Source: Sphingomonas rubra
GTDB lineage: Bacteria > Pseudomonadota > Alphaproteobacteria > Sphingomonadales > Sphingomonadaceae
DNA: 64,000 bases
Reading direction: 5' to 3'
Assembly: GCF_900115745.1 (NCBI RefSeq)
Contig: NZ_FOXP01000005.1
Coordinates: forward strand, 186,001 to 250,000
Below, piece by piece: positions 1-64,000 of the stretch (the stretch's first letter is position 1; each line of letters begins with the position of its first letter). The notes beneath the pieces are model-generated. The model worked only from the letters and a program-made list of their open reading frames with translations, had not been told where the DNA came from and ran no database searches. The position numbers and the translations under genes were made by a program.

Positions 1-585
1 GAGATCGCGACCCGCGCCAGCCACCAGGCGGGCGAGGCGGTGGGCATGTCGCAGACCCTGTCCGAGCACGCCAAGTCGATCGAATCGATCCTGGGCCTGA
101 TCCGCGACATCGCCGGGCAGACCAACCTGCTCGCGCTCAACGCCACGATCGAGGCGGCGCGCGCGGGCGACGCCGGCCGCGGTTTCGCGGTGGTCGCGCA
201 GGAGGTGAAGAGCCTGGCCAACCAGACCGCGCGCGCCACCGACGACATCGCCGGCAAGATCGCCGCGATCCAGGCCGCCACGCGCTCCACCGTCGACACC
301 AACGCGTCGATCAAGTCGACGGTCGCCGAGGTGCAGGAGAGCGCCGAGCGCATCCGCTACGCGATGGAGGCACAGGCGCAGACGGTGACGGCGATCACCG
401 CCGCCGTCGACGAAACCGCACTCGCCGCCGATTCGATGTCGGGCACGATCGCCGCCATCCGCGAGGACACCGAGACGGTGGCCAGCAAGATCGAGGGCGT
501 CGGCCGCGGCTTCGACGTGCTCGACGACCGGTTGGGCAATCTGAAGAACAGTGCGGGCGATTTCGTCACCAAGGTCGCCGCCTGA
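1..585 (+). CDS. Methyl-accepting chemotaxis protein, C-terminal part (5' end outside window)
   Basis: The reading frame is open from base 1, so this is the last 194 residues of a chemoreceptor that starts upstream of the window. It contains the highly conserved signalling hairpin tip of the MCP cytoplasmic domain: the residues [20 protein letters not shown] followed by [18 protein letters not shown]. The tip binds CheA and CheW and passes ligand state to the kinase. Long Ala-rich helical heptads flank the tip, as expected for the antiparallel four-helix bundle. The chain ends shortly after the second helix (DFVTKVAA) with no CheR-binding pentapeptide, so adaptation enzymes would have to act without a tether. 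Sensor domain and membrane segments cannot be judged. The family call is safe; the ligand is unknown. Confidence 0.95.
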
Positions 586-614
586 CGGGGTGACGCACCC
601 GCCGCCGGCGCGCC

Positions 615-883
615 AGGGTTCAAACTCCATCAGGACAACGGTCGGGACGGAGCCCAAACCGGCGCACAGGTAGGAGCAAGAAGGGAGCGATGCCGAAGCA
701 TCGTGATCGACGCGCGACGACGCTGTGCGCCGGTTTGGACCCGCCGCGAAGCGGTCGTCCGGAGAAAGGCACTGGCGGCGTCAGGCCGCTTGCGCGTGGC
801 GCCGCCACGCGACGGCGCAACCTTCCTTGCCAGTGCCTTTCTCCGGACGATCACGACCATTGGCCTGATGGAGTTTGAACCCT
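615..883. repeat. Nested inverted-repeat element (multi-branched fold)
   Basis: This fills the 310-base gap between the chemoreceptor and the next gene. Three pairs of perfect inverted repeats are nested: outer arms 615-634 and 864-883 (20 of 20, agggttcaaactccatcagg), inner pair one 654-669 and 723-738 (16 of 16), inner pair two 756-776 and 829-849 (21 of 21). The outer stem continues imperfectly for about 15 more bases. Inside pair one is a small hairpin (cgatgc-cgaa-gcatcg, 688-703), and inside pair two another centred near 802. The single strand would fold as a closed stem with two long arms. I cannot tell whether it acts as RNA or as a mobile palindromic element. No protein gene is convincing here. 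Confidence 0.8.
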
Positions 884-895
884 AGACGGCCGGGC

Positions 896-1585
896 ATGAC
901 CATCCTCCTCACCGGATCGAGCCGCGGCATCGGCGCGGCGATCGACCAGGCGCTGCGCGACGCGGGCGCCACCGTGATCGGCCACGGCACGCGCAGCGGC
1001 ATCCCCGCCGACTTCGACGAGCCCGGCGCCGCCGCCGCGCTGTGGGCGGAGGCGCTGGACCGTAGTGGCGGCGCGATCGACGTGCTGGTCAACAATGCCG
1101 GCGTGTTCGAGGCCAATCCGCTGGCGGCCGACGACTGGACCGCGGGCTGGGAACGGACGATGCGGATCAACCTGACCGCCGCGGCCGAACTATGCCGGCT
1201 GGCCGTGCTCCACTGGCAGGCACGCGGGGTCGGCGGCCGGATCGTCAACGTCGCCAGCCGCGCCGCCCATCGCGGCGACAGCCCGGCGCACTGGCACTAT
1301 GCCGCGTCCAAGGCGGGCATGGTGGCGATGACCAAGACGATCGCCCGCGGCTACGCGCAGGGCGGCATCCTCGCCTTCGCCGTCTGTCCCGGCTTCACCA
1401 TGACCGGCATGGCCGACGATTACCTGGCGAGCCGCGGCGGCGACAAGCTGCTGGCCGACATTCCGCTGGGCAAGGTCGCCGATCCGGCGGAGGTGGCGAC
1501 CGCGGTGCGCTTCCTGGCGCTGGAGGCGCCGCCGTCGATGACGGGCGCGGTGCTGGACGTGAATGGGGCCAGCTATGTCCGCTGA
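896..1585 (+). CDS. SDR family oxidoreductase
   Basis: A 229-residue short-chain dehydrogenase/reductase, normal length for a classical SDR. Visible are the Rossmann glycine motif TGSSRGIG (residues 6-13), the NNAG motif (66-69), the catalytic serine near 121 and the YxxxK pair (Y135, K139 in HYAASK). It should reduce or oxidise a carbonyl or alcohol with NAD(P)H in the cytoplasm; the substrate cannot be read from the sequence. The ATG at 896 puts the glycine motif at the usual distance from the N-terminus; an in-frame TTG at 875 lies inside the right arm of the upstream inverted repeat and is less likely. The 3' end overlaps the prmA start, so the two are probably translated together. Confidence 0.92.
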   Translation: MTILLTGSSRGIGAAIDQALRDAGATVIGHGTRSGIPADFDEPGAAAALWAEALDRSGGAIDVLVNNAGVFEANPLAADDWTAGWERTMRINLTAAAELCRLAVLHWQARGVGGRIVNVASRAAHRGDSPAHWHYAASKAGMVAMTKTIARGYAQGGILAFAVCPGFTMTGMADDYLASRGGDKLLADIPLGKVADPAEVATAVRFLALEAPPSMTGAVLDVNGASYVR

Positions 1586-2537
1586 CGTCGGCGGCGGACC
1601 GGCGGGGTCGTGGAAGGTCACCCTGCCCTGCACGCGCGCCGAGGCGGAGGCGATCGATGCCGGCCCGGAACTGCCGCTCGATCCCGCGCCGACGCTGGCG
1701 ACCAGCGAGGAGGTGCTCGACGACGCGGAGGCGTGGCGGCTCGACGCCTATTTCGCGCAGCAGCCGTCGGCGCACGCGATCGCCGCGATCGCCGCGCTGG
1801 CGCCGAGCGCGGGCGCCGCGCCGCTGGTCGAGCGGCTGGCGGACGAGGATTGGGTGACGATCAGCCAGGCCGGGCTGGCGCCGCTCCATGTCGGCCGTTT
1901 CTTCGTCCACGCCGGTGACGAGACGCCGCCGGCGGGCACGCGCGCGCTCCGCATCGCGGCCGGGCGGGCATTCGGGACGGGACATCACGAGACGACGAGC
2001 GGCTGCCTGGCGATGCTCGACGCGCTGGAGCGCGACGGCGCGGCGTTCGCGAGCGTCGTCGACATCGGCACCGGCACGGGGCTGCTCGCCTTCGCCGCCG
2101 CTTATCTGTGGCCGGGGGCGGCGATCGTCGCGACGGACATCGATCCGGTGGCGGTGGACGTCACGCGCGAGAACGCCGCGGCCAACGGGGTGGAGGGGAT
2201 CGCGCTGGTGGTCGCCGACGGCACGCTCGACCCCGCGGTGGTCGGGCCGGCGCCGTACGAACTGGTGATCGCCAACATCCTGGCCGGGCCGCTGGTGTCG
2301 ATGGCGCCCGAACTCGCCGCCATCGCGGCGCCGGGCGCGACGATCGTGCTAGCCGGGCTGCTGGAGACGCAGCGCGCCGCAGTGGTCGCGGCCTACCAGG
2401 CATGCGGCTGCGCGCTCGCCGAGGTGGACCGGCGCGGCGACTGGTCGGTCCTGCGCCTCACCGCCGGGGCGGAACGGTTCGTGCCGAGCGGGCCGTTCGA
2501 TCCCAAGGGCCGCGACGGGTGGGCGCTCGATCTTTAG
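1575..2537 (+). CDS. prmA: Ribosomal protein L11 methyltransferase
   Basis: PrmA trimethylates lysines and the N-terminus of ribosomal protein L11 using S-adenosylmethionine. The 320-residue product shows the PrmA hallmark AFGTGHHETT just before the class I methyltransferase fold, then the SAM-binding loop DIGTGTGLLAF, the acidic residue after strand two (TDIDPVAV) and the NILAGPL motif that corresponds to the N(I/L)L(A)xPL signature of the family. The ATG at 1575 overlaps the stop of the SDR gene (ATGTCCGCTGA); an earlier in-frame ATG at 1563 would add four residues. The length is close to that of other PrmA proteins. A repeat-filled gap follows, so transcription probably ends there. Confidence 0.95.
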   Translation: MSADVGGGPAGSWKVTLPCTRAEAEAIDAGPELPLDPAPTLATSEEVLDDAEAWRLDAYFAQQPSAHAIAAIAALAPSAGAAPLVERLADEDWVTISQAGLAPLHVGRFFVHAGDETPPAGTRALRIAAGRAFGTGHHETTSGCLAMLDALERDGAAFASVVDIGTGTGLLAFAAAYLWPGAAIVATDIDPVAVDVTRENAAANGVEGIALVVADGTLDPAVVGPAPYELVIANILAGPLVSMAPELAAIAAPGATIVLAGLLETQRAAVVAAYQACGCALAEVDRRGDWSVLRLTAGAERFVPSGPFDPKGRDGWALDL

Positions 2538-2550
2538 GAGAATTGTCTCG

Positions 2551-2673
2551 CGAAGATGCGGAGGCGCGGAGGCGATGCGTTTCCGGCAGTCGTCCGCCCG
2601 TCATCAATCAACCGCCGGTGAGAACGCGCATCGGTCAACCAACGCGTATCATCTCCGCGCCTCAGCGTACCCG
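2551..2673. repeat. Imperfect inverted repeat (GGAGGCGCGGAG type)
   Basis: The left arm at 2551-2571 (cgaagatgcggaggcgcgga) and the right arm at 2653-2673 are inverted copies matching at about 16 of 21 positions, with a perfect core GAGGCGCGGAG / CTCCGCGCCTC. Together with the next repeat it occupies the 302-base gap between prmA and phhA, in which no gene is supported. Similar GGAGGCGCGGAG stretches are, from memory, common between sphingomonad genes. Confidence 0.6.
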
Positions 2674-2722
2674 AAAACCTTTTCGCGTTTTTAGGCCCAA
2701 ATTCGATCAGGTGTATTCACTT

Positions 2723-2791
2723 CCGTTCGCCCTGAGCGAAGTCGAAGGGCACGCTTCCACAAGGTGCTTCGACTGCGCTCAGCACGAACGG
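2723..2791. repeat. Palindromic repeat of the CCTGAGCGAAGTCGAAGGG family
   Basis: Two inverted arms, 2723-2750 (core cctgagcgaagtcgaaggg) and 2764-2791 (core cttcgactgcgctcagcac), match at more than three quarters of their positions and would form a hairpin with a short loop. This sequence family is known as a frequent intergenic element in sphingomonads. It sits downstream of both prmA and phhA, which converge here, so it may also mark the transcript ends. Confidence 0.7.
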
Positions 2792-2839
2792 ATGATTAAA
2801 GCTGATCCAAGCCGAATCTAGCCTCTCCGCGCGGACGCC

Positions 2840-3694
2840 CTATTTCTTCGACGCCGCATATGCCTGCGTACCGCGCGTCAGCACCTCGTCGCCGTCGACG
2901 ATCTCCGCCACGGGAATGTCGGGCAATGCCTTCAGTTCGTCGTAGAGCGGCGCGAAGTCGGTCTCCACCGTCAGCCGCAGCAACTCGTCGAAGCTGGGGA
3001 TGACGAAATAGTTCTGCTGGAAATCGTCGATCCGGTACTCGGTCCGCATCACGCGGGCGAGGTCGAGCATGATCCGGTTGGGGCTGGGATCGTCGAGCGC
3101 GAAGCGGCTCTCCGAGAAGCTCGACACGATGCCCGAGCCGTAGATGCGCAGGCCTTCCGGCTCGGCGATCAACCCGAACTCCACCGTATACCAGTAGAGA
3201 CGGCCCAGATATTTAAGCGCGTCGAGCCCCAGCGCACGCTGGCCGCCGCGGCCGTACGCCTCCAGGTAATCGGCGAACACCGGGTCGGCGAGCATCGGCA
3301 CGTGGCCGAACACGTCGTGGAAGACGTCCGGCTCTTCCAGATAATCGAGCTGGTCGGGGCGGCGGATGAAATTGCCCGCGACGAAGCGGCGATTGGCCAT
3401 GTGGTCGAAGAACACGTCGTCCGGCACCAGCCCCGGCACCGCCACCACCTGCCAGCCGGTCAGCTTCATCAGCCGCTCGCTCAGTTCGGCGAAGTCGGGG
3501 ATGCCGGGCTTGTCGAGGCGCAGCACGTCCAATCCCTTCAGCCACGCGTTCGACGCGCGGCCGGGCAGCAGCTTCGCCTGGCGCGCGAACAGCGTGTCCC
3601 AGGTGGCGTGCTCCTCCGCCGTGTACCGGTCCCAGTTCTGCGCGATCGTCCAGTCGGGAGAGGCGGGTGCGTCGATGGTGTTGGTGTCGGCCAT
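2840..3694 (-). CDS. phhA: Phenylalanine 4-monooxygenase
   Basis: PhhA hydroxylates phenylalanine to tyrosine with molecular oxygen and tetrahydrobiopterin. The 284-residue protein is a bacterial single-domain enzyme without the regulatory domain of animal homologues. The iron ligands are visible: H126 and H131 in VFHDVFGHVP and E172 in WYTVEFGLI. The family stretch PDDVFFDHMANRRFVAGNFI (pterin side) is also present. The start at 3694 gives the family's usual N-terminus. The gene is divergent from the DUF2459 gene at 3717 with only 22 bases between the start codons. No phhB or tyrosine-degradation gene is next to it. Confidence 0.96.
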   Translation of the reverse strand: MADTNTIDAPASPDWTIAQNWDRYTAEEHATWDTLFARQAKLLPGRASNAWLKGLDVLRLDKPGIPDFAELSERLMKLTGWQVVAVPGLVPDDVFFDHMANRRFVAGNFIRRPDQLDYLEEPDVFHDVFGHVPMLADPVFADYLEAYGRGGQRALGLDALKYLGRLYWYTVEFGLIAEPEGLRIYGSGIVSSFSESRFALDDPSPNRIMLDLARVMRTEYRIDDFQQNYFVIPSFDELLRLTVETDFAPLYDELKALPDIPVAEIVDGDEVLTRGTQAYAASKK

Positions 3695-3716
3695 GGGACT
3701 GCCCTAGCATGATCGG

Positions 3717-4385
3717 GTGAGGACACGAAACGGGCGCGTAGGGAGGGTGGTTGCGATCGTCGGCTGGGCGATCGTGCTGGCCGTGATCTGTTTCGGGACG
3801 GCGGGGCTGGTCGGCGGCGCGGTGCCCGTCAACGCCGGCTGGCGCGAACCGGCGGACGGGATCGAGATCTTCGTCGAATCGAACGGCGTCCACACCGGCA
3901 TCGTCGTGCCCAAGGTCGCCGCCGGGGTGGACTGGCGCCCCCTCGCCCGGCCCGAGCACCTCGCCGACCCGCGCTATGCCGGATACGACCACCTGTCGTT
4001 CGGCTGGGGCGAGCGGGCCTTCTACCTGGAAACGCCGACCTGGTGGGACGTGCGGCCGACAACGGTGCTGGCCGGGGCGATCGGCAGCCGCAACACGCTC
4101 GTCCATGTCGACCATGTGCCGCGTCCGGCGGAGGAGCCGGCGGTGCGGCGGGTGGTGCTGCGGCCGGCGGAGTATCGCCGGCTGGCGGCGTACATCCGCG
4201 CGTTCGTGGTGCCGGGCGGCCGGGTGCACCGCGGTTATGGGCCGTACGACGCCTTCTACGAATCGAACGGACGCTACAGCGCGGTGCGGGACTGCAACGC
4301 CTGGACGGGCGAGGCGCTGGCGGCGGCGGGCGTGCGGGTGGGCGCGTGGACGCCGTTCCCCAACACCGTGCTGTGGTGGTTCTAG
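3717..4385 (+). CDS. DUF2459 / TIGR02117 family protein
   Basis: A 222-residue protein with one N-terminal membrane helix (about residues 9-31, VVAIVGWAIVLAVICFGTAG) followed by an extracytoplasmic domain. The stretch ESNGVHTGIVVP and the later GWGERAFYLETPTWW and CNAWTGEAL match the conserved blocks of the DUF2459 family (TIGR02117), which has no established function; the conserved His and Cys suggest a papain-like hydrolase fold, but that is an inference. The start is a GTG at 3717; no strong ribosome binding site is seen, and the gap to the divergent phhA is only 22 bases. A palindromic repeat lies directly behind the stop. Confidence 0.85.
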   Translation: MRTRNGRVGRVVAIVGWAIVLAVICFGTAGLVGGAVPVNAGWREPADGIEIFVESNGVHTGIVVPKVAAGVDWRPLARPEHLADPRYAGYDHLSFGWGERAFYLETPTWWDVRPTTVLAGAIGSRNTLVHVDHVPRPAEEPAVRRVVLRPAEYRRLAAYIRAFVVPGGRVHRGYGPYDAFYESNGRYSAVRDCNAWTGEALAAAGVRVGAWTPFPNTVLWWF

Positions 4386-4390
4386 GCTAT

Positions 4391-4474
4391 CGTCATGCCG
4401 GGCTCGTCCCGGCATCCAGGGTCACGAACGTCGTCCTGCTTGGCTCTGGATGCCGGGACGAGCCCGGCATGACG
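4391..4474. repeat. Palindromic intergenic repeat, main family, copy 1
   Basis: Left arm gtcatgccgggctcgtcccg and inverted right arm ending in gagcccggcatgacgg enclose a variable middle. The inner ends read ATCCAGG and CTCTGGAT. The same design recurs at 14777, 15618, 18694, 19176, 40827, 44138 and 51645. This copy separates two convergent genes, so it could serve as a bidirectional transcript end. Confidence 0.9.
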
Positions 4475-4478
4475 GGGA

Positions 4479-4763
4479 TCAGTCCCGCCCGGCCACGTAG
4501 CCCTGATAGCCGCGGCGGCAGGTGTCGCTGTCCGGCTCGCGGCGGCAGTGTTTCTCGAACTCGCGGCGTTCCTTGCCGTCGCGCGCCTCGGCCTTGCGCA
4601 TCTTGCGGCCGTAGTTGCGGTCGGATTCCTCCTGGCTGGTGGTGCTCCAGTCGACCACCTGGCCGGCGGCCTGGAAGGGCGCCTTGACCACCGCGGCGGC
4701 GGTGCTGAGACAGCCGCCGGCGAGCAGCGGCAAGGCGAGAAGGGGAAGAAGGACGATACGCAT
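4479..4763 (-). CDS. Small putative lipoprotein
   Basis: A 94-residue protein with a typical lipoprotein signal: MRIVLLPLLALPLLAGGC, lipobox LAGG|C with the modified cysteine at position 18. After the signal comes a short Ala-rich part and then a highly charged region (residues 45-94, many Arg, Lys, Glu and two further Cys). I recognise no domain. The ATG overlaps the stop codon of the upstream glycerophosphodiesterase gene (ATGA), so the two are co-transcribed and coupled. It is probably anchored to the inner leaflet of the outer membrane or to the inner membrane; its function is unknown. Confidence 0.8.
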   Translation of the reverse strand: MRIVLLPLLALPLLAGGCLSTAAAVVKAPFQAAGQVVDWSTTSQEESDRNYGRKMRKAEARDGKERREFEKHCRREPDSDTCRRGYQGYVAGRD

Positions 4764-5743
4764 CAGGAACCTCTTGCCGCGGCGTCGCGGGTCTCGACGC
4801 CGATTAGCGGATAGTCGGTGAAGAATCCGTCGATGCCCAGCGCCAGCGCGGCGGCGATCTCGCCGTGCAGGTCGCCGTGCGTGGCGGAATGGTCGCCGCG
4901 GCGGAAAGGCTCGGCCAGGAAGCCGTTCTCGGCGCGAAAGGTCCAGGGGTGGACGCGCAGCCCCGCGGCGTGCGCGTCCTGGACCAGCGCGCCCCCGTCA
5001 ACCCCGGCGCCGAGCAGCGACTTGGCCGGGCCGATCCCCCAGGCGTAGCGCGCGACCTCCGCCAGCCCGGCCGGGGTGAGCATGTCGGCGTAGCGCGGCA
5101 CCGCGCCGTCGGCAGGCCCGCCCTGCGCGTCGATCAGCTGGATCAGCCGCAGGGCGGTCATGCCGGCGAGCGCGCGCAGGTTCGCCACCTCGAACGACTG
5201 GATGAACACCGGCGCGGTCGCGTCGCGCCAGCCGGCGGCGTGGAGCTCGGCGACCAGCGGCGCATCGGTGCCGCGGCCGATCCCTGCGAAATAGGTCGGG
5301 TGCTTGGTTTCGGGATAGATGGCGACGCCGCGCCGTTTGGCGAGCGCGATCACCTCCGCCAGCGTCGGCACCTGATAGCGGCCGTCATGCGCGGCGTTGG
5401 CGGCGCGCAGTGCGGGGATACGCTCGCGCGCGCGCAGCGTCTTCAGCTCGGCCAGCGTGAAATCCTCGGTGAACCACCCCTCCACCGCCGCGCCGTCGAT
5501 CGTCCTGGTGGTGCGGCGGCGGGTAAATTCAGGCCGGTCGGCGACGTCGGTGGTGCCGCCGATCTCGTTCTCGTGCCGTGCGACGAGCACGCCGTCGGCG
5601 GTGGGCACCAGATCGGGCTCGATCACGTCGGCGCCCTGGTCGATCGCCAGCTCGTAGGCGGCGAGCGTGTGTTCCGGCCGCTCGCCGCTCGCGCCGCGAT
5701 GCGCGATGACCAGCACGCGATCCTCCAAAACGTTGTATTTCAT
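4763..5743 (-). CDS. Glycerophosphodiester phosphodiesterase
   Basis: A 326-residue GlpQ-type enzyme that hydrolyses glycerophosphodiesters to glycerol-3-phosphate and an alcohol. The family signature is clear: catalytic H15 in AHRGASGERPEHT, metal ligands E42 and D44 in GADVIEPDLV, and the second catalytic histidine H57 in DGVLVARHEN. Further GlpQ features are ETKHPTYF in the middle and the C-terminal DGFFTDYP. There is no signal peptide, so unlike E. coli GlpQ it should act in the cytoplasm, as UgpQ does, although the inserted region after residue 60 is GlpQ-like. The gene is divergent from the molybdenum hydroxylase operon and couples to the downstream lipoprotein gene. Confidence 0.94.
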   Translation of the reverse strand: MKYNVLEDRVLVIAHRGASGERPEHTLAAYELAIDQGADVIEPDLVPTADGVLVARHENEIGGTTDVADRPEFTRRRTTRTIDGAAVEGWFTEDFTLAELKTLRARERIPALRAANAAHDGRYQVPTLAEVIALAKRRGVAIYPETKHPTYFAGIGRGTDAPLVAELHAAGWRDATAPVFIQSFEVANLRALAGMTALRLIQLIDAQGGPADGAVPRYADMLTPAGLAEVARYAWGIGPAKSLLGAGVDGGALVQDAHAAGLRVHPWTFRAENGFLAEPFRRGDHSATHGDLHGEIAAALALGIDGFFTDYPLIGVETRDAAARGS

Positions 5744-5848
5744 TCGATATCGCGCTCGTGCTCCGCGTGAAAACGGTTCGCAACAGGAAACGCCGCCAAC
5801 CGCTCGCGTTGTGTGCCCATATCATAGCCGAACCACGGGGCCGTTTGC

Positions 5849-6381
5849 ATGCACTTCACGATCAACGGACAACGTCATGAGGCAGACGTCGACCTCCGCA
5901 CCTCGCTGCTCGACCTGTGCCGCGAGCATCTGGGGCTCACCGGGTCCAAGAAGGGCTGCGACCACGGCCAGTGCGGCGCCTGCACGATGCTGGTCAACGG
6001 ACGCCGCATCAACGCCTGCCTCAGCCTCGCGGTGATGCACCAGGACGACGAGATCGTGACGATCGAGGGGCTGGGCCAGGTCGGCAACCTCCACCCGCTC
6101 CAGGACGCGTTCGTGCGCCATGACGGCTATCAGTGCGGTTATTGCACGCCGGGGCAGATCTGCTCGGCGGTGGGGATGCTCGACGAGCAGAAGAAGGGCT
6201 GGCCCAGCTACGTGTCCGAGTCGCTGACCGACAGCGAGCTGACCGATGCGGAGATCAGCGAGCGGATGAGCGGCAACATCTGCCGCTGCGCCGCCTATCC
6301 CAACATCGTCGACGCGATCCGCGAAGTGGCGGGCAAGGGTGATCGCCAGCCGGTGCTCGAAGCAGCCAAGGAGATCGGCGC

Positions 6382-6385
<4 letters not shown>
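5849..6385 (+). CDS. paoA: Aldehyde oxidoreductase-type [2Fe-2S] subunit
   Basis: Small iron-sulfur subunit of a xanthine dehydrogenase-family molybdenum hydroxylase, 178 residues. The plant-type cluster is held by C37, C42, C45 and C57 ([11 protein letters not shown]...C); the second cluster, which passes electrons from the molybdopterin, uses C96, C99, C145 and C147 (CGYCTPGQ ... [10 protein letters not shown]). E. coli PaoA has a Tat signal; this one starts directly with the ferredoxin fold, so the complex is predicted to be cytoplasmic. The stop overlaps the start of the FAD subunit gene (ATGA). The order FeS-FAD-Moco matches E. coli paoABC; paoA is used here by homology only. Confidence 0.93.
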
Positions 6386-7367
<982 letters not shown>

Positions 7368-7368
<1 letters not shown>

Positions 7369-9611
7369 TGTTCGAGAAGATCTTCGGCGCGGGCGACACC
7401 AACAGCCTGACCATGAACAAGCCGCATCCCGACAGCCTGCTCGACACGGGCGTGCAGGGCGTGATCTCGCGGCCGATCGACCGGGTGGATGGGCCGCTCA
7501 AGGTATCGGGCACCGCCACCTACGCGGCCGAGTATCAGCTGGACGGACTCGCCCACGGCGTGCTCGTCGGCTCGACGGTCGGCAAGGGGCGCATCGTCTC
7601 GGTCGACGCGGACGCGGTGCTGGGCATGCCCGGCGTGATCGACGTGGTCACCGACTTCGATACCTTCCTGCGCAACGCGCAGCAGGGCGGTGAGACGACC
7701 GCGCCGACGCAGGGCGTGCGCGACGTCGATTATTTCGGCGAGATCGTCGCCATCGTCCTGGCGGAAAGCTTCGAGGAGGCGCGCGCTGCCGCCTACGCGC
7801 TGCCGATCGAATATGAGAAGAAGGAGGGCCAGTACGCCTTTCAGGCGCACCGCACCGAGGGCGAGACCCCGCCCGACAGCGTCACCCCGGCCAAGTTCAC
7901 GCAGGGCGATATCGACCAGGCGATGCGCGACGCGGCGGTGACGGTCGACGTGACCTACGTCACCCCCAGCCAGAATTCCGCGGCGATGGAGCCGCACGCG
8001 TCGATCGCGGTCTGGAACGACGATGCGCTGACGCTCTACGGCGCCTATCAGATGCCGACGTCGGACGCGCAGCAGCTGGCGAAATCACTGGGCGTGTCGG
8101 ACAAGAAGGTCCGCATCATCGCGCGCTACATCGGCGGTGGGTTCGGATCGAAGCTCGGCATCGCGCCGGAGAGCGTCGCGGCCGCGGTGGCGGCCAAGAA
8201 GCTCGGCCGCCCGGTCAAGGCGGTGATGGCGCGCGGCCAAGTGTTCGACGCCACCGTGCGCCGCTCCAACACCGAGCAGCACATGCGGCTCGCTACCGAT
8301 CGCAACGGCCGCCTCACCGCGATCGGCCACGATTCGCTCACCTCCAACCTGCCGGGCGAGGATTATTTCGAGCCCGTCGGCATCGGCACCCACCTGGCCT
8401 ATGCGGGCGAGAACCGGTCGATCACGCACCAGCTGGTGCCGCTCAACCTGACGCTGTCGGGATCGATGCGCGCGCCGGGCGAGGCGGTGGGCATGATCGG
8501 CCTGGAATGCGCGATGGACGAGCTGGCCGAGAAGCTGGGCATGGACCCGATCGAGCTGCGCCGGATCAACGATCCCGCCGTCGATCCCGAGAAGGACGTG
8601 CCCTTCTCGTCGCGCGCGCTGACGCAGTCGCTCGACAAGGGGGCCGAGCTGTTCGGGTGGAACAAGCGCAACGCCATGCCGGGGCAGCGGCGCGAGGGCG
8701 AGTGGCTGATCGGCATGGGCGTCGCCTCCGCGGTGCGCGGCAACCAGTTGCAGCAATCGGCGGCGGGCATCGAGATCCGACCGGACGGAACCGCCACCGT
8801 CGCCTCGGCGATGACCGACATCGGCACCGGCAGCTACACGATCCTGGCGCAGATCGCGTCGGAGATCCTGGGCATCCCGCTCGACAAGATCACCATGAAG
8901 CTGGGCGACACGATCGATCCGCCCGCGGCCGGATCGGGCGGCTCGTGGGGCGCGGCGTCGGCGGGTTCCGCGGTCTATCTCGCCGCCGAGCAGGCGCGCA
9001 AGAAACTGGCGGCGGCGATGGGCGTCGAGGAGGCGGAGCTGACGCTGAAGGACGGCTACGCGATCGGTGACAACCGGCAGGTGCCGATCGGCGAACTCGT
9101 CGGCAGCGGGATCGAGGTCACCGGCGAGATCAAGCCGGGAAGCCAGGAGAAGCAGACGACGCAAGCCTCGTTCGGCTGCCACTTCGCCGAGGTGGGCGTG
9201 AACGCCGTCACCGGCGAGGTGCGCGTGCGGCGGATGCTGGGCGTATTCGCCGCCGGCCGCGTCCTCAACGCCAAGACGGCGCGGTCGCAGTGCCTGGGCG
9301 GCATGACCTTCGGCATCGGCGCGGCGCTGACCGAGGATCTGATCCACGACCAGCGCACCGGCAAGCTCGTTAACCGCGACCTCGCCGAATATCACCTGCC
9401 GGTGAACGCCGACGTGCCGCAGCTGGAGGTACATTTCATCGACGAGCGCGACATCCACGCCAACCCGATCCATGCCAAGGGGATCGGCGAGCTGGGCATC
9501 TCCGGCGCGGCGCCGGCGGTGGTCAACGCGATCTACAACGCGTGCGGCGTGCGCGTGCGCGACATGCCGATCACCTGCGACAAGCTTCTCGCCGGCCTGC
9601 CCCCGATGTGA
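7368..9611 (+). CDS. paoC: Molybdopterin-binding large subunit 1 (PaoC-like)
   Basis: A 747-residue catalytic subunit of the xanthine dehydrogenase family. The N-terminal block ISRPIDRVDGPLKVSGTATY, the Moco-binding stretch IGGGFGSKLG, the loop APGEAVGMIGLECAMDEL and the C-terminal GIGELGISG with the base-catalyst glutamate E708 are all present. It should hydroxylate aldehydes or N-heterocycles with water at a molybdenum centre; PaoC prefers aromatic aldehydes, and the real substrate here is open. The ATG at 7368 overlaps the paoB stop. A tandem paralogue follows after 43 bases, with one 47-base stretch identical in both genes (9198-9244 and 11458-11504). Confidence 0.94.
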
Positions 9612-9654
9612 CCGGCGCTTGGTTGCGGCTGGCCTGCGCCCCATATCGCCCGGC

Positions 9655-11871
9655 ATGACCGAGATGACGATGGATGCGGCGGCCGTGCCGTCGGGGCTGG
9701 CCGATCCGGGTACGGATCGGGGCGGTGGGCTGCTCGGGCGACCGATCGACCGGGTCGACGGTCTGTCGAAGGTGACCGGCGGCGCACCCTACGCCTTCGA
9801 GCGGGCGCCAAAGGGCGCAGCGGTGGCGGCGATCGTCGGCGCGCCCGTCGGGGCCGGCCGCGTCGTCGCGATCGACGTCGCGGCGGCGGCGGCGCTCCCC
9901 GGCGTGCTGGCCGTGATCGTCGATGATCCGCGCATGCCGGCGGGCCAGGCCAGTTCGGGCGCGTTGCCGCAGCAGGGTACGGACCGCATCTTCCACTACG
10001 GCCAGCCGGTCGCGATCGTCGTGGCGGAGAGTCAGCAGGTGGCGAACGAGGCCGCCGCGCTGGTCCGCGTCGAGGTGACGCCGGCGACGGGCCGCTTCGA
10101 CCCACGGGGCGAGCCGGTGATCGACGAGCCCAGGATAGGCTTCCTGCCGCCCGTCGAGATGGGTGATGTCGACGCCGCGATGGCGGATGCCGCGGTGACG
10201 GTGGACGCCACCTACACCACCCCCGTGCACTTCCCCGCCGCGCTGGAGCCGCACGCGACCACCGCCTGGTGGGACGGTGACCGGCTGACGCTTCGATCGA
10301 GCAACCAGGTGATCGGCGCCGCGCGCAAGACGGTGGCGCGGGCGCTGGGGATCGAGGCCGAGCGGGTGCGCGTGCTCGCCCCCTATGTCGGCGGCGGGTT
10401 CGGCGGCAAGACCGGCGTGGGCGCGGAGGCGATCCTCGCCGCGATCGCCGCGGAGCGGGTCGGCCGCCCGGTCAAAGTCGCGCTGCCGCGGCGGCAGGTC
10501 GCCTATATGACGCATCACCGGTCGGACACGGTGCAGCGCATCCGCCTGGGCACCGATACCGACGGCAGGCTCCGCGCCATCGCGCACGAGAGCGTCGTCG
10601 CGCAGAACGACCAGGGCCGCTTCCTCGAACCCGTCCCCTTCGGCACGCTGCCGCTCTACGCCGGAGAGGCGCGGCGCTTCACCACCGGCCTCGTCCGCGT
10701 CGACCTGCCCGAGACGGGCGCGGTGCGCGCGCCGGGCGAGGCGGTCGGCACCTTCGCGGTCGAGTGCGGGATGGACGAGCTGGCCGAGCGGCTGGGCATC
10801 AATCCCCTGGAGCTGCGCCGGATCAACGAGCCGCCGGTCGACCCGACGACGGGCAAGCGCTTCTCTACCCGTCGCATGATCGATTGCTACGACGAGGGCG
10901 CGCGCCGCTTCGGCTGGCCGGAGCGGGTGCCCGATCCCGGTTCGGTGCGCGAGGGCGAGTGGCTGATCGGCATCGGCATGGCGGCGGCGCTGCGCGGCAA
11001 TTTCACCGTCGAGGCGCAGGCGCGGGTGGTACTGGACGAGGGCGGTCGCGCCCGCGTCGAGTGCGACATGACCGACATCGGCACCGGCACCTACACGATC
11101 CTGGCGCAGGTCGCGGGCGAGATGCTGGGGCTCGGCCTGGACCGGGTCGACGTGGTGATTGGCGATACCGACCTACCGCCGACGGCGGGCTCCGGCGGCT
11201 CGTTCGGCGCCAACAGCTCGGCCTCCGCCGTGGTGCTCGCCTGCGAGGACATTCGCGCCGAACTCGCCCGCCGCATGAACGCCGCGCCCGAGGAGCTCGC
11301 GTTCGAGAATGGCTGCGTCCGCGCGGGCGGCCGCGAGACGCCGCTCGCCGACCTCGTGCGCGGGGAACCGATCGTCGGGCGCGGCCATACCAAGCCCGGT
11401 AAGGAGACGGAGGCGACCAGCCAGGCGAGCCACGGCGCGCAGTTCTGCGAGGTCGCGGTGAACGCCGTCACCGGCGAGGTGCGCGTGCGGCGGATGCTGG
11501 GCGTGTTCGACATCGGCCGCGTCCTCAACGCCAAGACCGCGCGCAGCCAGGCGATCGGCGGCATGGCCTGGGGCCTCGCCTATGCGCTGCACGAGGACGG
11601 CGTGGTCGACGTGCGCGACGGCCGCTTCGTCAATCCCGATTTCGCCGAATATCACGTCGCCACCAACGCCGACGTGCCGCAGCTGGAGGCGTGGTTCGTC
11701 GAGCAGGTCGACGCCTCCGCCAATCCGGCGGGCGCCAAGGGGGTCGGCGAACTCGGCATCTCCGGCGCGGGCGCGGCGGTGGTGAACGCGATTTACAACG
11801 CCACCGGCGTACGCGTGCGCGACATGCCGGTGACGCTCGACAAACTGCTGCCCGGCCTGCCGGCGGTATAA
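9655..11871 (+). CDS. Molybdopterin-binding large subunit 2 (tandem paralogue)
   Basis: A second complete large subunit, 738 residues, closely similar to the preceding one (RPIDRVDGLSKVTGGAPY near the start, YVGGGFGGKTGVG, APGEAVGTFAVECGMDEL, GVGELGISG with E699). It has no small subunits of its own in the window, so it probably assembles with the same paoA/paoB products or forms part of an alternative complex. The start is taken at the ATG at 9655, which places the RPIDRVDG motif at about residue 26; the upstream frame is open but overlaps the previous gene. All catalytic motifs are intact, so this is not a decaying copy. An inverted repeat separates it from the maturation gene. Confidence 0.92.
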   Translation: MTEMTMDAAAVPSGLADPGTDRGGGLLGRPIDRVDGLSKVTGGAPYAFERAPKGAAVAAIVGAPVGAGRVVAIDVAAAAALPGVLAVIVDDPRMPAGQASSGALPQQGTDRIFHYGQPVAIVVAESQQVANEAAALVRVEVTPATGRFDPRGEPVIDEPRIGFLPPVEMGDVDAAMADAAVTVDATYTTPVHFPAALEPHATTAWWDGDRLTLRSSNQVIGAARKTVARALGIEAERVRVLAPYVGGGFGGKTGVGAEAILAAIAAERVGRPVKVALPRRQVAYMTHHRSDTVQRIRLGTDTDGRLRAIAHESVVAQNDQGRFLEPVPFGTLPLYAGEARRFTTGLVRVDLPETGAVRAPGEAVGTFAVECGMDELAERLGINPLELRRINEPPVDPTTGKRFSTRRMIDCYDEGARRFGWPERVPDPGSVREGEWLIGIGMAAALRGNFTVEAQARVVLDEGGRARVECDMTDIGTGTYTILAQVAGEMLGLGLDRVDVVIGDTDLPPTAGSGGSFGANSSASAVVLACEDIRAELARRMNAAPEELAFENGCVRAGGRETPLADLVRGEPIVGRGHTKPGKETEATSQASHGAQFCEVAVNAVTGEVRVRRMLGVFDIGRVLNAKTARSQAIGGMAWGLAYALHEDGVVDVRDGRFVNPDFAEYHVATNADVPQLEAWFVEQVDASANPAGAKGVGELGISGAGAAVVNAIYNATGVRVRDMPVTLDKLLPGLPAV

Positions 11872-11877
11872 CTCCAT

Positions 11878-12002
11878 ACCTCCCCGGCACGGGGAGGGGG
11901 ACCGCTCGCGACAGCGAGTGGTGGAGGGGCAGCCCCGCACGCCCCCGCCCATAACTGCCCCTCCACCAGCTGCGCTGGTTCCCCTCCCCGTTCCGGGGAG
12001 GT
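11878..12002. repeat. Long inverted repeat (CTCCCCG / CGGGGAG family)
   Basis: The left part (acctccccggcacggggagg, then gtggtggaggggcag) and the right part (ctgcccctccaccagc, then cccctccccgttccggggag) are inverted relative to each other, and each outer arm is itself a hairpin. The element lies inside the molybdenum hydroxylase operon between the second large subunit and the XdhC gene, where it could slow exonucleases or partly end transcription. From memory this design is also frequent in sphingomonad genomes. Confidence 0.8.
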
Positions 12003-12017
12003 AAAAGGAAAAGAAGA

Positions 12018-12950
12018 ATGGCCGAGAACGACAGCGTCCTTCAAGCTGCCCGCGAATGGCGCGGCCAACCCCTCGCCCTCGCCACGGTGGTCTCCACCTG
12101 GGGCTCCGCACCGCGCCCCAAGGGCAGCCACATGCTGGTCCATGCCGACGGCCGCTTCGAGGGATCGGTGTCGGGCGGCTGCGTCGAGAGCGACATCCTG
12201 CAGACCGCGGCGGAGGTGATCGCGGGCGCGCCCTTCCAGGTGAAACGCTACGGCGTCGCCGACGACGCGGCGTGGGAGGTCGGCCTGCCCTGCGGCGGCG
12301 AGATCGCGGTGATGGTGCAGCCGGTGTCGGCGGAAGGCTTCGACCCCGAACTGTTCGATCGCATCGCAGAGGCACGTGACGATGGCCGCGCGCTCACCGT
12401 CCACACCGACCTCGCCACCGGCCATGCCGACCTCAGGCCCATCGAAACCGGCGAGGTGTTCGCCAACCGCTACGATCCGCCGCGTCGCCTCATCATCGTC
12501 GGCGCCGTACAGATCGCGCAGAGCCTGGCCGCGCTCGCCCGCACGCTGGGGATCGAGGTGGTGGTGGTCGACCCGCGCGCGCGTTTCCTGACGGAGGAGC
12601 GCTTCCCCGGTGTCACGCTGGACGACCGCTGGCCGGACGAGGCGGTCGCCGCCTATCGCCCCGGGCCCGCCACGGCGGTCGTCACGCTCAGCCACGATAT
12701 CAAGATCGACGATCCCGCGCTGGTCGCGGCGCTGGCGGCGGACACCGCCTATGTCGGCGCGCTGGGCAGCAGGCGCAGCCATGCGGCGCGGCGGGAGCGT
12801 CTGGCCGCGGCAGGCGTTGCGCCGGAGAGGATCGACCGGATCGACGGCCCGGTGGGCATTGATATCGGCGCGATCGGCCCGTCGGAGATCGCGCTGTCGG
12901 TCGCCGCGGCGATGGTGAGGGCGTTTCACGATGAACCACGTTCCAGATGA
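12018..12950 (+). CDS. XdhC/CoxI family molybdenum hydroxylase maturation factor
   Basis: A 310-residue XdhC-type protein (paoD equivalent). Such factors bind molybdenum cofactor, help to install the terminal sulfido ligand and insert the cofactor into the large subunit. The N-terminal XdhC_CoxI domain is seen as ALATVVSTWGSAPRPKGSHM with the conserved GCVES and LPCGGEIAV motifs; the C-terminal half is a Rossmann-like domain (RRLIIVGAVQIAQSLAALA) ending in YVGALGSRRSHAARRERL. The ribosome binding site is the purine-rich AAAAGGAAAAGAAG before 12018. The next gene starts 20 bases before this one stops, so the two are translated together and serve the enzymes encoded upstream. Confidence 0.93.
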   Translation: MAENDSVLQAAREWRGQPLALATVVSTWGSAPRPKGSHMLVHADGRFEGSVSGGCVESDILQTAAEVIAGAPFQVKRYGVADDAAWEVGLPCGGEIAVMVQPVSAEGFDPELFDRIAEARDDGRALTVHTDLATGHADLRPIETGEVFANRYDPPRRLIIVGAVQIAQSLAALARTLGIEVVVVDPRARFLTEERFPGVTLDDRWPDEAVAAYRPGPATAVVTLSHDIKIDDPALVAALAADTAYVGALGSRRSHAARRERLAAAGVAPERIDRIDGPVGIDIGAIGPSEIALSVAAAMVRAFHDEPRSR

Positions 12951-13575
12951 TCCGATCCGGCCGGAAGACACCGTCCTCATCCTGCTCGCGGCGGGCCGGT
13001 CGCAGCGGTTCGGCGATGTCGGGTCGAAGCTGACGGAGCCGTTCCTCAACCGGCCGCTCGGCCTGCACGTGGCGGTGGCGCTGGAGAGCCTGCCCTTCAA
13101 GGAACGGCTGGCGATCGTCGACGGCGATCGGCTCGACTATCGCCCCTACGGCTTTACCCAGATCCACAACGACGATCCGGGCGAGGGCATGTCGCGCTCG
13201 GTCCGGCTGGGCGTCGCGCGCGCCAAGGAAGCGGGCGCGCGCGCGGTGATGATCGCGCTCGCCGACATGCCGCGCGTCACCGCCACGCACATCCAGCGCG
13301 TGTTCGACGCCGCCGACGGCGGGTTGACCGTGGTGGCGTCGAGCGACGGCTGCGCGCCGATGCCGCCCGTCCTGTTCGGCGCCGACCATTTCGACTTTCT
13401 CCTCACCTTGACCGGTGAGGCGGGCGCCAAGGACCTGGTCGAGGGCGGTCGCCACGTCATCACCAGCCCGGCCGAGCTAATCGACGTCGATACGCGCGAG
13501 CAACTCGACCGACTGCGCGAACTCGTCCACGCACCGGAGGCGCTCACTCGTGCCGGAGCGCGTCGATCGGATTGA
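12931..13575 (+). CDS. MobA/MocA-like nucleotidyltransferase
   Basis: A 214-residue NTP transferase of the MobA/MocA type. The nucleotide-binding signature LLAAGRSQRFG occurs near residues 18-28, followed by a conserved Lys (GSKLTEPF) and later by ALADMPRVT, the metal-binding Asp motif of the family. MocA attaches CMP to molybdopterin to give the MCD form used by xanthine dehydrogenase-type enzymes, and the position directly after xdhC makes this role likely; a GMP-specific MobA role is the alternative. The start overlaps xdhC by 20 bases, and the 3' end overlaps the convergent ABC permease gene by 32 bases, so the last residues are shared coding DNA. Confidence 0.88.
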   Translation: MNHVPDDPIRPEDTVLILLAAGRSQRFGDVGSKLTEPFLNRPLGLHVAVALESLPFKERLAIVDGDRLDYRPYGFTQIHNDDPGEGMSRSVRLGVARAKEAGARAVMIALADMPRVTATHIQRVFDAADGGLTVVASSDGCAPMPPVLFGADHFDFLLTLTGEAGAKDLVEGGRHVITSPAELIDVDTREQLDRLRELVHAPEALTRAGARRSD

Positions 13576-14749
13576 GCGCCGCCGCGCGCCGGGCGGGGAA
13601 ATAGCCGAAGACGACGCCGATCACCGCCGAGATGGCGAAGGCGATCAGGTTGATCTGCGGGTCGAACGTCCACGGCACCTGCATCAAGGGGACGAGCGCC
13701 AAGATCACCCCCTGCGCCAGGATCAGGCCGATGATGCCGCCCAGGCACGACAGCGCCACCGCTTCGACCAGGAATTGCAGCAGCACCTCGCGCGCGACGG
13801 CACCGATCGCCAAGCGGATGCCGATCTCGCGCGTCCGCTCGGTGACGGACACCAGCATGATGTTCATGATGCCGATGCCGCCCACCACCAGGCTGATCCC
13901 AGCGACCGCCGCGACGATGCGGGTCAGCAGGGTCGTCGTGCCGGTCAGCGTGTCGCGGATCTGCGCGGTGTCGAAGATGTTAAAATCATCATCTTTGCCG
14001 TCGGTGATCCGCCGCCGCTGACGCAGCAGGTCGGCGATCTGCGCCTGCACCGTGTCGGTGGAATAGGCGCTGTCGACGCCGACCAGCATCAGCCGGATGT
14101 CGCGGCTGCCGGTAAAGCGGCGCTGCACCGCCTTGATCGGCATCACCACCACGTCGTCTTGGTCGCCGAACCCGCCCTGCCCGCGCTTGCTGAGCGTGCC
14201 GATCACGTCGCAGCTGATGTTGCCCAGCCGCATCCGCGTGCCGACCGCGTCTCCCCCGCGATACAGGTTCTGGCGCACGGTGTTGCCGATCAGGCAGACC
14301 GCCTTGCCCGCCTCCTGCTCGGCCGCCGTCCAGTAGCGGCCGGCGCTGAGCGGCCAGGGCTGCACCGTCAGAAAGGCGCTGGTGGTGCCGTTGATCGAGG
14401 TCGACCAGTTGGCCCCCTCGTAGATCGCGGTGGCGGTGGTCGATGCCTGCGGCGCGACCGCGGTGACGCCCGCGACCTGGTTGGCGATCGCCTCCACGTC
14501 CGCCTGGTCGAACTCCGGCGGGCGCGGCCCGCCGCCGCCGCGGCCGAAGCCCTGGCCGGGCCGCACCTGGAGCACGTTGGTGCCGAGCGCGGAGATCTGC
14601 TGCTGCACGGCGGCGGTGGTCGCCTTGCCCAGCGTCACCATGGTCACCACCGCGCCGACGCCGATGACGATGCCGAGGATGGTGAGGAACGAGCGCAGCA
14701 GGTGGCGGCGGATCGAGCGCAGCGCGAGGACCAGGGTGGTGCCGAACAT
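13544..14749 (-). CDS. MacB-type ABC transporter permease
   Basis: A 401-residue FtsX/MacB permease: a first membrane helix near the N-terminus (SFLTILGIVIGVGAVVTMV), a periplasmic MacB_PCD domain of roughly 220 residues and three C-terminal helices (about VAAVAGISLVVGGIGIMNIM, LVEAVALSCLGGIIGLILA, LIAFAISAVIGVVFG). The motif TERTREIGIRLAIGA before helix three is typical. It works with the ATPase, adaptor and outer-membrane factor encoded upstream to expel a substrate from the periplasm. The ATG at 14749 has GGAAGGA at a good distance, so I prefer it to the in-frame start 33 bases earlier. Unlike E. coli MacB, the ATPase is a separate polypeptide. Confidence 0.93.
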   Translation of the reverse strand: MFGTTLVLALRSIRRHLLRSFLTILGIVIGVGAVVTMVTLGKATTAAVQQQISALGTNVLQVRPGQGFGRGGGGPRPPEFDQADVEAIANQVAGVTAVAPQASTTATAIYEGANWSTSINGTTSAFLTVQPWPLSAGRYWTAAEQEAGKAVCLIGNTVRQNLYRGGDAVGTRMRLGNISCDVIGTLSKRGQGGFGDQDDVVVMPIKAVQRRFTGSRDIRLMLVGVDSAYSTDTVQAQIADLLRQRRRITDGKDDDFNIFDTAQIRDTLTGTTTLLTRIVAAVAGISLVVGGIGIMNIMLVSVTERTREIGIRLAIGAVAREVLLQFLVEAVALSCLGGIIGLILAQGVILALVPLMQVPWTFDPQINLIAFAISAVIGVVFGYFPARRAAALNPIDALRHE

Positions 14750-14776
14750 GCTATTCCTTCCCCGCCCATTCCCGTT

Positions 14777-14873
14777 CGTCATTCCCGCGAAGGCGGGAAC
14801 CCAGACGCGCGACGTTCCGCTTTCTACCCGGCACGTCGGCGGCTCTGGATCCCCGCCTGCGCGGGGATGACGG
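14777..14873. repeat. Palindromic intergenic repeat, copy 2 (TTCCCGCGAAGGCGGGAA subtype)
   Basis: Arms gtcattcccgcgaaggcggg and ctggatccccgcctgcgcgg..gatgacgg are inverted, with the same CCAG / CTCTGGAT inner ends as the main family but a different outer hairpin. It lies between the ATPase and permease genes of the export operon, so it does not simply mark an operon end. Confidence 0.85.
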
Positions 14874-14890
14874 AGTGAATGGATGAGGGG

Positions 14891-15607
14891 TCACGCCTCC
14901 ACCGCCTGTCCCTGCCGGTGGCGCGCCTCGATCCGTTCCACCAGCCCGTCCTTGAAATGCACCACCGTGCGCGCGAACGCGGCCATGTCGGGCTCGTGCG
15001 TCACCATCAGCACGGTGATGCCGTTGGTGCGGTTCAGGTCGGTGAGCAGCTCCATGATCTCCACCGACCGTTCCGAATCGAGATTGCCGGTCGGCTCGTC
15101 GGCGAGCAGCACGTCCGGGCTGGTCACGATCGCGCGGGCGATGGCGACGCGCTGCTGCTGGCCGCCGGACAGTTCGGCGGGCGTATGGTCCCACCAGCGG
15201 TCGAGCCCGACCTTCTCCAGCGCGCCCATCGCCGCCTCGCGTCGCGCGCGCTTGTCGTCGCCGCGATAGAGCAGCGGCAGCTCGACATTCTCCAGCGCGG
15301 AGGTGCGGCTGAGCAGGTTGAACCCCTGGAACACGAAACCGAGATAGCGCCGCCGGAGCAGTGCGCGCTGGTCGCGGTCGAGCCGCTCGATATGGTGGCC
15401 GCGGAACAGGAACTCGCCGGCGGACGGCACGTCGAGGCAGCCGAGGATGTTCATCGTCGTCGACTTGCCCGATCCCGACGGGCCCATGACGGCGACGAAA
15501 TCCCCCGCCTTGATGTCGAGGTCGACGCCCTTCAGCGCCTGGAACTGCGTCGCGCCGCTGCCGTACACCTTGGTGACGTCGCGAAGGCGGATGAGCGGAT
15601 CAGCCAT
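14891..15607 (-). CDS. MacB-type ABC transporter ATP-binding protein
   Basis: A 238-residue LolD/MacB-type ATPase. Walker A GPSGSGKST is at about residues 42-50, the Q-loop at FQGFNLL, the signature motif LSGGQQQRVAIARA and the Walker B LLADEPTGNLDSE follow, then the switch histidine in VTHEPDMA. It drives the permease encoded 142 bases downstream. The start is uncertain: ATG at 15607 gives MADPLIRL, a usual beginning, while an in-frame ATG at 15622 adds five residues and lies inside the repeat element upstream. The longer open frame further upstream is only read-through of the repeat and the adaptor gene's other frame. Confidence 0.94.
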   Translation of the reverse strand: MADPLIRLRDVTKVYGSGATQFQALKGVDLDIKAGDFVAVMGPSGSGKSTTMNILGCLDVPSAGEFLFRGHHIERLDRDQRALLRRRYLGFVFQGFNLLSRTSALENVELPLLYRGDDKRARREAAMGALEKVGLDRWWDHTPAELSGGQQQRVAIARAIVTSPDVLLADEPTGNLDSERSVEIMELLTDLNRTNGITVLMVTHEPDMAAFARTVVHFKDGLVERIEARHRQGQAVEA

Positions 15608-15617
15608 CAGCGTTCCC

Positions 15618-15702
15618 GTCATGCCGGGCTCGTCCCGGCACCCAGGGCCAAGCAGCGCCGTCGTTCGTGGCTCTGGACCCCGGGACGAGCCTGGGGTGAC
15701 GC
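15618..15702. repeat. Palindromic intergenic repeat, copy 3
   Basis: Left arm gtcatgccgggctcgtcccg and right arm cgggacgagcctggggtgac, with inner ends CACCCAGGG and CTCTGGACC. It separates the adaptor and ATPase genes of the export operon. The right arm reads GCCTGGGG instead of GCCCGGCA, so the outer stem is mismatched, probably an old copy. Confidence 0.85.
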
Positions 15703-15711
15703 GGCAGGGGA

Positions 15712-17106
15712 TTACTGCCCACCGCCGCCGCCCTGCCGCCGCGAGCCGCCACCGCTCCGCCGCGACGATCCGTCGCCCGCGTCGCCGCCCGCCAGCTGGC
15801 CGGTGATGACCTCCTGCCCGGCCTTCAGGTCGCCGCCGATCACTTCGGTCACCGTGCCGTTGGTGTCGCCGGTGGTCACCTGCACCGGCGTCGGCTGCCC
15901 GTCGGCGCCCTTCACGTACACCGTCTGCGCCGCGCCGCGCGCCAGCGTCGCCGTTCGCTCCGGCCGGTCCCGCCGCGGGCGGAAGGTGAGCGAGCCGGCG
16001 ATGCCGCCGCCCTGCCCGGCCCCGGCGGCGGCGGGCTTGAACCGCAACGCCGCGTTGGGAACGAGCAGCACGTTCTGGCGATCGGAGGTGACGATGTCGG
16101 CGGTGGCGGTCATTCCCGGCCGCAACCGGCCGGTCGGGTTGGCGACGCTCAGGTCGGCGGCGTAGCTGACCACCTGCCCCGTCGTCGCCGCGGCGCCGCT
16201 GGTCGACGAGGACGAGGCGGTGGCGCTGCTCACCGTCTGGTTCGATCCCAGGTCGACGCGGGTGATGGTCGCGGGAAACGTCTGGCCGGGAAAGGCATCC
16301 ACGGTGAAGGTCGCCTTCTGGCCCAGCTTCACCTCGCCCACGTCCGCCTCGTCGATCGCGACCTCCAGTTTCATGCTCGTCAGGTCCTCGGCGATCACGA
16401 ACAGGGTGGGTGTGTTGAACGACGCCGCCACCGTCTGGCCGGGATCGACCTGGCGCGCCAGCACGACGCCGGACACGGGGCTGCGGATGATCGCGCGGCT
16501 GCGCTGCGTCTGCGACTGCGCCAGCTGCGCGCGCGCCGCGGCGACATTGGCCTGCGCGACCCTGAGCGCCGCGACCGCGCGCTGCGCGTTGGCGCGGCCG
16601 GTCTGCAACTCGGTGGCGGAGGGTACGCGGCCGTTCGACAGGCGGTACACTTCCTGCAACCGGGCGAGTTGGGCGTTCGCCTCCGCCACGGTCGCCTGCG
16701 CCTGGCCGACCTGCGCCTGGTTGGCGGCGAGCGTCGCCTGGGCCGCCCTGATCTGGTCGTCGATCTGCTCGGGATCGATCAGCGCCAGCGGCTGCCCCGC
16801 GGTGACGCGGTCGTTGACGTCGACCACCACGCGCGTGACCAGCCCCGACAGCTGCGATCCCACCGTCACCTGGTTGGTCGGCGCCAGCTTGCCCGTCGCC
16901 GACACGCTGACGGTCAGGTCGCCGCGGCGCACGCGTTGCGTCGCATATTCCACCGCGTCGCTGCCGCCGAAGCAGCGCGCGAGGGTGAAGGCGATCAGCA
17001 GCAGCCCGGCCGCGACCAGCGCCCATTTCGCCCAGCGCCGCCACGCGGGCGGCGGGGTGACGCCCAGGAACGCGTCGAGGTTCTCAGGGGTGCTCTGGTC
17101 GGCCAT
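15712..17106 (-). CDS. MacA/HlyD-type efflux periplasmic adaptor
   Basis: A 464-residue membrane fusion protein. One N-terminal helix (WALVAAGLLLIAFTLARCF, about residues 28-46) anchors it to the inner membrane. Then come the barrel-sandwich halves (TGKLAPTNQVTVGSQLSGLV and SPVSGVVLARQVDPGQTV), a long alpha-helical hairpin rich in Ala and Gln (roughly 110-210) and the beta-barrel part. A Ser/Gly-rich tail (GDGSSRRSGGGSRRQGGGGG) ends the protein. In MacAB-TolC systems the adaptor joins the ABC permease to the outer-membrane channel. The ATG follows the stop of the outer-membrane factor gene directly (TAG-ATG), showing tight coupling. Confidence 0.93.
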   Translation of the reverse strand: MADQSTPENLDAFLGVTPPPAWRRWAKWALVAAGLLLIAFTLARCFGGSDAVEYATQRVRRGDLTVSVSATGKLAPTNQVTVGSQLSGLVTRVVVDVNDRVTAGQPLALIDPEQIDDQIRAAQATLAANQAQVGQAQATVAEANAQLARLQEVYRLSNGRVPSATELQTGRANAQRAVAALRVAQANVAAARAQLAQSQTQRSRAIIRSPVSGVVLARQVDPGQTVAASFNTPTLFVIAEDLTSMKLEVAIDEADVGEVKLGQKATFTVDAFPGQTFPATITRVDLGSNQTVSSATASSSSTSGAAATTGQVVSYAADLSVANPTGRLRPGMTATADIVTSDRQNVLLVPNAALRFKPAAAGAGQGGGIAGSLTFRPRRDRPERTATLARGAAQTVYVKGADGQPTPVQVTTGDTNGTVTEVIGGDLKAGQEVITGQLAGGDAGDGSSRRSGGGSRRQGGGGGQ

Positions 17107-18624
17107 CTAGCGCATCTCGCCCGAGGGAGGGGTGGTGGAAACGGGGACCGGCGCCGGGTTGGTGCCCGGCGCGGCGACGCGCGGCGGCGCCTCCGGCACG
17201 GTGCTCGCGTCCCAGCCGCCGCCAATCGCCACGAACAGCGCCACCTGCGCCGCCGCCGCGTCGGCGCGCGCCTGGGTCAGGCCGTTGCGCGCGTTGAGCA
17301 GCGCCGCCTCCTGCTGGTTCAGCGTGGTGAAGTCGGTCAGGCCCGACCGGTACTGGCTGCGGCTGAGCACGGCGGAGTTGTTGGCGGCGTCGAGCGCCAC
17401 CGCGAACTCCCGCTCGCGCGCCCGCGCCGTTTGCAGCGCGACGATCGCGTTCTCGATATCCTCCAGCGCGAGCAGCACCGTGCCCTTGTAGGCGGCGAGC
17501 GCGACGTCGGCCGCCGCCTCCTGCGCGCGCACCTGGCTGCGCAGCCGGCCACCGTTGAAGATCGCCTGGGTCAGCCCGGCGAACAGGCTGCCGGTGATCG
17601 CCTCGCCGATGCCGGACAGCGAGGCGGCATTGGTGTTGATGTTGCCGCTGATCGCCAGCGCAGGGTAGAGCCGCGCCTTGGCGACGCCGATCTGCGCGGT
17701 GGCGGCCGCGAGCGTCCGCTCGGCCGCACGCACGTCGGGCCGCTGGCGCAGCGCGTCGGCGGGGATGCCGACGCCGATCGCCGCCGGGCCGATCGGGATC
17801 GGGCGCACCGGCGCGAGTTCCGCCTTCAGCGCGCCGGGCGCCTGGCCGGTGAGCACGCCGATGCGCGACAGGGCGGCGTTGAGCTGCTGTTCCAGCGAGG
17901 GAATGGTCGCGGCAGTCTGCGCCCGCTGCGCGCGCGCCTGCTCGCTGTCCAGGCTGGAGACGAGGCCCGCCTGCACGCGGAAGCCCGCGATTTCCAGATT
18001 GTCGTCCTGCAAACCCAGCGAGGCACGCGCGTTGGCGATCTGTGCCTGTAGGCCACGGGCGAGCACGTAGTTGCGCGCCGTCTCGCTCTGCACCGATAGC
18101 AGCACCGCGGCGTAATCGTAGCCGGACGCCTCGACCTGTGCTCGGCTCGCCTCCACCGTGCGGCGGACCTCGCCGAAGATGCCGACCTGGTAGCTCGCCG
18201 ACAGGCCGACCGAGAAATTGTTGGCGCCGCCGCCGCCGGTGTCGACCACCGTGCCGTCGGGCAGCGTGAACGATCGGCCGCCGCCGCGCAGGTTCTCGTT
18301 GCGCTGATAGCCGCCGGAGCCCGACAGCGTCGGGAACAGCGTCGCGCGGCTCTGCACCAGCGCCTCGCGCGCCTGGCGCAGGCGGCCGACGGCCTGGGCC
18401 ACGTCGGTGTTGTTGGCCGCTGCCTGCTCGACGAGGCGGCCGAGTGTCGGATCGTTGAACCGATCCCACCAGCGCGTCAGATCCTCGCGCGTCGGCGCGG
18501 CGGTGACCGACCAGGCGTCCGGCACGCCCAGCTCGGTCGCCGTGCGCGGGCGGTAGTCCGGACCGACGGTGCATCCCGCCAGCACGGCCGTACCGGCGAG
18601 CAGGAGGATGAGGGCGCGCGTCAT
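17107..18624 (-). CDS. NodT-family outer-membrane efflux factor
   Basis: A 505-residue outer-membrane channel of the NodT/OprM type, first gene of the export operon. The N-terminus MTRALILLLAGTAVLAGC is a lipoprotein signal with the lipobox cysteine at about residue 18, followed by the family block TVGPDYRPR. Two repeated OEP domains follow (SYQVGIFGEVRRTVEASRA and the second near LFAGLTQAIFNGGRL). The start at 18624 is chosen because it gives a proper lipoprotein signal; the frame is open 24 bases further. A second, different NodT protein is encoded at 30984-32390 with an EmrAB pump. Confidence 0.92.
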   Translation of the reverse strand: MTRALILLLAGTAVLAGCTVGPDYRPRTATELGVPDAWSVTAAPTREDLTRWWDRFNDPTLGRLVEQAAANNTDVAQAVGRLRQAREALVQSRATLFPTLSGSGGYQRNENLRGGGRSFTLPDGTVVDTGGGGANNFSVGLSASYQVGIFGEVRRTVEASRAQVEASGYDYAAVLLSVQSETARNYVLARGLQAQIANARASLGLQDDNLEIAGFRVQAGLVSSLDSEQARAQRAQTAATIPSLEQQLNAALSRIGVLTGQAPGALKAELAPVRPIPIGPAAIGVGIPADALRQRPDVRAAERTLAAATAQIGVAKARLYPALAISGNINTNAASLSGIGEAITGSLFAGLTQAIFNGGRLRSQVRAQEAAADVALAAYKGTVLLALEDIENAIVALQTARAREREFAVALDAANNSAVLSRSQYRSGLTDFTTLNQQEAALLNARNGLTQARADAAAAQVALFVAIGGGWDASTVPEAPPRVAAPGTNPAPVPVSTTPPSGEMR

Positions 18625-18693
18625 GGCTGTATCGGATGACCAACACACCCGCTCTAGTCCAGCGCTTTTGTGTCGCAGTTTGTCGCGTGTTCC

Positions 18694-18780
18694 TCGTCAT
18701 GCCGGGCCCGTCCCGGCATCCAGAGCCAAGCAGCGCTGTCGTTCGCGACCCTGGATGCCGGGACAAGCCCGGCATGACGG
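18694..18780. repeat. Palindromic intergenic repeat, copy 4
   Basis: Left arm gtcatgccgggcccgtcccg and inverted right arm cgggacaagcccggcatgac with inner ends ATCCAGAGCC and CCCTGGAT. It lies in the 305-base divergent gap between the export operon and infA. The rest of that gap must hold both promoters; I see no confident promoter match apart from AT-richer DNA directly before infA. Confidence 0.9.
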
Positions 18781-18929
18781 CCGCGCGCGACATTGCCGGA
18801 GAGCCGACGTGATCCTATCTCCTATTGCAGAAACGGAGCCGGCAGCGTCTGCGAATGCGGCGGTTCCTTTCCTTTTTGCGCCCTGTCGACTATGGCGCTC
18901 CCGATTCGCTAATCCGACGAGGTATTTGT

Positions 18930-19148
18930 TTGGCCAAGGAAGAACTGCTCGAGATGCGTGGCCGCGTGGTGGAGCTGCTCCCCAACGCGATGTTCCGTGT
19001 GCAGCTCGAGAACGATCACGAGATCCTGGGGCACACCGCGGGCAAGATGCGCAAGAACCGCATCCGCGTGCTGACCGGGGACGAAGTGCTCGTCGAACTC
19101 ACTCCCTACGACCTGACCAAGGGCCGCATCACCTACCGCTTCAAGTAA
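18930..19148 (+). CDS. infA: Translation initiation factor IF-1
   Basis: IF-1 binds the ribosomal A site during initiation. The 72-residue product, read from a TTG start at 18930, is (M)[15 protein letters not shown]..., identical in length and pattern to alphaproteobacterial IF-1: a single S1/OB fold with the conserved [13 protein letters not shown] and the C-terminal [20 protein letters not shown] at 18917 is the ribosome binding site. A longer frame from an ATG at 18825 would add 35 unrelated residues and is rejected. The infA-maf order is normal for sphingomonads. Confidence 0.97.
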
Positions 19149-19175
19149 GCTGGTGACGTTTGGACTCTGATCCCC

Positions 19176-19261
19176 CGTCATGCCGGGTCCGTCCCGGCAT
19201 CCAGAGCCACGAGGGATGCCGCTGCTTGACCCTGGATGCCGGGACGAGCCCGGCATGACGG
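19176..19261. repeat. Palindromic intergenic repeat, copy 5, overlapping the maf start
   Basis: Left arm gtcatgccgggtccgtcccg and right arm cgggacgagcccggcatgac, inner ends ATCCAGAGCC and CCCTGGAT. The terminal GGCATGACG of the right arm supplies the ATG codon of maf at 19255, so the repeat is part of the translation start region of an essential-type housekeeping gene cluster. Confidence 0.9.
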
Positions 19262-19842
19262 ACTCGTCCGCTTTCTCCCTCGTCCTCGCCTCCACCTCGC
19301 CGCGCCGGCTGGAGCTGCTCGGCCGTCTCGGCGTCGTGCCCGACCGCCTCGCCGCGCCCGACATCGACGAGGCACCGCGCCGCGCCGAGCCGCCGCGTGC
19401 CTATGTGCTGCGCATCACCCGCGCCAAGGCCACCGCGGTGGAGCGTGCGCCGGACGAGGTGATCCTGGCGGGCGACACCACCATCGCCGCCGGCTCGCGC
19501 ATCCTCGGCAAGCCCGCCGACGCCGACGAGGCGCGCGCGATGCTGCGCCTGCTCTCCGGCCGTCGCCACCGCTGCCTGTCGGCGATCTGCGTGATCGGCG
19601 CCGACGGGGCGGAGCGGACGCGATTGTCCGACACGATCGTCGCCTTTCGCCCGCTGGAGGCGGCCGAGATCGACGCCTATCTCGCCACAGACGAGTGGGT
19701 CGGCAAGGCGGGCGCCTACGCGATCCAGGGCCGGGCGGAGGCGTTCGTGCGCTTCCTCCACGGCAGCCATTCCGGCGTCATCGGCCTGCCGCTGACCGAG
19801 ACGCGCACGCTGCTGCGCTGGGCCGGACTGCCGCTTGCCTGA
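19255..19842 (+). CDS. Maf family nucleotide pyrophosphatase
   Basis: Maf proteins hydrolyse non-canonical or canonical nucleoside triphosphates (dTTP/UTP or m7GTP types) and are linked to septum control. The 195-residue product has the N-terminal ASTSPRRLELL motif, the acidic metal-binding stretch VILAGDTTIAA, and the later KAGAYAIQGRAEAF and GSHSGVIGLPL blocks, all standard. The start ATG lies in the last bases of a palindromic repeat; the frame is open upstream, but the residues there are only translated repeat. There is no obvious ribosome binding site because the repeat occupies that position. The next gene begins directly after the stop (TGA-ATG). Confidence 0.92.
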   Translation: MTDSSAFSLVLASTSPRRLELLGRLGVVPDRLAAPDIDEAPRRAEPPRAYVLRITRAKATAVERAPDEVILAGDTTIAAGSRILGKPADADEARAMLRLLSGRRHRCLSAICVIGADGAERTRLSDTIVAFRPLEAAEIDAYLATDEWVGKAGAYAIQGRAEAFVRFLHGSHSGVIGLPLTETRTLLRWAGLPLA

Positions 19843-20796
19843 ATGACGATGATCGAATGGTTGTTCGAGGCCGGAATCGGCGAAGCGCGCGCCGCACTGG
19901 TCGAGGGCGAGCGCATCCTGGTCGCCGCGATCGAGCCCGACGATGCCGGCCCGCTGGTCGGGCTGGTGTCGCGCGCCCGGCTGGTCGAGCGGCTACCGGC
20001 GCGGCGCGGGCGTGCGACGCTGGACAACGGCGCCGAGATCCTGGTGTCCGACCTGCCGCCCGCGCTGACCCAGGGCGCTGCCCTCATGGTGGAGATCACG
20101 CGCGAGGCAATTTTCGAGGCCGGTCGCGCCAAACCGCCGCAGGGCCGGCCGAGCGATGCGCCTCCCGCCCCCGCTCCCGATCTGCTGGCGCGCCTCGTCG
20201 CCACCGGCCATCCGGTGCGGCACCTGCGCGCGCACGAGCCAGACCTGCTCGAACGGGCGGGCTGGTCCGAACTGCTGGAGGAGGCGGCGACCGGCGACAT
20301 CGCGTTCGCGGGCGGCGCGCTGCGAATGTCGCCGACGCCGGCGATGACCTTGTTCGACGTCGACGGCGCGCCGCCGGTCGACGCGCTCGCGCTCGCCGCG
20401 GCACCGGTCGTCGCCGCCGCCATCCTGCGTCACGGCATCGGCGGCTCGATCGGCGTCGATTTCCCGACGGTGGAGGGCAAGGCCGCGCGGCTGGCGGTCG
20501 CCGCCGCGATCGACGCCGCCCTGCCGCCGCCGTTCGAGCGGACCGCGATGAACGGCTTCGGCTTCCTCCAGATCGTCCGCCCGCGCCCGCGCGCCTCCCT
20601 GCCGGAGAGGGTGCGCGCCACTCCCACCCTCGCCACCGCCCGCGCCGCGCTGCGCCGGATCGAGCGCGAGCCCGCCGGTGCGCCGCGCGCGCACGCGTTG
20701 CCCGCCCCCGTCCACGCCGCGCTCCTCGCGCGTCCGCACTGGCTCGCTGAGCTCGCGCGGCGCACCGGCGTCGTTCACCAGCTGGAACCCGCATGA
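19843..20796 (+). CDS. RNase E/G-like protein, short form
   Basis: A 317-residue protein related to the catalytic part of RNase E/G. The best block is GGSIGVDFPTVEGKAARLAV followed by AMNGFGFLQIVRPRPR, which corresponds to the metal-binding DF and the GFGL(V/I)xxxR region of RNase E/G. It is much shorter than RNase G (about 490), lacks a recognisable full S1 domain and the zinc-link cysteines, so dimer-of-dimer assembly may differ. Such short forms between maf and yacG are usual in sphingomonads. It could trim rRNA or degrade mRNA; activity is inferred. It starts right after the maf stop and overlaps yacG by 4 bases. Confidence 0.8.
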   Translation: MTMIEWLFEAGIGEARAALVEGERILVAAIEPDDAGPLVGLVSRARLVERLPARRGRATLDNGAEILVSDLPPALTQGAALMVEITREAIFEAGRAKPPQGRPSDAPPAPAPDLLARLVATGHPVRHLRAHEPDLLERAGWSELLEEAATGDIAFAGGALRMSPTPAMTLFDVDGAPPVDALALAAAPVVAAAILRHGIGGSIGVDFPTVEGKAARLAVAAAIDAALPPPFERTAMNGFGFLQIVRPRPRASLPERVRATPTLATARAALRRIEREPAGAPRAHALPAPVHAALLARPHWLAELARRTGVVHQLEPA

Positions 20797-20978
20797 CCGC
20801 CACCGCCTGCCCGATCTGCGGCGAACCCGCCGCCCCCGATGTCCGCCCGTTTTGCTCGGCCCGCCACCGCGACCGTGACCTGCTGCAATGGCTGGGCGAG
20901 GGATATCGGCTGCCCGGTGGCCCCGCCCTCGACGCCGAGCGCGAGGACGGGCTGGACAAGCCCCGCGACCGCGACTAG
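20793..20978 (+). CDS. yacG: DNA gyrase inhibitor YacG, zinc ribbon protein
   Basis: A 61-residue YacG-type protein; in E. coli YacG binds GyrB and inhibits gyrase. The first zinc pair is CPICG (C6, C9). The second pair is normally C-x3-C in the sequence RPFCSxRC; here it reads RPFCSARHRDRDL, so the fourth ligand is a histidine. A CCCH site can still hold zinc, but the change is unusual for this family. The rest (DLLQWLGEGYRLPG) fits YacG. The gene overlaps the RNase gene by ATGA and is followed by tRNA-Phe after 29 bases. Confidence 0.88.
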   Translation: MTATACPICGEPAAPDVRPFCSARHRDRDLLQWLGEGYRLPGGPALDAEREDGLDKPRDRD

Positions 20979-21007
20979 GGACGCGCTTCCGATCGCCAGC
21001 CGATCGC

Positions 21008-21083
21008 GCCCAGGTAGCTCAGTTGGTAGAGCATGCGACTGAAAATCGCAGTGTCGGCGGTTCGATCCCGTCCCTGGGCACCA
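21008..21083 (+). tRNA. tRNA-Phe (GAA), CCA encoded
   Basis: A complete 76-base cloverleaf. The acceptor stem GCCCAGG pairs with CCTGGGC, the D arm is GCTC-AGTTGGTA-GAGC, the anticodon stem TGCGA/TCGCA holds the loop CTGAAAA with anticodon GAA (Phe), and the T arm is GGCGG-TTCGATC-CCGTC. The 3' ACCA is encoded in the DNA. Downstream, 21084-21270 contains no supported gene. Confidence 0.98.
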
Positions 21084-21270
21084 TCTTCCGCCGATCTCCG
21101 CTTAAACGGCGCGTTAACTTGCCCCTAGACGCCATTTACCCCTGATCTGCTGATTTGCCCTCAGGCGAATGGTTCTGAGTAAGGGTGGCCGCGGATCGTC
21201 GCACAGGTATCCTATTTGCGAGCTGGCGCTCCTCATCGCCTGACCGCTTCCGATCGGTCGTGACCGCCAT

Positions 21271-21837
21271 CTAGCTCCACGTCGCCGCGCGAATGAACGC
21301 GGCGGGCACCCCACCCCAGAGTTCACCCGGCGGGACGTTCTTGGTCACCACCGATCCTGCCGCGATCACCGCGCCGTCGCCGATGGTCACGCCCTTGAGC
21401 ACGGTGACTCGTGAGCCGAGCCAGACGCGATCGCCGATGACGATCGGTCCGGCGGTCGTCCGCGCACCGGACAGCCGGTGGCGGTCGTCGTCGATCAGCA
21501 TCAGTTCCGGACCGATCGCCACACCGTGCCCGATCCGCACGTCGAGGAAGCACGACACCGAGGCGTCGCCGTTGATGTAGCCGCTGCCGAGCATCAGCAT
21601 CGCGCCATGGTCGACGGTGACGGTCGCACCCGAATGGATGCTGAAGTCGCCATCCACCCTGAGCGTCCCGCCTTCCCGCAGCACGAGATGCGACTCGCGG
21701 TGGAAGCGGCCGGGCCATTGTATCCCGAAACGGAGCGTGCCGCCTCCGGTCACCTCGCCGTCGATGCGCAGTTTCGCACGCCTATGACGTACGATCTGGC
21801 GTGGCGTCCCGGTCGGCCAGGGAAACGCGCGGATCAT
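21271..21837 (-). CDS. Hexapeptide-repeat acyltransferase (left-handed beta-helix)
   Basis: A 188-residue protein with isoleucine-patch hexapeptide repeats over most of its length (for example [20 protein letters not shown] and [20 protein letters not shown]). The C-terminal part [20 protein letters not shown] with [10 protein letters not shown] is the classic ending of acetyltransferases of the LacA/NodL/CysE superfamily, which act as trimers with an active-site His; DDDRH near residue 117 could supply it. The acceptor is probably a sugar of a surface polysaccharide, but no polysaccharide genes are adjacent. It is a single gene with an unremarkable start. Confidence 0.88.
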
Positions 21838-21855
21838 GATGGACGACGAACAGGA

Positions 21856-22119
21856 TCAGCTGGGCTGCGCCTCGCTCTCGTCCGCCGCGTCGCCGCCTTC
21901 CGTGGGGCTCGCGTCGGTGGCGTCCTCGTCCGACAACGCCTTCATCTCGGCCTCGCCGGCGTCATCATCCTCCAAGTCCGCCGTGGTCGCCGCGCCTGCG
22001 GCCTCGCCCCGCGTCGTCGGGTTGGTGGGCGGCGACATGCCGGCCATCGCCGGGTCCAAATGGTCGCCGTTCTCCGCGACCAGCTTCGTGCCTCCGAAAT
22101 TGTCGTCATTGTCGGACAT
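21856..22119 (-). CDS. Acidic low-complexity hypothetical protein
   Basis: An 87-residue very acidic protein (many Asp and Glu, Ala, few hydrophobic residues), predicted to be disordered. The N-terminus MSDNDDNFGGTKLVAENGDH looks ordered by design and may be the conserved part. The start at 22119 is chosen because GAGGAGAG stands just before it; an ATG 21 bases upstream lies in front of that site and is less likely. No domain is recognised. Its place next to an orphan sensor kinase and near stress genes makes a stress-related role possible, but this is a guess. Confidence 0.65.
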   Translation of the reverse strand: MSDNDDNFGGTKLVAENGDHLDPAMAGMSPPTNPTTRGEAAGAATTADLEDDDAGEAEMKALSDEDATDASPTEGGDAADESEAQPS

Positions 22120-22224
22120 GCTGCTCTCCTCATCCGCCACGCCTGTGCGGCGTTGTTCGAACGCGTCGATCGCCTGCTGGTCGCACCCGCCGGACCGGGA
22201 GTGGCGCTTGCCGCATCCGCGAAA

Positions 22225-23304
22225 CTAGACGCCAGACGTGGCGAAAAGGCGCTCCGTCGAGGGTTGGCCCAGCAAGTGGGGCGGGAGGGTCAGCGTCGCC
22301 CGCGTCCCGCCCCGGCGTTCAAGCGCGAAGCCGCCGCCATGACCTCGCGCCAGGCTAGTGGCGATCTGGAGGCCGAGGCTGGTGGTCGAATTCCCGTCAA
22401 AATTCTCCGCCAATCCGTGACCGTCGTCGTCGATCGTCACGGCCAGGCCGTTCTCCCCGTCTCCCGCCACGGTGACGATGATTCGGCCGCTTCGCTCCCG
22501 GGCGAAGCCATGCTCGATCGCATTGGCGACGGCCTCGGCCACGATCAGCGCGGTCGGCACCGCGGCGTCCGGCTGGAGCAGCAGGCGTTCGTCACCCTGC
22601 ATCGTCAGGGCGACGTCGTCGCGTCCGCTCGCCTCCACGACGTCGCGGCACAGGACCTCCAGGAACGGAAGAAGCGGCTGCGCCGCGCCGGACGGGTCGT
22701 AGAGCCGACGACTGATCCGGCCGACCAGCGCGATGCGGCCGGATGCCTCCTCCAGCGCCGCTCGGGCATCCGCGTCGGCAAGTCGTCTCTTCTGCATGGA
22801 GAGCAGTGCCGCCGCGACCTGGAGGTTGTTCGAGATGCGATGCTGCAACTCGCGGAACAGCAACTCCCGCGTCATCGCGAGCGACTGGCTCCGTTCCCGC
22901 TCGCGGGCGAGCTGCCGGTTCGCGTTCTGCATCCAGTGGACGAGGGCGAGATCGGTCGCGACCACGAACAGGTAGAAGCAGAGCGCGATGCCGGTCGTTC
23001 CGGTCAGCATGAAACTGTTTGGGGGCGGGATGAAGAAGTACCAGGCGAGCAGCCCGCACAGGATCGCCGATGCGCTTCCCAGCCAGACGCCGAACAGGAA
23101 GGAGGTGACGATCACCGCCGGGAAGAAGGTGATGTAGGGAAAGCCTGGAGGAAGCAGGGGGTCGGCGATCGTCCGGGCGGCCCATGCGAGCGCCACGATG
23201 GCGATGGTCGTCAGCGAGCCCAGCAGCGGCCGATCGCGCGCGATCGGAAGCCGCTCGGTCCAGCGGCGCCGATCCGATGCGATGGCGATCGATCCCCCCT
23301 CCAT
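22225..23304 (-). CDS. Membrane sensor histidine kinase, DUF4118 + HisKA_2 type
   Basis: A 359-residue kinase. Residues about 27-125 contain four hydrophobic segments arranged as in the DUF4118 domain of KdpD. A linker coiled coil (NANRQLARERERSQSLAMTR) leads to the HisKA_2 phospho-acceptor helix RELQHRISNNLQVAAALLSM with H155, and then to a HATPase with the N box EAVANAIEHGF and the G boxes IDDDGHGL and TSLGLQIA. In alphaproteobacteria HisKA_2/HWE kinases often feed the PhyR-EcfG general stress response. No response regulator is adjacent, so it is an orphan. The start is set at 23304 because the frame upstream runs through a half-copy of the palindromic repeat. Confidence 0.88.
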   Translation of the reverse strand: MEGGSIAIASDRRRWTERLPIARDRPLLGSLTTIAIVALAWAARTIADPLLPPGFPYITFFPAVIVTSFLFGVWLGSASAILCGLLAWYFFIPPPNSFMLTGTTGIALCFYLFVVATDLALVHWMQNANRQLARERERSQSLAMTRELLFRELQHRISNNLQVAAALLSMQKRRLADADARAALEEASGRIALVGRISRRLYDPSGAAQPLLPFLEVLCRDVVEASGRDDVALTMQGDERLLLQPDAAVPTALIVAEAVANAIEHGFARERSGRIIVTVAGDGENGLAVTIDDDGHGLAENFDGNSTTSLGLQIATSLARGHGGGFALERRGGTRATLTLPPHLLGQPSTERLFATSGV

Positions 23305-23350
23305 GCCGATGCCGTTACGAGCTTGTACTGACTTCGTCACGTTCCGTTGT

Positions 23351-23366
23351 TCCCGCGAAAGCGGGA
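23351..23366. repeat. Solitary repeat half-site
   Basis: The hairpin tcccgcgaaagcggga followed by gcatccagga equals the left arm of the TTCCCGCGAAGGCGGGAA subtype (see 14777), but no inverted right arm follows. It is a remnant or single-unit copy upstream of the sensor kinase gene. Confidence 0.6.
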
Positions 23367-23496
23367 CGTACGCATCCAGGACATGAACCGCCTTGATCGA
23401 GATCGGGTCGAACAACGCAGGAGTTGACGTCGTGTCCCTCCCCGGTCCGATCGACCGCGATGCCGATGCAATCATGAACGTCCGAATATGGTTCGA

Positions 23497-24537
23497 TCAG
23501 GTCGCCGGAACGATGTCATGGATGGAGAGCCCCGGCCGGCCGAGCGGCACGACGCCGCTCGTGAGATGGGTGACCAGTGCCGCTGCGTCGCGCATCCCGC
23601 TGTTCCAGCGCGCTCGTATCGTCGCCGGGGAGAAATCCATCGCCTTGCCCGCCACTTCCTGGCGCTGATCCGTGTAGGACAGCCGGACCAGCGTGACCGA
23701 GCGTGAAGCAGCATCCGGATCGGTCGCGTACGCGTCTCGCCAGCGATCGACTGCGCGACGCGACTGACCGCTGAACAGCAGGTCCTGTGTACGTCCGATT
23801 ACTTCTCCCAGCGTCTGCGGCAGCGGCGCCGCATCGGGTAACAGGTCGATGGCGATACACAGCACCGGCCTTTCGCGAGCCGTGCCGAGCACCGCATCGA
23901 TCGGCAGGTTCGCCGACAGGCCGCCGTCGACGAACAGCCGTCCGCCGATCGGCACGGCAGGAAAGGTCGGGGGCATCGCGGCACTCGCGCGGATATGGTC
24001 GGCGTCGATCCTCTGCTCGGCCGTATCGAACAAGGTTTCCCGACCACTGCCGAGATCGACGGCCAGGGCGCCATAGCGCACATGGCCGGCGTTCAATCGT
24101 TCGAAGTCGACGAGATGCGCGAGCGAACCGCGCATCGGCGCGGTGTCGTAGATCGCGGGCGTCGCGGCGGTTTGCGCCGCACTACCCGCCGGCGCGAACA
24201 ATCCGGACCGTCCAGCGAGCATCGTCGTCAGCGCCTCTCCCGTCCGCCGCCACGTCTCCGGGATCGCTTCCCACCACATCGGCCAACCGCCTTCGGCGCG
24301 TGGACGCCACAAGCTCTCCAGGCGTGCCACCCGATCGCGCGGCGCGTTGCCGGCGATCACCGCGCCGTTGATCGCCCCCGCCGACGTGCCGACGATCCAG
24401 TCCGGCTCGATCCCGTGCTCGTGCAGCACCTGATACGCCCCCGCCTGATAGGCGCCGAGCGCGTTGCCGCCCGCGAGTACCAGCGCGATCCGGTGACCGG
24501 CCAGACGGTCGATCACAGCGGCGATCCCGCGCGGCAT
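23497..24537 (-). CDS. Patatin-like phospholipase
   Basis: A 346-residue patatin-family protein (RssA/YchK type). The oxyanion glycine motif GGNALGAYQAGAYQVL (residues 23-38) is followed by the nucleophile elbow GTSAG with S52, and the catalytic aspartate is in the later FVDGGLSANLP. A Ser-Asp dyad hydrolase acting on lipids is expected. The C-terminal third (after FSGQSRRAVDRW) matches the DUF3734 tail of bacterial patatins of this type. The start at 24537 overlaps the upstream metallo-hydrolase gene by 25 bases, so the pair is coupled. No signal peptide is visible; it should be cytoplasmic or membrane-associated. Confidence 0.9.
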   Translation of the reverse strand: MPRGIAAVIDRLAGHRIALVLAGGNALGAYQAGAYQVLHEHGIEPDWIVGTSAGAINGAVIAGNAPRDRVARLESLWRPRAEGGWPMWWEAIPETWRRTGEALTTMLAGRSGLFAPAGSAAQTAATPAIYDTAPMRGSLAHLVDFERLNAGHVRYGALAVDLGSGRETLFDTAEQRIDADHIRASAAMPPTFPAVPIGGRLFVDGGLSANLPIDAVLGTARERPVLCIAIDLLPDAAPLPQTLGEVIGRTQDLLFSGQSRRAVDRWRDAYATDPDAASRSVTLVRLSYTDQRQEVAGKAMDFSPATIRARWNSGMRDAAALVTHLTSGVVPLGRPGLSIHDIVPAT

Positions 24538-25367
24538 CGCTCCAGCTCGACGGGATCGTGCGTGCAGGTGACGGTGACCGCGTCGCGCCGCTCGATCGAC
24601 AGCGCGCGCAGCCTTTCCTGATTGGCCATGCGGCTGACAGCATCGACCTCCATCAATCGCTGATAGGCGCGCAGCCCCGGCGTGCATCGCCGCCGCGCCC
24701 CGCGCATCTCGCCGCGGTAGAAATAGGCGTCGCCGGCGTGCAGCAGCCAACGCCCGTCATTTTGGCGGATGGCGACGCCGGCGTGGCCCCAGGTGTGGCC
24801 CGGCAGCGGCACCAGCAGGATCTCGGGCGGCAAGCCGTCGAGGTCGCGAACCGCGTCAAAGCCGAACCACGGCTCGCCGTGCGCGCCGTAGCGACGCCAA
24901 TGCTGCACGTCGTCGAGCTGGCGCGGGCGCCAGCGGTTGCGCGCCACCACGCCGGCGCGCGGGCCCGTGGCATCGTCATACTCGCGCTGCATGACGTGCA
25001 CGGCCGCGTTGGGGAAATCCTCCAGCCCGCCGGCGTGGTCGAAGTCGAGGTGCGTCGCGACGATGTGCCGCATGTCGCCGGCCTTGTAGCCAAGCGCCTC
25101 GACTTGGCGGATCGCCGTGTCGCGCTCGTGCAGCCTGATGTTGAGCATCATCCGCCACGGCAGGGTGATGCGCGGCTGCGGGTGGCGGTGCGGGTGCGCG
25201 ACGTCGCGCAGGCCGTAGCCGGTGTCGACCAGCACCAGCCCGTGCGCGTCCGTTTCGATCAGCAGGCAGTGGCAGACGATCCGCCCGAACGGACCCAGGC
25301 TGCGCCCGTCGAACAGCGCGCCGCCCAGCGGACAGTCGGTGCCGCAATTCAGATGGTGGATACGCAT
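24513..25367 (-). CDS. Metallo-beta-lactamase-fold hydrolase
   Basis: A 284-residue MBL-fold protein. The zinc motif HxHxDH is modified at the first position: it reads THLDFDHAGG (H-L-D-F-D-H), the form found in the N-acyl homoserine lactonase/AttM-like branch; the later histidines are in LPGHTWGHAG and the bridging Asp in LLHAGDAYFY. The first residues MRIHHLNCGTDCPLGG match sphingomonad members of this branch. Whether the substrate is a lactone is not known. GGAGA before 25367 supports that start over the in-frame one 18 bases earlier. It forms a two-gene unit with the patatin. Confidence 0.87.
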   Translation of the reverse strand: MRIHHLNCGTDCPLGGALFDGRSLGPFGRIVCHCLLIETDAHGLVLVDTGYGLRDVAHPHRHPQPRITLPWRMMLNIRLHERDTAIRQVEALGYKAGDMRHIVATHLDFDHAGGLEDFPNAAVHVMQREYDDATGPRAGVVARNRWRPRQLDDVQHWRRYGAHGEPWFGFDAVRDLDGLPPEILLVPLPGHTWGHAGVAIRQNDGRWLLHAGDAYFYRGEMRGARRRCTPGLRAYQRLMEVDAVSRMANQERLRALSIERRDAVTVTCTHDPVELERCRAGSPL

Positions 25368-25520
25368 GCACGGTCTCCTCACCATTCAGGTCGGTCGGCT
25401 GGTGCTCAACGCTCGCGCGCTGACAAAGTGTGCCTTCCCCATCGTGTCGCGCGCGTTGGCGAGCGACCAATGTAGGTAGCGGTGGCTCTCCGACGCATCG
25501 CGCCGGAGAGCCACCGCCCG

Positions 25521-25844
25521 TCATTGTATCGCCGGATCGGTTTCGACGACGCCGGCGGCATCGAACTCGCCGAAGGCGTCGCGGACCTTCTCCGCCATCT
25601 CCTCGCCCGACACCTCGACCGTGACGGCGACGGCACCGTTCAGCGGGGCATCGTCACGCGCCTCGGCACTGGGCTCGCCGGCTTCGGTATCGGAGCCCGC
25701 CTTCTCCTCACCGGCGCTGTTCTCGTCACCCTCGGCAGTGATGAAGATGGCGGCTCGATCCAGGTCGAACTGCTGGACCAGCCGCTCGACCGTCATCTCG
25801 GCCTCGCGGCGCGTGTCAAAGGTCGCACTCAGCATCACGGTCAT
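25521..25844 (-). CDS. Small acidic hypothetical protein near stress genes
   Basis: A 107-residue protein. The first 35 residues (MTVMLSATFDTRREAEMTVE, RLVQQFDLDRAAIF) resemble a ferredoxin-like alpha-beta unit of the kind seen in general-stress or SPOR-like small proteins; the middle is acidic and disordered (GDENSAGEEKAGSDTEAGEP), and the end (VAVTVEVSGEEMAEKVRDAF) looks folded again, so the two ends may form one domain with an acidic loop. GAGGAAG before 25844 is a good ribosome binding site. It lies 71 bases downstream of the ferritin-like gene in the same orientation, so co-expression with it is likely. Function unknown. Confidence 0.72.
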   Translation of the reverse strand: MTVMLSATFDTRREAEMTVERLVQQFDLDRAAIFITAEGDENSAGEEKAGSDTEAGEPSAEARDDAPLNGAVAVTVEVSGEEMAEKVRDAFGEFDAAGVVETDPAIQ

Positions 25845-25915
25845 GATCGTCTTCCTCGATACAGGGGACACCCGCCCGGACTGACCGGACGGTTCGCTCT
25901 CGGCGGCAGGATCGA

Positions 25916-26419
25916 TCAGGCGTCCTCGGCCTGCATGTTGACCGACGTCTCCGCCAGTTGCGTCATATACTCGTCGCCGGAGTAGATCTCCTTGGTGGCG
26001 TCGCGCAGCTTCTTGTTGTCGTCCTTCAGCCCGAGCGCCTTGGCATAGGCCGCGGCGGTGCCGAAGCCGGCGATGCCGTAATGGGTCATGCGCTGGTACT
26101 GGGCGACGATCAGCACATCGAGCACGGGCCCCTTCTCCGGACCTTCCTCCAGCACGTGCTTGGTCGCCTCGGCGACGAGGCCTTCCATGCCCTTGCAATG
26201 CTCCTTGGAAACCTTCTCGTCCTGTCCGGCGATCAGCTCCTTCAGCACCGCGGTGTGCTTGGTGATGCCCTCGTACGACGCGGCCAGCATCTCCTTCAGC
26301 TTGGCATCGCTCGCCTTGGGCGTGATCTTCTTCAACACCTTCAGCATCTGGTCGTTGGCGGACCACAGGTCCTTCAGCTCGTCGACGTAGACGTCCTTCA
26401 GATTCTCGGGGGTCGACAT
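25916..26419 (-). CDS. DUF892 / YciE-YciF ferritin-like protein
   Basis: A 167-residue four-helix protein of the DUF892 family (YciF/YciE). Conserved features include ENLKDVYVDELKDLWSAND near the start, MLAASYEGITKHTAVLKEL, GPVLDVLIVAQYQRMTHYGI and KEIYSGDEYMTQLAE, with Glu and His at the expected spacing of a di-iron site. Members are made in general stress and may handle iron or peroxide. AGGAG before the ATG at 26419 supports this start; the longer open frame upstream is non-coding. A candidate EcfG promoter (GGAAC-N16-CGCT) lies about 50 bases upstream. Confidence 0.9.
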   Translation of the reverse strand: MSTPENLKDVYVDELKDLWSANDQMLKVLKKITPKASDAKLKEMLAASYEGITKHTAVLKELIAGQDEKVSKEHCKGMEGLVAEATKHVLEEGPEKGPVLDVLIVAQYQRMTHYGIAGFGTAAAYAKALGLKDDNKKLRDATKEIYSGDEYMTQLAETSVNMQAEDA

Positions 26420-26466
26420 AGCAAGCTCCTGACATCGCTCGGGCGAACTGCCCGGCACGCGGGAAG

Positions 26467-26491
26467 AGCGCCCCGCCATGGATGATGTTCC
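26467..26491 (-). promoter_or_regulatory. Candidate EcfG (general stress) promoter for the ferritin-like gene
   Basis: On the minus strand GGAAC (26491-26487), a 16-base spacer and CGCT (26470-26467) match the alphaproteobacterial EcfG consensus GGAAC-N16-CGTT except for one base. The -10 element is about 47 bases from the ATG at 26419. Confidence 0.45.
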
Positions 26492-26564
26492 TGGCGGGCG
26501 GGCGGATAAGCCGATGATCTCGATCAGCGCGTCGCGGCCTGTCGCGCGTAATCCACCCGGGCTG

Positions 26565-26589
26565 GGGACCTTGTCGTTCAGCGCGCGTT
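26565..26589 (+). promoter_or_regulatory. Candidate EcfG (general stress) promoter for csbD
   Basis: On the plus strand GGGAC (26565-26569), a 16-base spacer and CGTT (26586-26589) match the EcfG consensus GGAAC-N16-CGTT with one difference. The -10 element is 49 bases from the ATG at 26639, and the site mirrors the divergent one on the other strand. Confidence 0.45.
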
Positions 26590-26638
26590 GTCGCGGGCAT
26601 CGCGCCCGGTATCGGGCGCGCGACAGGAGACAGGAACG

Positions 26639-26920
26639 ATGAACAGCACCAGCACTAAGGGCGAAGGTCAGGATCTCGGCGGCAACGTCAAGGAAGCGGT
26701 GGGCACGGCCACGGGCGATCAGTCGCTGCGCGGCGAAGGCATCGTCGATCAACTCGCCGGCAACGCCAAGCAGATCGCCGGAGCCGCCAGGGAAGCGATC
26801 GCCGATCCCGCACCCGTCGTCGCCAAGGCCAAGGGTTTCGCCCAGGCACGGCCTTACGCGACGGCGGCGCTGGTCGGCGTCGTCGGTCTGGCGCTGCTGA
26901 ACACGCTGCGCGGGAAATAG
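26639..26920 (+). CDS. CsbD family general stress protein
   Basis: A 93-residue CsbD-like protein. The N-terminal half (KGEGQDLGGNVKEAVGTATG, DQSLRGEGIVDQLAGNAKQI) is the CsbD repeat-like hydrophilic domain, and the C-terminal end (ARPYATAALVGVVGLALLNT) is one hydrophobic segment, giving a membrane-tethered version often called CsbD-ElaB-like in sphingomonads. CsbD genes are classical members of general stress regulons; the molecular role is unknown. The ATG at 26639 has GGAGACAGGA upstream; a frame start 51 bases earlier is less likely. It is divergent from the ferritin-like gene with mirrored EcfG-type sites between. Confidence 0.87.
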   Translation: MNSTSTKGEGQDLGGNVKEAVGTATGDQSLRGEGIVDQLAGNAKQIAGAAREAIADPAPVVAKAKGFAQARPYATAALVGVVGLALLNTLRGK

Positions 26921-27079
26921 TCATACCCGCTGGATAGCAACCACGATGGCCTGCGCGGCGCGATGCTGCGTAGGCCATCTGGTCAGGCGGGATAGTCGAC
27001 GCCGTTCTTCCGAGTTCCGCCGCCCCCAAGCCGATGCGGAAACCGCCGGGCCCTCGACGCGAACGGCGTCCGTCATTAT

Positions 27080-27093
27080 ATACCGACCGTTAT
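27080..27093. promoter_or_regulatory. Operator-like palindrome at the tetR start
   Basis: ATACCGACCGTTAT is a near-perfect palindrome overlapping the ATG of the TetR gene. It matches the site at 27751 (ATACCAGCCGGTAT) at 11 of 14 positions, consensus ATACCxxCCGxTAT, so the TetR protein probably represses itself here. Confidence 0.6.
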
Positions 27094-27703
27094 GGACACG
27101 GCGCTCGCCCCCTCCCCTCGCGGTCGCCCGCGTGGTTTCTGTCCCGAGGCGGCGCTCGCCGCGGCGCTCGGCGTGTTCTGGTCGAAGGGCTATGAGGGCG
27201 CGTCGATGGCGGAGCTGACCGCCGCGATGGGGATCGCCAAGCCCAGCCTGTACGCCGCGTTCGGCAACAAGGAGCAGCTGTTCGGCAAGGCGCTGGATCT
27301 CTACGAGCGCGAGAAGCTGTCCTATACCCGCGAGGCGCTGGAACAGCCGACCGCGCGCGCCGTCGCCGAATTCTTCATGCGCGGCGCGATCCGGGCGCAG
27401 ACCAGCACCTGCGATCCCAAGGGCTGCCTGGGCGTGATCGGCGCCACCGCCTGCGGCGCGGAGGCGGAGACGATCCGGGCGGAGGTCATCAAGCGGCGCG
27501 CCTCGTCCGCGGCGGCGCTGGTCGCGCGCTTCCGCCGCGCGCAGGACGAGGGCGACCTGCCCGCGCACGTCGATCCGGAGGCGCTGGCGCAGTATCTCTT
27601 CACCATCCTGCAAGGGATCGCGGTGCAGGCCGGCAGCGGCGCGAGCGGTGCCGACCTCGACCGGGTGGTCGAGACCAGCCTGGCGATGTGGCCCGGCCGG
27701 TAA
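27092..27703 (+). CDS. TetR/AcrR family transcriptional regulator
   Basis: A 203-residue TetR-type repressor. The N-terminal helix-turn-helix is clear: GASMAELTAAMGIAKPSLYA followed by AFGNKEQLFGKAL (about residues 36-68). The C-terminal part contains several Cys (STCDPKGCLGVIGATACG), which occur in a subgroup of TetR regulators that sense electrophiles or redox change; this is an inference. Ala-rich helices and a dimerisation end follow (YLFTILQGIAVQAGSG). Operator-like palindromes lie over its own start codon and in front of the next gene, so the likely targets are itself and the gene at 27842. Confidence 0.92.
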   Translation: MDTALAPSPRGRPRGFCPEAALAAALGVFWSKGYEGASMAELTAAMGIAKPSLYAAFGNKEQLFGKALDLYEREKLSYTREALEQPTARAVAEFFMRGAIRAQTSTCDPKGCLGVIGATACGAEAETIRAEVIKRRASSAAALVARFRRAQDEGDLPAHVDPEALAQYLFTILQGIAVQAGSGASGADLDRVVETSLAMWPGR

Positions 27704-27750
27704 ATCATACCGCTCGGAACAGAAAGCGTTGACGCACCGCCGGTAGTTCT

Positions 27751-27764
27751 ATACCAGCCGGTAT
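27751..27764. promoter_or_regulatory. Second operator-like palindrome upstream of the 27842 gene
   Basis: ATACCAGCCGGTAT, a palindrome related to the one at 27080, stands 78 bases before the downstream start codon. A half-site-like ATACCGCTCGG is also present at 27708. Its position fits control of the next gene by the TetR protein. Confidence 0.55.
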
Positions 27765-27841
27765 GGAAGAGCGCAGGAGTGTTCTTCGATCAGGCGCACC
27801 GGCCGAGCCATCGGCAGGTCGCGCGAACGGGGAGCATCGCC

Positions 27842-28246
27842 ATGGCCTATCTCGCCTTTCAGGACATCGGCGGCGCTTCCGCCATCCGCAGCGCGGCCGT
27901 GCCCGTCGTCCCGGCACCCGTGCACGACACCACACCGCCCCGCGACCGGCTCGATCCGCTCGAATGGTCGGTGGTGACGGTGGCGCGGCGCGATCGGCTG
28001 GCGACGCTGGAGCAGCCGGGACGCTGGGGCCTCCTGCTCCGCGCGCTGTTCAAGCAGCCCAACCCGATGCTCGCCGACGCGCGGCTGGAGGCGCTGCGCC
28101 GGATGGCGGTGCTGACCTGGCATCACGGCTACACCGTGCCCTCGCACGAGGTCGCCGCGTTCCTGCGCGCGGGGTTCACCGCCGACCAGTACGAGAGCGT
28201 CGCCGACAGCATCGGTGCCGCGCGGCTGGCGACGCAGCGCCGCTGA
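27842..28246 (+). CDS. Hypothetical protein, putative TetR target
   Basis: A 134-residue protein with GGGGAGCATCGCC before the ATG. No membrane segment or signal peptide. The middle part VARRDRLATLEQPGRWGLLL and the C-terminal helices (DARLEALRRMAVLTWHHGYT, VPSHEVAAFLRAGFTADQYE) look like a compact all-helical protein. I do not recognise the family; proteins of this kind next to TetR regulators are common in sphingomonads. The only functional hint is the operator-like site in its promoter region. An in-frame ATG 63 bases upstream is possible but lacks a good ribosome binding site. Confidence 0.7.
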   Translation: MAYLAFQDIGGASAIRSAAVPVVPAPVHDTTPPRDRLDPLEWSVVTVARRDRLATLEQPGRWGLLLRALFKQPNPMLADARLEALRRMAVLTWHHGYTVPSHEVAAFLRAGFTADQYESVADSIGAARLATQRR

Positions 28247-28267
28247 CGGCCCTCCCGCGGCGGTGCC

Positions 28268-29818
28268 TCAGTCCGCCGCGATCGGCCCGCTCGGCGGTTT
28301 CGGCCGCCGCGTCAGCCAGACGAGCACGATCAGCCCCAGGCACAGCCAGGCCGAGACGCGGAACAGGTCGGTCGAGGCGAGCAGATAGGCCTGCCCCACC
28401 ATCTGCCGCGTGACCGTCGCGGCCGCCTGCGTCTCGTTCAGACCGAGCCCGGCGAGCCCGTCGCGCGCCATCTGCCACGGCACGCCCCTGCCCACCGCCT
28501 CCGACAGGCGGCTCTGGTGCAGCGCCTCGCGCCGGTCCCACGACGTGGTGATGATCGAGGCGGCGAAGCTGCCCGCGGTGATCCGCGCGAAGTTGGAGAT
28601 GCCGGTCGCCGAGGGGATGCGGTTGGGGGCGATGCCGTCCAGCGAGATCGTCACCATCGACAGGAAGAAGGTCGCCATCGCGATCCCCTGCACCAGCAGC
28701 GGCAGCATGAAATCGGTGAAACTGGCATAGGTGGTGTAGCCCGACCGCATCCAGTAGCTCGCTCCGAACGCCAGGAACGACACCGTCGCCAAGATACGCG
28801 CGTCGACCTTGCCCGACAGGCGCGCGACGAACGGCGTCAGCACCACCGCGACGAGGCCGCTCGGCGCCGCCACCAGCCCCGCCCAGGTCGCGGTATAGCC
28901 GAGCTGCGTCTGCAGCCACAGCGGCAGCACCAGCGTGTTGGCGAAGAACACCGCGTAGCCGGCGCAGAAGGCAACCGTGCCGAAGATGAAGTTGCGGCCC
29001 TTGAACAGCGACAGGTCGACGGTCGGATTGGCGTCGGTCAACTCCCAGATCACCCAGGCGACGAAGCCGATCGCGGCGAGCACGAACATCACGACGATGC
29101 GGGTGGAATTGAACCAGTCGTCGTTCTTGCCGAGGTCCAGCGCGACCTGGAGCGAGCCGACCCAGAAGACGAGCAGGATCAGCCCGGCCGTGTCGATCTT
29201 CAGCTTGCGCGTCGGCGTCTCGCGGTCCCGAAGGTTGGTCCAGCACAGGAACGCGCAGGCGACACCGAACGGCAGGTTGATGAGGAAGATCCAGCTCCAA
29301 TGGTAATTGTCGGAGATGAAGCCGCCCAGGATCGGCCCCATGATCGGCGCGACCAGCGTCGTCATCGACCAGATCCCGAGGGCGGTGGAGCGTTTCTGCG
29401 GCGGGAAGATCGAGATCAGCAGCGCCTGGCTGCCCGGGATCATCGGCCCGGACACCGCACCTTGCAGCACGCGAAAGAAGATCAGCGAGGACAGGTTCCA
29501 GGCGATCCCGCACAGGAACGAGGCGAGCGTGAACAGCAGCACCGAGGTGACGAAGGTGCGCACCACCCCGAACCGCCCCATCAGCCAGCCGGTCAGCGGC
29601 ACCGCGACGCCGTTGGCCACGGCGAAGGCGGTGATGATCCAGGTCGAGGTGTCGCTCGACACGCCGAGATTGCCCGCGATCGTCGGCAGGGAAACGTTGG
29701 CGATGGTCGAATCGAGCACCTGCATGAAGGTGCCGAAGGCGAGCGCGACCGCGGTGACGGCGAGTGCGCCGCCCGCCAGCGGCGGCGGACCGCCCTCGGC
29801 CGCGGCGGGGCCGGCCAT
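28268..29818 (-). CDS. emrB: EmrB-type MFS (DHA2) drug exporter
   Basis: A 516-residue, 14-helix major facilitator of the DHA2 family. Visible are the first helix with the DHA2 motif FMQVLDSTIANVSLPTIAGN, motif A (GWLMGRFGVVRTF), motif C (SGPMIPGSQALLISIFPPQ with GPILGGFISDNYHWSWIFLI) and the remaining hydrophobic segments. It exports hydrophobic compounds with proton exchange and, with the adaptor and outer-membrane factor encoded upstream, spans both membranes. The start overlaps the emrA stop by ATGA. The longer open frame upstream is only another reading of emrA. Substrate unknown; the adjacent di-iron/dioxygenase cluster is a plausible source. Confidence 0.94.
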   Translation of the reverse strand: MAGPAAAEGGPPPLAGGALAVTAVALAFGTFMQVLDSTIANVSLPTIAGNLGVSSDTSTWIITAFAVANGVAVPLTGWLMGRFGVVRTFVTSVLLFTLASFLCGIAWNLSSLIFFRVLQGAVSGPMIPGSQALLISIFPPQKRSTALGIWSMTTLVAPIMGPILGGFISDNYHWSWIFLINLPFGVACAFLCWTNLRDRETPTRKLKIDTAGLILLVFWVGSLQVALDLGKNDDWFNSTRIVVMFVLAAIGFVAWVIWELTDANPTVDLSLFKGRNFIFGTVAFCAGYAVFFANTLVLPLWLQTQLGYTATWAGLVAAPSGLVAVVLTPFVARLSGKVDARILATVSFLAFGASYWMRSGYTTYASFTDFMLPLLVQGIAMATFFLSMVTISLDGIAPNRIPSATGISNFARITAGSFAASIITTSWDRREALHQSRLSEAVGRGVPWQMARDGLAGLGLNETQAAATVTRQMVGQAYLLASTDLFRVSAWLCLGLIVLVWLTRRPKPPSGPIAAD

Positions 29819-30987
29819 CAGCGGTTCGCCGCGACGATCTGGCGGATGCGCACTTCCACCTGCGGGTCGTTGGCGGCGGTCGCCAGCGGCGGCGCGAAAC
29901 GGCGTCCCGGCTGGCCGATCCGCGTGCCCGACCGGTCGGCCGTGTCGACCACCGCCGTCACCGACAGGCCGATGCGCAAGGGATTGGCGCGCAGTTCGCG
30001 CGGGTCGAGCATGATCCTGACCGGCACGCGCTGCGTGATCTTGATCCAGTTGCCGCTGGCGTTCTGCGGCGGCAGCAGCGCGAAGGCGTTGCCCGATCCA
30101 GCGCCCAGGCCGACGACGCGGCCGTGATAGACGACCTCGCCGCCGTACATGTCGGCGGTGATCGTCGCCGGCTGGCCGATGCGCAGGTCCTTCAGCTGCG
30201 TCTCGCGGAAATTGGCGTCGACCCACAGCCGGTCGAGCGGCACCACCGCCATCAGCGGCGTGCCGGCGGCGACCTGCTGGCCGATCTGCACGGTGCGCTG
30301 CGCGACCACGCCCCCGACCGGCGCGGTGATGTGCATGTGGCCGGCGGTGATCGCCGCGCGGCGATAGGTGGCGATGGCGGCGAGCACCTGCGGATTGGTG
30401 TCGACCGTCGTCCCCTGCACCGTGTTGCGCGACTGGGCCTGGCGGCTGCGCGCGAGTGCCAGGTTGGCGGCGGCGACGCGGACCTGGTCCTGCGCGTGGC
30501 TCAGTTCCTCGCCCGACACGGCCCCCTCCGCCGCGGCGCCGCGCCGGCGCTGGAGGTCGCCGCGCGCCTCGGCCAGCTGCGCCTCGGCCTGCGTCACCGC
30601 GGCGCCCGTCTCGTCCACCGCGGAGAAGCTGCTGCGGGTGGCGCGCACCGCACGCGCCAGGTCGGCCGCCGCGGTGGCGAGGCCGACATCGGCGGTCGCC
30701 GCATCCAGCTCGATCAGCGGCTGGCCGGCGCGCACCGTCTGCGTGTTGTCGGCCTGGATGGCGATCACCGTGCCGGGATCGCGCGCGGTGATCGCCACCA
30801 CGTTGCCCGCGACATAGGCGTCGTCCGTCTCCTCCTCCGGCGTGGCGAGGAGGAAGTGGAACACCGCCCACACCGCCAGACCGACCAGCACGACCAGCCC
30901 GAGGATCAGCAGCCCGCGACGCCGCGCGCGCGGGTTGCCGGCCGGGGGCGGCGCCACGGAAGCGTCGGAGGCGGGCGTGTCGGTCAT
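29818..30987 (-). CDS. emrA: EmrA-type periplasmic adaptor (HlyD family)
   Basis: A 389-residue membrane fusion protein. One membrane helix (GLLILGLVVLVGLAVWAVFH, about residues 25-46) is followed by the EmrA signature EETDDAYVAGNVVAITA, a long helical hairpin (Ala/Gln/Arg-rich, 100-200) and the second lipoyl half (ITAPVGGVVAQRTVQIGQQV). The beta-barrel part includes DRLWVDANFRETQLKDLRIG, typical for EmrA. It connects EmrB with the NodT-type channel. It overlaps the nodT-like gene upstream by 4 bases and emrB downstream by ATGA, so all three are made from one transcript. Confidence 0.94.
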   Translation of the reverse strand: MTDTPASDASVAPPPAGNPRARRRGLLILGLVVLVGLAVWAVFHFLLATPEEETDDAYVAGNVVAITARDPGTVIAIQADNTQTVRAGQPLIELDAATADVGLATAAADLARAVRATRSSFSAVDETGAAVTQAEAQLAEARGDLQRRRGAAAEGAVSGEELSHAQDQVRVAAANLALARSRQAQSRNTVQGTTVDTNPQVLAAIATYRRAAITAGHMHITAPVGGVVAQRTVQIGQQVAAGTPLMAVVPLDRLWVDANFRETQLKDLRIGQPATITADMYGGEVVYHGRVVGLGAGSGNAFALLPPQNASGNWIKITQRVPVRIMLDPRELRANPLRIGLSVTAVVDTADRSGTRIGQPGRRFAPPLATAANDPQVEVRIRQIVAANR

Positions 30988-32390
30988 CGTGCAAGGTCCT
31001 GTGAAGCGTCGAAGCCGCCGCCGAGCGCCACCGCCAGCCGCACGCGCGCCTGCGCGGCGGCGACGGCGAGCGCGGCATCGGTCTGCTCGGCGTCGAGCGT
31101 GCGAATGTCGTTGTCGACCAGGTCGAGCCGGCTATCGAGCCCGCTCGACGCGCGGATCGCGTTAAGGCGGCCGGTCTCGGCATAGCCGCGCACCACCTCG
31201 CGCTGGCGGGCGCGGTCGGCGGCGAGCGCCTGCACCTGCGCGATGCCATCCGCCGCCTCACGCACCGCGCCGACGACGCGGTCGTTATAGTCGGCGGTGG
31301 CCAGGTCGAGCGCGGCGGCCGCCCCCTCCAGGTCGGCACGGCGCCGACCGCCGTCGAACAGCGGCAGGCTGATCGCGGGGCCGACGCCGACCGTGCCGGC
31401 GTCGAGCGAGAACAGATTGCCGATGCCGACCGCCTGCAATCCGGCGAGCGCGGCGAGGTTGACGTTGGGATAATAGGCGTGGCGCGCGACCTCTCGCCCC
31501 TCCCCCGCGGCGACGATGCGGGCCTGCGCGGCGGCGATGTCGGCGCGCCGGGCGAGCAGGTCGGCGGGTACCGCGGCGGGCAGCGGCAGGCCATTGTCGA
31601 GCCGCACCGCGGTCGGCCGGATGGTGGCCGGATAATCGACGCCGCGCCCAGCCAGCGCGGCGAGCGCGTTCTTCGCCAGCACCGCGTCGCTCCGCGCACG
31701 GACGAGCGACTGCCGCGCCTGGGCGAGCAGCGTCGCCGCCGCCTGCCGATCGAGCTGGCTGGCGAGGCGGTTGCGGATACGCACGTCGACCAGCCGCAGC
31801 GAACCGACACGCGCCTCGATCGTGCGCTGTACGATGCCGGCTTGCGCCTCCGCCCGGACCAGATCGAGATAGGTCGACACCACCGATCCCGCGAGCGCGA
31901 GGCGCGCCGCCGTCAGGTCCAGCGCCGCCGCCGCGGCCGATGCGCGCGCGCCGCGGATCGCCGCGCGCTGGCGGCCGAACAGGTCGAGGTTCCAGCTGAG
32001 ATTGGCCAGCCCGGTGCCGACGAAGCGGGTCGACCCGGCGAAGGGCGGCGGGATGGTGTAACGGCCGCTGAGCCGGGAAAGCTGGCCCTGCGCGTCGAAG
32101 GTCGCTTCCGGCTCGGTCGCGGCGCGCCTGGTCGACAGCACCGCCTGCGCCTGCGCGACGCGGGCGAGCGCGGCGTCGAGCGTCGGGTTGCCGTCCACCG
32201 CGTCGGCCACTAGCCGGTCGAGCTGCGGATCGCCGAAACCGCGCCACCATGCCGGCGCCACGGCGGGCGCGGGGGTGGTGGCGACGAGGCCGAGCGCCGC
32301 CGGCTGCACCGGCGTCACCGCCTGCCGGGTCGCGGGCGCGGCGCAACCGGCGACCAGCGCGGCGAGCGAGGCGGACACGATCAGGCGCAC
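30984..32390 (-). CDS. NodT-family outer-membrane factor of the Emr operon
   Basis: A 468-residue outer-membrane efflux lipoprotein. The start is the GTG at 32390 with CGGAGG five bases upstream; it gives the signal (M)RLIVSASLAALVAGC with lipobox LVAG|C. Two OEP repeats follow (NLSWNLDLFGRQRAAIRGAR and ISLPLFDGGRRRADLEGA). It is clearly different from the NodT protein at 17107, so the window has two independent channels. The start codon overlaps the stop of marR by 10 bases, which places all four genes (marR, nodT, emrA, emrB) in one operon. Confidence 0.92.
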   Translation of the reverse strand: MRLIVSASLAALVAGCAAPATRQAVTPVQPAALGLVATTPAPAVAPAWWRGFGDPQLDRLVADAVDGNPTLDAALARVAQAQAVLSTRRAATEPEATFDAQGQLSRLSGRYTIPPPFAGSTRFVGTGLANLSWNLDLFGRQRAAIRGARASAAAAALDLTAARLALAGSVVSTYLDLVRAEAQAGIVQRTIEARVGSLRLVDVRIRNRLASQLDRQAAATLLAQARQSLVRARSDAVLAKNALAALAGRGVDYPATIRPTAVRLDNGLPLPAAVPADLLARRADIAAAQARIVAAGEGREVARHAYYPNVNLAALAGLQAVGIGNLFSLDAGTVGVGPAISLPLFDGGRRRADLEGAAAALDLATADYNDRVVGAVREAADGIAQVQALAADRARQREVVRGYAETGRLNAIRASSGLDSRLDLVDNDIRTLDAEQTDAALAVAAAQARVRLAVALGGGFDASQDLAR

Positions 32391-32845
32391 GGAACCTCCG
32401 CCGCGGCGAGCGTGCCGCGCAGTTTCTGCAACAGGTCGATCAACCGCTCCACCTCGCCCTCCGGCCAGTCGGCCAGCCACTCGTTCCAGCAGGCGACCAC
32501 CCGCGCCTTGCAGCGCAGCGCCACCGCGACCCCCTCTTCGGTCAGCACCAGACGGATGCAGCGGCGGTCCTCGGTGGTGCGCTCGCGGGTGATCCAGCCG
32601 CGCTCGGCCAACTGGTCGACCAGCCGCGTCATCGCGCCCTTGTCGTGCCCCAGGTCGCGCGCCAGCTCGGCCGCGGTGCCGCCGCGCCCGAACCAGATCG
32701 ACACCAGCGCCTGCCACTGCGTTCCCGTCAGCCCCTCGGCCGCGAACACCGACTCAATCCCCGCGATGCCGAGCTGGTGTACGCGACGCACCAGATAGCC
32801 GATCGAGCGATCGGGGCGGAAATCCGATTCGTCGTAGAAGCCCAT
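32381..32845 (-). CDS. MarR family regulator, first gene of the Emr operon
   Basis: A 154-residue winged-helix protein of the MarR/EmrR type. The recognition region GTAAELARDLGHDKGAMTRL with the wing ERTTEDRRCIRLVLTEEG is characteristic. EmrR-type proteins bind the compounds exported by the pump and release the promoter. The ATG at 32845 (MGFYDESDFRPD) gives the usual length; upstream frame residues are not conserved in kind. The palindrome GGCAACCATTGCC lies 12 bases before the start and is a good candidate operator. The gene is divergent from the first ferritin-like gene, so a single MarR-bound site could control both export and biosynthesis. Confidence 0.9.
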   Translation of the reverse strand: MGFYDESDFRPDRSIGYLVRRVHQLGIAGIESVFAAEGLTGTQWQALVSIWFGRGGTAAELARDLGHDKGAMTRLVDQLAERGWITRERTTEDRRCIRLVLTEEGVAVALRCKARVVACWNEWLADWPEGEVERLIDLLQKLRGTLAAAEVPCA

Positions 32846-32856
32846 TAAGCTGCTTT

Positions 32857-32869
32857 GGCAACCATTGCC
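32857..32869. promoter_or_regulatory. Candidate MarR operator
   Basis: GGCAA-CCA-TTGCC is a perfect 5-base inverted repeat in the 149-base divergent region between marR and the di-iron gene. Size and place fit a MarR-type autoregulatory site; this is a sequence-based guess. Confidence 0.45.
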
Positions 32870-32994
32870 TGGGCAGTCAATATGCGGCGACGCATTCGGA
32901 ACGGCGGCGAAGCGGCTCGAAATTGGATCAACCCGTGCTTGCCCGCGGCGGTGCACCGACGATCGATCCGGCGTTTCTCAGCCGGAGCCTTGCC

Positions 32995-33744
32995 ATGACC
33001 CAGACCCACCTCGCCGCGCCTGCCGCGGTGCCTCTCCCGATCGACGCCGCCGCCCTCCACGCCGAAACGCGCGCGGCGGTGGCGTTGATCGGCCCACGCC
33101 TCTCCGAACCCGTCGGCCGCTGGCGCCGGTTCGTCTATCCCGAGCTGTTCCAGTCGCTCACCCAAGCGATGATCGACGACGACACCGCCCTGCTCCGCCG
33201 TCTGGAGCATCTGTCGAACGAGGAGGGCTGCGGTGCCGAGATCATCCGCGGCTTCGCCGACCGGCCGCCGCTCGCCGCCTACGCCAAGGGCTTCCACCGC
33301 CACGCCGACGACGAGATCGCGCACCAGCGCCGCTACGCCGGGCTGGCCGTCGAGCTGGCGGCGCGCGTCGGTGCGCCCGCGCCGCGCCTGCACGACACCG
33401 ATCCGGAAGCCGATCTCGGCATCGATTTCGACGCCGAGCTGCACGAGCTGGTGCTGTCGATCCACCTGGGCGAGCTGCGCAACCTGATGAACATGGACCT
33501 GATGATCCCCCCGCTGCTCGCCGCGGAGGACGAGGGTCGCCGCCGGATCGGCGCCGCCATGCTGCCGATCCGCGCCGACGAGATCGAGCACATCCGCTAT
33601 CTCTCGCGCATCGTGAACGGCTTTCTCGACCAGGGCCTGTTCGACCAGGCCAAGGTGGATGCGCTGGCCGCGGCGTACGACCGTTTCTGGTGGGCCGATA
33701 TCGCCCGCGTCGCGACGCAGCTGGGCGGCGAACAGGCCGCCTGA
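32995..33744 (+). CDS. Ferritin-like di-iron protein, paralogue A
   Basis: A 249-residue, almost all-helical protein with the four-helix di-iron pattern E...ExxH...E...ExxH: E77 (NEEGCGAE), E107/H110 (DDEIAHQRRY), E160 (HLGELRNLMN) and E196/H199 (ADEIEHIRYL). The spacing is nearly the same in the protein encoded at 33962, so the two are paralogues. Such sites activate oxygen in oxidases, N-oxygenases and desaturases. The ATG at 32995 has GGAG in front; 24 more residues are open upstream. It is divergent from marR and ends with a terminator-like hairpin, so it may be a separate transcript. I do not recognise a named family with certainty. Confidence 0.75.
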   Translation: MTQTHLAAPAAVPLPIDAAALHAETRAAVALIGPRLSEPVGRWRRFVYPELFQSLTQAMIDDDTALLRRLEHLSNEEGCGAEIIRGFADRPPLAAYAKGFHRHADDEIAHQRRYAGLAVELAARVGAPAPRLHDTDPEADLGIDFDAELHELVLSIHLGELRNLMNMDLMIPPLLAAEDEGRRRIGAAMLPIRADEIEHIRYLSRIVNGFLDQGLFDQAKVDALAAAYDRFWWADIARVATQLGGEQAA

Positions 33745-33757
33745 GCCTTCCTAGTCG

Positions 33758-33775
33758 CCTCGAAAATCGAGGTTT
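33758..33775 (+). terminator. Terminator-like hairpin after di-iron gene A
   Basis: CCTCGA-AAA-TCGAGG followed by TTT, 13 bases after the stop codon of the di-iron gene. The stem is short (6 bp) but perfect, and the T tract is brief, so termination may be partial. Confidence 0.5.
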
Positions 33776-33852
33776 CTCGGATCGACCGCCATCGCCTCGA
33801 CCCTAACATGGCGGGCGGCGGACAGCGGGTCCGTCGATCGAGGAGCACCATC

Positions 33853-33909
33853 ATGACCGATGCCAACGACCAGAACCTGCCACGCACGCGCTGGGTCTGG
33901 CCCTTCTGA
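33853..33909 (+). CDS. 18-residue peptide, candidate modified-peptide precursor
   Basis: The ORF encodes MTDANDQNLPRTRWVWPF and stops with TGA. It has AGGAG seven bases before the ATG, the best ribosome binding site in this neighbourhood. It stands 52 bases before the second di-iron gene and in line with the dioxygenase gene. The N-terminal part is polar like a leader (TDANDQN); the C-terminus is aromatic and basic (RTRWVWPF) like a core for oxidative tailoring. The gene-next-to-oxygenases layout recalls very small RiPP precursors such as biarylitides, but no RRE domain, peptidase, radical SAM or P450 is present. A Trp-codon leader peptide is the alternative. Coding is inferred from position and ribosome binding site only. 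Confidence 0.5.
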   Translation: MTDANDQNLPRTRWVWPF

Positions 33910-33918
33910 CCGACCGGG

Positions 33919-33940
33919 CGGCACCGCGCACACGGTGCCG
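33919..33940 (+). promoter_or_regulatory. Hairpin between peptide ORF and di-iron gene B
   Basis: CGGCACCG-CGCACA-CGGTGCCG is a perfect 8-bp stem starting 9 bases after the peptide stop codon. There is no T run behind it, so it is not a standard terminator. It could protect the upstream part of a processed transcript, which would raise peptide over enzyme expression, or take part in attenuation. Confidence 0.6.
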
Positions 33941-33961
33941 TCCAACCGACGGAGTTTCGCC

Positions 33962-34696
33962 ATGTACGCCGCACCGCCACCCGCGCCCGAGCGCCACGAC
34001 GATCCGATGGCCGCCTGGCTGGCGGAGGCCGCGCCTGCGGGGCCGGCGGGCGACGCCTATCGCCGTTGCCTGGGCGAGGCGCTGGCCGCCGCGCCCGACT
34101 GGCAGGCCGCTTGGGCGCCGCTGATCGCCGCGCAGTTCGCGCGCCCCGCGATCCTCGCCGCCGAATTCTACCGCCATTCCGCGACGGAGGGCATCGGCGC
34201 CTCCACCATCGCGCTGGTCGCCGGGCAATGTGCCGATCCCGCGCTCGCCGCCGCCATGGCCGCGCACGCGCGCGACGAGGAGCGCCATTGCCGCATGTTC
34301 GACGCCCTGGCGCGCCACCTGGCGCCGGCCGAACCCAACCGCTTCGCCGACCTGCACGCGGACAACGACGCGTTTCTGGCTAGCTTCGGCGGCGACGTCG
34401 ACTGGTTCCTGTGCGACACGCACATCGCCGAACTGCGCAACCTGGTGCTGCTCGGCCTCTACGTCCGCGCCGCCGAGGCCGCCGACGCCGAACCCTATGT
34501 GCGCCGCTCGCTGGAGCGGATCTTCGACGACGAGTGGCGCCACGTCGCCTACACCGCGCCGCTGGTCGCCGCCGTGATCGCCCGCGGCGAGGCCGATCGC
34601 ACCGAATTCGCCGCCACCGTCACCGCCTATGCCGACGCGGCGATGGCGGACGCCGCCCGCATCCGACACGACCTGGAGGAACCCCGACATGCTTGA
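33962..34696 (+). CDS. Ferritin-like di-iron protein, paralogue B
   Basis: A 244-residue helical protein with the same di-iron pattern as the gene at 32995: E76 (HSATEGIGA), E106/H109 (RDEERHCRMF), E157 (THIAELRNLV) and E191/H194 (DDEWRHVAYT). The shared block is HxxELRNL plus DExxH. The two proteins could form a heterodimer or act on successive steps. The N-terminus is Pro-rich and probably flexible. The gene follows the peptide ORF and overlaps the dioxygenase gene by 8 bases, with a ribosome binding site inside its own 3' end, so B and the dioxygenase are coupled. The exact reaction is unknown; oxygen activation is inferred from the ligand set. Confidence 0.75.
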   Translation: MYAAPPPAPERHDDPMAAWLAEAAPAGPAGDAYRRCLGEALAAAPDWQAAWAPLIAAQFARPAILAAEFYRHSATEGIGASTIALVAGQCADPALAAAMAAHARDEERHCRMFDALARHLAPAEPNRFADLHADNDAFLASFGGDVDWFLCDTHIAELRNLVLLGLYVRAAEAADAEPYVRRSLERIFDDEWRHVAYTAPLVAAVIARGEADRTEFAATVTAYADAAMADAARIRHDLEEPRHA

Positions 34697-35540
34697 CCAG
34701 ACCAGCAACCGCGCCGGCTACGTCGCCGATGGCGTCCGCGTCGTGCCAAAAGTGCTCGCGCCCGCGCAGATCGTGCGTTTGCGCGCCGCGGTGGAGGACA
34801 TCGTCGCGCAGGCGCCCGTGGTCCGCGACGGCGTCACCCCCTATTTCGCCGCCGACGGGACGCAGGCGGTCGCCTATGACGGCGGCTATTACGTCGAGTA
34901 CCTGTCGCGCAACGCGCCGCGGCTGGCCGCGCTGCTCGGCGAGTCGGCGCTGCCGTCGCTCGCGTGCGAGCTGCTCGGCTGCGATGAGGTCATGTTCTGG
35001 CGCGACGAGATCCATTACAAGAACCCGGCGAGCAGCGGCAACGCGACGCCGTGGCACCACGGCGTCGGTTCCTTCCCGTTCAAGGGAGAGGACGCGCTGA
35101 CGCTGTGGCTGCCGCTGACCGATGTGGGGCCGGACAGCGGGCCGCTGCTGACCGTTGCCGATACGCACCGCGACACCGGCTTCCGCTACCGCCCGCCGAC
35201 CCGCTCGCCCGCGGCCGGAGACGACGGCAGCGCGTACCGGACGATCCCGGATTTCGACGCGGAGGCGGCGGCGGGCCGCTGCCGCATCGATCGCTGGACC
35301 ATGCGCGCGGGCACCGCGCTCGGCTTTCACCCCTACACCGTCCACGGCTCGCTGCCCAACCGTGCCGAGACGCCGCGCATCGCCTATGTCAGCCGCTGGC
35401 TGGGCCGGGACGCGCGCTACGCGCCCGACATGTACAGCGTGCTGGAACCCGGCATCGATCCCGCCGCGCTGAAGGACGGGCTTCCCGACAGCCCGCTCTT
35501 TCCGCGCTTCGGCCGGGCGGGCCTGGACACGTCGACCTGA
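34689..35540 (+). CDS. Phytanoyl-CoA dioxygenase-family protein with HxG iron motif
   Basis: A 283-residue PhyH-fold protein. The distal iron histidine and the 2-oxoglutarate arginine are in FHPYTVHGSLPNRAETPRIA (H219, R230), as in PhyH enzymes. The proximal motif, normally HxD in a context like PWHQD, reads TPWHHGVGSFP: H123-x-G125. Loss of the carboxylate is the hallmark of Fe/2-oxoglutarate halogenases (SyrB2, WelO5), where chloride takes the free site; it could also mean another chemistry or lost activity. GGAGG before 34689 supports this start. The gene is coupled to di-iron gene B and converges with a MarR gene four bases beyond its stop. Confidence 0.82.
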   Translation: MLDQTSNRAGYVADGVRVVPKVLAPAQIVRLRAAVEDIVAQAPVVRDGVTPYFAADGTQAVAYDGGYYVEYLSRNAPRLAALLGESALPSLACELLGCDEVMFWRDEIHYKNPASSGNATPWHHGVGSFPFKGEDALTLWLPLTDVGPDSGPLLTVADTHRDTGFRYRPPTRSPAAGDDGSAYRTIPDFDAEAAAGRCRIDRWTMRAGTALGFHPYTVHGSLPNRAETPRIAYVSRWLGRDARYAPDMYSVLEPGIDPAALKDGLPDSPLFPRFGRAGLDTST

Positions 35541-35544
35541 CGCG

Positions 35545-36006
35545 TCAGGCCGCGCGGTCGATCATCCGGCGCATCAGCAGCTCGACCTTCTCGCGCGCGG
35601 GCGCGCTCAGCTTGATGAAGCTGCGCCGCCCGTCGTCGCGGTCGCGCTCGCGAACCAGCAATCCGTCGCGCTCCAGCATCCGGATCCAGCGCAGCGCCGT
35701 GGTGGTGGGCACGCCGGAGGCGATGCACAGGCTGGACACCGCGACGTGCCGCCCGGCGACCTGCGCGAGATACAGGTCGAGCAGCATGTCCCAGGCCGGC
35801 TCGGCGAGCAGTTCGGGCCCGAGCACCAGCCGCCGGTCGGTGCGGCGCCGCACCTCCTCGCGCGCCGCGGTGACCAGCTCGTTGTCCGCCGGCGGCTCGA
35901 CGCTCGCCGCCCGTGCGCCGTTGCCCTGCTGCCCGCCCTCGATCAGCCGCAACGTCCCGGCTTCCGCCAGCAACGGCCGCCACGATCCATAAACCCCTTC
36001 GCGCAT
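35545..36006 (-). CDS. MarR-like winged-helix regulator
   Basis: A 153-residue protein whose C-terminal half is a winged helix: VSSLCIASGVPTTTALRWIR as the recognition region and LLVRERDRDDGRRSFIKLSA as the wing. The N-terminal 50 residues (YGSWRPLLAEAGTLRLIEGG) are not typical of MarR proteins, so a sensing part may be there. The start at 36006 gives MREGVYGSW; an in-frame start 45 bases upstream is possible. It converges with the dioxygenase gene with a 4-base gap, so antisense read-through could link their expression. It may be a second regulator of the di-iron/dioxygenase cluster, but its target is unknown. Confidence 0.82.
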   Translation of the reverse strand: MREGVYGSWRPLLAEAGTLRLIEGGQQGNGARAASVEPPADNELVTAAREEVRRRTDRRLVLGPELLAEPAWDMLLDLYLAQVAGRHVAVSSLCIASGVPTTTALRWIRMLERDGLLVRERDRDDGRRSFIKLSAPAREKVELLMRRMIDRAA

Positions 36007-36091
36007 GATCGTCCCCCACCGACGCCTTCCGAGGTCGTCGCTCCGGAACACAGACGCGCGCGACCGCGACGGCCCTCACGCTTTTTTTCGA

Positions 36092-36658
36092 TCACCTGTT
36101 CTCGGGCCTGATCCGCGCGGCGAGCTGCTGCCGGCCGCGGCGCACGCGCATCTCGACCGCCTTGGCGCTGATCCCCAGCACCTCGGCCGCCTCCGCCTGG
36201 CTCAATCCCTCCACCGCGCACAGCACCAGCGGCTCGCGCAACGACCGGGGTAGGAGCGCGATCTGTCGCCACGCGTCGGCGAGCGTCGCGCGCGCGTCCA
36301 GCACCCGCTCGATCTCCGGCTCGTCGACGCGCACCGCCAGCACCTCGTCGCCCGGCCGGTCGGCGGCGAGCCCCACCAGCCGCCGCACGAAGCGCCGCCG
36401 CCGCCAGTCGCGCGCCACGTTGAGGGCGATGCGCGAGAACCAGGCGCGGGGGCTGCGCACCTCCCGCAGCCGCTCGGCATGCCGGAACGCGCGCAGGAAG
36501 GTCTCCTGCGTCAGGTCGTGCGCGTCGGCGGCGCCGCCGGTCTGCCCCAGCATCAGGCGGTACACGGCGTCCTCGTGCGCGGCGACCAGCCGCGCGAAGG
36601 CGGGCGCGTCGCCGGACGCGGCGGCGATCAGGTCCGCCTCCGTCGTTTCCGCCATCAT
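36092..36658 (-). CDS. ECF-type RNA polymerase sigma factor
   Basis: A 188-residue ECF sigma factor. Region 2 is seen in AVYRLMLGQTGGAADAHDLT with QETFLRAFRHAERL, and region 4 in PRSLREPLVLCAVEGLSQAE with AAEVLGISAKAVEMRVRRGR. Such factors direct RNA polymerase to a small regulon after release from an anti-sigma protein. Two ATG codons in a row (36658 and 36655) can start it. Upstream in the same orientation lie a Spy/CpxP-like periplasmic protein and a small membrane protein, an order like cnrY-cnrX-cnrH. The Arg-rich linker DWRRRRFVRRLVG before region 3 is noteworthy but common. Confidence 0.92.
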   Translation of the reverse strand: MMAETTEADLIAAASGDAPAFARLVAAHEDAVYRLMLGQTGGAADAHDLTQETFLRAFRHAERLREVRSPRAWFSRIALNVARDWRRRRFVRRLVGLAADRPGDEVLAVRVDEPEIERVLDARATLADAWRQIALLPRSLREPLVLCAVEGLSQAEAAEVLGISAKAVEMRVRRGRQQLAARIRPENR

Positions 36659-36675
36659 CGAACCGGGTGTCGCCG

Positions 36676-37122
36676 TCACTCCGCGGTCAGCGCGCGCCGG
36701 ACCAGTCGATCGAAGGTCGCCGCCTGCGTCGGCGTCAGCACCGTTCGCGCGTCGAGCAGCGTGGCGATCTGCTCGTCCTGCAACCGGAAGATGTCTTCCT
36801 GCACCGCGCGCACGGCCGCGCGCACCCGCCGCCCGCGGCCATGCTCCGCGTCGATCGCGTCGGCGAGGTCGCGATTGCCGCGCGTGATCGCCCGTTCCAG
36901 CGCCGCGCGTCGCGCCTCGAACAGGCGCTGGCGCGCGGCGATGCGCGCCACCTGCGCGGGGGTGAGATCGAGCTGCGGCTTGATCCGGTCGAGCAACCGC
37001 TGCTCGGCCGGTGCGGGCCGCCAGGCATCGGCGAGCCTCACGCCGGCGAACGCGGCCGCGAAGGCGACCAGCGCGGTGAGCAGCAATCGCCACCGTCGAT
37101 CACTCCACAACCGCGCGCCCAC
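36676..37122 (-). CDS. Periplasmic Spy/CpxP-like (heavy-metal sensor) protein
   Basis: A 148-residue protein: one membrane helix (RLLLTALVAFAAAFAGVRLA, residues 12-31) and a helical periplasmic domain with two LTxxQ motifs, LDLTPAQVARI and TVLTPTQAATF, the signature of Spy/CpxP and of the heavy-metal-resistance (CnrX) group. The His ligands of true CnrX (a nickel/cobalt sensor) are not evident, so the signal may be envelope stress or another metal. The start is a GTG at 37122 directly behind the stop of the small membrane protein gene. Together with the sigma factor it probably forms a transmembrane signalling unit. Confidence 0.82.
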   Translation of the reverse strand: MGARLWSDRRWRLLLTALVAFAAAFAGVRLADAWRPAPAEQRLLDRIKPQLDLTPAQVARIAARQRLFEARRAALERAITRGNRDLADAIDAEHGRGRRVRAAVRAVQEDIFRLQDEQIATLLDARTVLTPTQAATFDRLVRRALTAE

Positions 37123-37124
37123 CC

Positions 37125-37370
37125 TCAGAGCACCTCGCCGTCCGCGGTGACCAGCAGGAACCCGCCGCCGTGCACCCTGGGACCAGGCTGGGTGGCGACC
37201 ATCAGCGCGGCCACCGCCACGCCGATCGCCAGCGACCGCATCAGGCCCAGCACCTCGCCGCGCGCCGCGCTGGCGTCCAGCCGATCGACGAAGGCCGGAT
37301 CGGTGCCGAGGGATCGCGGCGCGGGAACGGCCGCCATCCGCGCCAACAGGGTATCGACATCGTTCACCAC
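37125..37370 (-). CDS. Small single-pass membrane protein, candidate anti-sigma factor
   Basis: An 81-residue protein with about 40 polar N-terminal residues (VDTLLARMAAVPAPRSLGTD), one hydrophobic segment (GLMRSLAIGVAVAALMVATQ, about 42-61) and a short tail. This matches the design of CnrY-type anti-sigma factors, whose N-terminal helices clamp the sigma factor; sequence similarity to CnrY is not evident by eye. GAGGAG precedes the GTG start at 37370 (a second GTG follows). It is the first gene of the three-gene unit ending with the ECF sigma factor, and TATAAA about 20 bases before the start could be a -10 element. Confidence 0.72.
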   Translation of the reverse strand: MVNDVDTLLARMAAVPAPRSLGTDPAFVDRLDASAARGEVLGLMRSLAIGVAVAALMVATQPGPRVHGGGFLLVTADGEVL

Positions 37371-37461
37371 AGGCTCCTCACCATTTGTTTATACCGCAGA
37401 CGCGCGGCGCGGCCATCACCCTCGCGTCGCGATGCCGCGCCGGATCGGCTAGGGAGCGGCG

Positions 37462-38121
37462 ATGACCATCGCCCTCCGCCGCCCGCCCCGCCCGCTCGCC
37501 GGTGCCGCCGTCATCGCCGCCGCGACGCTGCTGGTGCTCGCGACGGGCCTGCTCGTCGCGCGGCTGCCGTTCGCGTTCGACCGGGCGGTGCTGAGTGCGG
37601 TGCGCGGCGCGGGCCCGGCGTGGCTTCGCCGCGCGGCGATCGACCTGACCGCGCTCGGCGGCGGCACCGTGCTGACCCTGGCGGTGCTGGCCGCCGCGAC
37701 GCTGCTCCTCGTCCGCCGCCAGCCGCTCGTCGCCGCCGCGCTCGTCCTCGCCTGCTGGTCGGGCGGACGCGTGGTGCAGTTGGTGAAGGACCTCGTCGCG
37801 CGCGCTCGCCCCGATCTCGCCGATCGGCTGGTACCGGTCACCTCGGCCAGCTTCCCCAGCGCGCACGCCGCCAATTCGGCGATCGTGTACCTGACGCTGG
37901 CGGCGCTCGCCGCGCAGCTCACCACGGACCGCGCCACCCGCCGCACGCTGTTCACGCTCGCGGTGCTGACGACGGGAGCGATCGGCGCCAGTCGCGTCTA
38001 TCTCGGCGTTCACTGGCCGTCCGACGTGGTCGCCGGCTGGAGTTTCGGAACGTTATGGGCGCTCGGCTGGTGGTGGCTCACCGCGCGGGCGCGCGCGTCA
38101 CTCCGCAGCCCGCGCCAGTAG
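37462..38121 (+). CDS. PAP2-family membrane phosphatase
   Basis: A 219-residue phosphatidic-acid-phosphatase-type protein with about six membrane helices. The three catalytic motifs are present: KDLVARARP, SFPSAHA (with the catalytic-type His) and SRVYLGVHWPSDV. Members dephosphorylate undecaprenyl diphosphate, lipid A or phosphatidate at the periplasmic face. Size and motifs fit an UppP-like PgpB/BacA-independent recycling enzyme or a general lipid phosphatase; the substrate cannot be decided. The 3' end overlaps the convergent CitE-like gene by 24 bases. Confidence 0.92.
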   Translation: MTIALRRPPRPLAGAAVIAAATLLVLATGLLVARLPFAFDRAVLSAVRGAGPAWLRRAAIDLTALGGGTVLTLAVLAAATLLLVRRQPLVAAALVLACWSGGRVVQLVKDLVARARPDLADRLVPVTSASFPSAHAANSAIVYLTLAALAAQLTTDRATRRTLFTLAVLTTGAIGASRVYLGVHWPSDVVAGWSFGTLWALGWWWLTARARASLRSPRQ

Positions 38122-38925
38122 CGCGCGCGCCTGTTTCAGATGGGGCGCGTCGACCATCCGCCCGTCCAGCTGCAATGCGCCGGCACCGGGATGGGCGGCG
38201 AACAGGTCGACGATCGCGCGGGCGTGCGCGACCTCCTCGGCGCTCGGCGTGAAGGCGGCGTTGATGACGGCAACCTGCGCGGGGTGGATCGCCATCATGC
38301 CGGTGAAACCGTCGCGCCGGCCGCGCGCCGCATAGGCGGCAAGGCCATCGAGATCGCGGAAATCGGGATACACCGTCTCGATCGCCGGCACCCCCGCCGC
38401 GTGCGCGCCGAACAGCGCCAGGCTGCGCACCATCTCGTAGGGCGCGGTGTAGCGGCCGTCCGCCTCGCGACTGGTCGCCGCGCCGATCGCGGCGGGCAGG
38501 TCCTCCGCCCCCCAGGTCAGGCCGAGCAGGTGTTGCGCGACGGGGGCGTAGCCACCGAGCAGGAACACCGCCGCCGGCGTCTCGGTCGCGACCGGCAGGA
38601 TCGGCAGCGCCGCTCGGGCGACCAGCGCCTCGATCGAGGCTGCGCCCTCCGCCTTGGGCAGCACCAGCGCGTCGGGCGCGTGCGCCGCCACCGCGGCGAG
38701 ATCGTCGCCGATCAGCTCCGAGTCGAGCGGATTGACGCGCACCAGCAGCGGCAGCGCACGCGGCCCCGCCAGGAACGCCGCCACCGCCTCGCGCGCGGAC
38801 GCCTTGGCGGCGGGCGCGACCGAGTCCTCCAGGTCGAGGATCAATGCGTCCGCGCCGCAGGCAGCCGCCTTGGCGAACCGCTCCGGCCGGTCGCCGGGCA
38901 CGAACAGCAGCGAGCGCAGCCTCAC
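38098..38925 (-). CDS. CitE-like CoA ester lyase (HpcH/HpaI aldolase family)
   Basis: A 275-residue TIM-barrel protein similar to the beta subunit of citrate lyase. Conserved are LRSLLFVPGDRPERFAKA at the start, LILDLEDSVAP (metal-binding Asp/Glu), VRVNPLDSE, LPKAEG, ATETPAAVF and GFTGMMAIHPAQVAVINAAF at the end. Stand-alone CitE-like proteins cleave malyl-CoA, citramalyl-CoA or related thioesters. No alpha or gamma citrate lyase genes are near. The start is a GTG at 38925 that overlaps the galE stop by GTGA, so it is co-translated with galE although the pathways are unrelated. Confidence 0.9.
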   Translation of the reverse strand: MRLRSLLFVPGDRPERFAKAAACGADALILDLEDSVAPAAKASAREAVAAFLAGPRALPLLVRVNPLDSELIGDDLAAVAAHAPDALVLPKAEGAASIEALVARAALPILPVATETPAAVFLLGGYAPVAQHLLGLTWGAEDLPAAIGAATSREADGRYTAPYEMVRSLALFGAHAAGVPAIETVYPDFRDLDGLAAYAARGRRDGFTGMMAIHPAQVAVINAAFTPSAEEVAHARAIVDLFAAHPGAGALQLDGRMVDAPHLKQARALLARAAE

Positions 38926-39932
38926 GACGCGCGCTCGGCCAGTGCCCGCTCCCAGGCGAGCGCGTCGCGGACGATGCCGTCCAGGTCGTCGCGCTCGGGC
39001 CGCCAGGGTAGCGCGGCCAGGATCGCCGCGTTGTCGGCGATCAGCGCGGCGGGATCGCCCGGCCGGCGACCCTCATAACGGCGCTCGACTGTCACGTTGG
39101 TCACCCGGTCGACCGCGTCGAGCACCTCGTTCACCGAGAAACCGCGTCCGTAGCCGCAGTTGAGCGTGTGGCTGCGCGTCGGCTCGGCGACCAGCAGCTC
39201 CAGCGCGGCGACGTGCGCGGCGGCCAGGTCGGAGACGTGGATATAGTCGCGCACACCGGTGCCGTCGGGCGTGTCGAAGTCGGTGCCGAACACCGACACG
39301 CCGTCGCGCTTGCCGGTGGCGGCCTCCACCGCGACCTTGATGAGGTGCGTCGCGCCCGCGGTCGACTGGCCCGAGCGTCCTTGCGGATCGGCACCGGCGA
39401 CGTTGAAGTAGCGAAGCGCGCAATAGTTGATCGGGTGCGCCGCCGCGACGTCGCGCAGCATCGCCTCCGTCATCAGCTTGGACGTGCCGTAGGGATTGAT
39501 CGGCACCGTCGGGTCGCCCTCCGCCACCGGCACCTTGGCCGGCGTGCCGTAGGTCGCGGCAGTGGAGGAGAAAATGAAGTGCGGCACGCCCTCCGCCACC
39601 GCGCTCTCGATCAGCGAGCGCGAGGCGGCGGTATTGTTGCGATAATATTTGAGCGGATCGCTGACCGATTCGGGCACCACCACCGATCCGGCGAAGTGCA
39701 TGACCGCGCGCACCCGGTGGCCACGGATGGCGGCGCGTACCCGCCCCTCGTCGGCGACGTCGCACTCGACCAGCTCGGCACGAGAATCGACCGCCCAGTC
39801 GAAACCGGTGACGAGGTTGTCGACCACCACCACCTCGTAGCCCGCGTCGAGCAAGGCGAGCACCGCGTGGCTGCCGATATAACCGGCGCCGCCGGTCACC
39901 ATTACCTTGCCGTCGATTGGGCCGTCGATCAT
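38922..39932 (-). CDS. galE: UDP-glucose 4-epimerase
   Basis: A 336-residue extended SDR that interconverts UDP-glucose and UDP-galactose. Visible are the NAD-binding motif [20 protein letters not shown] (residues 12-31), the serine region [11 protein letters not shown], the catalytic INPYGTSK (Y and K) and the substrate block [16 protein letters not shown], which is typical of GalE rather than of other epimerases. Supplies UDP-galactose for surface polysaccharide. The start is an ATG with a slightly long N-terminus (MIDGPIDGK). The gene is followed without gap by the CitE-like gene. Confidence 0.95.
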
Positions 39933-39991
39933 CCGTGCGCTCCTTTGCGGGTCCGGTAGCGGCTTCCTACATGACGGGAAAGGAGATCGAC

Positions 39992-40531
39992 ATGACGGAA
40001 TATGTGACGCTGGCCGGCGGCTGCTTCTGGTGCACGGAAGCGGTGTTCAAGGACGTGATCGGCGTCGAATCGGTCGAGAGCGGTTACATCGGCGGCCACG
40101 TGCCCAACCCGACCTACCGCCAGGTGTGCGGCGGCGACACCGGCCATGCCGAGGCGATCCGCGTCGGGTTCGATCCCGCACAGGTGTCGCTCGCCGACAT
40201 GCTCGACATCTTCTTCGCCACGCACGATCCGACGCAGCTGAACCGGCAGGGCAACGACGTCGGCACGCAGTACCGCTCCGCCGTGTTCCCGGCCTCGCCC
40301 GAGCAGGAAGCCGCGATGCGCGCCGCGATCGAGCGCGCGGGTGAGACGGGCGGGAAGATCGTCACCACGGTGGAGCCGATGGACACCTGGTACCCGGCGG
40401 AGGGGTATCACCAGGACTATTGGGAGACGTCGGGCCGGTCGAACCCGTACTGCATGGCCGTGATCCCTCCCAAGCTCCAGAAACTGCGCAAGAGCTTCGC
40501 GGCGCGGTCGCGGGCGCAGACGGCGGCCTGA
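39992..40531 (+). CDS. msrA: Peptide methionine (S)-S-oxide reductase
   Basis: MsrA repairs oxidised methionine. The 179-residue protein has the active-site [17 protein letters not shown] near the N-terminus (Cys at about 11), then [28 protein letters not shown] and the family block [18 protein letters not shown], followed by AEGYHQDYW. The C-terminal resolving Cys is in [14 protein letters not shown] before the ATG at 39992 is an excellent ribosome binding site, so the longer frame from 39917 is rejected. It converges with the tsaC gene with a one-base gap. Confidence 0.96.
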
Positions 40532-40532
40532 C

Positions 40533-41534
40533 CTACCGGTGCGCCGCGCGGGCGAGGCGATCGTTGATCGCCTCGCCGATACCGGCCGTCGGGATCGGTG
40601 CGACGGCGATCCCCGCACGATCGCTCGCGTCGGCGCGGTGCAGCGCATCGAACAGCCGCGCGGCCGCCTCGATCGGGTCGCCAGCAGCCGACAGCGTATC
40701 GTCGCCCGCGACCGCGCCGAAGCCGATCAGCCACTCGCCCTCGCGCGCGTCGGTCGCGTGGAGGCGGAGGGGCTTGTTCGGCGCGTAGTGGGTGGCGAGT
40801 TGGCCGGGGGCGGTCACCCCCCGCTTGTCACCCCGGACTTGATCCGGGGTCCATACCTCCGCGGGAGCAACCGCGGAGGAGTTTGCGGAACCATGGACCC
40901 CGGGTCGAGCCCGGGGTGACGGGTCGGATGAGTCGAGCACCTCCGCCACCATCGTCGCCGTGATCGGGCCGGGCCGAAGCACGTCCGGGCCGCGAACAAT
41001 CGTTGACTCGACACCTGCCGCGCAGGCGCCGTCGTCGATCACCATCACCCCCTCGCCCAGACTCGCCACCACATGCTCCGCCCGCGTCGGGCTCAAGCCA
41101 TTGGAACGGTTCGCCGAGGGTGCCGCCAGCGGCCGTCCGCTCGCCGCGAGCAGGTCGCGCATCGCCCGACCTGCGGGCACCCGGATCGCGACCGTCACCA
41201 GACCGGCAGTGACGAGCGACGCGACCGGGGCACCGTCGCTCAACGGCAGCACCAGCGTCAGCGGGCCCGGCCAGAACGCCGTCGCCAGCGCGCGCGCGTC
41301 GTCGTCGAACACCGCCAGCGCCTCCGCCGCCGCCAGGTCAAGGACGTGGACGATCAGCGGGTTGAAGCTCGGCCGCCCCTTGGCGGCGTAGATGCGCGCG
41401 ACGGCGTCGGCGTTCCCGGCGTCGGCGGCGAGGCCGTAGACCGTCTCGGTCGGCACCGCGACGATGCCGCCGCACCGGATCACGTCGGCGGCGCGGGCGA
41501 TGGCGTCGGGGCCGTAGGGGAGTGTCGCGGTCAT
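40533..41534 (-). CDS. L-threonylcarbamoyladenylate synthase, Sua5 type
   Basis: Makes threonylcarbamoyl-AMP for the t6A modification of tRNA. The 333-residue protein has the YrdC domain (residues about 8-195: VAVPTETVYGLAADA, KGRPSFNPL, SGRPLAAPSANRSN) and a C-terminal Sua5 domain beginning at QLATHYAPNKPLRL (about 245). The linker, residues about 204-238, is translated palindromic repeat: the DNA 40827-40920 is a full copy of the family and reads AEVWTPDQVRGDKRG in this frame. The protein therefore carries about 34 extra linker residues, with both domains intact. It is probably essential, so the insertion must be tolerated. Confidence 0.95.
   Translation of the reverse strand: MTATLPYGPDAIARAADVIRCGGIVAVPTETVYGLAADAGNADAVARIYAAKGRPSFNPLIVHVLDLAAAEALAVFDDDARALATAFWPGPLTLVLPLSDGAPVASLVTAGLVTVAIRVPAGRAMRDLLAASGRPLAAPSANRSNGLSPTRAEHVVASLGEGVMVIDDGACAAGVESTIVRGPDVLRPGPITATMVAEVLDSSDPSPRARPGVHGSANSSAVAPAEVWTPDQVRGDKRGVTAPGQLATHYAPNKPLRLHATDAREGEWLIGFGAVAGDDTLSAAGDPIEAAARLFDALHRADASDRAGIAVAPIPTAGIGEAINDRLARAAHR
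40827..40920. repeat. Palindromic repeat copy 6, inside the Sua5-type coding sequence
   Basis: Left arm gtcaccccggacttgatccg and inverted right arm cgggtcgagcccggggtgac, inner ends GTCCAT and ATGGACC. It is the CCCCGGACTTGATCCGGGG subtype also present at 44138. Unlike all other copies it lies within a gene, in frame, between two folded domains. Confidence 0.92.
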
Positions 41535-41573
41535 GCGACCCCGCTATAGCCGTGCGCGAACAGGAGAGACACC

Positions 41574-43289
41574 GTGCCCTTCACGCCCCCCGTCACCGAG
41601 CAGCGCTTCGTTCTCGACACCGTCGTGCGCCTGCCCGACCTCGCCGCTGTCGACCGCTTCGCCGCCGCGTCGCCGGACGTGGTCGACGCGGTGCTGGAGG
41701 GCGCGGGCCAGTTCGCGGCGGGCGAGTGGGCGCCGCTCGCGCGGGTGGGTGACACGGTAGGCGCCAAGTGGACGCCGGAGGGCGTGGTGATGCCCGCCGG
41801 CTACGCGCAGGCCTATCGTGATTACGTGGAGGGCGGCTGGGGCACGATCGGCGCGCCGGAGCAATGGGGCGGCCAGGGCCTGCCCTTCGCGCTCCAGACC
41901 GCCGTGCTGGAGACGCTGGGCGGCGCCAATATGGGTTTCGCGCTGTGCCCAACCCTCACCGTCGGCGCGATCGAGGCGCTTCAGCATCACGGCAGCGCCG
42001 AGCAGCAGGCCGCCTACCTCCCCAAATTGTCCACCGGCGAGTGGACGGGGACGATGAACCTCACCGAGCCGCAGGCGGGCAGCGACGTCGGCGCGCTGCG
42101 CGCCACCGCGACGCCGCGCGACGACGGCACGTGGAGCATCAAGGGCACCAAGATCTACATCTCGTTCGGCGACCACGACATGGCGCCCAACATCGTCCAC
42201 CTCGTCCTCGCCCGCACGCCCGGCGCGCCGGCGGGCACGCGCGGCATCTCGCTGTTCCTCGTCCCCAAGTACCGGCTCGACGCGGACGGGCAGCCGGGCG
42301 CCTTCAACGACGTGCGCGTGGTGTCGATCGAGCACAAGATGGGCCTCCACGCCTCGCCGACCTGCGTGCTGTCGTTCGGCGACGAGGACGACTGCGTCGG
42401 CGAACTGATCGGCCCGGAGTTCGGCGGCATCCGCGCCATGTTCACGATGATGAACAACGCCCGCCTCAACGTCGGGCTGCAGGGCGTGCAGGTGGCGGAG
42501 GGCGCGACGCAGGCGGCCGTCGCCTACGCGCTGGAACGCGTCCAGTCGGCGCGCGCGGGTGCGGCCAGCCGCGACTCGGTCCGCATCGTCGAGCATCCCG
42601 ACGTGCGCCGCATGTTGCTGCGGATGAAGGCGCAGACGCAGGCCGCCCGCGCGCTGGTCTACTACGCCGCCGGCCAGGTCGACCGCGCCGGGTTGGGCGA
42701 CGCGGACGCGCGCGACCGGCTGGAAATCACCACGCCGCTCGCCAAGGCGCACGGCACCGACCTCGGCAACGAGGTCGCGAGCCTCGGCATCCAGGTGCAC
42801 GGCGGCATGGGCTATGTCGAGGAAACGGGCGCGGCGCAGTTCTTCCGCGACGCGCGGATCACGCCGATCTACGAGGGCACCAACGGCATCCAGGCCGCCG
42901 ACTTGGTCGGCCGCAAGCTGGGCCTGTCGGGCGGCGCGGCATTCGCGAGCCTGCTGGCCGACATCCGCGCGGAGGCGGAACATCCCACCCTGCGCGCGTT
43001 GGTCGACGCCTGCGAGGCGGTCGGCGCGCATCTGGCGGCGGCGGGGCACGACGATCGGCTGGCGGGCAGCTACCCGTTCCTGATGATGCTGTCGGTCGCG
43101 ACCTGCGGCTGGCTGATGGAGCGGCAGGGCCGCCTCGCGACCGGCGACGAGGCGTTCGCCGCGATGAAGCGCGCGGCGGTCGCCTTCTACCTCGACCAGA
43201 TCGTGCCGGAGGCGCTGGGCCTGCGCGCCGCGGCGACGGCGAGCGCGGAGGTCCTCTACGCAGTGCCGGCGGAGGCGTTCGCGGCGTGA
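41574..43289 (+). CDS. Acyl-CoA dehydrogenase (long, FadE-like type)
   Basis: A 571-residue acyl-CoA dehydrogenase, longer than the 380-residue basic type because of a C-terminal extension as in the 3-methylmercaptopropionyl-CoA dehydrogenase (DmdC)/AidB-like branch. Seen are the N-terminal helical part, GTMNLTEPQAGSDVGALRAT (flavin and substrate), GTKIYISFGDHDM, the middle block GISLFLVPKY, and IQVHGGMGYVEETGAAQFFR with DARITPIYEGTNGIQAADLV, whose Glu in YEGT is the catalytic base. GTG start with AGGAGAGACACC upstream. The stop overlaps the next start (GTGA). Fatty-acid or thio-acid oxidation is the likely role. Confidence 0.93.
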   Translation: MPFTPPVTEQRFVLDTVVRLPDLAAVDRFAAASPDVVDAVLEGAGQFAAGEWAPLARVGDTVGAKWTPEGVVMPAGYAQAYRDYVEGGWGTIGAPEQWGGQGLPFALQTAVLETLGGANMGFALCPTLTVGAIEALQHHGSAEQQAAYLPKLSTGEWTGTMNLTEPQAGSDVGALRATATPRDDGTWSIKGTKIYISFGDHDMAPNIVHLVLARTPGAPAGTRGISLFLVPKYRLDADGQPGAFNDVRVVSIEHKMGLHASPTCVLSFGDEDDCVGELIGPEFGGIRAMFTMMNNARLNVGLQGVQVAEGATQAAVAYALERVQSARAGAASRDSVRIVEHPDVRRMLLRMKAQTQAARALVYYAAGQVDRAGLGDADARDRLEITTPLAKAHGTDLGNEVASLGIQVHGGMGYVEETGAAQFFRDARITPIYEGTNGIQAADLVGRKLGLSGGAAFASLLADIRAEAEHPTLRALVDACEAVGAHLAAAGHDDRLAGSYPFLMMLSVATCGWLMERQGRLATGDEAFAAMKRAAVAFYLDQIVPEALGLRAAATASAEVLYAVPAEAFAA

Positions 43290-44113
43290 GCTTCGACCTC
43301 GACGCCTATCTTGCCCGCATCGACATGCCCGCGCGGCCGACGGTCGACGCCGCCGGCCTGGCCCGGTTGCAGCGGCAGCACCGGCTGGCGATCCCCTTCG
43401 AGAATCTCGACGTGCTGCTCGGACGCGGGATCGCGATCGACGGCGCGGCGGTGTTCGCCAAGCTGGTCGGCGCGCGGCGCGGCGGTTATTGTTTCGAGCA
43501 CAACCGGCTGTTCGGCGACGCGCTGGCAGCGCTCAGGTTCGAGGCGCGGCCGCTGCTCGCGCGCGTCTGGCTGGGCGCCGACGGCGTGCCGCCGCTCACC
43601 CACGTGCTCAGCCTGGTCGAGGCGGAGGGCCGCGCCTGGATCGCCGATCCGGGCTTCGGCGGCAGCTACGCGCCGGTCATGCCGCTGAAGGACGGCGCGG
43701 AGGCGGAGGCGCCCGACGGCGCCGCCTTTCGCCTGTCGCATGCCGGGCCGCACGGCTGGACGCTGTCGCGCCGCGGCCCCGTTGCCACCACCGACGGCCG
43801 GATCGCGGGGGAGGAGGACGGCTGGCAGCCGCAGTACAGCTTCACCTTGGCGCCGGTGTACGACGCCGACCTGCAGATGGGCAATTGGTGGTCGCAGAGC
43901 CATCCGGCCAGCCGCTTCACCCGCGTGGCGATCGCCAGCGTCGTGCTGCCGCACGGCTTCGCGAGCCTGACCGACCATCGCTACCGCCGCTCGGCCGCCG
44001 GGCAGGAGGCGGAGGGCGAGATCACCGATCCGCGGGTCTATCGCATGCGGCTGGGACTGTTGTTCGGGATCGAGCTGTCGGCGGAAGAAGCCGGGGCGCT
44101 GTTCGCGCGGTAG
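43286..44113 (+). CDS. Arylamine N-acetyltransferase
   Basis: A 275-residue NAT-family enzyme that moves acetyl from acetyl-CoA to arylamines or hydrazines. The catalytic triad is visible: Cys in RRGGYCFEHNRLF (about residue 69), His in PLTHVLSLVE and Asp in IADPGFGGSYAP. N-terminal IPFENLDVLLGRGI is a family block. GTG start at 43286 overlapping the stop of the acyl-CoA dehydrogenase gene, hence coupled. The frame open far upstream is only another reading of that gene. A palindromic repeat follows 25 bases after the stop. Confidence 0.94.
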   Translation: MSFDLDAYLARIDMPARPTVDAAGLARLQRQHRLAIPFENLDVLLGRGIAIDGAAVFAKLVGARRGGYCFEHNRLFGDALAALRFEARPLLARVWLGADGVPPLTHVLSLVEAEGRAWIADPGFGGSYAPVMPLKDGAEAEAPDGAAFRLSHAGPHGWTLSRRGPVATTDGRIAGEEDGWQPQYSFTLAPVYDADLQMGNWWSQSHPASRFTRVAIASVVLPHGFASLTDHRYRRSAAGQEAEGEITDPRVYRMRLGLLFGIELSAEEAGALFAR

Positions 44114-44137
44114 AGGCGCCCAATCATCGCCGATGCC

Positions 44138-44232
44138 GTCACCCCGGACTTGATCCGGGGTCCATGGTTCCGCGAGTGAACGGACGGCGGCTCCTGCGGT
44201 GAGATGGACCCCAGATCAAGTCCGGGGTGACG
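44138..44232. repeat. Palindromic intergenic repeat, copy 7
   Basis: Left arm gtcaccccggacttgatccg and right arm atcaagtccggggtgac are inverted, inner ends GTCCATGG and GATGGACC; same subtype as the copy inside the Sua5-type gene. It lies between convergent genes, about 50 bases before the end of the GntR gene. Confidence 0.92.
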
Positions 44233-44284
44233 AAGGAGAGCGAGGTAAGGAGCCTCGCGGAAGGCTCGCCAAGCGACCAGTATC

Positions 44285-44641
44285 CTACGCCTTCTCGCGC
44301 TCCAGCAACTCGTCCCAGTCCAGTCCGAGCAGGTCGACCGCCTCGACGATCCGCGGCCAGTGCTGCGTCATGAACGTCTCGCGCTCGGCGGCGCGCAACC
44401 GCTCGCCGGCGCCGGGGAGCACGAACATGCCGACGCCGCGGCGCACCTCGATGGTGCCGTCGTCCTGGAAACCCTGATAAGCCTTGGCGACGGTCAGCGG
44501 ATTGGCGCCGTGCTCGGCCGCGAAGGCGCGGACGGAGGGGAGCTGATCTCCCGCCCGGTACTCACCGCGCAGGATGCCCATCGCGATCGCGCCGCGCAGG
44601 CGGAGGTAGACCGGACTGTCTTCGCCGTTGAACGCTGCCAT
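44285..44641 (-). CDS. GntR family regulator, YtrA subfamily
   Basis: A 118-residue GntR-type protein: winged helix at residues about 10-75 (YLRLRGAIAMGILRGEYRAG, DQLPSVRAFAAEHGANPLTV with AKAYQGFQDDGTIEVRRGVG) and only a short C-terminal helix (RETFMTQHWPRIVEAVDLLG) instead of an effector domain. This is the YtrA plan, usually controlling ABC transporters or peptide-stress genes. No transporter is adjacent; the neighbour 14 bases downstream-side is a nitroreductase gene in the same orientation that lies upstream of it. Target unknown. Confidence 0.9.
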   Translation of the reverse strand: MAAFNGEDSPVYLRLRGAIAMGILRGEYRAGDQLPSVRAFAAEHGANPLTVAKAYQGFQDDGTIEVRRGVGMFVLPGAGERLRAAERETFMTQHWPRIVEAVDLLGLDWDELLEREKA

Positions 44642-44655
44642 GCTGCCTTAATACA

Positions 44656-45252
44656 CTAAGCTTCCACCGTGTCGAGGCGCCAGCGCGAAACGACGCGTTC
44701 GAGATCGGGACGTGGTCGCTCCTCGGGCGCGCGCGACGGGGTGCCGACGAACACGAAGCCGACGATCCGCTCGGGCGGGGTGCCGAAGCCGGCGAGCACC
44801 GCGTCCGACTGCGCCGCCCATCCGGTCAGCCAACCGCCGACGAACCCGTGCGCCGCGGCCGCGTGCAGCAGGTTCATGCACGCCGCGCCGGCCGACAGCT
44901 CCTGCTCGAAGCGCGGAATGCCGCTGTCGAGCCGGGGGGAGGAGAGCACCACCACCAGGGTCGGCGCTTGGCGCGCGAACTGCTCGACATTGGCCAGCTC
45001 GGCCTCGGTCACGCCCGGCTTCTCGGCGCGGTAGGCCTGAGTCAGCAGCGCCGCCAGCCGGTCGCGATCCTCGACCACGACGAAGCGCCACGGCGCCAGC
45101 TTGCCATGATCGGGCGTGCGCGCGGCGATCGCCAGCATCGCGTCGAGCGTCGCGGCGTCGGGCCCGGGCGCGACCATGTCGCGCGGCTTGCCCGAGCGGC
45201 GGGTGGCGAGCAGCGTCGCCGGGGTGGAACGGTCGTTGAGCATGACCGGCAT
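44656..45252 (-). CDS. Nitroreductase family protein (YdjA-like)
   Basis: A 198-residue FMN-dependent nitroreductase-fold protein. Typical are TRRSGKPRDM with the FMN phosphate-binding Arg/Ser near the N-terminus, ARTPDHGKLAPWRFVVVED, a central helix GAACMNLLHAAAAHGFVGGW and IVGFVFVGTPSRAPEERPRP at the end. The short length and motif HGKLAPWRF fit the YdjA subgroup. It probably reduces nitro-compounds or quinones with NAD(P)H. Two starts are possible (45252 or the ATG three codons in). It is followed after 14 bases by the GntR gene. Confidence 0.92.
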   Translation of the reverse strand: MPVMLNDRSTPATLLATRRSGKPRDMVAPGPDAATLDAMLAIAARTPDHGKLAPWRFVVVEDRDRLAALLTQAYRAEKPGVTEAELANVEQFARQAPTLVVVLSSPRLDSGIPRFEQELSAGAACMNLLHAAAAHGFVGGWLTGWAAQSDAVLAGFGTPPERIVGFVFVGTPSRAPEERPRPDLERVVSRWRLDTVEA

Positions 45253-45291
45253 CTAGGAACCGGGTGCGCGGCGGGAAAGGCCGCGTTTCGA

Positions 45292-46524
45292 TCATTCGTC
45301 GGCCGGCTCGCCCCGGGTCACCACCGTGGTCAGCGCCAGGTCGGAGGTGACGTTGCCCAGCGTGCGGAAGATGTCGGGGATCGTCTCCACCGCCAACAAC
45401 AGGCCGAGCGGGGTCAGCGGCACGCCCATCGCGCTCGCGATCGGGGCGACCGAGGCGAAGAAAGTGATCTGGCTGGGCAGGCTGACCGAGCCCAGCGAGG
45501 TGATGACGCCCACCGCGATCCCCGCCGCGATCGCCGCGGGCGGCGTCGCCACGCCGAACCACGCCCCGATATAGATGGCGATGGCGAGGTTCATCGCCGG
45601 CTGGGTCGCTCGGAACATCGCCACGATCAGCGGCAGCACGACGCCCGCCGCCGAGCCGGACACGCCCATCTCGCCCGCCGCCTTCAGCATCGCCGGCAGG
45701 CTGGCGAGCGACGAGGCGGTGGAAACGGCGAAGGTCTGCGCCGGCAGCGCCGCCCGCGCGAAGCGGCCGATCGGCACGCGGCCGGCGACCGCCGTCAAGA
45801 CATAGGCGATCGCCACCACGACGAGGCCGGTGACGCAGACCAGCGCGATGTAATGGACCAGTGCCCCGAACGCCGCCGCGCCGGCGCGCGCGCCGACCGC
45901 CAGCGCCAGCGCGAACACGCCGAGCGGGGCCAGCCACAGCACCCAGCCGACCACCACCAGCATGGTGTCGCGGATGCCGGCGAAGAACCGAACCAGCAGA
46001 TCGCGCGCGCCCGCCTCGATCCGCGTCAACGCGAAGGCGAAGACCAGCGTGAACACGATCAGCGACAGGAGCGCCCCGCTCGCCGCCGCGCCGACGACGT
46101 TGGTCGGCACGATCGCGGCGAGCAGCTCGGCGAGCGGCGGGGGCGTCGGCACCGGTACATCGCCGGTGATCGCCGCGCGCAGCTGCCGCGCCGCCTCCAC
46201 CGGGATGGGCAGGAGGTCGAGCAGCGCGATCATCGCCACCGCCGCGGCCGTCGCCGCCACCGTGAGGAAGACCAGCGCCAGCCCGATCGTGCGCGCGGCC
46301 AGCCTGCCCGCGCTCGCCGCCTCGGCGGTGGAGGCGACGCCGGTGACGAGCAGCGACAGCACCAGCGGGACCACGGTCATCTGCAAGCCGTTGAGCCACG
46401 CGGTCCCGACCGGCTGGGCGACGAGTACCGCCACGTCCGCCGCGCCCGCGTCGAAACGCCCGAGCAGGACGCCGCCGACCAGGCCGACGACGAGCGAGAG
46501 GAGAAGACGGATCGGTTGCGACAT
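45292..46524 (-). CDS. Dicarboxylate/amino acid:cation symporter (DAACS family)
   Basis: A 410-residue membrane protein of the GltP/DctA family with 8 helices and two re-entrant loops. Family features: LQMTVVPLVLSLLVTGVAST near the first third, the serine-rich re-entrant loop FAVSTASSLASLPAMLKAAG, LPLIVAMFRATQPAMNLAIA and the second loop with SLGSVSLPSQITFFAS. The usual NMDGTA-like motif is replaced by MFRATQPAMNLA, so substrate binding may differ from glutamate or C4-dicarboxylate carriers. The gene stands alone and is divergent from glmM with a 67-base gap. Confidence 0.9.
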   Translation of the reverse strand: MSQPIRLLLSLVVGLVGGVLLGRFDAGAADVAVLVAQPVGTAWLNGLQMTVVPLVLSLLVTGVASTAEAASAGRLAARTIGLALVFLTVAATAAAVAMIALLDLLPIPVEAARQLRAAITGDVPVPTPPPLAELLAAIVPTNVVGAAASGALLSLIVFTLVFAFALTRIEAGARDLLVRFFAGIRDTMLVVVGWVLWLAPLGVFALALAVGARAGAAAFGALVHYIALVCVTGLVVVAIAYVLTAVAGRVPIGRFARAALPAQTFAVSTASSLASLPAMLKAAGEMGVSGSAAGVVLPLIVAMFRATQPAMNLAIAIYIGAWFGVATPPAAIAAGIAVGVITSLGSVSLPSQITFFASVAPIASAMGVPLTPLGLLLAVETIPDIFRTLGNVTSDLALTTVVTRGEPADE

Positions 46525-46591
46525 GCTCGCCCTTCGTTGACGGCCGCGCTATGGCGGTCCCTTCCCCTCTAGACGGACCGATCGACGCGGC

Positions 46592-47938
46592 ATGGCAAGA
46601 AAATATTTCGGCACCGACGGGATTCGCGGCCTGACCAACGCGGGCGCGATGACCGCGGCGATGGCGATGAAGGTCGGCATGGCGGCCGGCGCCTACTTCC
46701 TGCGCGGCGACCACAAGCACCGCGTGGTGATCGGCAAGGATACGCGACTGTCGGGGTACATGCTCGAATCAGCGCTGGTCGCGGGCTTTACGAGCGTGGG
46801 CATGGACGTGGTGATGACCGGGCCGCTGCCGACGCCTGCGATCGCCATGCTGACCCAGTCGATGCGCGCCGACATCGGCGTGATGATCTCCGCCAGCCAC
46901 AATCCCTTCGCCGACAACGGGCTGAAGCTGTTCGGCCCCGATGGCTACAAGCTGTCCGACGAGGCGGAGGAGGCGATCGAGGCGCTGATCGACGGCGACG
47001 TCCCGCTCGTGCCGTCCGGGCAGATCGGCCGCGCCAAGCGGATCGACGACGCCGCGGGCCGGTATATCCACTTCGCCAAATCGACCTTCCCCTCCGACCT
47101 GACGCTGGACGGGATGCGGATCGTGGTCGATTGCGCGCACGGCGCCGCCTATCAGGTCGCGCCCGCCGCCTTGTGGGAATTGGGGGCGGACATCGTCGCG
47201 ATCGGCGTCGCGCCGAACGGCACCAACATCAACGACGGCGTCGGCTCCACCGCGCCGAAGGCGCTGGGCGAGGCGGTGGTCGCGCACCGCGCCGATATCG
47301 GCATCGCGCTGGACGGCGATGCCGACCGGCTGATCGTGGTCGACGAGCGCGGGCGGGTGATCGACGGCGACCAGCTGATGGCGACGATCGCCGCCGGGTG
47401 GGCGCGCCAGGGCCGGCTGAAGGGTGGCGCGCTGGTCGCCACCGTCATGTCCAATCTGGGGCTGGAGCGGCACCTGGCGGCGCAGGGCCTGGGCCTCGTC
47501 CGCACCAAGGTCGGCGACCGCCACGTGCTGGAGGCGATGCGCGCGCGCGGCCACAATGTCGGCGGCGAGCAGTCGGGCCACATCATCCTGTCCGACTACG
47601 CCACCACCGGCGACGGCCTGGTCGCGGCGCTGCAGGTGCTGGCCGAGGTGAAGCGTGCCAGCGCGCCGGCCAGCGAGGTGCTGCACCGGTTCGAGCCGCT
47701 GCCGCAGCTGCTCCGCAACGTCCGCTTCGCAGGTGGCAAGCCGCTCGACGCCGCGCCGGTCAGGGCGGCGATCGCCGAGGTCGAGGCGGAACTGAGCGGC
47801 CGCGGCCGCCTGGTCATTCGTCCCTCCGGTACCGAGCCGGTCATCCGCGTGATGGCGGAGGGCGACGACGCCGCGCAGGTCGAGCGCGCGGTGGCGCGGA
47901 TCTGCGACGCGGTGACCGCGGCCGCCACCCAGGAATGA
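46592..47938 (+). CDS. glmM: Phosphoglucosamine mutase
   Basis: GlmM converts glucosamine-6-phosphate to glucosamine-1-phosphate for peptidoglycan and lipopolysaccharide. The 448-residue protein begins with [16 protein letters not shown], has the catalytic phosphoserine in [18 protein letters not shown] (Ser at about 102), the metal-binding loop [16 protein letters not shown], the sugar loop [10 protein letters not shown] and the phosphate-binding end [17 protein letters not shown]. All are intact and the length is standard. The next gene starts 10 bases after the stop, so biotin genes downstream may share the transcript. Confidence 0.97.
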
Positions 47939-47948
47939 GTGGCGGCTG

Positions 47949-48617
47949 ATGCAGGCGCGCGAATTGCTGGGCACCGCCCGCGTGCCGGGCGGCGAGGACC
48001 TGCGCCTGTTCGCCAAGGGCGGCGACTTCGTCATCGCGCTGGATCGCAACGAGCTGATGTCCAGCCGGATGAGCGGGTCCGAAGAGGCGCTGGCGACGAT
48101 GACGCTCGACCGGCTCGGGCACGTTCGCGCGCCGCATCTGCTGATCGGCGGCTACGGCATGGGCTTCACGCTGCGCGCCGCGCTCGCCCGCCTGCCCGGG
48201 GACGGCCGCGCGACGGTGGTGGAGCTGGTGCCGGAGATCGTCGCTTGGGCACGCGGGCCGATGGCGGCGATGACCGGCAACTGCCTGGACGATCCGCGGA
48301 CCATTCTGCACATGGGCGACGTGGCCGACGCGATCCGTTCGGCGCGCGGGGTGGATGCGATCCTGCTCGACGTCGACAACGGGCCCGACGGGCTGGTGCG
48401 GGCGGCGAACGACCGGCTCTACTCGGAGGCGGGGCTCGCGGCGGCGCGCGCGGCGTTGGCACCCGGCGGGGTACTGGCGGTGTGGTCGGCCGGTCCCGAC
48501 AACGCGTTCCGCCGCCGGCTCGAACGCGCGCGCTTCGCGGTCGACGAGGTGGCGGTGCGCGCGCGGTCGAACGGCAAGGGGCCGCGCCACGTCATCTGGT
48601 TCGCGACGCCGCGGTGA
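47949..48617 (+). CDS. Spermidine synthase-like methyltransferase-fold protein
   Basis: A 222-residue protein of the spermidine synthase-like group (short form). The SAM-type glycine loop is LLIGGYGMGFTLRAAL (residues about 63-79), followed by VVELVPEIVAWAR, and the acidic catalytic-type stretch DAILLDVDNGPDGLV. The substrate-gate sequences of real polyamine synthases are not all seen, so the reaction (aminopropyl transfer or methylation) is open. It is not a BioC by motif. The stop overlaps a possible GTG start of bioF (GTGA), so it is translated together with the biotin genes. Confidence 0.83.
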   Translation: MQARELLGTARVPGGEDLRLFAKGGDFVIALDRNELMSSRMSGSEEALATMTLDRLGHVRAPHLLIGGYGMGFTLRAALARLPGDGRATVVELVPEIVAWARGPMAAMTGNCLDDPRTILHMGDVADAIRSARGVDAILLDVDNGPDGLVRAANDRLYSEAGLAAARAALAPGGVLAVWSAGPDNAFRRRLERARFAVDEVAVRARSNGKGPRHVIWFATPR

Positions 48618-48622
48618 CGGGG

Positions 48623-49738
48623 ATGCTCGACGTCCACGCCCGCGATCTGGCGCAACTCGCCGCGCGCGGGCGGCTGCGCGCGCTGGCGCCGCGCCGCGGC
48701 GTCGACCTGGCGTCGAACGACTATCTCGGCCTGACCGGGTCGGGCGCGCTGGCGAAGGCCGCCGCTGACGCGCTCGCGCGCGGCGTGCCGGTGGGGTCGG
48801 GCGGGTCGCGGCTGCTGCGCGGCAACCATCCCGAGCACGAGGCGCTGGAAGCGGAGGCCGCCGCCTTGTTCGGGAGCGAGGCGGCGTTGTTCCTGTCGTC
48901 CGGCTACGTCGCCAATCTCGCGCTGTTCGCCACGCTGCCGCAGGTCGGCGACCTCGTCGTCCACGACGCACTGGTCCACGCCAGCGCGCACGACGGCATG
49001 CGTCTCGGCCGCGCGGAGGTGCGCGCCTTCGCGCACAACGACGTGGCCGCGCTGGACGACGTGATCGCGCACTGGCGCCGCGACGGCGGCCGCGGCCGCG
49101 TGTGGATCGCGGTGGAGAGCCTGTACGGCATGGACGGCGACCGCGCACCGCTGCCCGACCTGATGGCGGTCGCCGAGCGGCACGATGCCTTTCTGCTGAT
49201 CGACGAGGCGCACGCGACCGGCGTGTTTGGGACCCGCGGCGAGGGGCTGGCCGGCGGGCTGCACGGCCATGACCGGGTGGTGACGCTGCACACCGGGGGC
49301 AAGGCGCTGGGCTGCGAGGGGGCGCTGCTCTGCCTGCCCGCGACGTTGCGCGACCATCTGGTCAACCGCGGGCGCGGGTTCATCTTCTCGACCGCACCCT
49401 CGCCGCTGATGGCGGCGGCGCTGCGCGCGGCGCTGCGCCTCGTCGGCGAGCCCGACCGGCGCGAGCGGCTCCACCGCCTCGTCGCGCAGGCCCAGGCGGT
49501 GCTCGCCCCTCTCGGCGTGCGCGCGACGGACACGCCGATCCTGCCGCTGATCGTCGGCGACGATGTCGAGACGATGCGCCTGGCCGCGGCGGTGCAGGCC
49601 GCGGGGTTCGACGTGCGCGGCATCCGCCCGCCGACGGTGCCGGCGGGCACCGCGCGGCTGCGGCTGTCGATCACCCTCAACATCGACGCGGACGAGGTGG
49701 ATGCCCTCGCCGCCGCCCTGGCGAGGGCGCGGGCATGA
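48623..49738 (+). CDS. bioF: 8-amino-7-oxononanoate synthase
   Basis: BioF condenses pimeloyl-ACP or -CoA with alanine in biotin synthesis. The 371-residue PLP enzyme shows VDLASNDYLGLTGSG, GSGGSRLLRGNHPEHEALE, FLSSGYVANLA, the cofactor-binding LLIDEAHATGVFGTRGEG and the PLP lysine in TLHTGGKALGCEGALL. The C-terminal PPTVPAGTARLRLSI is typical. I use the ATG at 48623; an in-frame GTG at 48614 overlaps the preceding stop and would add three residues. The stop overlaps the bioD start (ATGA). No bioB or bioC is in the window. Confidence 0.94.
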   Translation: MLDVHARDLAQLAARGRLRALAPRRGVDLASNDYLGLTGSGALAKAAADALARGVPVGSGGSRLLRGNHPEHEALEAEAAALFGSEAALFLSSGYVANLALFATLPQVGDLVVHDALVHASAHDGMRLGRAEVRAFAHNDVAALDDVIAHWRRDGGRGRVWIAVESLYGMDGDRAPLPDLMAVAERHDAFLLIDEAHATGVFGTRGEGLAGGLHGHDRVVTLHTGGKALGCEGALLCLPATLRDHLVNRGRGFIFSTAPSPLMAAALRAALRLVGEPDRRERLHRLVAQAQAVLAPLGVRATDTPILPLIVGDDVETMRLAAAVQAAGFDVRGIRPPTVPAGTARLRLSITLNIDADEVDALAAALARARA

Positions 49739-50358
49739 GGCGTGCGATCGTGGTGACCGGCACCGATACGGAGATCGGCAAGACGGTGGTCGCCGCCGGC
49801 CTCGCCGCGCGGCTCGGCGCCTTCTACTGGAAGCCGGTGCAGGCGGGGCTCGACGACGGCAGCGACCGCGAGACGGCGGTGCGCCTCGGCGTGCCCACGG
49901 ACCGCATCGTGGCGGAGGCGTACCGGCTGACCACCCCCTACTCGCCGCACCGCGCCGCCGCGATCGACGGGGTGGCGATCGATCCCGCCCGCCTGTCGCT
50001 GCCCGCGGTCGACGGCACGCTGATCGTCGAAGGCGCGGGCGGGGCGCTGGTGCCCCTCGCCGACGACCTGCTGTTCGCCGACCTGTTCGCGCGCTGGGGT
50101 GCGCCGGTGGTACTGGTCGCGCGCACCACACTGGGCACGATCAACCACAGCCTGCTGACGATCGAGGCGCTGCGCGCGCGCGGGCTGGCGATCCTTGGTG
50201 TCGTCTTCGTCGGCGAGCGGCAAGAGGACAGCGAGACGACGATCGCGCGGATCGGCGGCGTCCGCCGGATCGGGCGGCTGCCGCGGCTCGACCCGCTCGA
50301 CGCCGGCACGCTGGCAGCGGCGATCGACGCGCATCTCGACCTGGAGGCGTTCGCGTGA
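49735..50358 (+). CDS. bioD: Dethiobiotin synthetase
   Basis: BioD closes the ureido ring from 7,8-diaminononanoate, CO2 and ATP. The 207-residue protein has the P-loop VTGTDTEIGKTVVAAGLAAR at residues 7-26, the KPVQAGL motif with the substrate lysine, the acidic VDGTLIVEGAGGALVPLA loop and VVLVARTTLGTINHSLLTIE. These are the defining BioD blocks. It overlaps bioF upstream and bioA downstream by 4 bases each, a tightly coupled F-D-A order. Confidence 0.95.
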   Translation: MRRAIVVTGTDTEIGKTVVAAGLAARLGAFYWKPVQAGLDDGSDRETAVRLGVPTDRIVAEAYRLTTPYSPHRAAAIDGVAIDPARLSLPAVDGTLIVEGAGGALVPLADDLLFADLFARWGAPVVLVARTTLGTINHSLLTIEALRARGLAILGVVFVGERQEDSETTIARIGGVRRIGRLPRLDPLDAGTLAAAIDAHLDLEAFA

Positions 50359-51632
50359 ACTCGCCGATCTGGCATCCCTTCACGCAGCACGGCCTGGGCG
50401 AGCCGATCCCGCTCGTCACGCGGGCGGAGGGTGCGGTGCTCCACACCGCCGACGGGCAACGGATCGTCGACGCGATCTCGTCCTGGTGGGTGACGACGCA
50501 CGGCCACGGCCATCCGCGGATCGTGGCCGCGATCGCCGAACAGGCGCAGCGGCTGGACCAGATCATCTTCGCCGGCTGGACGCACGAGCCGGCCGAGGAG
50601 GTCGCGCGCGGGCTGCTCGACATCATGCCGGTCGAACTGACGCGGGTGTTCTTCTCCGATTCGGGATCGACCAGCGTTGAGGTCGCCTTGAAGATGGCGC
50701 TGGGATATTGGCTGCACCGCGGCGAGCCGCGCCATCGGCTGCTGGTGATGGAGCATAGCTATCACGGCGACACGATCGGCACGATGTCGGTCGGCGCGCG
50801 CGGGGCGTTCAACGCCGCCTACGAGCCGCTGCTGTTCGACGTGGAGACGCTCCCCTTCCCCGCCGCCGGGGCGGAGCAGGCGACGCTGGACGCGCTAGAG
50901 GCGGCGTGCCGCGCGCGGCCGGCGGCGCTGATCGTCGAGCCGCTGGTGCTGGGCGCGGGCGGGATGCTGTTCTATCCGCCACGGGTGCTCGCCGAGATGC
51001 GGGCGATCTGTGCGCGGGCCGGCGTGCTGTTCATCGCCGACGAGGTGATGACCGGCTGGGGCCGCACCGGCACGCTGCTGGCCTGCGAACAGGCGGGCGT
51101 GGTGCCCGACATCCTCTGCCTGTCCAAGGGGCTGACCGGCGGCGCGGTGCCGCTGGCGGTGACGATGGCGAGCGAGGCGATCTTCCAGGCGCACTGGTCG
51201 CAGGATCGGGCGACCATGTTCTTCCACTCGTCCAGCTACACCGCCAACCCGATCGCCTGCGCGGCGGCGGCGGCGAACCTCGCCATCTGGCGCGAGGAGC
51301 CGGTGCTGGAGCGGGTCGCCGATCTATCGCGGCGCCAGCGGACGCGGCTCGACGCGCTCGCCGGGATGCCGGGCATCCACAACCCGCGCGCGCTCGGCAC
51401 GATCGCGGCGATGGAGATCGGTGGGGGCGGGGGCGCGTACCTGTCCGCGCTGGGGCCGACGCTGATGGCGCATTTCCGGGAGCACGACCTGCTGGTCCGG
51501 CCGCTGGGCAATACGGTGTACGTCATGCCGCCCTATTGCATCGGCGACGACGATCTCGACCGGGTATATGCCGCGATCGGCGAGGCGGCCGAACGGTTCG
51601 GAAGGTCAGTCAAGGAATTGCGCGACCGGTGA
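50355..51632 (+). CDS. bioA: Adenosylmethionine-8-amino-7-oxononanoate aminotransferase
   Basis: BioA transfers the amino group of S-adenosylmethionine to 8-amino-7-oxononanoate. The 425-residue class III aminotransferase starts (GTG) with NSPIWHPFTQHG, the standard BioA beginning, then DAISSWWVTTHGHGHPRIVA, the PLP phosphate block FFSDSGSTSVEVALKMALGY, HSYHGDTIGTMSVG, LFIADEVMTGWGRTG and the PLP lysine in LCLSKGLTGGAVPL. Everything needed for activity is present. It ends the bio operon; a palindromic repeat follows 13 bases after the stop. Confidence 0.96.
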   Translation: MNSPIWHPFTQHGLGEPIPLVTRAEGAVLHTADGQRIVDAISSWWVTTHGHGHPRIVAAIAEQAQRLDQIIFAGWTHEPAEEVARGLLDIMPVELTRVFFSDSGSTSVEVALKMALGYWLHRGEPRHRLLVMEHSYHGDTIGTMSVGARGAFNAAYEPLLFDVETLPFPAAGAEQATLDALEAACRARPAALIVEPLVLGAGGMLFYPPRVLAEMRAICARAGVLFIADEVMTGWGRTGTLLACEQAGVVPDILCLSKGLTGGAVPLAVTMASEAIFQAHWSQDRATMFFHSSSYTANPIACAAAAANLAIWREEPVLERVADLSRRQRTRLDALAGMPGIHNPRALGTIAAMEIGGGGGAYLSALGPTLMAHFREHDLLVRPLGNTVYVMPPYCIGDDDLDRVYAAIGEAAERFGRSVKELRDR

Positions 51633-51644
51633 CCGGAGTAATGC

Positions 51645-51752
51645 CGTCACACCGGGCTCGTCCCGGTGTCCAGGGTCAAGCAGCGTAACGCCTGTGACCC
51701 TGGATGCCGGGACGGGGCTCTCCTGAGCTTCGTTGAAGGGCCCGGCATGACG
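51645..51752. repeat. Palindromic repeat copy 8, interrupted by another repeat
   Basis: Left arm gtcacaccgggctcgtcccg and right arm ending cccggcatgacgg belong to the main family. The right arm is split: between gggacg and cccggcatgac about 27 extra bases are inserted (about 51714-51740) that contain cctgagcttcgttgaaggg, which resembles the second family (see 2723). It follows the bio operon and lies before the convergent carD gene. Confidence 0.85.
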
Positions 51753-51817
51753 GAAAGCGGAAACGAGAAGGGCGACCCGTCGCCGGACCGCCCCTCGCAT
51801 CGACACGGCCGGCCGGC

Positions 51818-52351
51818 TTAGGCCGCCGGCTTGTCCTTGTTGTAGATCGCCGCGGCGGCGCGCAGGATCTCCAGGATCTTCTCCAGCGCCTTGGGCTCGT
51901 CGATCTGCTCCATCGCGGCGAGCTCGCGCGCCAGGCGGCTGGCGGCGGCCTCGAAGATCTGGCGCTCGGAATAGCTCTGCTCGGGCTGGTCGTCGGCGCG
52001 GAACAGGTCGCGCGTCACCTCGGCGATCGAGGCGAGGTCGCCCGAGTTGATCTTCGCCTCATATTCCTGCGCGCGACGCGACCACATCGTCCGCTTGATC
52101 TTGGGCTTGCCCTTCAGCGTCTCCATCGCCTCGTTCATGGTCTTGTCGGACGACAGCTTGCGCATGCCGACCGATTCGGCCTTGTTGGTCGGCACGCGGA
52201 GCGTCATCCGCTCCTTCTCGAAACGCAGCACGTAGAGTTCGAGACTGGTGCCCGCGATCTCCTGCTTCTGCAGTTCAATCACGCGGCCGACGCCGTGTTT
52301 GGGATAGACGACGTAGTCGCCGACGTCGAAGAACAGCGCCTTGGCAGCCAT
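51818..52351 (-). CDS. CarD family transcriptional regulator
   Basis: CarD-type proteins bind the RNA polymerase beta subunit and stabilise open complexes, notably at rRNA promoters. The 177-residue protein has the N-terminal RNA polymerase-interacting domain (FFDVGDYVVYPKHGVGRVIE, VLRFEKERMTLRVPTNKA) and an all-helical DNA-binding half (MWSRRAQEYEAKINSGDLAS, IAEVTRDLFRADDQPEQSYS). The size and sequence are normal for alphaproteobacteria. A 180-base gap separates it from fdxA upstream; an AT-rich stretch near 52475-52490 is the likely promoter region. Confidence 0.95.
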   Translation of the reverse strand: MAAKALFFDVGDYVVYPKHGVGRVIELQKQEIAGTSLELYVLRFEKERMTLRVPTNKAESVGMRKLSSDKTMNEAMETLKGKPKIKRTMWSRRAQEYEAKINSGDLASIAEVTRDLFRADDQPEQSYSERQIFEAAASRLARELAAMEQIDEPKALEKILEILRAAAAIYNKDKPAA

Positions 52352-52531
52352 GGGGAGCCTTTCGGGTCGTGGCCGGGCGGCTGGCGACGAGGCCAGTGCC
52401 GGGCCGGGTACGGAGGATCATGGACGCAGGCAGCAACACGGCCGCGCCCGATGCGGACGTTCCTAACAGATCGGCAATAAAATTACCAGCCTTGCGTCAG
52501 CGTCGCTGCCCCGCCCCCTGGTGGACCCGCC

Positions 52532-52873
52532 TCAGTCGCCGGCGCCGGGCTCCGGCGAGAAATATTGGTCGAACTTGTTCGCGACGCCCTTCATCTCGTC
52601 GGCGTCGGGCGGCGTCTGGTCGAGCTTGCGCGTGACGTTGGGCCACTGTGCGGAGAAGGTGGTGTTCAGCTCCAGCCACTTCTCCAGCCCGTTCTCCGTA
52701 TCCGGCAGGATCGCCTCGGCCGGGCACTCGGGCTCGCACACGCCGCAGTCGATGCACTCGGACGGGTTGATGACGAGCATGTTCTCGCCCTCGTAGAAGC
52801 AGTCCACCGGACACACCTCGACGCAGTCCATGTACTTGCAGCGGATGCACGCGTCGGTGACGACGTAGGTCAT
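52532..52873 (-). CDS. fdxA: Seven-iron ferredoxin FdxA
   Basis: A 113-residue [3Fe-4S][4Fe-4S] ferredoxin. The cysteine pattern is [18 protein letters not shown] near the N-terminus and [16 protein letters not shown] in the second half, as in FdxA of Azotobacter and Caulobacter type. The C-terminal half ([20 protein letters not shown]) is the family's usual extension. It carries electrons for unknown partner enzymes. It follows the S4-domain gene by 53 bases in the same orientation. Confidence 0.96.
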
Positions 52874-52926
52874 GGGGAACTCCGGGAATTCTTTGGGGGG
52901 CGACTAGGCGCTGTACCGTCCCTTCG

Positions 52927-53220
52927 TCAATCGAGCTCGTCCTGGGGGTTCTGTAGATCGGTGTAGCAGGTGCGCGCTTCCGGTGCCGGGCCGCGGCGAT
53001 GGGGCAGCGCCTCGACACGGATCACCCGGATGCGGCCGTTGCACGCGAAGGTCAGCACGTTGCCCGGTCGCACGCCGGCATGGGCGCGGTCGATCGCCCG
53101 GCCGTCGAGCCGCAGCCGGCCGTCGACCGCGATCGCCTGCGCGGCGCTGCGCGTCTTGGCGAGGCGCACCCACCAGAGATAGCGGTCGAGCCGCATCGCC
53201 GCGGGCGTGGGATCAGCCAT
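52927..53220 (-). CDS. S4-domain RNA-binding protein (Hsp15-like)
   Basis: A 97-residue protein: S4 domain MRLDRYLWWVRLAKTRSAAQ followed by AIAVDGRLRLDGRAIDRAHA, then a short basic tail (EALPHRRGPAPEARTCY). Hsp15 of E. coli binds stalled 50S subunits carrying nascent chains. The ATG at 53220 overlaps the end of the helicase gene by 8 bases; an earlier in-frame start inside the helicase is less likely. The conserved order helicase-S4-fdxA-carD supports an RNA or ribosome-related role. Confidence 0.9.
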   Translation of the reverse strand: MADPTPAAMRLDRYLWWVRLAKTRSAAQAIAVDGRLRLDGRAIDRAHAGVRPGNVLTFACNGRIRVIRVEALPHRRGPAPEARTCYTDLQNPQDELD

Positions 53221-55702
53221 GGCCGAGCAGCGCGGAAAGGCCGGCAAAGGCGTTGTCGCTCGCCGGCTTGACGGGCGCGCGGCGCGCGGGCGGGCGACCG
53301 CGCCACACCCAGCGTGCCTCCTCCCCGCGTACCGGCTGGAAGCCGAGTTCGGCCATCAGCCGCGCGATCGTCTCCGGCTCCAGCCCCATCGAGGTGGCGA
53401 GCGCGGGGTCGGGCGCGAAGGGCGCACGGCCGGTGCGGGCATCGTGTGCGGCGCGGGCGATCCGCTCGACCAGGTCGACGCGCACGGCCTGATGGGCGAG
53501 TGGACGAAAGCCGGCGGCGAGCTCGGCGCCGGGTGCCCCCCGCGGCAGCACGGCGGCGCCCTCGCGCGGCATCGCCGGCGGCGTTCCTCGCACCGCGAGC
53601 AGCGCCGCGCGCAGCCGGGCGGGCGCGGGCTTCAGCAGGCGCGGATCGAACAGGTCGAGCGCGCCGACGGTGACGCCCAGCTGCCGCAACGCGCGCCGCT
53701 CGTCCGGCGATAGCGCGTCGAGCAGCGCGCGCAGCGGCAGCCGGGGAGCGAGGCCGCCCGCCGCCTCCACCGCGGCGGCGACAGCGCGCCAGGCGGGCGT
53801 CGCGACGGCGTCGCGCGCGGCATCGGCAAGGCGGGCGAGCACGGGCACCCGCCGCTCGACCTCGGCCGCCAACCAGCGCGACAGCCGATCGGCGACGCGG
53901 GCGCGAGCGGCGGCGTCGAGGCAGTCGAGATCGCGGTGAAGCACGATCCGCGGGCGCGCCAGCGCGGCGCCGGACGCGAGCGTCGCCACCGGATGGCCGG
54001 ACCAGACGATCGCCACCTCCTTGTCGACGGCCAAGGCGAAGGCGGTATCGGCGCCCGCGACCAGCTCGGCCGCGCGGCGCGCCCGCTCGGCGCCGAGCCG
54101 CTTCTCGGCGGCGGCGAGCAGCATGCGCTTGTCGCCCGCGCGCGCGCCGGGCTCGACCGAGAAGCGGAATCCGTCGAGGCGGCCGATCGGGTGGTCCTCG
54201 ACCGTCACCTCGCCCGCGGGGCCGACGACCACGGGCAGCGCCCCGGCGTCCGCGCCGATGCGGCGGATCAGCGCGGTCGTCCGCTTGTCGACGAAGCGCT
54301 GCGTCAGACTGGCGTGGAGACCGTCGGACAGCCGCTCCTCGATCTCGCGCGTGCGCCCGGCCCAGTGGGCGGCGTCGGCGAGCCAGTCGGGACGCTGGGC
54401 GATATAGGCCCAGCTGCGGATCGCGGCGAGGCGACCGGCAAGCGTCTCGACGTCGCCGGCGACGGTGTCGAGCCGGGCGATCTCGTCGGCGAACCATTGG
54501 TGCGGCAGATGCCCTCTGCCCTCCGACAGGTAGCGGAACACCCGCTCGACGAAGCGGGCGTGCGGGTCGAGGCCGAGCTTGCGGAAATCAGGCACGCCAC
54601 ACGCCGCCCACAACCGCGCCACCATACGGGGGCTGCGGGTGCGGTCGCGCACCCAGCCCTCCTCGGCGAGGCGTTTGAGGACCAGCAGATCGGTGGCGGG
54701 CGGCGCCGCGCGCAGCACGCCGGGCTCGGGCCGGCGCTCCAGGTCGTGGATCAGCGCGTCGACTGACGATAGGTCGGGATCGCCCTCGCGCCAGTAGAGA
54801 TGGTCGAGCCGCGGGAAGCGATGCTCCTCGATCGCCAGTACCTCCTCCGGCAGGAAGGCGCCCGGCCCCTCCTCGGCGAGCGCGCCGAAGGTGCCGTCGC
54901 GCTGGTGACGACCGGCGCGGCCGGCGATCTGCGCCATTTCGGCCACCGTCAGGCGACGCTGGCGACGACCGTCGAACTTGTGGAGCGACGCAAAGGCGAC
55001 GTGCGCCACGTCCATGTTCAGCCCCATGCCGATCGCGTCGGTGGCGACGAGGTAATCGACCTCGCCCGCCTGGAACATCGCCACCTGCGCGTTGCGGGTG
55101 CGGGGGGACAGCGCGCCCATCACCACCGCCGCGCCGCCGCGCAGCCGGCGCAGCATCTCGGCCACCGCGTAGACCTCCTCGGCGGAGAAGGCGACGATCA
55201 CCGACCGCTTGGGCAACCGGCTGATCTTACGCGCGCCGGCATAGGTGAGCGTCGAGAAGCGCGGGCGGTTGACGATCTCGGCGTCCGGCACCAGCGCCTT
55301 GACCATCGGGCGCAGCGCTTCGGAGCCGAGGATCATCGTCTCCTCGCGCCCGCGACGGTGGAGCAGCCGATCGGTGAAGACGTGGCCGCGTTCCAGGTCG
55401 GCGCCCAGCTGCGCCTCGTCCAGCGCGACGAAGGCGGCGTCATGCTGCGGCATCGACTCCGCCGTGCACAGGAACCAGCGCGCGTCCGGCGGGACGATCT
55501 TCTCCTCGCCCGTGACCAACGCGACCCGCTCCGGCCCCTTCAGCGCGACGACGCGGTCGTAGACCTCGCGGGCGAGCAGGCGCAGCGGGAAGCCGACGAT
55601 GCCGCTGGAATGGGCGCACATCCGCTCGATCGCCAGGTGCGTCTTGCCCGTGTTGGTCGGGCCGAGGACGGCGGTCACGCTGCCGGAGGCGCAGGACTTC
55701 AT
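53213..55702 (-). CDS. Suv3-like DExH RNA helicase
   Basis: An 829-residue helicase related to mitochondrial Suv3. Motif I is GPTNTGKTHLAIERM (residues 14-28), motif II is the unusual VALDEAQLGAD (DEAQ), motif III-like GSEALRPMVKALVPDAEI, and motifs V and VI are LVATDAIGMGLNMDVAHVAF and QIAGRAGRHQRDGTFG. The C-terminal third is Ala/Arg-rich, typical for sphingomonad members, and may bind RNA. The start ATG is at the usual distance from motif I. The gene heads a unit with S4, fdxA and carD and is divergent from the M23 peptidase gene with a 200-base gap. Confidence 0.92.
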   Translation of the reverse strand: MKSCASGSVTAVLGPTNTGKTHLAIERMCAHSSGIVGFPLRLLAREVYDRVVALKGPERVALVTGEEKIVPPDARWFLCTAESMPQHDAAFVALDEAQLGADLERGHVFTDRLLHRRGREETMILGSEALRPMVKALVPDAEIVNRPRFSTLTYAGARKISRLPKRSVIVAFSAEEVYAVAEMLRRLRGGAAVVMGALSPRTRNAQVAMFQAGEVDYLVATDAIGMGLNMDVAHVAFASLHKFDGRRQRRLTVAEMAQIAGRAGRHQRDGTFGALAEEGPGAFLPEEVLAIEEHRFPRLDHLYWREGDPDLSSVDALIHDLERRPEPGVLRAAPPATDLLVLKRLAEEGWVRDRTRSPRMVARLWAACGVPDFRKLGLDPHARFVERVFRYLSEGRGHLPHQWFADEIARLDTVAGDVETLAGRLAAIRSWAYIAQRPDWLADAAHWAGRTREIEERLSDGLHASLTQRFVDKRTTALIRRIGADAGALPVVVGPAGEVTVEDHPIGRLDGFRFSVEPGARAGDKRMLLAAAEKRLGAERARRAAELVAGADTAFALAVDKEVAIVWSGHPVATLASGAALARPRIVLHRDLDCLDAAARARVADRLSRWLAAEVERRVPVLARLADAARDAVATPAWRAVAAAVEAAGGLAPRLPLRALLDALSPDERRALRQLGVTVGALDLFDPRLLKPAPARLRAALLAVRGTPPAMPREGAAVLPRGAPGAELAAGFRPLAHQAVRVDLVERIARAAHDARTGRAPFAPDPALATSMGLEPETIARLMAELGFQPVRGEEARWVWRGRPPARRAPVKPASDNAFAGLSALLGHG

Positions 55703-55902
55703 GGGGGGAACATCGGGGCGGACGCGCGCGAACGCAATGATTTAAGCGCGTTCCGCCGCCAACAACACTCCGCCGCGCAGGCGCGCCCGTTCGTCGCAAG
55801 TGCACGGGCGCGGCGGGCCGGTTAATTTGACTTTAGCACCTCGCCTCCACAACGATCCGACCTGCGCCGGGGGGAGATCGGCGACTGTTTGCGAGAGCGC
55901 CG

Positions 55903-57384
55903 TTGTTCCTGAAAACCGACCAGGGTCTGGAGTTCGCCGGCGGCACCAGCGCGCGCGGCCTGCGCACGCCCGCGCGACCGGCCCCGCGCGCCGCCGGTGA
56001 CGATTGGCGCGCACGCGCGGCCGGCATCGACTGGGTGCCCGATCTCGGTGCGCAGATCGGCTCGCGTACCTGGTGGCGCGGCCTCGCCACCTGCACCGCC
56101 CTGTGCGCCGCGACCTGGGCCCTCGCGCCCCCGCTCGCCCCGCCGATGACCGGCGCCACGTCGGCGCCGTTGTCGGGCAGCGACTGGCAAGCGGCGCGCG
56201 CGCAGAGCATCGCCCCGCTCGGCCTGGGCGGCGATACCGGGCGGCGGATGGCGGCGAGCGACCTCGTCCGCCCGCTCGCCGAGGCGCCCGAGCGGCCCGA
56301 GATCGAGCTGACTGCGACACTGGGCGACGGCGACGCGCTGGACCGGGCGCTGGCCCGCGCGGGCGTGTCGCGCCAGGATGCCAAGGAAGCGGCGCGGCTG
56401 GTCGCGGCCACCACGACGCTGGACGCGATCCCGTCGGGCACGCGCATCGCGCTGACGCTCGGCCGGCGCCCGGCCCGTACGCAGCCGCGCCCGCTCCAGG
56501 CCATGTCGCTGCGCGCGCGGTTCGACCTCGCCGTGTCGCTGGCGCGGGTCGGCGACGCGCTGGTGTTGACGCGGCGGCCGATCGCGGTCGACGCCACGCC
56601 GCTGCGCCTGCAAGGGTTGGTGGGGTCCAGCCTCTACCGCTCCGCGCGCGCTGCGGGCGCGCCGGCCAGGGCGGTCGAGGCCTATATCAAGGCGCTCGCC
56701 ACGCGACTGTCGATCGGCCGCGACGTCGGCGCGGCGGACAGTTTCGACATGGTGATCGAGCGCGAGCGCGCCGCCACCGGCGAGACGCGGCTCGGCGACC
56801 TCCAGTTCGCCGGCCTCGACCAGGGCCGGAAAGCGGTTCGGCTGGTCCGCTGGCAGGCGGCGGGCGAGCGGGCGAGCGACTGGTTCGACGCGGCCGGTGG
56901 CGGCAGCGAGCGGCGCGGCACGATGGGGATGCCCGTCGCCGGCCGCGTCACCTCCAATTTCGGCATGCGCGTGCATCCGCTGCTCGGCTTCATGCGGATG
57001 CACAAGGGGATCGACATCGCCGCTCCCTACGGGGCGCCGGTGCTGGCGACGATGGGCGGCGTGGTCCGGTCGGCCGGGCGCAACGCGGGCTACGGCAATT
57101 TCGTCAAGCTCGCGCACGCGGGCGGCCTCGCCAGCGGCTACGGCCATCTCAGCCGCATCGCGGTGTCGGCGGGAACGCGCGTGCGCCAGGGGCAGGTGAT
57201 CGGCTATATCGGCTCCACCGGCATGTCGACGGGGCCGCACCTGCATTGGGAAGTGTGGCGCAACGGCCGGTCGATCAATCCGCGATCGATCTCCTTCGCC
57301 AGCGTCGCGCGATTGTCGGGCGGGAACCTGGCGGCGTTCAAGCGCCGGGTGGCATCGCTGCTGGCGGTGCGGCCGGGCCGCTAA
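55903..57384 (+). CDS. M23 family peptidoglycan endopeptidase (MepM-like)
   Basis: A 493-residue protein with a membrane helix around residues 60-80 (GLATCTALCAATWALAPPLA), a middle SH3/LysM-like domain region and a C-terminal LytM domain. The zinc ligands are visible: MHKGIDIAAPYGAPV (H and D) and GPHLHWEVW (HxH). Such enzymes cleave D,D-crosslinks of peptidoglycan during growth. The start is TTG at 55903 (LFLKTDQGLEFAGG), the usual sphingomonad beginning; no ATG is available upstream in frame. A perfect hairpin follows the stop. Confidence 0.92.
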   Translation: MFLKTDQGLEFAGGTSARGLRTPARPAPRAAGDDWRARAAGIDWVPDLGAQIGSRTWWRGLATCTALCAATWALAPPLAPPMTGATSAPLSGSDWQAARAQSIAPLGLGGDTGRRMAASDLVRPLAEAPERPEIELTATLGDGDALDRALARAGVSRQDAKEAARLVAATTTLDAIPSGTRIALTLGRRPARTQPRPLQAMSLRARFDLAVSLARVGDALVLTRRPIAVDATPLRLQGLVGSSLYRSARAAGAPARAVEAYIKALATRLSIGRDVGAADSFDMVIERERAATGETRLGDLQFAGLDQGRKAVRLVRWQAAGERASDWFDAAGGGSERRGTMGMPVAGRVTSNFGMRVHPLLGFMRMHKGIDIAAPYGAPVLATMGGVVRSAGRNAGYGNFVKLAHAGGLASGYGHLSRIAVSAGTRVRQGQVIGYIGSTGMSTGPHLHWEVWRNGRSINPRSISFASVARLSGGNLAAFKRRVASLLAVRPGR

Positions 57385-57391
57385 CGAGAAC

Positions 57392-57420
57392 GGGGCGGCA
57401 GACTCCTCGCCTGCCGCCCC
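57392..57420. terminator. Bidirectional terminator-like hairpin
   Basis: GGGGCGGCAG-actcctcgc-CTGCCGCCCC is a perfect 10-bp stem with a 9-base loop, 8 bases behind the peptidase stop and 27 bases behind the stop of the convergent barrel gene. No long T run is present on either side, so it may rely on Rho or act by stabilising ends. Confidence 0.65.
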
Positions 57421-57446
57421 GCTCATGGTTCCCGAAGGCCGCTGCC

Positions 57447-58061
57447 TTAGAAGTGGAACACCGCGCCCGCCATCGGGCGGAAGCTGTCGGCGCTGCCGAA
57501 GGTCGACACTTCCATGCGGAAGCGGACGCCCGAATTGCCGGTGATGCCGCCCAGGCCGATGTCCTTGGGGCCGACCTCTGCACCGATGCCGTAGGTCACG
57601 GCGTCATAGTCGCGGCTGTTGTTGCCGAAGCGGTCGAAATTGACCCACTGGTAGCCGACCTTGCCGTAGAACAGGCCGCTCTCGCCCGCGCGGAAGCCGA
57701 AGCGGCCGGCGGCGCCGTACTGCCAGTCGATGTCGCCGGTGAAGCCCTTGGTCACGTTGCCCTCGGCACCGACGAACACGGGGCCGAGCGGCACGTTCAC
57801 GCCGACGATACCCTGCACCAGGCCGCCGTCCAGCTTGTTGCCGCCGATCGGCGTTGCGGGGATGCCGTGGCCGGGATTGCGGTCGAACTTCTCGTACCCG
57901 CCGAGGACGGCGACGTAGGGCTCGATCCCGAACGCGCGGGTGCCGTCGGGCGCGGTGGCGGTGCCGGCGGGCAGCGGCTCACCGCCGGCGTCCTGCGCGA
58001 GGGCGGGAGCGGCGAAGGCGACGGCGGCGAGCGCCGCGGTGGCGAGGAAAGCAGAACGCAT
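57447..58061 (-). CDS. Outer-membrane beta-barrel protein
   Basis: A 204-residue protein with a clear Sec signal (MRSAFLATAALAAVAFAAPA, cleavage ALA|QDAGG near residue 22) and a C-terminus ending in a strand with terminal Phe (MAGAVFHF), the mark of BamA-dependent outer-membrane barrels. The interior has alternating Gly-rich strands (VGAEGNVTKGFTGDIDWQYG, GLFYGKVGYQWVNFDRFG), as in opacity-protein/OmpA-barrel (eight-stranded) porins of sphingomonads. Function unknown. The start is taken at 58061 so that a signal peptide results; the long open frame upstream is non-coding. It converges with the peptidase gene. Confidence 0.88.
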   Translation of the reverse strand: MRSAFLATAALAAVAFAAPALAQDAGGEPLPAGTATAPDGTRAFGIEPYVAVLGGYEKFDRNPGHGIPATPIGGNKLDGGLVQGIVGVNVPLGPVFVGAEGNVTKGFTGDIDWQYGAAGRFGFRAGESGLFYGKVGYQWVNFDRFGNNSRDYDAVTYGIGAEVGPKDIGLGGITGNSGVRFRMEVSTFGSADSFRPMAGAVFHF

Positions 58062-58321
58062 GTGACAGAACCTTATGATCGACGTTGAGTTCGCTGCCGA
58101 GGCGGCGAGGACCGGAAGACGAAGCGGCGGACACTTCGTTGCACGTCGGCGGACCGATCGATCGGCTTTTCCGGCATTGTTGCCGGAACGACACGGTTCC
58201 TGTCGGGCACATGAACCAAGAATGACGGAAATCGGGCAACGCCGTGGCGTTGCCGCGACGACACTGTGTGTCTCTGCCGCCTTTTTCCGGCCGGCTCGGG
58301 ACCTGAACGGTGCGTTCGCGG

Positions 58322-59977
58322 CTATTTGCCCTGCGCGCGCCAGCGCTGGATGGTGCGGCCGATGATCTGATCCTCGCCGCCAGTGTTGCGCCACAGTTGC
58401 GAGAAGAGCGGGTCGCCGGAGGCCGGGCGCTTGTTCTCGTCGAGCGCGTCGATCGACACCCGGATCGGGATGGCGACGCCCTCGCCGCAGATGATGCACT
58501 CGCGGTTGCGCAGCGCCGGGATCGAGTCGAGAAAACCGCGCGCGCCCTCCGGCATCGCGGCGCGAACGAATGCCTGGTCGCGGTCATTGTTGAGGCGCAT
58601 GGCGATGATCGTGCCGCACTGCGACAGCACGCCCTCCGCCAGGTCGGACGGGCGCTGGGTGATGAGGCCGAGCGACACGCCGTATTTGCGCCCTTCCTTG
58701 GCGATCCGGCCGAGGATGCGGCCGACCGAGTTCGCCTGATCGCTGCCGGCGGGAACGTAGCGATGCGCCTCCTCGCAGACGAGGAGGATCGGGCGCTGCG
58801 GCTCGTTGCGCGACCAGATGGCGTAATCGAACGTCATGCGGCTGAGCACCGCCACCACCACCGCCGTGATGTCCGACGGCACGCCGGAGACGTCGACGAT
58901 CGAGATCGGCTTGCCGTCGCCCGGCAGGCGGAACATGCGCGCCAGGAAGTCGGCCATGGTGTCGGCGACCAGCATGCCGGAGAACATGAAGCCGTAGCGC
59001 GGGTCGGCCTTGATCTCGTCGATCTTGGTCTTGAGGCGCAGATAGGGCGCGGTGTCGCCGGCACGGTCCATCTTGCCCATCTCCAACCCGATCAGGTTGG
59101 TCAGGTCCGACAGCAGATAGGGCACGGGCGCGTCGACCGTCAGCTTGGCGATCTCCTGGCCGATGCGGCTCTTGCCCTTGGCCATCAGCAGGCATTTGGC
59201 GAGGATGTCCGCGTCGATCTGCCGCTGCGAGCCTGACGTGGTCAGGAATACCTCACAATGCTCCTCGAAGTTCATCAGCCAATAGGGCATCTGGAGGTTG
59301 GACACGTCGTACAGCGCGCCGGTGCCGCGAAAGGCGGAGGCATATTCGCCGTGCGGGTCGATCATGACGATATGGCCCTGCGGCGCCATCTCGCAGATGC
59401 GGTGCAGGATCAGCGCGGCGGCGGTCGACTTGCCGGTGCCGGTCGATCCGACCAGCGCGAAATGCTTGCCCAGCATCGCGTCGACGTAGAGCGCGGCCCG
59501 GATGTCGGCGGTGGGATAGATGGCGCCGATGCCGATATGCGCCCGGTCGTCGGCGGCGTAGATCTGCTGCAGGTCGGCGGTGGTGACGGGAAAGATCTCG
59601 CACCCGGGCATCGGGTAGCGGGTGACGCCGCGGCGGAAATGATAGAGCTTGCCGGTCAGTCGCTCCTCGTCGCCCTCGCCCAGGAAATCGATGTCGGCGC
59701 CGATGCAGGTGCCCGCATCGTCCTCCAGCCCGAGCGCGCGGACGTTGGCGATCAGCCAGGCGCCGCCGACGCGCATCTTGATCTGGCTGCCCACCTGCCC
59801 GCCGCTGCCGACGACGGGATCGGCGTCGCCCGCCAGCGCCTCCACCGCGGCCCGGTCGAGGAGCACGCGGCTCGATGCGCCGGCGACGCGCAGGACGCAG
59901 CCGATCGGCGCGAAGGCACCGGACAGCGCGTTCGTCATCGCGGGCGAGAAGGCGCTGGGCGCGGGCATATGGGTCAT
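58322..59977 (-). CDS. HerA-like ATP-binding protein (DUF87)
   Basis: A 551-residue AAA+/HerA-FtsK-type ATPase. Walker A is VGSTGTGKSTAAALILHRIC (about residues 176-195), followed by MIDPHGEYASAF; Walker B is PILLVCEEAHRYVPAG, and the sensor/arginine region is LGLITQRPSDLAEGVLSQCG. An N-terminal HAS-barrel-like part (residues 20-120) precedes the motor. HerA normally pairs with the nuclease NurA; no nurA is adjacent, so here it may be a stand-alone translocase. The start MTHMPAPS can also be at M4 or M14. It is a single gene with promoter sequence in the 260 bases before the barrel gene side. Confidence 0.88.
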   Translation of the reverse strand: MTHMPAPSAFSPAMTNALSGAFAPIGCVLRVAGASSRVLLDRAAVEALAGDADPVVGSGGQVGSQIKMRVGGAWLIANVRALGLEDDAGTCIGADIDFLGEGDEERLTGKLYHFRRGVTRYPMPGCEIFPVTTADLQQIYAADDRAHIGIGAIYPTADIRAALYVDAMLGKHFALVGSTGTGKSTAAALILHRICEMAPQGHIVMIDPHGEYASAFRGTGALYDVSNLQMPYWLMNFEEHCEVFLTTSGSQRQIDADILAKCLLMAKGKSRIGQEIAKLTVDAPVPYLLSDLTNLIGLEMGKMDRAGDTAPYLRLKTKIDEIKADPRYGFMFSGMLVADTMADFLARMFRLPGDGKPISIVDVSGVPSDITAVVVAVLSRMTFDYAIWSRNEPQRPILLVCEEAHRYVPAGSDQANSVGRILGRIAKEGRKYGVSLGLITQRPSDLAEGVLSQCGTIIAMRLNNDRDQAFVRAAMPEGARGFLDSIPALRNRECIICGEGVAIPIRVSIDALDENKRPASGDPLFSQLWRNTGGEDQIIGRTIQRWRAQGK

Positions 59978-60043
59978 GTCGACGAGGCTCTCCTGATGGG
60001 GAGCGGATCTAGCCCGGCAGGCGTAAATATATGGTAGGCGGGC

Positions 60044-60802
60044 CTATAACCGTCGCGCCACCCAGCCGGCGATCCAGCCGAGCGCCACCGACAGGCCGAC
60101 CGCGACCAGGCCGTAGGCGATCTCCGACCGTTCCGCCGCGCGCGCCACGAACCGCTCGAACCCGGATTTGCGGATGTCGATGTCGCGCACCGCGGCGGCG
60201 AGGACGCGGCCGTCGCGGATCAGAAAGGTCTCCGCGGTGAAGCGGCCGACGGGCACGCGCGCGGGGATGCCGACGCGCGCGCGGTACAGCACGCCGTCAG
60301 TGACCTGAACCGCGTGCGGGTCCTCCAGGTACAGCCCGGCGCGCTGGCGCAGGTCGACCAGGCCGCGGCCGAAGCGCGCCTGCACCTCCGGCGCGTCGCT
60401 GGAGGTCGGCGACAGCTGCAGGCTGCCGAGCCCCAGTTCGTAGATGGCGCGCGTCCGCTCGTCGACGATTTGGCCGATCGGGCGCGACGAGGCGATCGCG
60501 TAGAAGGACGGCGCCGACCGGTATCGGGCATGCGCGGCGTTGACCCAGATGCCGGCGACCTTCTCCTTTTCGCGCAGCAGGATCGACTGGGTGGGACCCT
60601 TCACCACCACGACGATGTCGGCGGGCTTCTCGCCCGCCGGAACGCGGCCGCCGGGGTAGAGGATGGCGCCGAACAGCAGCAGCTCGGCTCCGGTGAAGGA
60701 ATAGGCGATGTCGATCGCGCGCTGCGACACGTCGGGCACCAGCACCGGCGCCTGCCCGGTCAGCAGCGGCACGAGGAGCAGCGGGGCGATGCGCCTTCTC
60801 AT
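60044..60802 (-). CDS. TIGR02186 family protein
   Basis: A 252-residue protein with an N-terminal signal (RRRIAPLLLVPLLTGQAPVL) and a C-terminal membrane helix (AYGLVAVGLSVALGWIAGWV, about 227-248), so the middle lies in the periplasm. The central sequence LVPDVSQRAIDIAYSFTGAE, LLLFGAILYPGG and later IVVVVKGPTQSILLREKE is the alphaproteobacterial TIGR02186 family, whose function is not known. It overlaps the upstream TauE/SafE exporter gene by ATGA, as is usual for this pair, suggesting a joint role with a sulfur-compound or anion exporter. Confidence 0.87.
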   Translation of the reverse strand: MRRRIAPLLLVPLLTGQAPVLVPDVSQRAIDIAYSFTGAELLLFGAILYPGGRVPAGEKPADIVVVVKGPTQSILLREKEKVAGIWVNAAHARYRSAPSFYAIASSRPIGQIVDERTRAIYELGLGSLQLSPTSSDAPEVQARFGRGLVDLRQRAGLYLEDPHAVQVTDGVLYRARVGIPARVPVGRFTAETFLIRDGRVLAAAVRDIDIRKSGFERFVARAAERSEIAYGLVAVGLSVALGWIAGWVARRL

Positions 60803-61713
60803 CCGGCACTTACCGTGAAGATTTCCTCGGGCCGCCACACCAGCCCCAGCAGGATGCGCACGCCCACCGCCAGCACGATCAGCGCCAGCGCCAGGCGAAG
60901 ATATTCGGGCTTCACCCGGTTGGCGAGCCGCGCCCCGATCTGCGCGCCCGTCACCGATCCGATCAGCAGCAGCCCGGCCAGCACGATGTCGACCGCGCGC
61001 GTGGTGGTGGCGTGGACCATGGTGGCGACCGCGGTGACGAACAGCGTCTGGAACAGGCTGGTGCCGACGACCACGCCGGTCGCCATGCCCAGCAGGTAGA
61101 TCATCGCCGGCACCAGGATGAAGCCGCCGCCGATGCCGAGCAGCATCGTCAGGATGCCCGTCGCGAAGCCGAGCAACAGCGGCGCCAGCGGCGAGATGTA
61201 GAGGCCCGACGCGTAGAAGCGGGTACGGAACGGCAGGCTGGCGACCAGCGGGTGGTGCCGCCGCTTGGCCGCGCGCAGCGCTTCTCCCCGGCGCGACACC
61301 AGGATCGCGGCCAGCGCCTCGCGCAGCATCAGGCTGCCGATCCAGCCGAGCATGGCGACGTAGACGACGCCGATCACCGTATCGATCTGCCCCAGTTCCT
61401 GGAGTCGCCGGAATGCCCAGGCGCCGGCGCCGGTGCCCAGCACGCCGCCGCCGACCAGAACGCCGCCCATCTTGAAATCGACACCGCCGCGGCGGACGTG
61501 CGCGAACACGCCGGACACGCTGGCCCCCGTCACCTGGCTCGCCGACGAGGCGGCGGCGACGGTCGGCGGGATGCCGTAGACGATGAGGAGCGGCGTCGTC
61601 AGGAACCCACCGCCAACCCCGAACATGCCCGACAACAACCCGACACCCGCGCCGAGCAGCACGATGACCAGCGCGTTGACCGACAGGTTGGCGACGGGGA
61701 GGTAGAGGTCCAC
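60799..61713 (-). CDS. Sulfite exporter TauE/SafE family protein
   Basis: A 304-residue TSUP-family membrane protein with about eight helices. Two copies of the family motif are seen, GLLSGMFGVGGGFLTTPLLI near the start and FATGILTMLLGIGGGFILVP in the second half, together with TGAQIGARLANRVKPEYLRL. Members export sulfite, sulfoacetate or other organosulfur anions. The start is a GTG at 61713 (VDLYLPVANLSV), normal for the family; the longer open frame upstream reads the next gene. It overlaps TIGR02186 downstream by 4 bases. Confidence 0.9.
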   Translation of the reverse strand: MDLYLPVANLSVNALVIVLLGAGVGLLSGMFGVGGGFLTTPLLIVYGIPPTVAAASSASQVTGASVSGVFAHVRRGGVDFKMGGVLVGGGVLGTGAGAWAFRRLQELGQIDTVIGVVYVAMLGWIGSLMLREALAAILVSRRGEALRAAKRRHHPLVASLPFRTRFYASGLYISPLAPLLLGFATGILTMLLGIGGGFILVPAMIYLLGMATGVVVGTSLFQTLFVTAVATMVHATTTRAVDIVLAGLLLIGSVTGAQIGARLANRVKPEYLRLALALIVLAVGVRILLGLVWRPEEIFTVSAG

Positions 61714-61739
61714 GGGGCCACCCCGTACCGCGTGTCGGC

Positions 61740-62726
61740 CTAGAAGTCGCCGCCGATCGACAGCGCCGGCCCCGATCCGGGCCGCGCGCGGCCGGCGACG
61801 CGCTGCCGCCAGTCGAGCGACAGGCGCACGGCGCGGCCGGCGATCGGCGTGACCAGCGCCGCGCTCGGCCCCAGGTCCAGCCGCGCCGCGCCCGGCTGCG
61901 CCCCGCCCCATGCGCCGGCGCCGAGTTCCACCCGCGTCGATCCCCGCCGCGCCACCGTTCGCGCGATCCGCGCCGCGCCGTCGACGAAGCCGATCACGCC
62001 GTCGCGGCGACGGATGCCGCCCGCCTGCCCGTAGGCGTCGACGCTGAAACCGAGTGCCACCGGCGTCGGGTCGAGGCCGCCGATCGCCATCAGCGTCGTG
62101 CCGCCCCGGCCGCCGTCGATCGCCAGCCGCTGTTCCGCGACGAGGTGGATCGGCGCGCGCGTCGGCTGCCAGTCGAACCCCAGCGCCACCTCGGCACCGC
62201 GGCCGGCGAACGGCGCCGACAGCCGGGCCGCGAGCGCGACGCGGTGGCCGAGCGCGTAGGTCACCCGCGCGCCCGCCTGCGAGGCGCCGAGCTGGCCGTT
62301 CGCCAGCGCATCGGCGCGACCGCCGCGGGCGATCAGCCAGGCGCTGCCGGCCCAACGATCGGGCGGCGTGGCGAGCGGTGCGGGGCGCAGCGGCGGCGGC
62401 TGGCGCGGTGGCGACGACGGCTCGATGCCGACAGCCGCGGCAGGAGCGCTGGACACCACGATCCTCTGCGGCTGCACTGGCGGCTTATCGGGGCGAGGCT
62501 CCGATCGATGGACGGCGGCGATGCGGGAACGCTCCCGCCGCCCGGCAGCGACGGGTGCCGCGGCGATGGCGCCCGGCGGCCGCGTCGCCGCCGCGACGGG
62601 CGGCGCGATCGCGCGGACGAGGTCCGGCAGCGTATCGATCGTCGGCCATAGCAGCGCGACGCGCGCGATCGTCCAGCCGCCCAGCGCCATCGCCAGGAAC
62701 TGGAGCGGGCGACCTGCGCGGATCAT
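61740..62726 (-). CDS. Hypothetical envelope protein with N-terminal anchor
   Basis: A 328-residue protein: a single hydrophobic segment at the start (RPLQFLAMALGGWTIARVAL, about residues 4-24), then a Pro/Ala/Arg-rich linker of about 120 residues, and a C-terminal region of about 190 residues built from amphipathic strands rich in Gly, Ala and Arg (for example VTYALGHRVALAARLSAPFA and IHLVAEQRLAIDGGRGGTTL), ending in Phe (ALSIGGDF). This resembles a beta-barrel-like domain joined to a membrane anchor, an odd combination. Its ATG overlaps the stop of the NfrB-like gene, so it is the partner of that glycosyltransferase, perhaps replacing NfrA. No confident family. Confidence 0.68.
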   Translation of the reverse strand: MIRAGRPLQFLAMALGGWTIARVALLWPTIDTLPDLVRAIAPPVAAATRPPGAIAAAPVAAGRRERSRIAAVHRSEPRPDKPPVQPQRIVVSSAPAAAVGIEPSSPPRQPPPLRPAPLATPPDRWAGSAWLIARGGRADALANGQLGASQAGARVTYALGHRVALAARLSAPFAGRGAEVALGFDWQPTRAPIHLVAEQRLAIDGGRGGTTLMAIGGLDPTPVALGFSVDAYGQAGGIRRRDGVIGFVDGAARIARTVARRGSTRVELGAGAWGGAQPGAARLDLGPSAALVTPIAGRAVRLSLDWRQRVAGRARPGSGPALSIGGDF

Positions 62727-63484
62727 AAGGTCGGCCGCTTCGTCGCGTCGATCGCGGCGACGTCGGGAAAATGATGCTGCGTCTTGTCCCATGTCACCGC
62801 GCCACCGCGCAGCATGGTGACGTAGCGCCACACGGCGCGGCGCGCGGCGAGCAGCGCGATATAGTTGCCGACCAGCAGCCGCGGCACCGACCAGCACGCC
62901 TCCCGCCAGCCATAGACCTGGCGGGTGATCGCGGCGCGCATGCCGATCCGCCACAACAGCAGCACGGCATTGCCGGGGAGCAGCGCCGCGACGCCGTCGC
63001 TCGGCTCCTGCGCCTGCGTGCCCGCCAGCCAGTGCGACACGGCCGACACGCCCCAGAGAACGAGCGCGAGATAGGCGGCGGCGAGGACCAGCACCGCGAG
63101 CGGCGCGCGACGATCGCGCGCGCGCATCCAATGGTCGGGCAGCGCCAGCGGTCGTGCCCAACCGGTGCGGTCCCAGCCGGCGAGCGCGATGCCCGTCATC
63201 CAGCGCGCCTTCTGCCTGACCGCCGCATCGACCGTGTCGGGGAAATAGGCGCGTACCGCGACCGTCGCGCCGCTCGCATCGTCGACCCGCGCGAACAAGG
63301 CGCGGCCGCCGAATTCGGCGATGCGCAGGCCCAGTTCGTAATCCTCGACCAGGCTGTCCGAGTCGAACGGGTCACCGCCGCGCGCCGCCGCGATCCGCCG
63401 CAGCATGTCGGGCGCCATCGCGCATCCCGTTCCCGCCAGCGGCATCCCCGCGCCGAGCGCGGTGCGGACGACCATCTGCTTCAC
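62723..63484 (-). pseudogene. NfrB-like glycosyltransferase, N-terminal half missing
   Basis: The 253 residues correspond to the C-terminal half of an NfrB-like family 2 glycosyltransferase. The sequence begins (GTG) at VKQMVVRTALGAGMPLAGTG, a stretch that is internal in intact members, and contains the acceptor-site EDYELGLRI, the processive-type RQKARWMTGIALAGWDRTGW and two or three C-terminal helices. The nucleotide-binding N-terminal part with its first Asp motifs is absent. The frame runs back only to a stop codon at 63512-63514, and the DNA beyond has other base composition. This is most likely a gene broken by an insertion or rearrangement; a translated fragment is possible. Confidence 0.78.
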
Positions 63485-63555
63485 ATGCGCTTCGGCTAAT
63501 TGGTCGCTGCCTCAACTTCGGCTAAGCAGGGCGCCTTATGTCGGGAGGCACGAAC

Positions 63556-63699
63556 ATGGCAGAGCCGACGGTTGCTGAGCTGGAAGCACTTATTCGCAAC
63601 GCGCTGACGATGGCCGACGAGCTCGATGAGCTTCTGGTTGGCGCGCTCCTCTCAACCGCGCTGGATCAACTCGCGGAGCCAATCGGGTCGCCTAGGTAG
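63556..63699 (+). CDS. 47-residue hypothetical protein upstream of a LuxR-type gene
   Basis: A small helical protein, MAEPTVAELEALIRNALTMA DELDELLVGALLS and a short end, with heptad-like Leu and Ala spacing that suggests a coiled coil or dimerisation helix. GGGAGG eight bases before the ATG at 63556 supports translation. It lies ten bases before a LuxR-type regulator gene in the same direction. The base use is less GC-rich than the rest of the window (codons such as GTT, CTT, ATT), pointing to acquired DNA. No function is recognised; it could be a partner of the regulator. Confidence 0.6.
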   Translation: MAEPTVAELEALIRNALTMADELDELLVGALLSTALDQLAEPIGSPR

Positions 63700-63708
63700 G
63701 GCAAACCG

Positions 63709-64000
63709 ATGCCAGCTGATGCCACGTTGATCGAATCTCTTTCTCCTCAACAGATTGCCTGTCTCCGCCTTGTTGCCGATCTGCGGACGTCCAAGCAGAT
63801 CAGCGAGCTGCTCGGCATCTCGTCGCATACGGTCGATACGCACCTCTCCAATGCGGTGCGCAAACTCGGCGTCTCCAGCCGCATGGAGGCGGCGCGCCTC
63901 CTGGTAGAGGCGTCGCCAAACCCTCCCGAACGATTGACCGATCAATCTCCGCCAGTGGCAGAGGCAGCAGTTATACCTTCTGAGCCGTCGAGCCAGCTGG
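63709..64000 (+). CDS. LuxR-type helix-turn-helix regulator (3' end outside window)
   Basis: The first 97 residues of a regulator. After a short start (MPADATLIES) a LuxR/GerE DNA-binding domain is clear: LSPQQIACLRLVADLRTSKQ, then ISELLGISSHTVDTHLSNAV and RKLGVSSRMEAARLL, i.e. the four-helix GerE fold at the N-terminus rather than at the C-terminus. A Pro/Glu-rich linker follows and the window ends inside it, so a C-terminal sensor or membrane part is likely. N-terminal GerE domains followed by a membrane part are known in sphingomonads. Lower GC and its place beside a broken gene suggest acquired DNA. The ATG at 63709 has TAGGG upstream, a moderate ribosome binding site. Confidence 0.85.
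   Translation, partial: MPADATLIESLSPQQIACLRLVADLRTSKQISELLGISSHTVDTHLSNAVRKLGVSSRMEAARLLVEASPNPPERLTDQSPPVAEAAVIPSEPSSQL

Follow-up and report, generated by a model that had tools for sequence, protein, structure and literature searches.

A row of four open reading frames, found in the 64,000 nucleotides of Sphingomonas rubra DNA analysed here (the window), is best explained, in a reading that we hold tentatively, as a genome-specific oxidative, probably halogenating biosynthetic cassette, standing beside a separate efflux module and yielding an N-oxygenated, probably halogenated product. The cassette is carried by the forward strand. It opens with the gene of di-iron protein A (32995..33744, 249 aa, ferritin-like), which is separated by an intergenic gap of 217 nt from the gene of its paralogue, di-iron protein B (33962..34696, 244 aa). 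This gap holds an 18-codon open reading frame (MTDANDQNLPRTRWVWPF, 33853..33909). Upstream of it, the segment 33745..33852 contains inverted repeats and the motif GAGGAG, which serves the short frame as ribosome-binding site, and directly 3' of its stop codon lies a hairpin (33916..33943) made of 11-nt arms, 91% complementary, and a 6-nt loop, without U tract. The last gene, X (34689..35540, 283 aa), encodes a PhyH-family Fe/2-oxoglutarate enzyme. It shares 8 nt with B, and this overlap makes a co-transcription of both genes probable. A second MarR-like regulator (35545..36051, minus strand) is convergent with X. A preliminary description of this region was confirmed in its genes and their coordinates, in the ligand residues, and in the Shine-Dalgarno site and the HxG motif; the coordinates and the B-X overlap agree with its account of a short ORF placed between paralogous di-iron genes and followed by a coupled PhyH gene. 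No scaffold-making enzyme (NRPS, PKS or ligase) was recognised among the ORFs at 26-42 kb of the window, seven proteins of which were scanned with Pfam. The pairing of two di-iron oxygenases with X without a recognised scaffold-building gene points to a short, so far undescribed pathway. A search of the literature found no described class with this set of enzymes, as had been supposed.

The argument for halogenation resides in enzyme X, whose membership of the PhyH family is clear (Pfam E 9.5e-21). To align it, 59 homologous loci were fetched and three of them (L057, L115 and L117), without matching ORF, were dropped. In all of the 56 remaining homologues, the iron-ligand position held by G125 in X is occupied by an Asp, and H123, H219 and the 2-oxoglutarate Arg R230 are present in every one of them. 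The HxG motif first noticed in this gene can thus be written as H123-x-G125 with H219 and R230, which is the dyad feature of the Fe/2OG halogenases: the Asp of the facial triad is replaced by Gly and both His are retained. In PMC11186838 and PMC12346261, HxG/A is given as the signature of alpha-KG halogenases and the D-to-G replacement as the mechanism-switching step in DAH. The G125 codon is known from one draft assembly of one genome, and the change from GAC to GGC involves a single base. X does not appear close to the Fe/2OG halogenases, its score against the chlorinating-enzyme model TIGR01762 being 20.1 bits, far below the cut-off of 226.3. Its closest solved relative is MysH (51 bits, E 1.1e-12), and in sequence X is nearer to hydroxylases such as this one than to the halogenase model. 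Among its 10 PDB matches with E up to 10, no chain is named BesD, WelO5, AdaV or SyrB2, and CurA (E 0.033) is the sole halogenase-bearing protein named; the structure 3nnf is the CurA halogenase domain. X may also hydroxylate, desaturate or be inactive. When the neighbourhoods of relatives of X were searched by tblastn, a PhyH match was observed in 7 of 7 regions and an A or B match in none of the seven.

The two other enzymes are paralogous ferritin-like proteins, as first described, with 29% identity over 151 aligned columns (E 2e-6) and 30% in a second comparison. Both display the ferritin-like four-helix pattern E...ExxH...E...ExxH, with the ligand positions that had been read from the sequence: E77, H103-xx-D106-E107-xx-H110, E160 and D195-E196-xx-H199 in A, and E76, H102-xx-D105-E106-xx-H109, E157 and D190-E191-xx-H194 in B. 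A five-row alignment was made of A, B and three distant relatives, the doubtful G185 and G239 matches being excluded. E76, H102, D105, E106, H109, E157, D190, E191 and H194 (B numbering) are invariant in it, so that the metal ligands, whose absence from homologues would have told against the initial proposal, are kept in all rows. The invariant residues include the third His of HxxDExxH, found in 5 of 5 members and placed in the second helix of the bundle. Neither A nor B thus lacks any ligand of a ferritin-like di-iron protein. Their models are both helical bundles: every ligand of B is located on four long helices, and three of the four ligand sites of A are on long helices, E77 falling in a four-residue break after helix 63-76. 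In the structural ranking, the aldehyde-deformylating oxygenase 8fhc came first for A (Z 15.4) and second for B (Z 15.0), after TenA (Z 15.1), Z values of 13-15 not being decisive between helical bundles. MiaE and the N-oxygenase HrmI were also among the matches, and the best Foldseek E-values were 0.029 for A and 0.088 for B. TenA, UndA, PqqC and bacterioferritin likewise appear among the structural matches of the two models. A has no Pfam match, and B reaches 19.9 bits with Pfam AurF, below the cut-off of 29.6. The extra invariant His suggests an AurF-like N-oxygenation more than a plain hydroxylation, a role to which the spacing of the motif points.

The apparently genome-specific character of the cassette emerges from searches at several taxonomic scales, in which no orthologue of the whole arrangement (di-iron A, 18-aa ORF, di-iron B and PhyH-type X) was found. 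A or B was matched in 1 of 61 relatives, namely the genome itself; in 6 of 295 genomes of the genus (itself and five weak matches, with up to nine candidates scored per genome); in 7 of 396 genomes of the order (itself and six weak matches, up to six candidates); and in 3 of 385 genomes of the class (itself and two weak fragments, up to seven candidates). Full-length di-iron homologues with 25-26% identity occur in G089, G145 and G317, and no second di-iron copy was present in the 19 kb taken around them. Another single di-iron member was seen in an order genome, G937. The 12 kb taken around the two weak class matches contain no A or B match by tblastn. Genome contigs were also scanned with peptide patterns (385 stretches, no A/B relative) and with a DNA motif for the H-x-x-ELRNL shared by A and B (33 stretches, best tblastn E 0.075). 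No A/B orthologue was found in plasmids or in viral contigs, X being included in the viral search. Such contig scans require near-exact short stretches, so that diverged orthologues can be missed, and they may omit records of this genome or of very near ones.

The efflux module adjoins the cassette on the minus strand. It is headed by the divergent MarR1 regulator (32381..32845) and continues with the NodT-EmrA-EmrB pump (28268..32420, with a provisional NodT start). The promoter/operator region of MarR1 (32850..32885) contains the palindrome GGCAACCATTGCC at 32857-32869, adjoined on the minus strand by TTGACTGCC. A MarR1 match (E 1e-20) was obtained in 7 of 15 genomes, comprising this one, six of nine from the same genus and none of five from other genera. 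It is lacking in G002, G003 and G004, which makes the module common, not universal. Five of the six same-genus matches were fetched, G007 being left out, and in all five MarR1, NodT, EmrA and EmrB stand together (identities of 47-56%, 61-71%, 71-74% and 77-80%, respectively) behind a conserved operator-like promoter, TTGACTGCC-nn-[G/T]GCAA-nnn-TTGCC. Neither A nor B nor X was detected in the 10-13 kb around the module in these relatives. This synteny without the cassette, seen in 5 of 5 cases for module and operator alike, weakens the role in export that had been ascribed to the EmrAB-NodT pump. The module is tentatively treated as separate from its neighbours. The proximity of a drug pump and of two MarR regulators could also evoke a detoxification of aromatics or antibiotics that enter from outside, through oxidation by A, B and X. 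This explanation is improbable: a halogenase-type dyad would be unexpected in a detoxifying hydroxylase, and the pump module does without the cassette in the five relatives.

The short ORF bears on the nature of the substrate. Its GAGGAG lies 7 bases upstream of the ATG, in line with the strong AGGAG site originally reported. When the gap was shuffled 1000 times with its dinucleotides preserved, 28 of the shuffled sequences contained an SD-led ORF of 10-60 codons. The codon score of 5.0 bits is inside the range of the window genes (8.1 +/- 6.1), and this frame scores best of the six over its stretch; in two of three antisense frames of real genes, 23% and 15% of the 17-codon stretches match that score. 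Translation of the 18-aa ORF is plausible, the case made by these sequence statistics being moderate and not conclusive. The translated product could be the precursor of a RiPP-like system, with a hydrophilic leader MTDANDQNLPRTR and an aromatic core WVWPF that A, B and X would oxidise and halogenate and that would then be cut after Arg. The SD-led frame, its gene-like codons and its position inside the operon between two enzymes all fit such a role, as does the presence of three oxidative enzymes with no other scaffold recognised. Hairpins often stand between precursor and enzyme genes, and the hairpin found 3' of the short ORF recalls this spacing. Precursors down to five residues are described for the biarylitides in PMC13417212. 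These points are opposed by the failure of a homologue search to find any relative of the short ORF, and by the adjoining pump, present in relatives that have no cassette. Pfam and NCBIfam scans of seven proteins, A, B and X included, revealed neither a leader-recognition domain nor a peptidase or peptide exporter. A leader-recognition domain, a protease or a dedicated exporter is not obligatory for every RiPP. Near the full-length di-iron homologues of the genus, the sole candidate with a WTW end, an SD-led ORF after the G089 homologue, lies out of frame within a better-scoring ORF, has a negative codon score and was rejected; it gives the precursor no support. Two of the 295 same-genus genomes carry the pattern W-[F/L/I/M/V]-W-P-F-stop: this one and another in which the site is antisense to a gene. 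Altogether we regard a RiPP-like system as possible and rather doubtful. What stands of the initial interpretation, an aromatic C-terminus modified by the three enzymes and exported by the divergent pump, is the two di-iron ligand sets, the HxG Fe/2OG enzyme and a plausibly translated ORF in the operon, the pump export being the part that lost ground. Its boldest form, a new ribosomal peptide class in which two AurF-like di-iron oxygenases would oxidise the Trp-Val-Trp-Pro-Phe tail and an HxG Fe/2OG enzyme of independent origin would chlorinate it at an sp3 carbon, is quite unlikely. RiPPs are not known to be halogenated by Fe/2OG or di-iron enzymes, and the literature search showed no such case.

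The gap may alternatively act at the RNA level, translation of the short ORF controlling B and X, since the bases immediately preceding the ORF would pair with the ribosome-binding site of B. In the predicted fold, positions 33949-33953, within this site, are paired with 33830-33834 (mean unpaired probability 0.21), and the fold z-score is -1.96, 8 of 200 shuffles folding as well. A gap of 217 nt is also long in an operon where B and X overlap by 8 nt. Such a regulatory leader is nevertheless unlikely. Constrained folding, with ribosome-like blocking of stretches of the ORF, freed the B site in none of four cases, none of which covered 33830-33834, leaving the ribosome-stalling RNA model without support. 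The hairpin has no U tract, the evidence from structure is weak and no relatives were found for a comparison. A copy of the trp attenuator was rejected since no W-rich leader ORF is seen in the 700 nt upstream of trpE.

In the oxidative cassette that we favour, A and B would activate O2 at their di-iron sites and act one after the other on a single substrate, oxidising it at an amine or C-H position. X would bind Fe(II), 2OG and a halide, the latter in the site vacated by Asp, and the ferryl species formed would abstract H from an sp3 carbon, to which chlorine (or another anion) would rebound. The product would be a small N-oxygenated, probably halogenated metabolite. As substrate, a free metabolite, comparable to lysine for BesD, is somewhat more likely than the 18-residue peptide, which is possible but unproven; in the former case, the short ORF would precede B as a leader ORF or as one of minor importance. 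The cassette may produce a novel compound, oxidised or halogenated. If X does halogenate, it would represent a natural D-to-G switch within the PhyH hydroxylases, apparently apart from the described halogenase families, offering insight into the change from hydroxylase to halogenase and an added catalyst of C-H functionalisation.

Several known systems can be compared with this cassette. Like the biarylitides, as presented in PMC13417212, it combines a very short potential precursor with oxidative enzymes, but those of the biarylitides and minimal-precursor RiPPs are P450s and no P450 was recognised here. A and B have ExxH motifs in common with the AurF/CmlI/Dob3 N-oxygenases and the CylC/NocO halogenases. 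PMC12101540 attributes HxxDExxH to the CylC homologues and three His ligands to AurF, and defines the CylC type by QExxH and HxxDExxH, of which A and B contain the second and not the first. Both of their ExxH are preceded by D, versus Q in the CylC type. With about 245 aa, A and B are shorter than AurF and CylC. The third His of AurF belongs to the same HxxDExxH motif, but it lies in the fourth bundle helix, as opposed to the second in A and B. According to PMC13061610, the Dob3 cluster also includes a regulator and an MFS pump. Aldehyde-deformylating oxygenase and MiaE, which are among the proteins that align best in structure with the models of A and of B, have 10-17% identity with A and B in the listed rows and no known shared chemistry. 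As for X, MysH and human PhyH show HxD in printed alignments where it has HxG. With SyrB2, WelO5, BesD, AdaV and DAH, it shares a His-x-Gly/Ala in place of His-x-Asp, the distal His and the 2OG Arg being kept, and PMC11186838 names alkaloids, amino acids and nucleotides, not carrier-bound, as the substrates of the last four.

The preliminary description of the cassette was accurate as to its genes, coordinates, metal-ligand positions and the PhyH identity of X. In the window, which is located in contig C14 of the 3.2 Mb source genome, two paralogous di-iron proteins, A (32995-33744) and B (33962-34696), are encoded on either side of an 18-codon ORF (33853-33909), and the gene of the PhyH protein X (34689-35540) overlaps that of B by 8 nt, all four being on the forward strand. 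The GC content of A, B and X (0.709-0.739, against 0.712 for the window) and their GC3 resemble those of the window, which gives no sign of recent foreign composition. From its sequence, the best supported, if tentative, reading is that of an orphan biosynthetic cassette for oxidation and probably halogenation. A second MarR-like regulator lies convergent with X at 35545-36051; its winged-helix match spans only residues 95-157 of 168.

The HxG site of X is the most valuable part of the initial observation, and it was borne out by an alignment with 56 homologues, which remained of 59 loci from the searches of genus and class after the removal of three. H123, H219 and R230 of X are conserved in 56/56 homologues, and the residue two positions after the first iron His is Asp in all 56 and Gly only in X, within the motif PWHHGVG. 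According to the excerpts consulted of PMC11186838 and PMC12346261, Gly or Ala in place of this Asp is the mark of Fe/2OG halogenases, and in the plant DAH the D-to-G change is the mechanism-switching step. X touched the halogenase model with a score below the cut-off and its nearest solved relative, MysH, is a hydroxylase, so that its HxG site looks like an independent switch. The residues that follow differ as well (VGSFPF in X, commonly QPYYP- or LPYWP-like in homologues), which speaks against a lone random error at the Gly position.

The proposal that the cassette modifies a peptide depends on the short ORF, which is probably, though not certainly, translated. This rating is based on a GAGGAG site seven bases from the ATG, on the codon score and on the rarity of such ORFs by chance, an SD-led ORF of 10-60 codons being present in 28 of 1000 shuffles of the gap. 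The score of 5.0 bits is reached by 77% of the 17-codon stretches of the window's genes; read in the other forward frames, 5% and 0.4% of the stretches reach it, and on the reverse strand 23%, 15% and 0%, depending on the frame. With a G+C of 0.63, the ORF lies below the genes around it. Of 295 same-genus genomes, two contain its tail pattern, W-[F/L/I/M/V]-W-P-F-stop, namely the source and one with the match at a position antisense to another gene; the backward control gave more matches than the pattern itself, and this one additional match is therefore unsurprising. A hairpin without U tract lies 3' of the stop codon, and in the predicted fold part of the ribosome-binding site of B is paired with bases 5' of the ORF; both features are weak and would suit a precursor gene as well as a leader ORF. 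A peptide substrate, which would imply a new RiPP class, is a possible but less likely reading.

Export of the product by the divergent EmrAB-NodT pump had also been suggested. MarR1, NodT, EmrA and EmrB are divergent from the cassette. MarR1 is matched at E 1e-20 in 6/9 same-genus relatives, and the four genes occur together in all five relatives fetched (G001, G005, G006, G008 and G009; EmrB 77-80%), where A, B and X are absent at E 1e-8 from the 10-13 kb taken around the module. The sequence TTGACTGCC-nn-[G/T]GCAA-nnn-TTGCC, found upstream of MarR1 in the same five relatives (L140-L144) and in the window (32850-32885), is a good candidate for the MarR operator of this genus-common pump. Since module and upstream sequence occur in five relatives without A, B or X nearby, the pump is a separate, common module under its own control, beside which the cassette arrived or arose. 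Closeness is no evidence for export of a cassette product, though the cassette might still use the pump.

Four genome surveys, two scans over the contigs of about 85,000 species and searches of plasmids and viral contigs turned up no orthologue of A or B. Three of the surveys scored at most nine, seven and six candidates per genome; the contig scans rely on near-exact short stretches, so that diverged orthologues may escape them, and may lack records of the source genome or of a very close one. The best five genus matches of X are 33-36% identical, and tblastn gave no match to A or B in seven regions around its PhyH relatives. Distant di-iron homologues occur in other settings. In G145 (L011:7916-10629), a single homologue of B is encoded next to a radical SAM/SPASM protein in divergent orientation, which might be a sign of peptide modification. 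In G317 (L012:10791-12692), an ORF near the homologue shows an unusual combination of matches to 2Fe-2S domains and to Pfam Ferritin-like PF12902. In G089 (L010:8183-9591), the homologue shares 4 nt with an ORF of 215 aa that scores well (8183-8830, minus strand), and a thioredoxin domain lies further downstream in another frame.

The preliminary description knew of no class with this enzyme set, and none appeared among the titles and abstracts listed from the open-licence literature either. No paper there joined RiPP and diiron with ferritin-like or halogenase; among the matches listed for ribosomally synthesized and diiron, the RiPP-enzyme work concerned MNIO/DUF692, MbnBC or reviews. No Fe/2OG halogenase acting on a RiPP was described in these titles and abstracts. 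The matches listed for ferritin-like diiron and gene cluster included AetD, CylC/NocO and Dob3.

A and B are 29-30% identical, and both carry the six metal ligands. The AlphaFold model of B (pLDDT 76.5) places each of the four ligand stretches on a long helix; that of A (pLDDT 79.3) does so for three, whereas E77 falls where helix 63-76 is interrupted for four residues. With VIA-align, B ranked a TenA first (Z 15.1) and the aldehyde-deformylating oxygenase 8fhc second (Z 15.0, rmsd 3.7, 197 aligned), and A ranked 8fhc first (Z 15.4, rmsd 3.8, 194 aligned); MiaE, HrmI and bacterioferritins were also listed. The best Foldseek E was only 0.088 for B and 0.029 for A, so that from these models the fold class seems fairly clear and the subfamily does not. 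An alignment of A, B and three distant homologues from the genus left E76, G77, A80, H102, D105, E106, H109, E157, A170, D190, E191, H194 and Y197 invariant (B numbering). Besides the 2His/4Glu set, the invariant residues thus include a third His, H102, which together with E106 and H109 forms an HxxDExxH motif (spacing i, i+4, i+7). The third His of AurF likewise belongs to this motif and sits on the fourth helix; that of A and B is on the second, a position for which the pseudo-symmetry of the bundle may leave room. The excerpts consulted of PMC12101540 ascribe HxxDExxH to CylC homologues and describe the site of AurF as 3His/4carboxylate.
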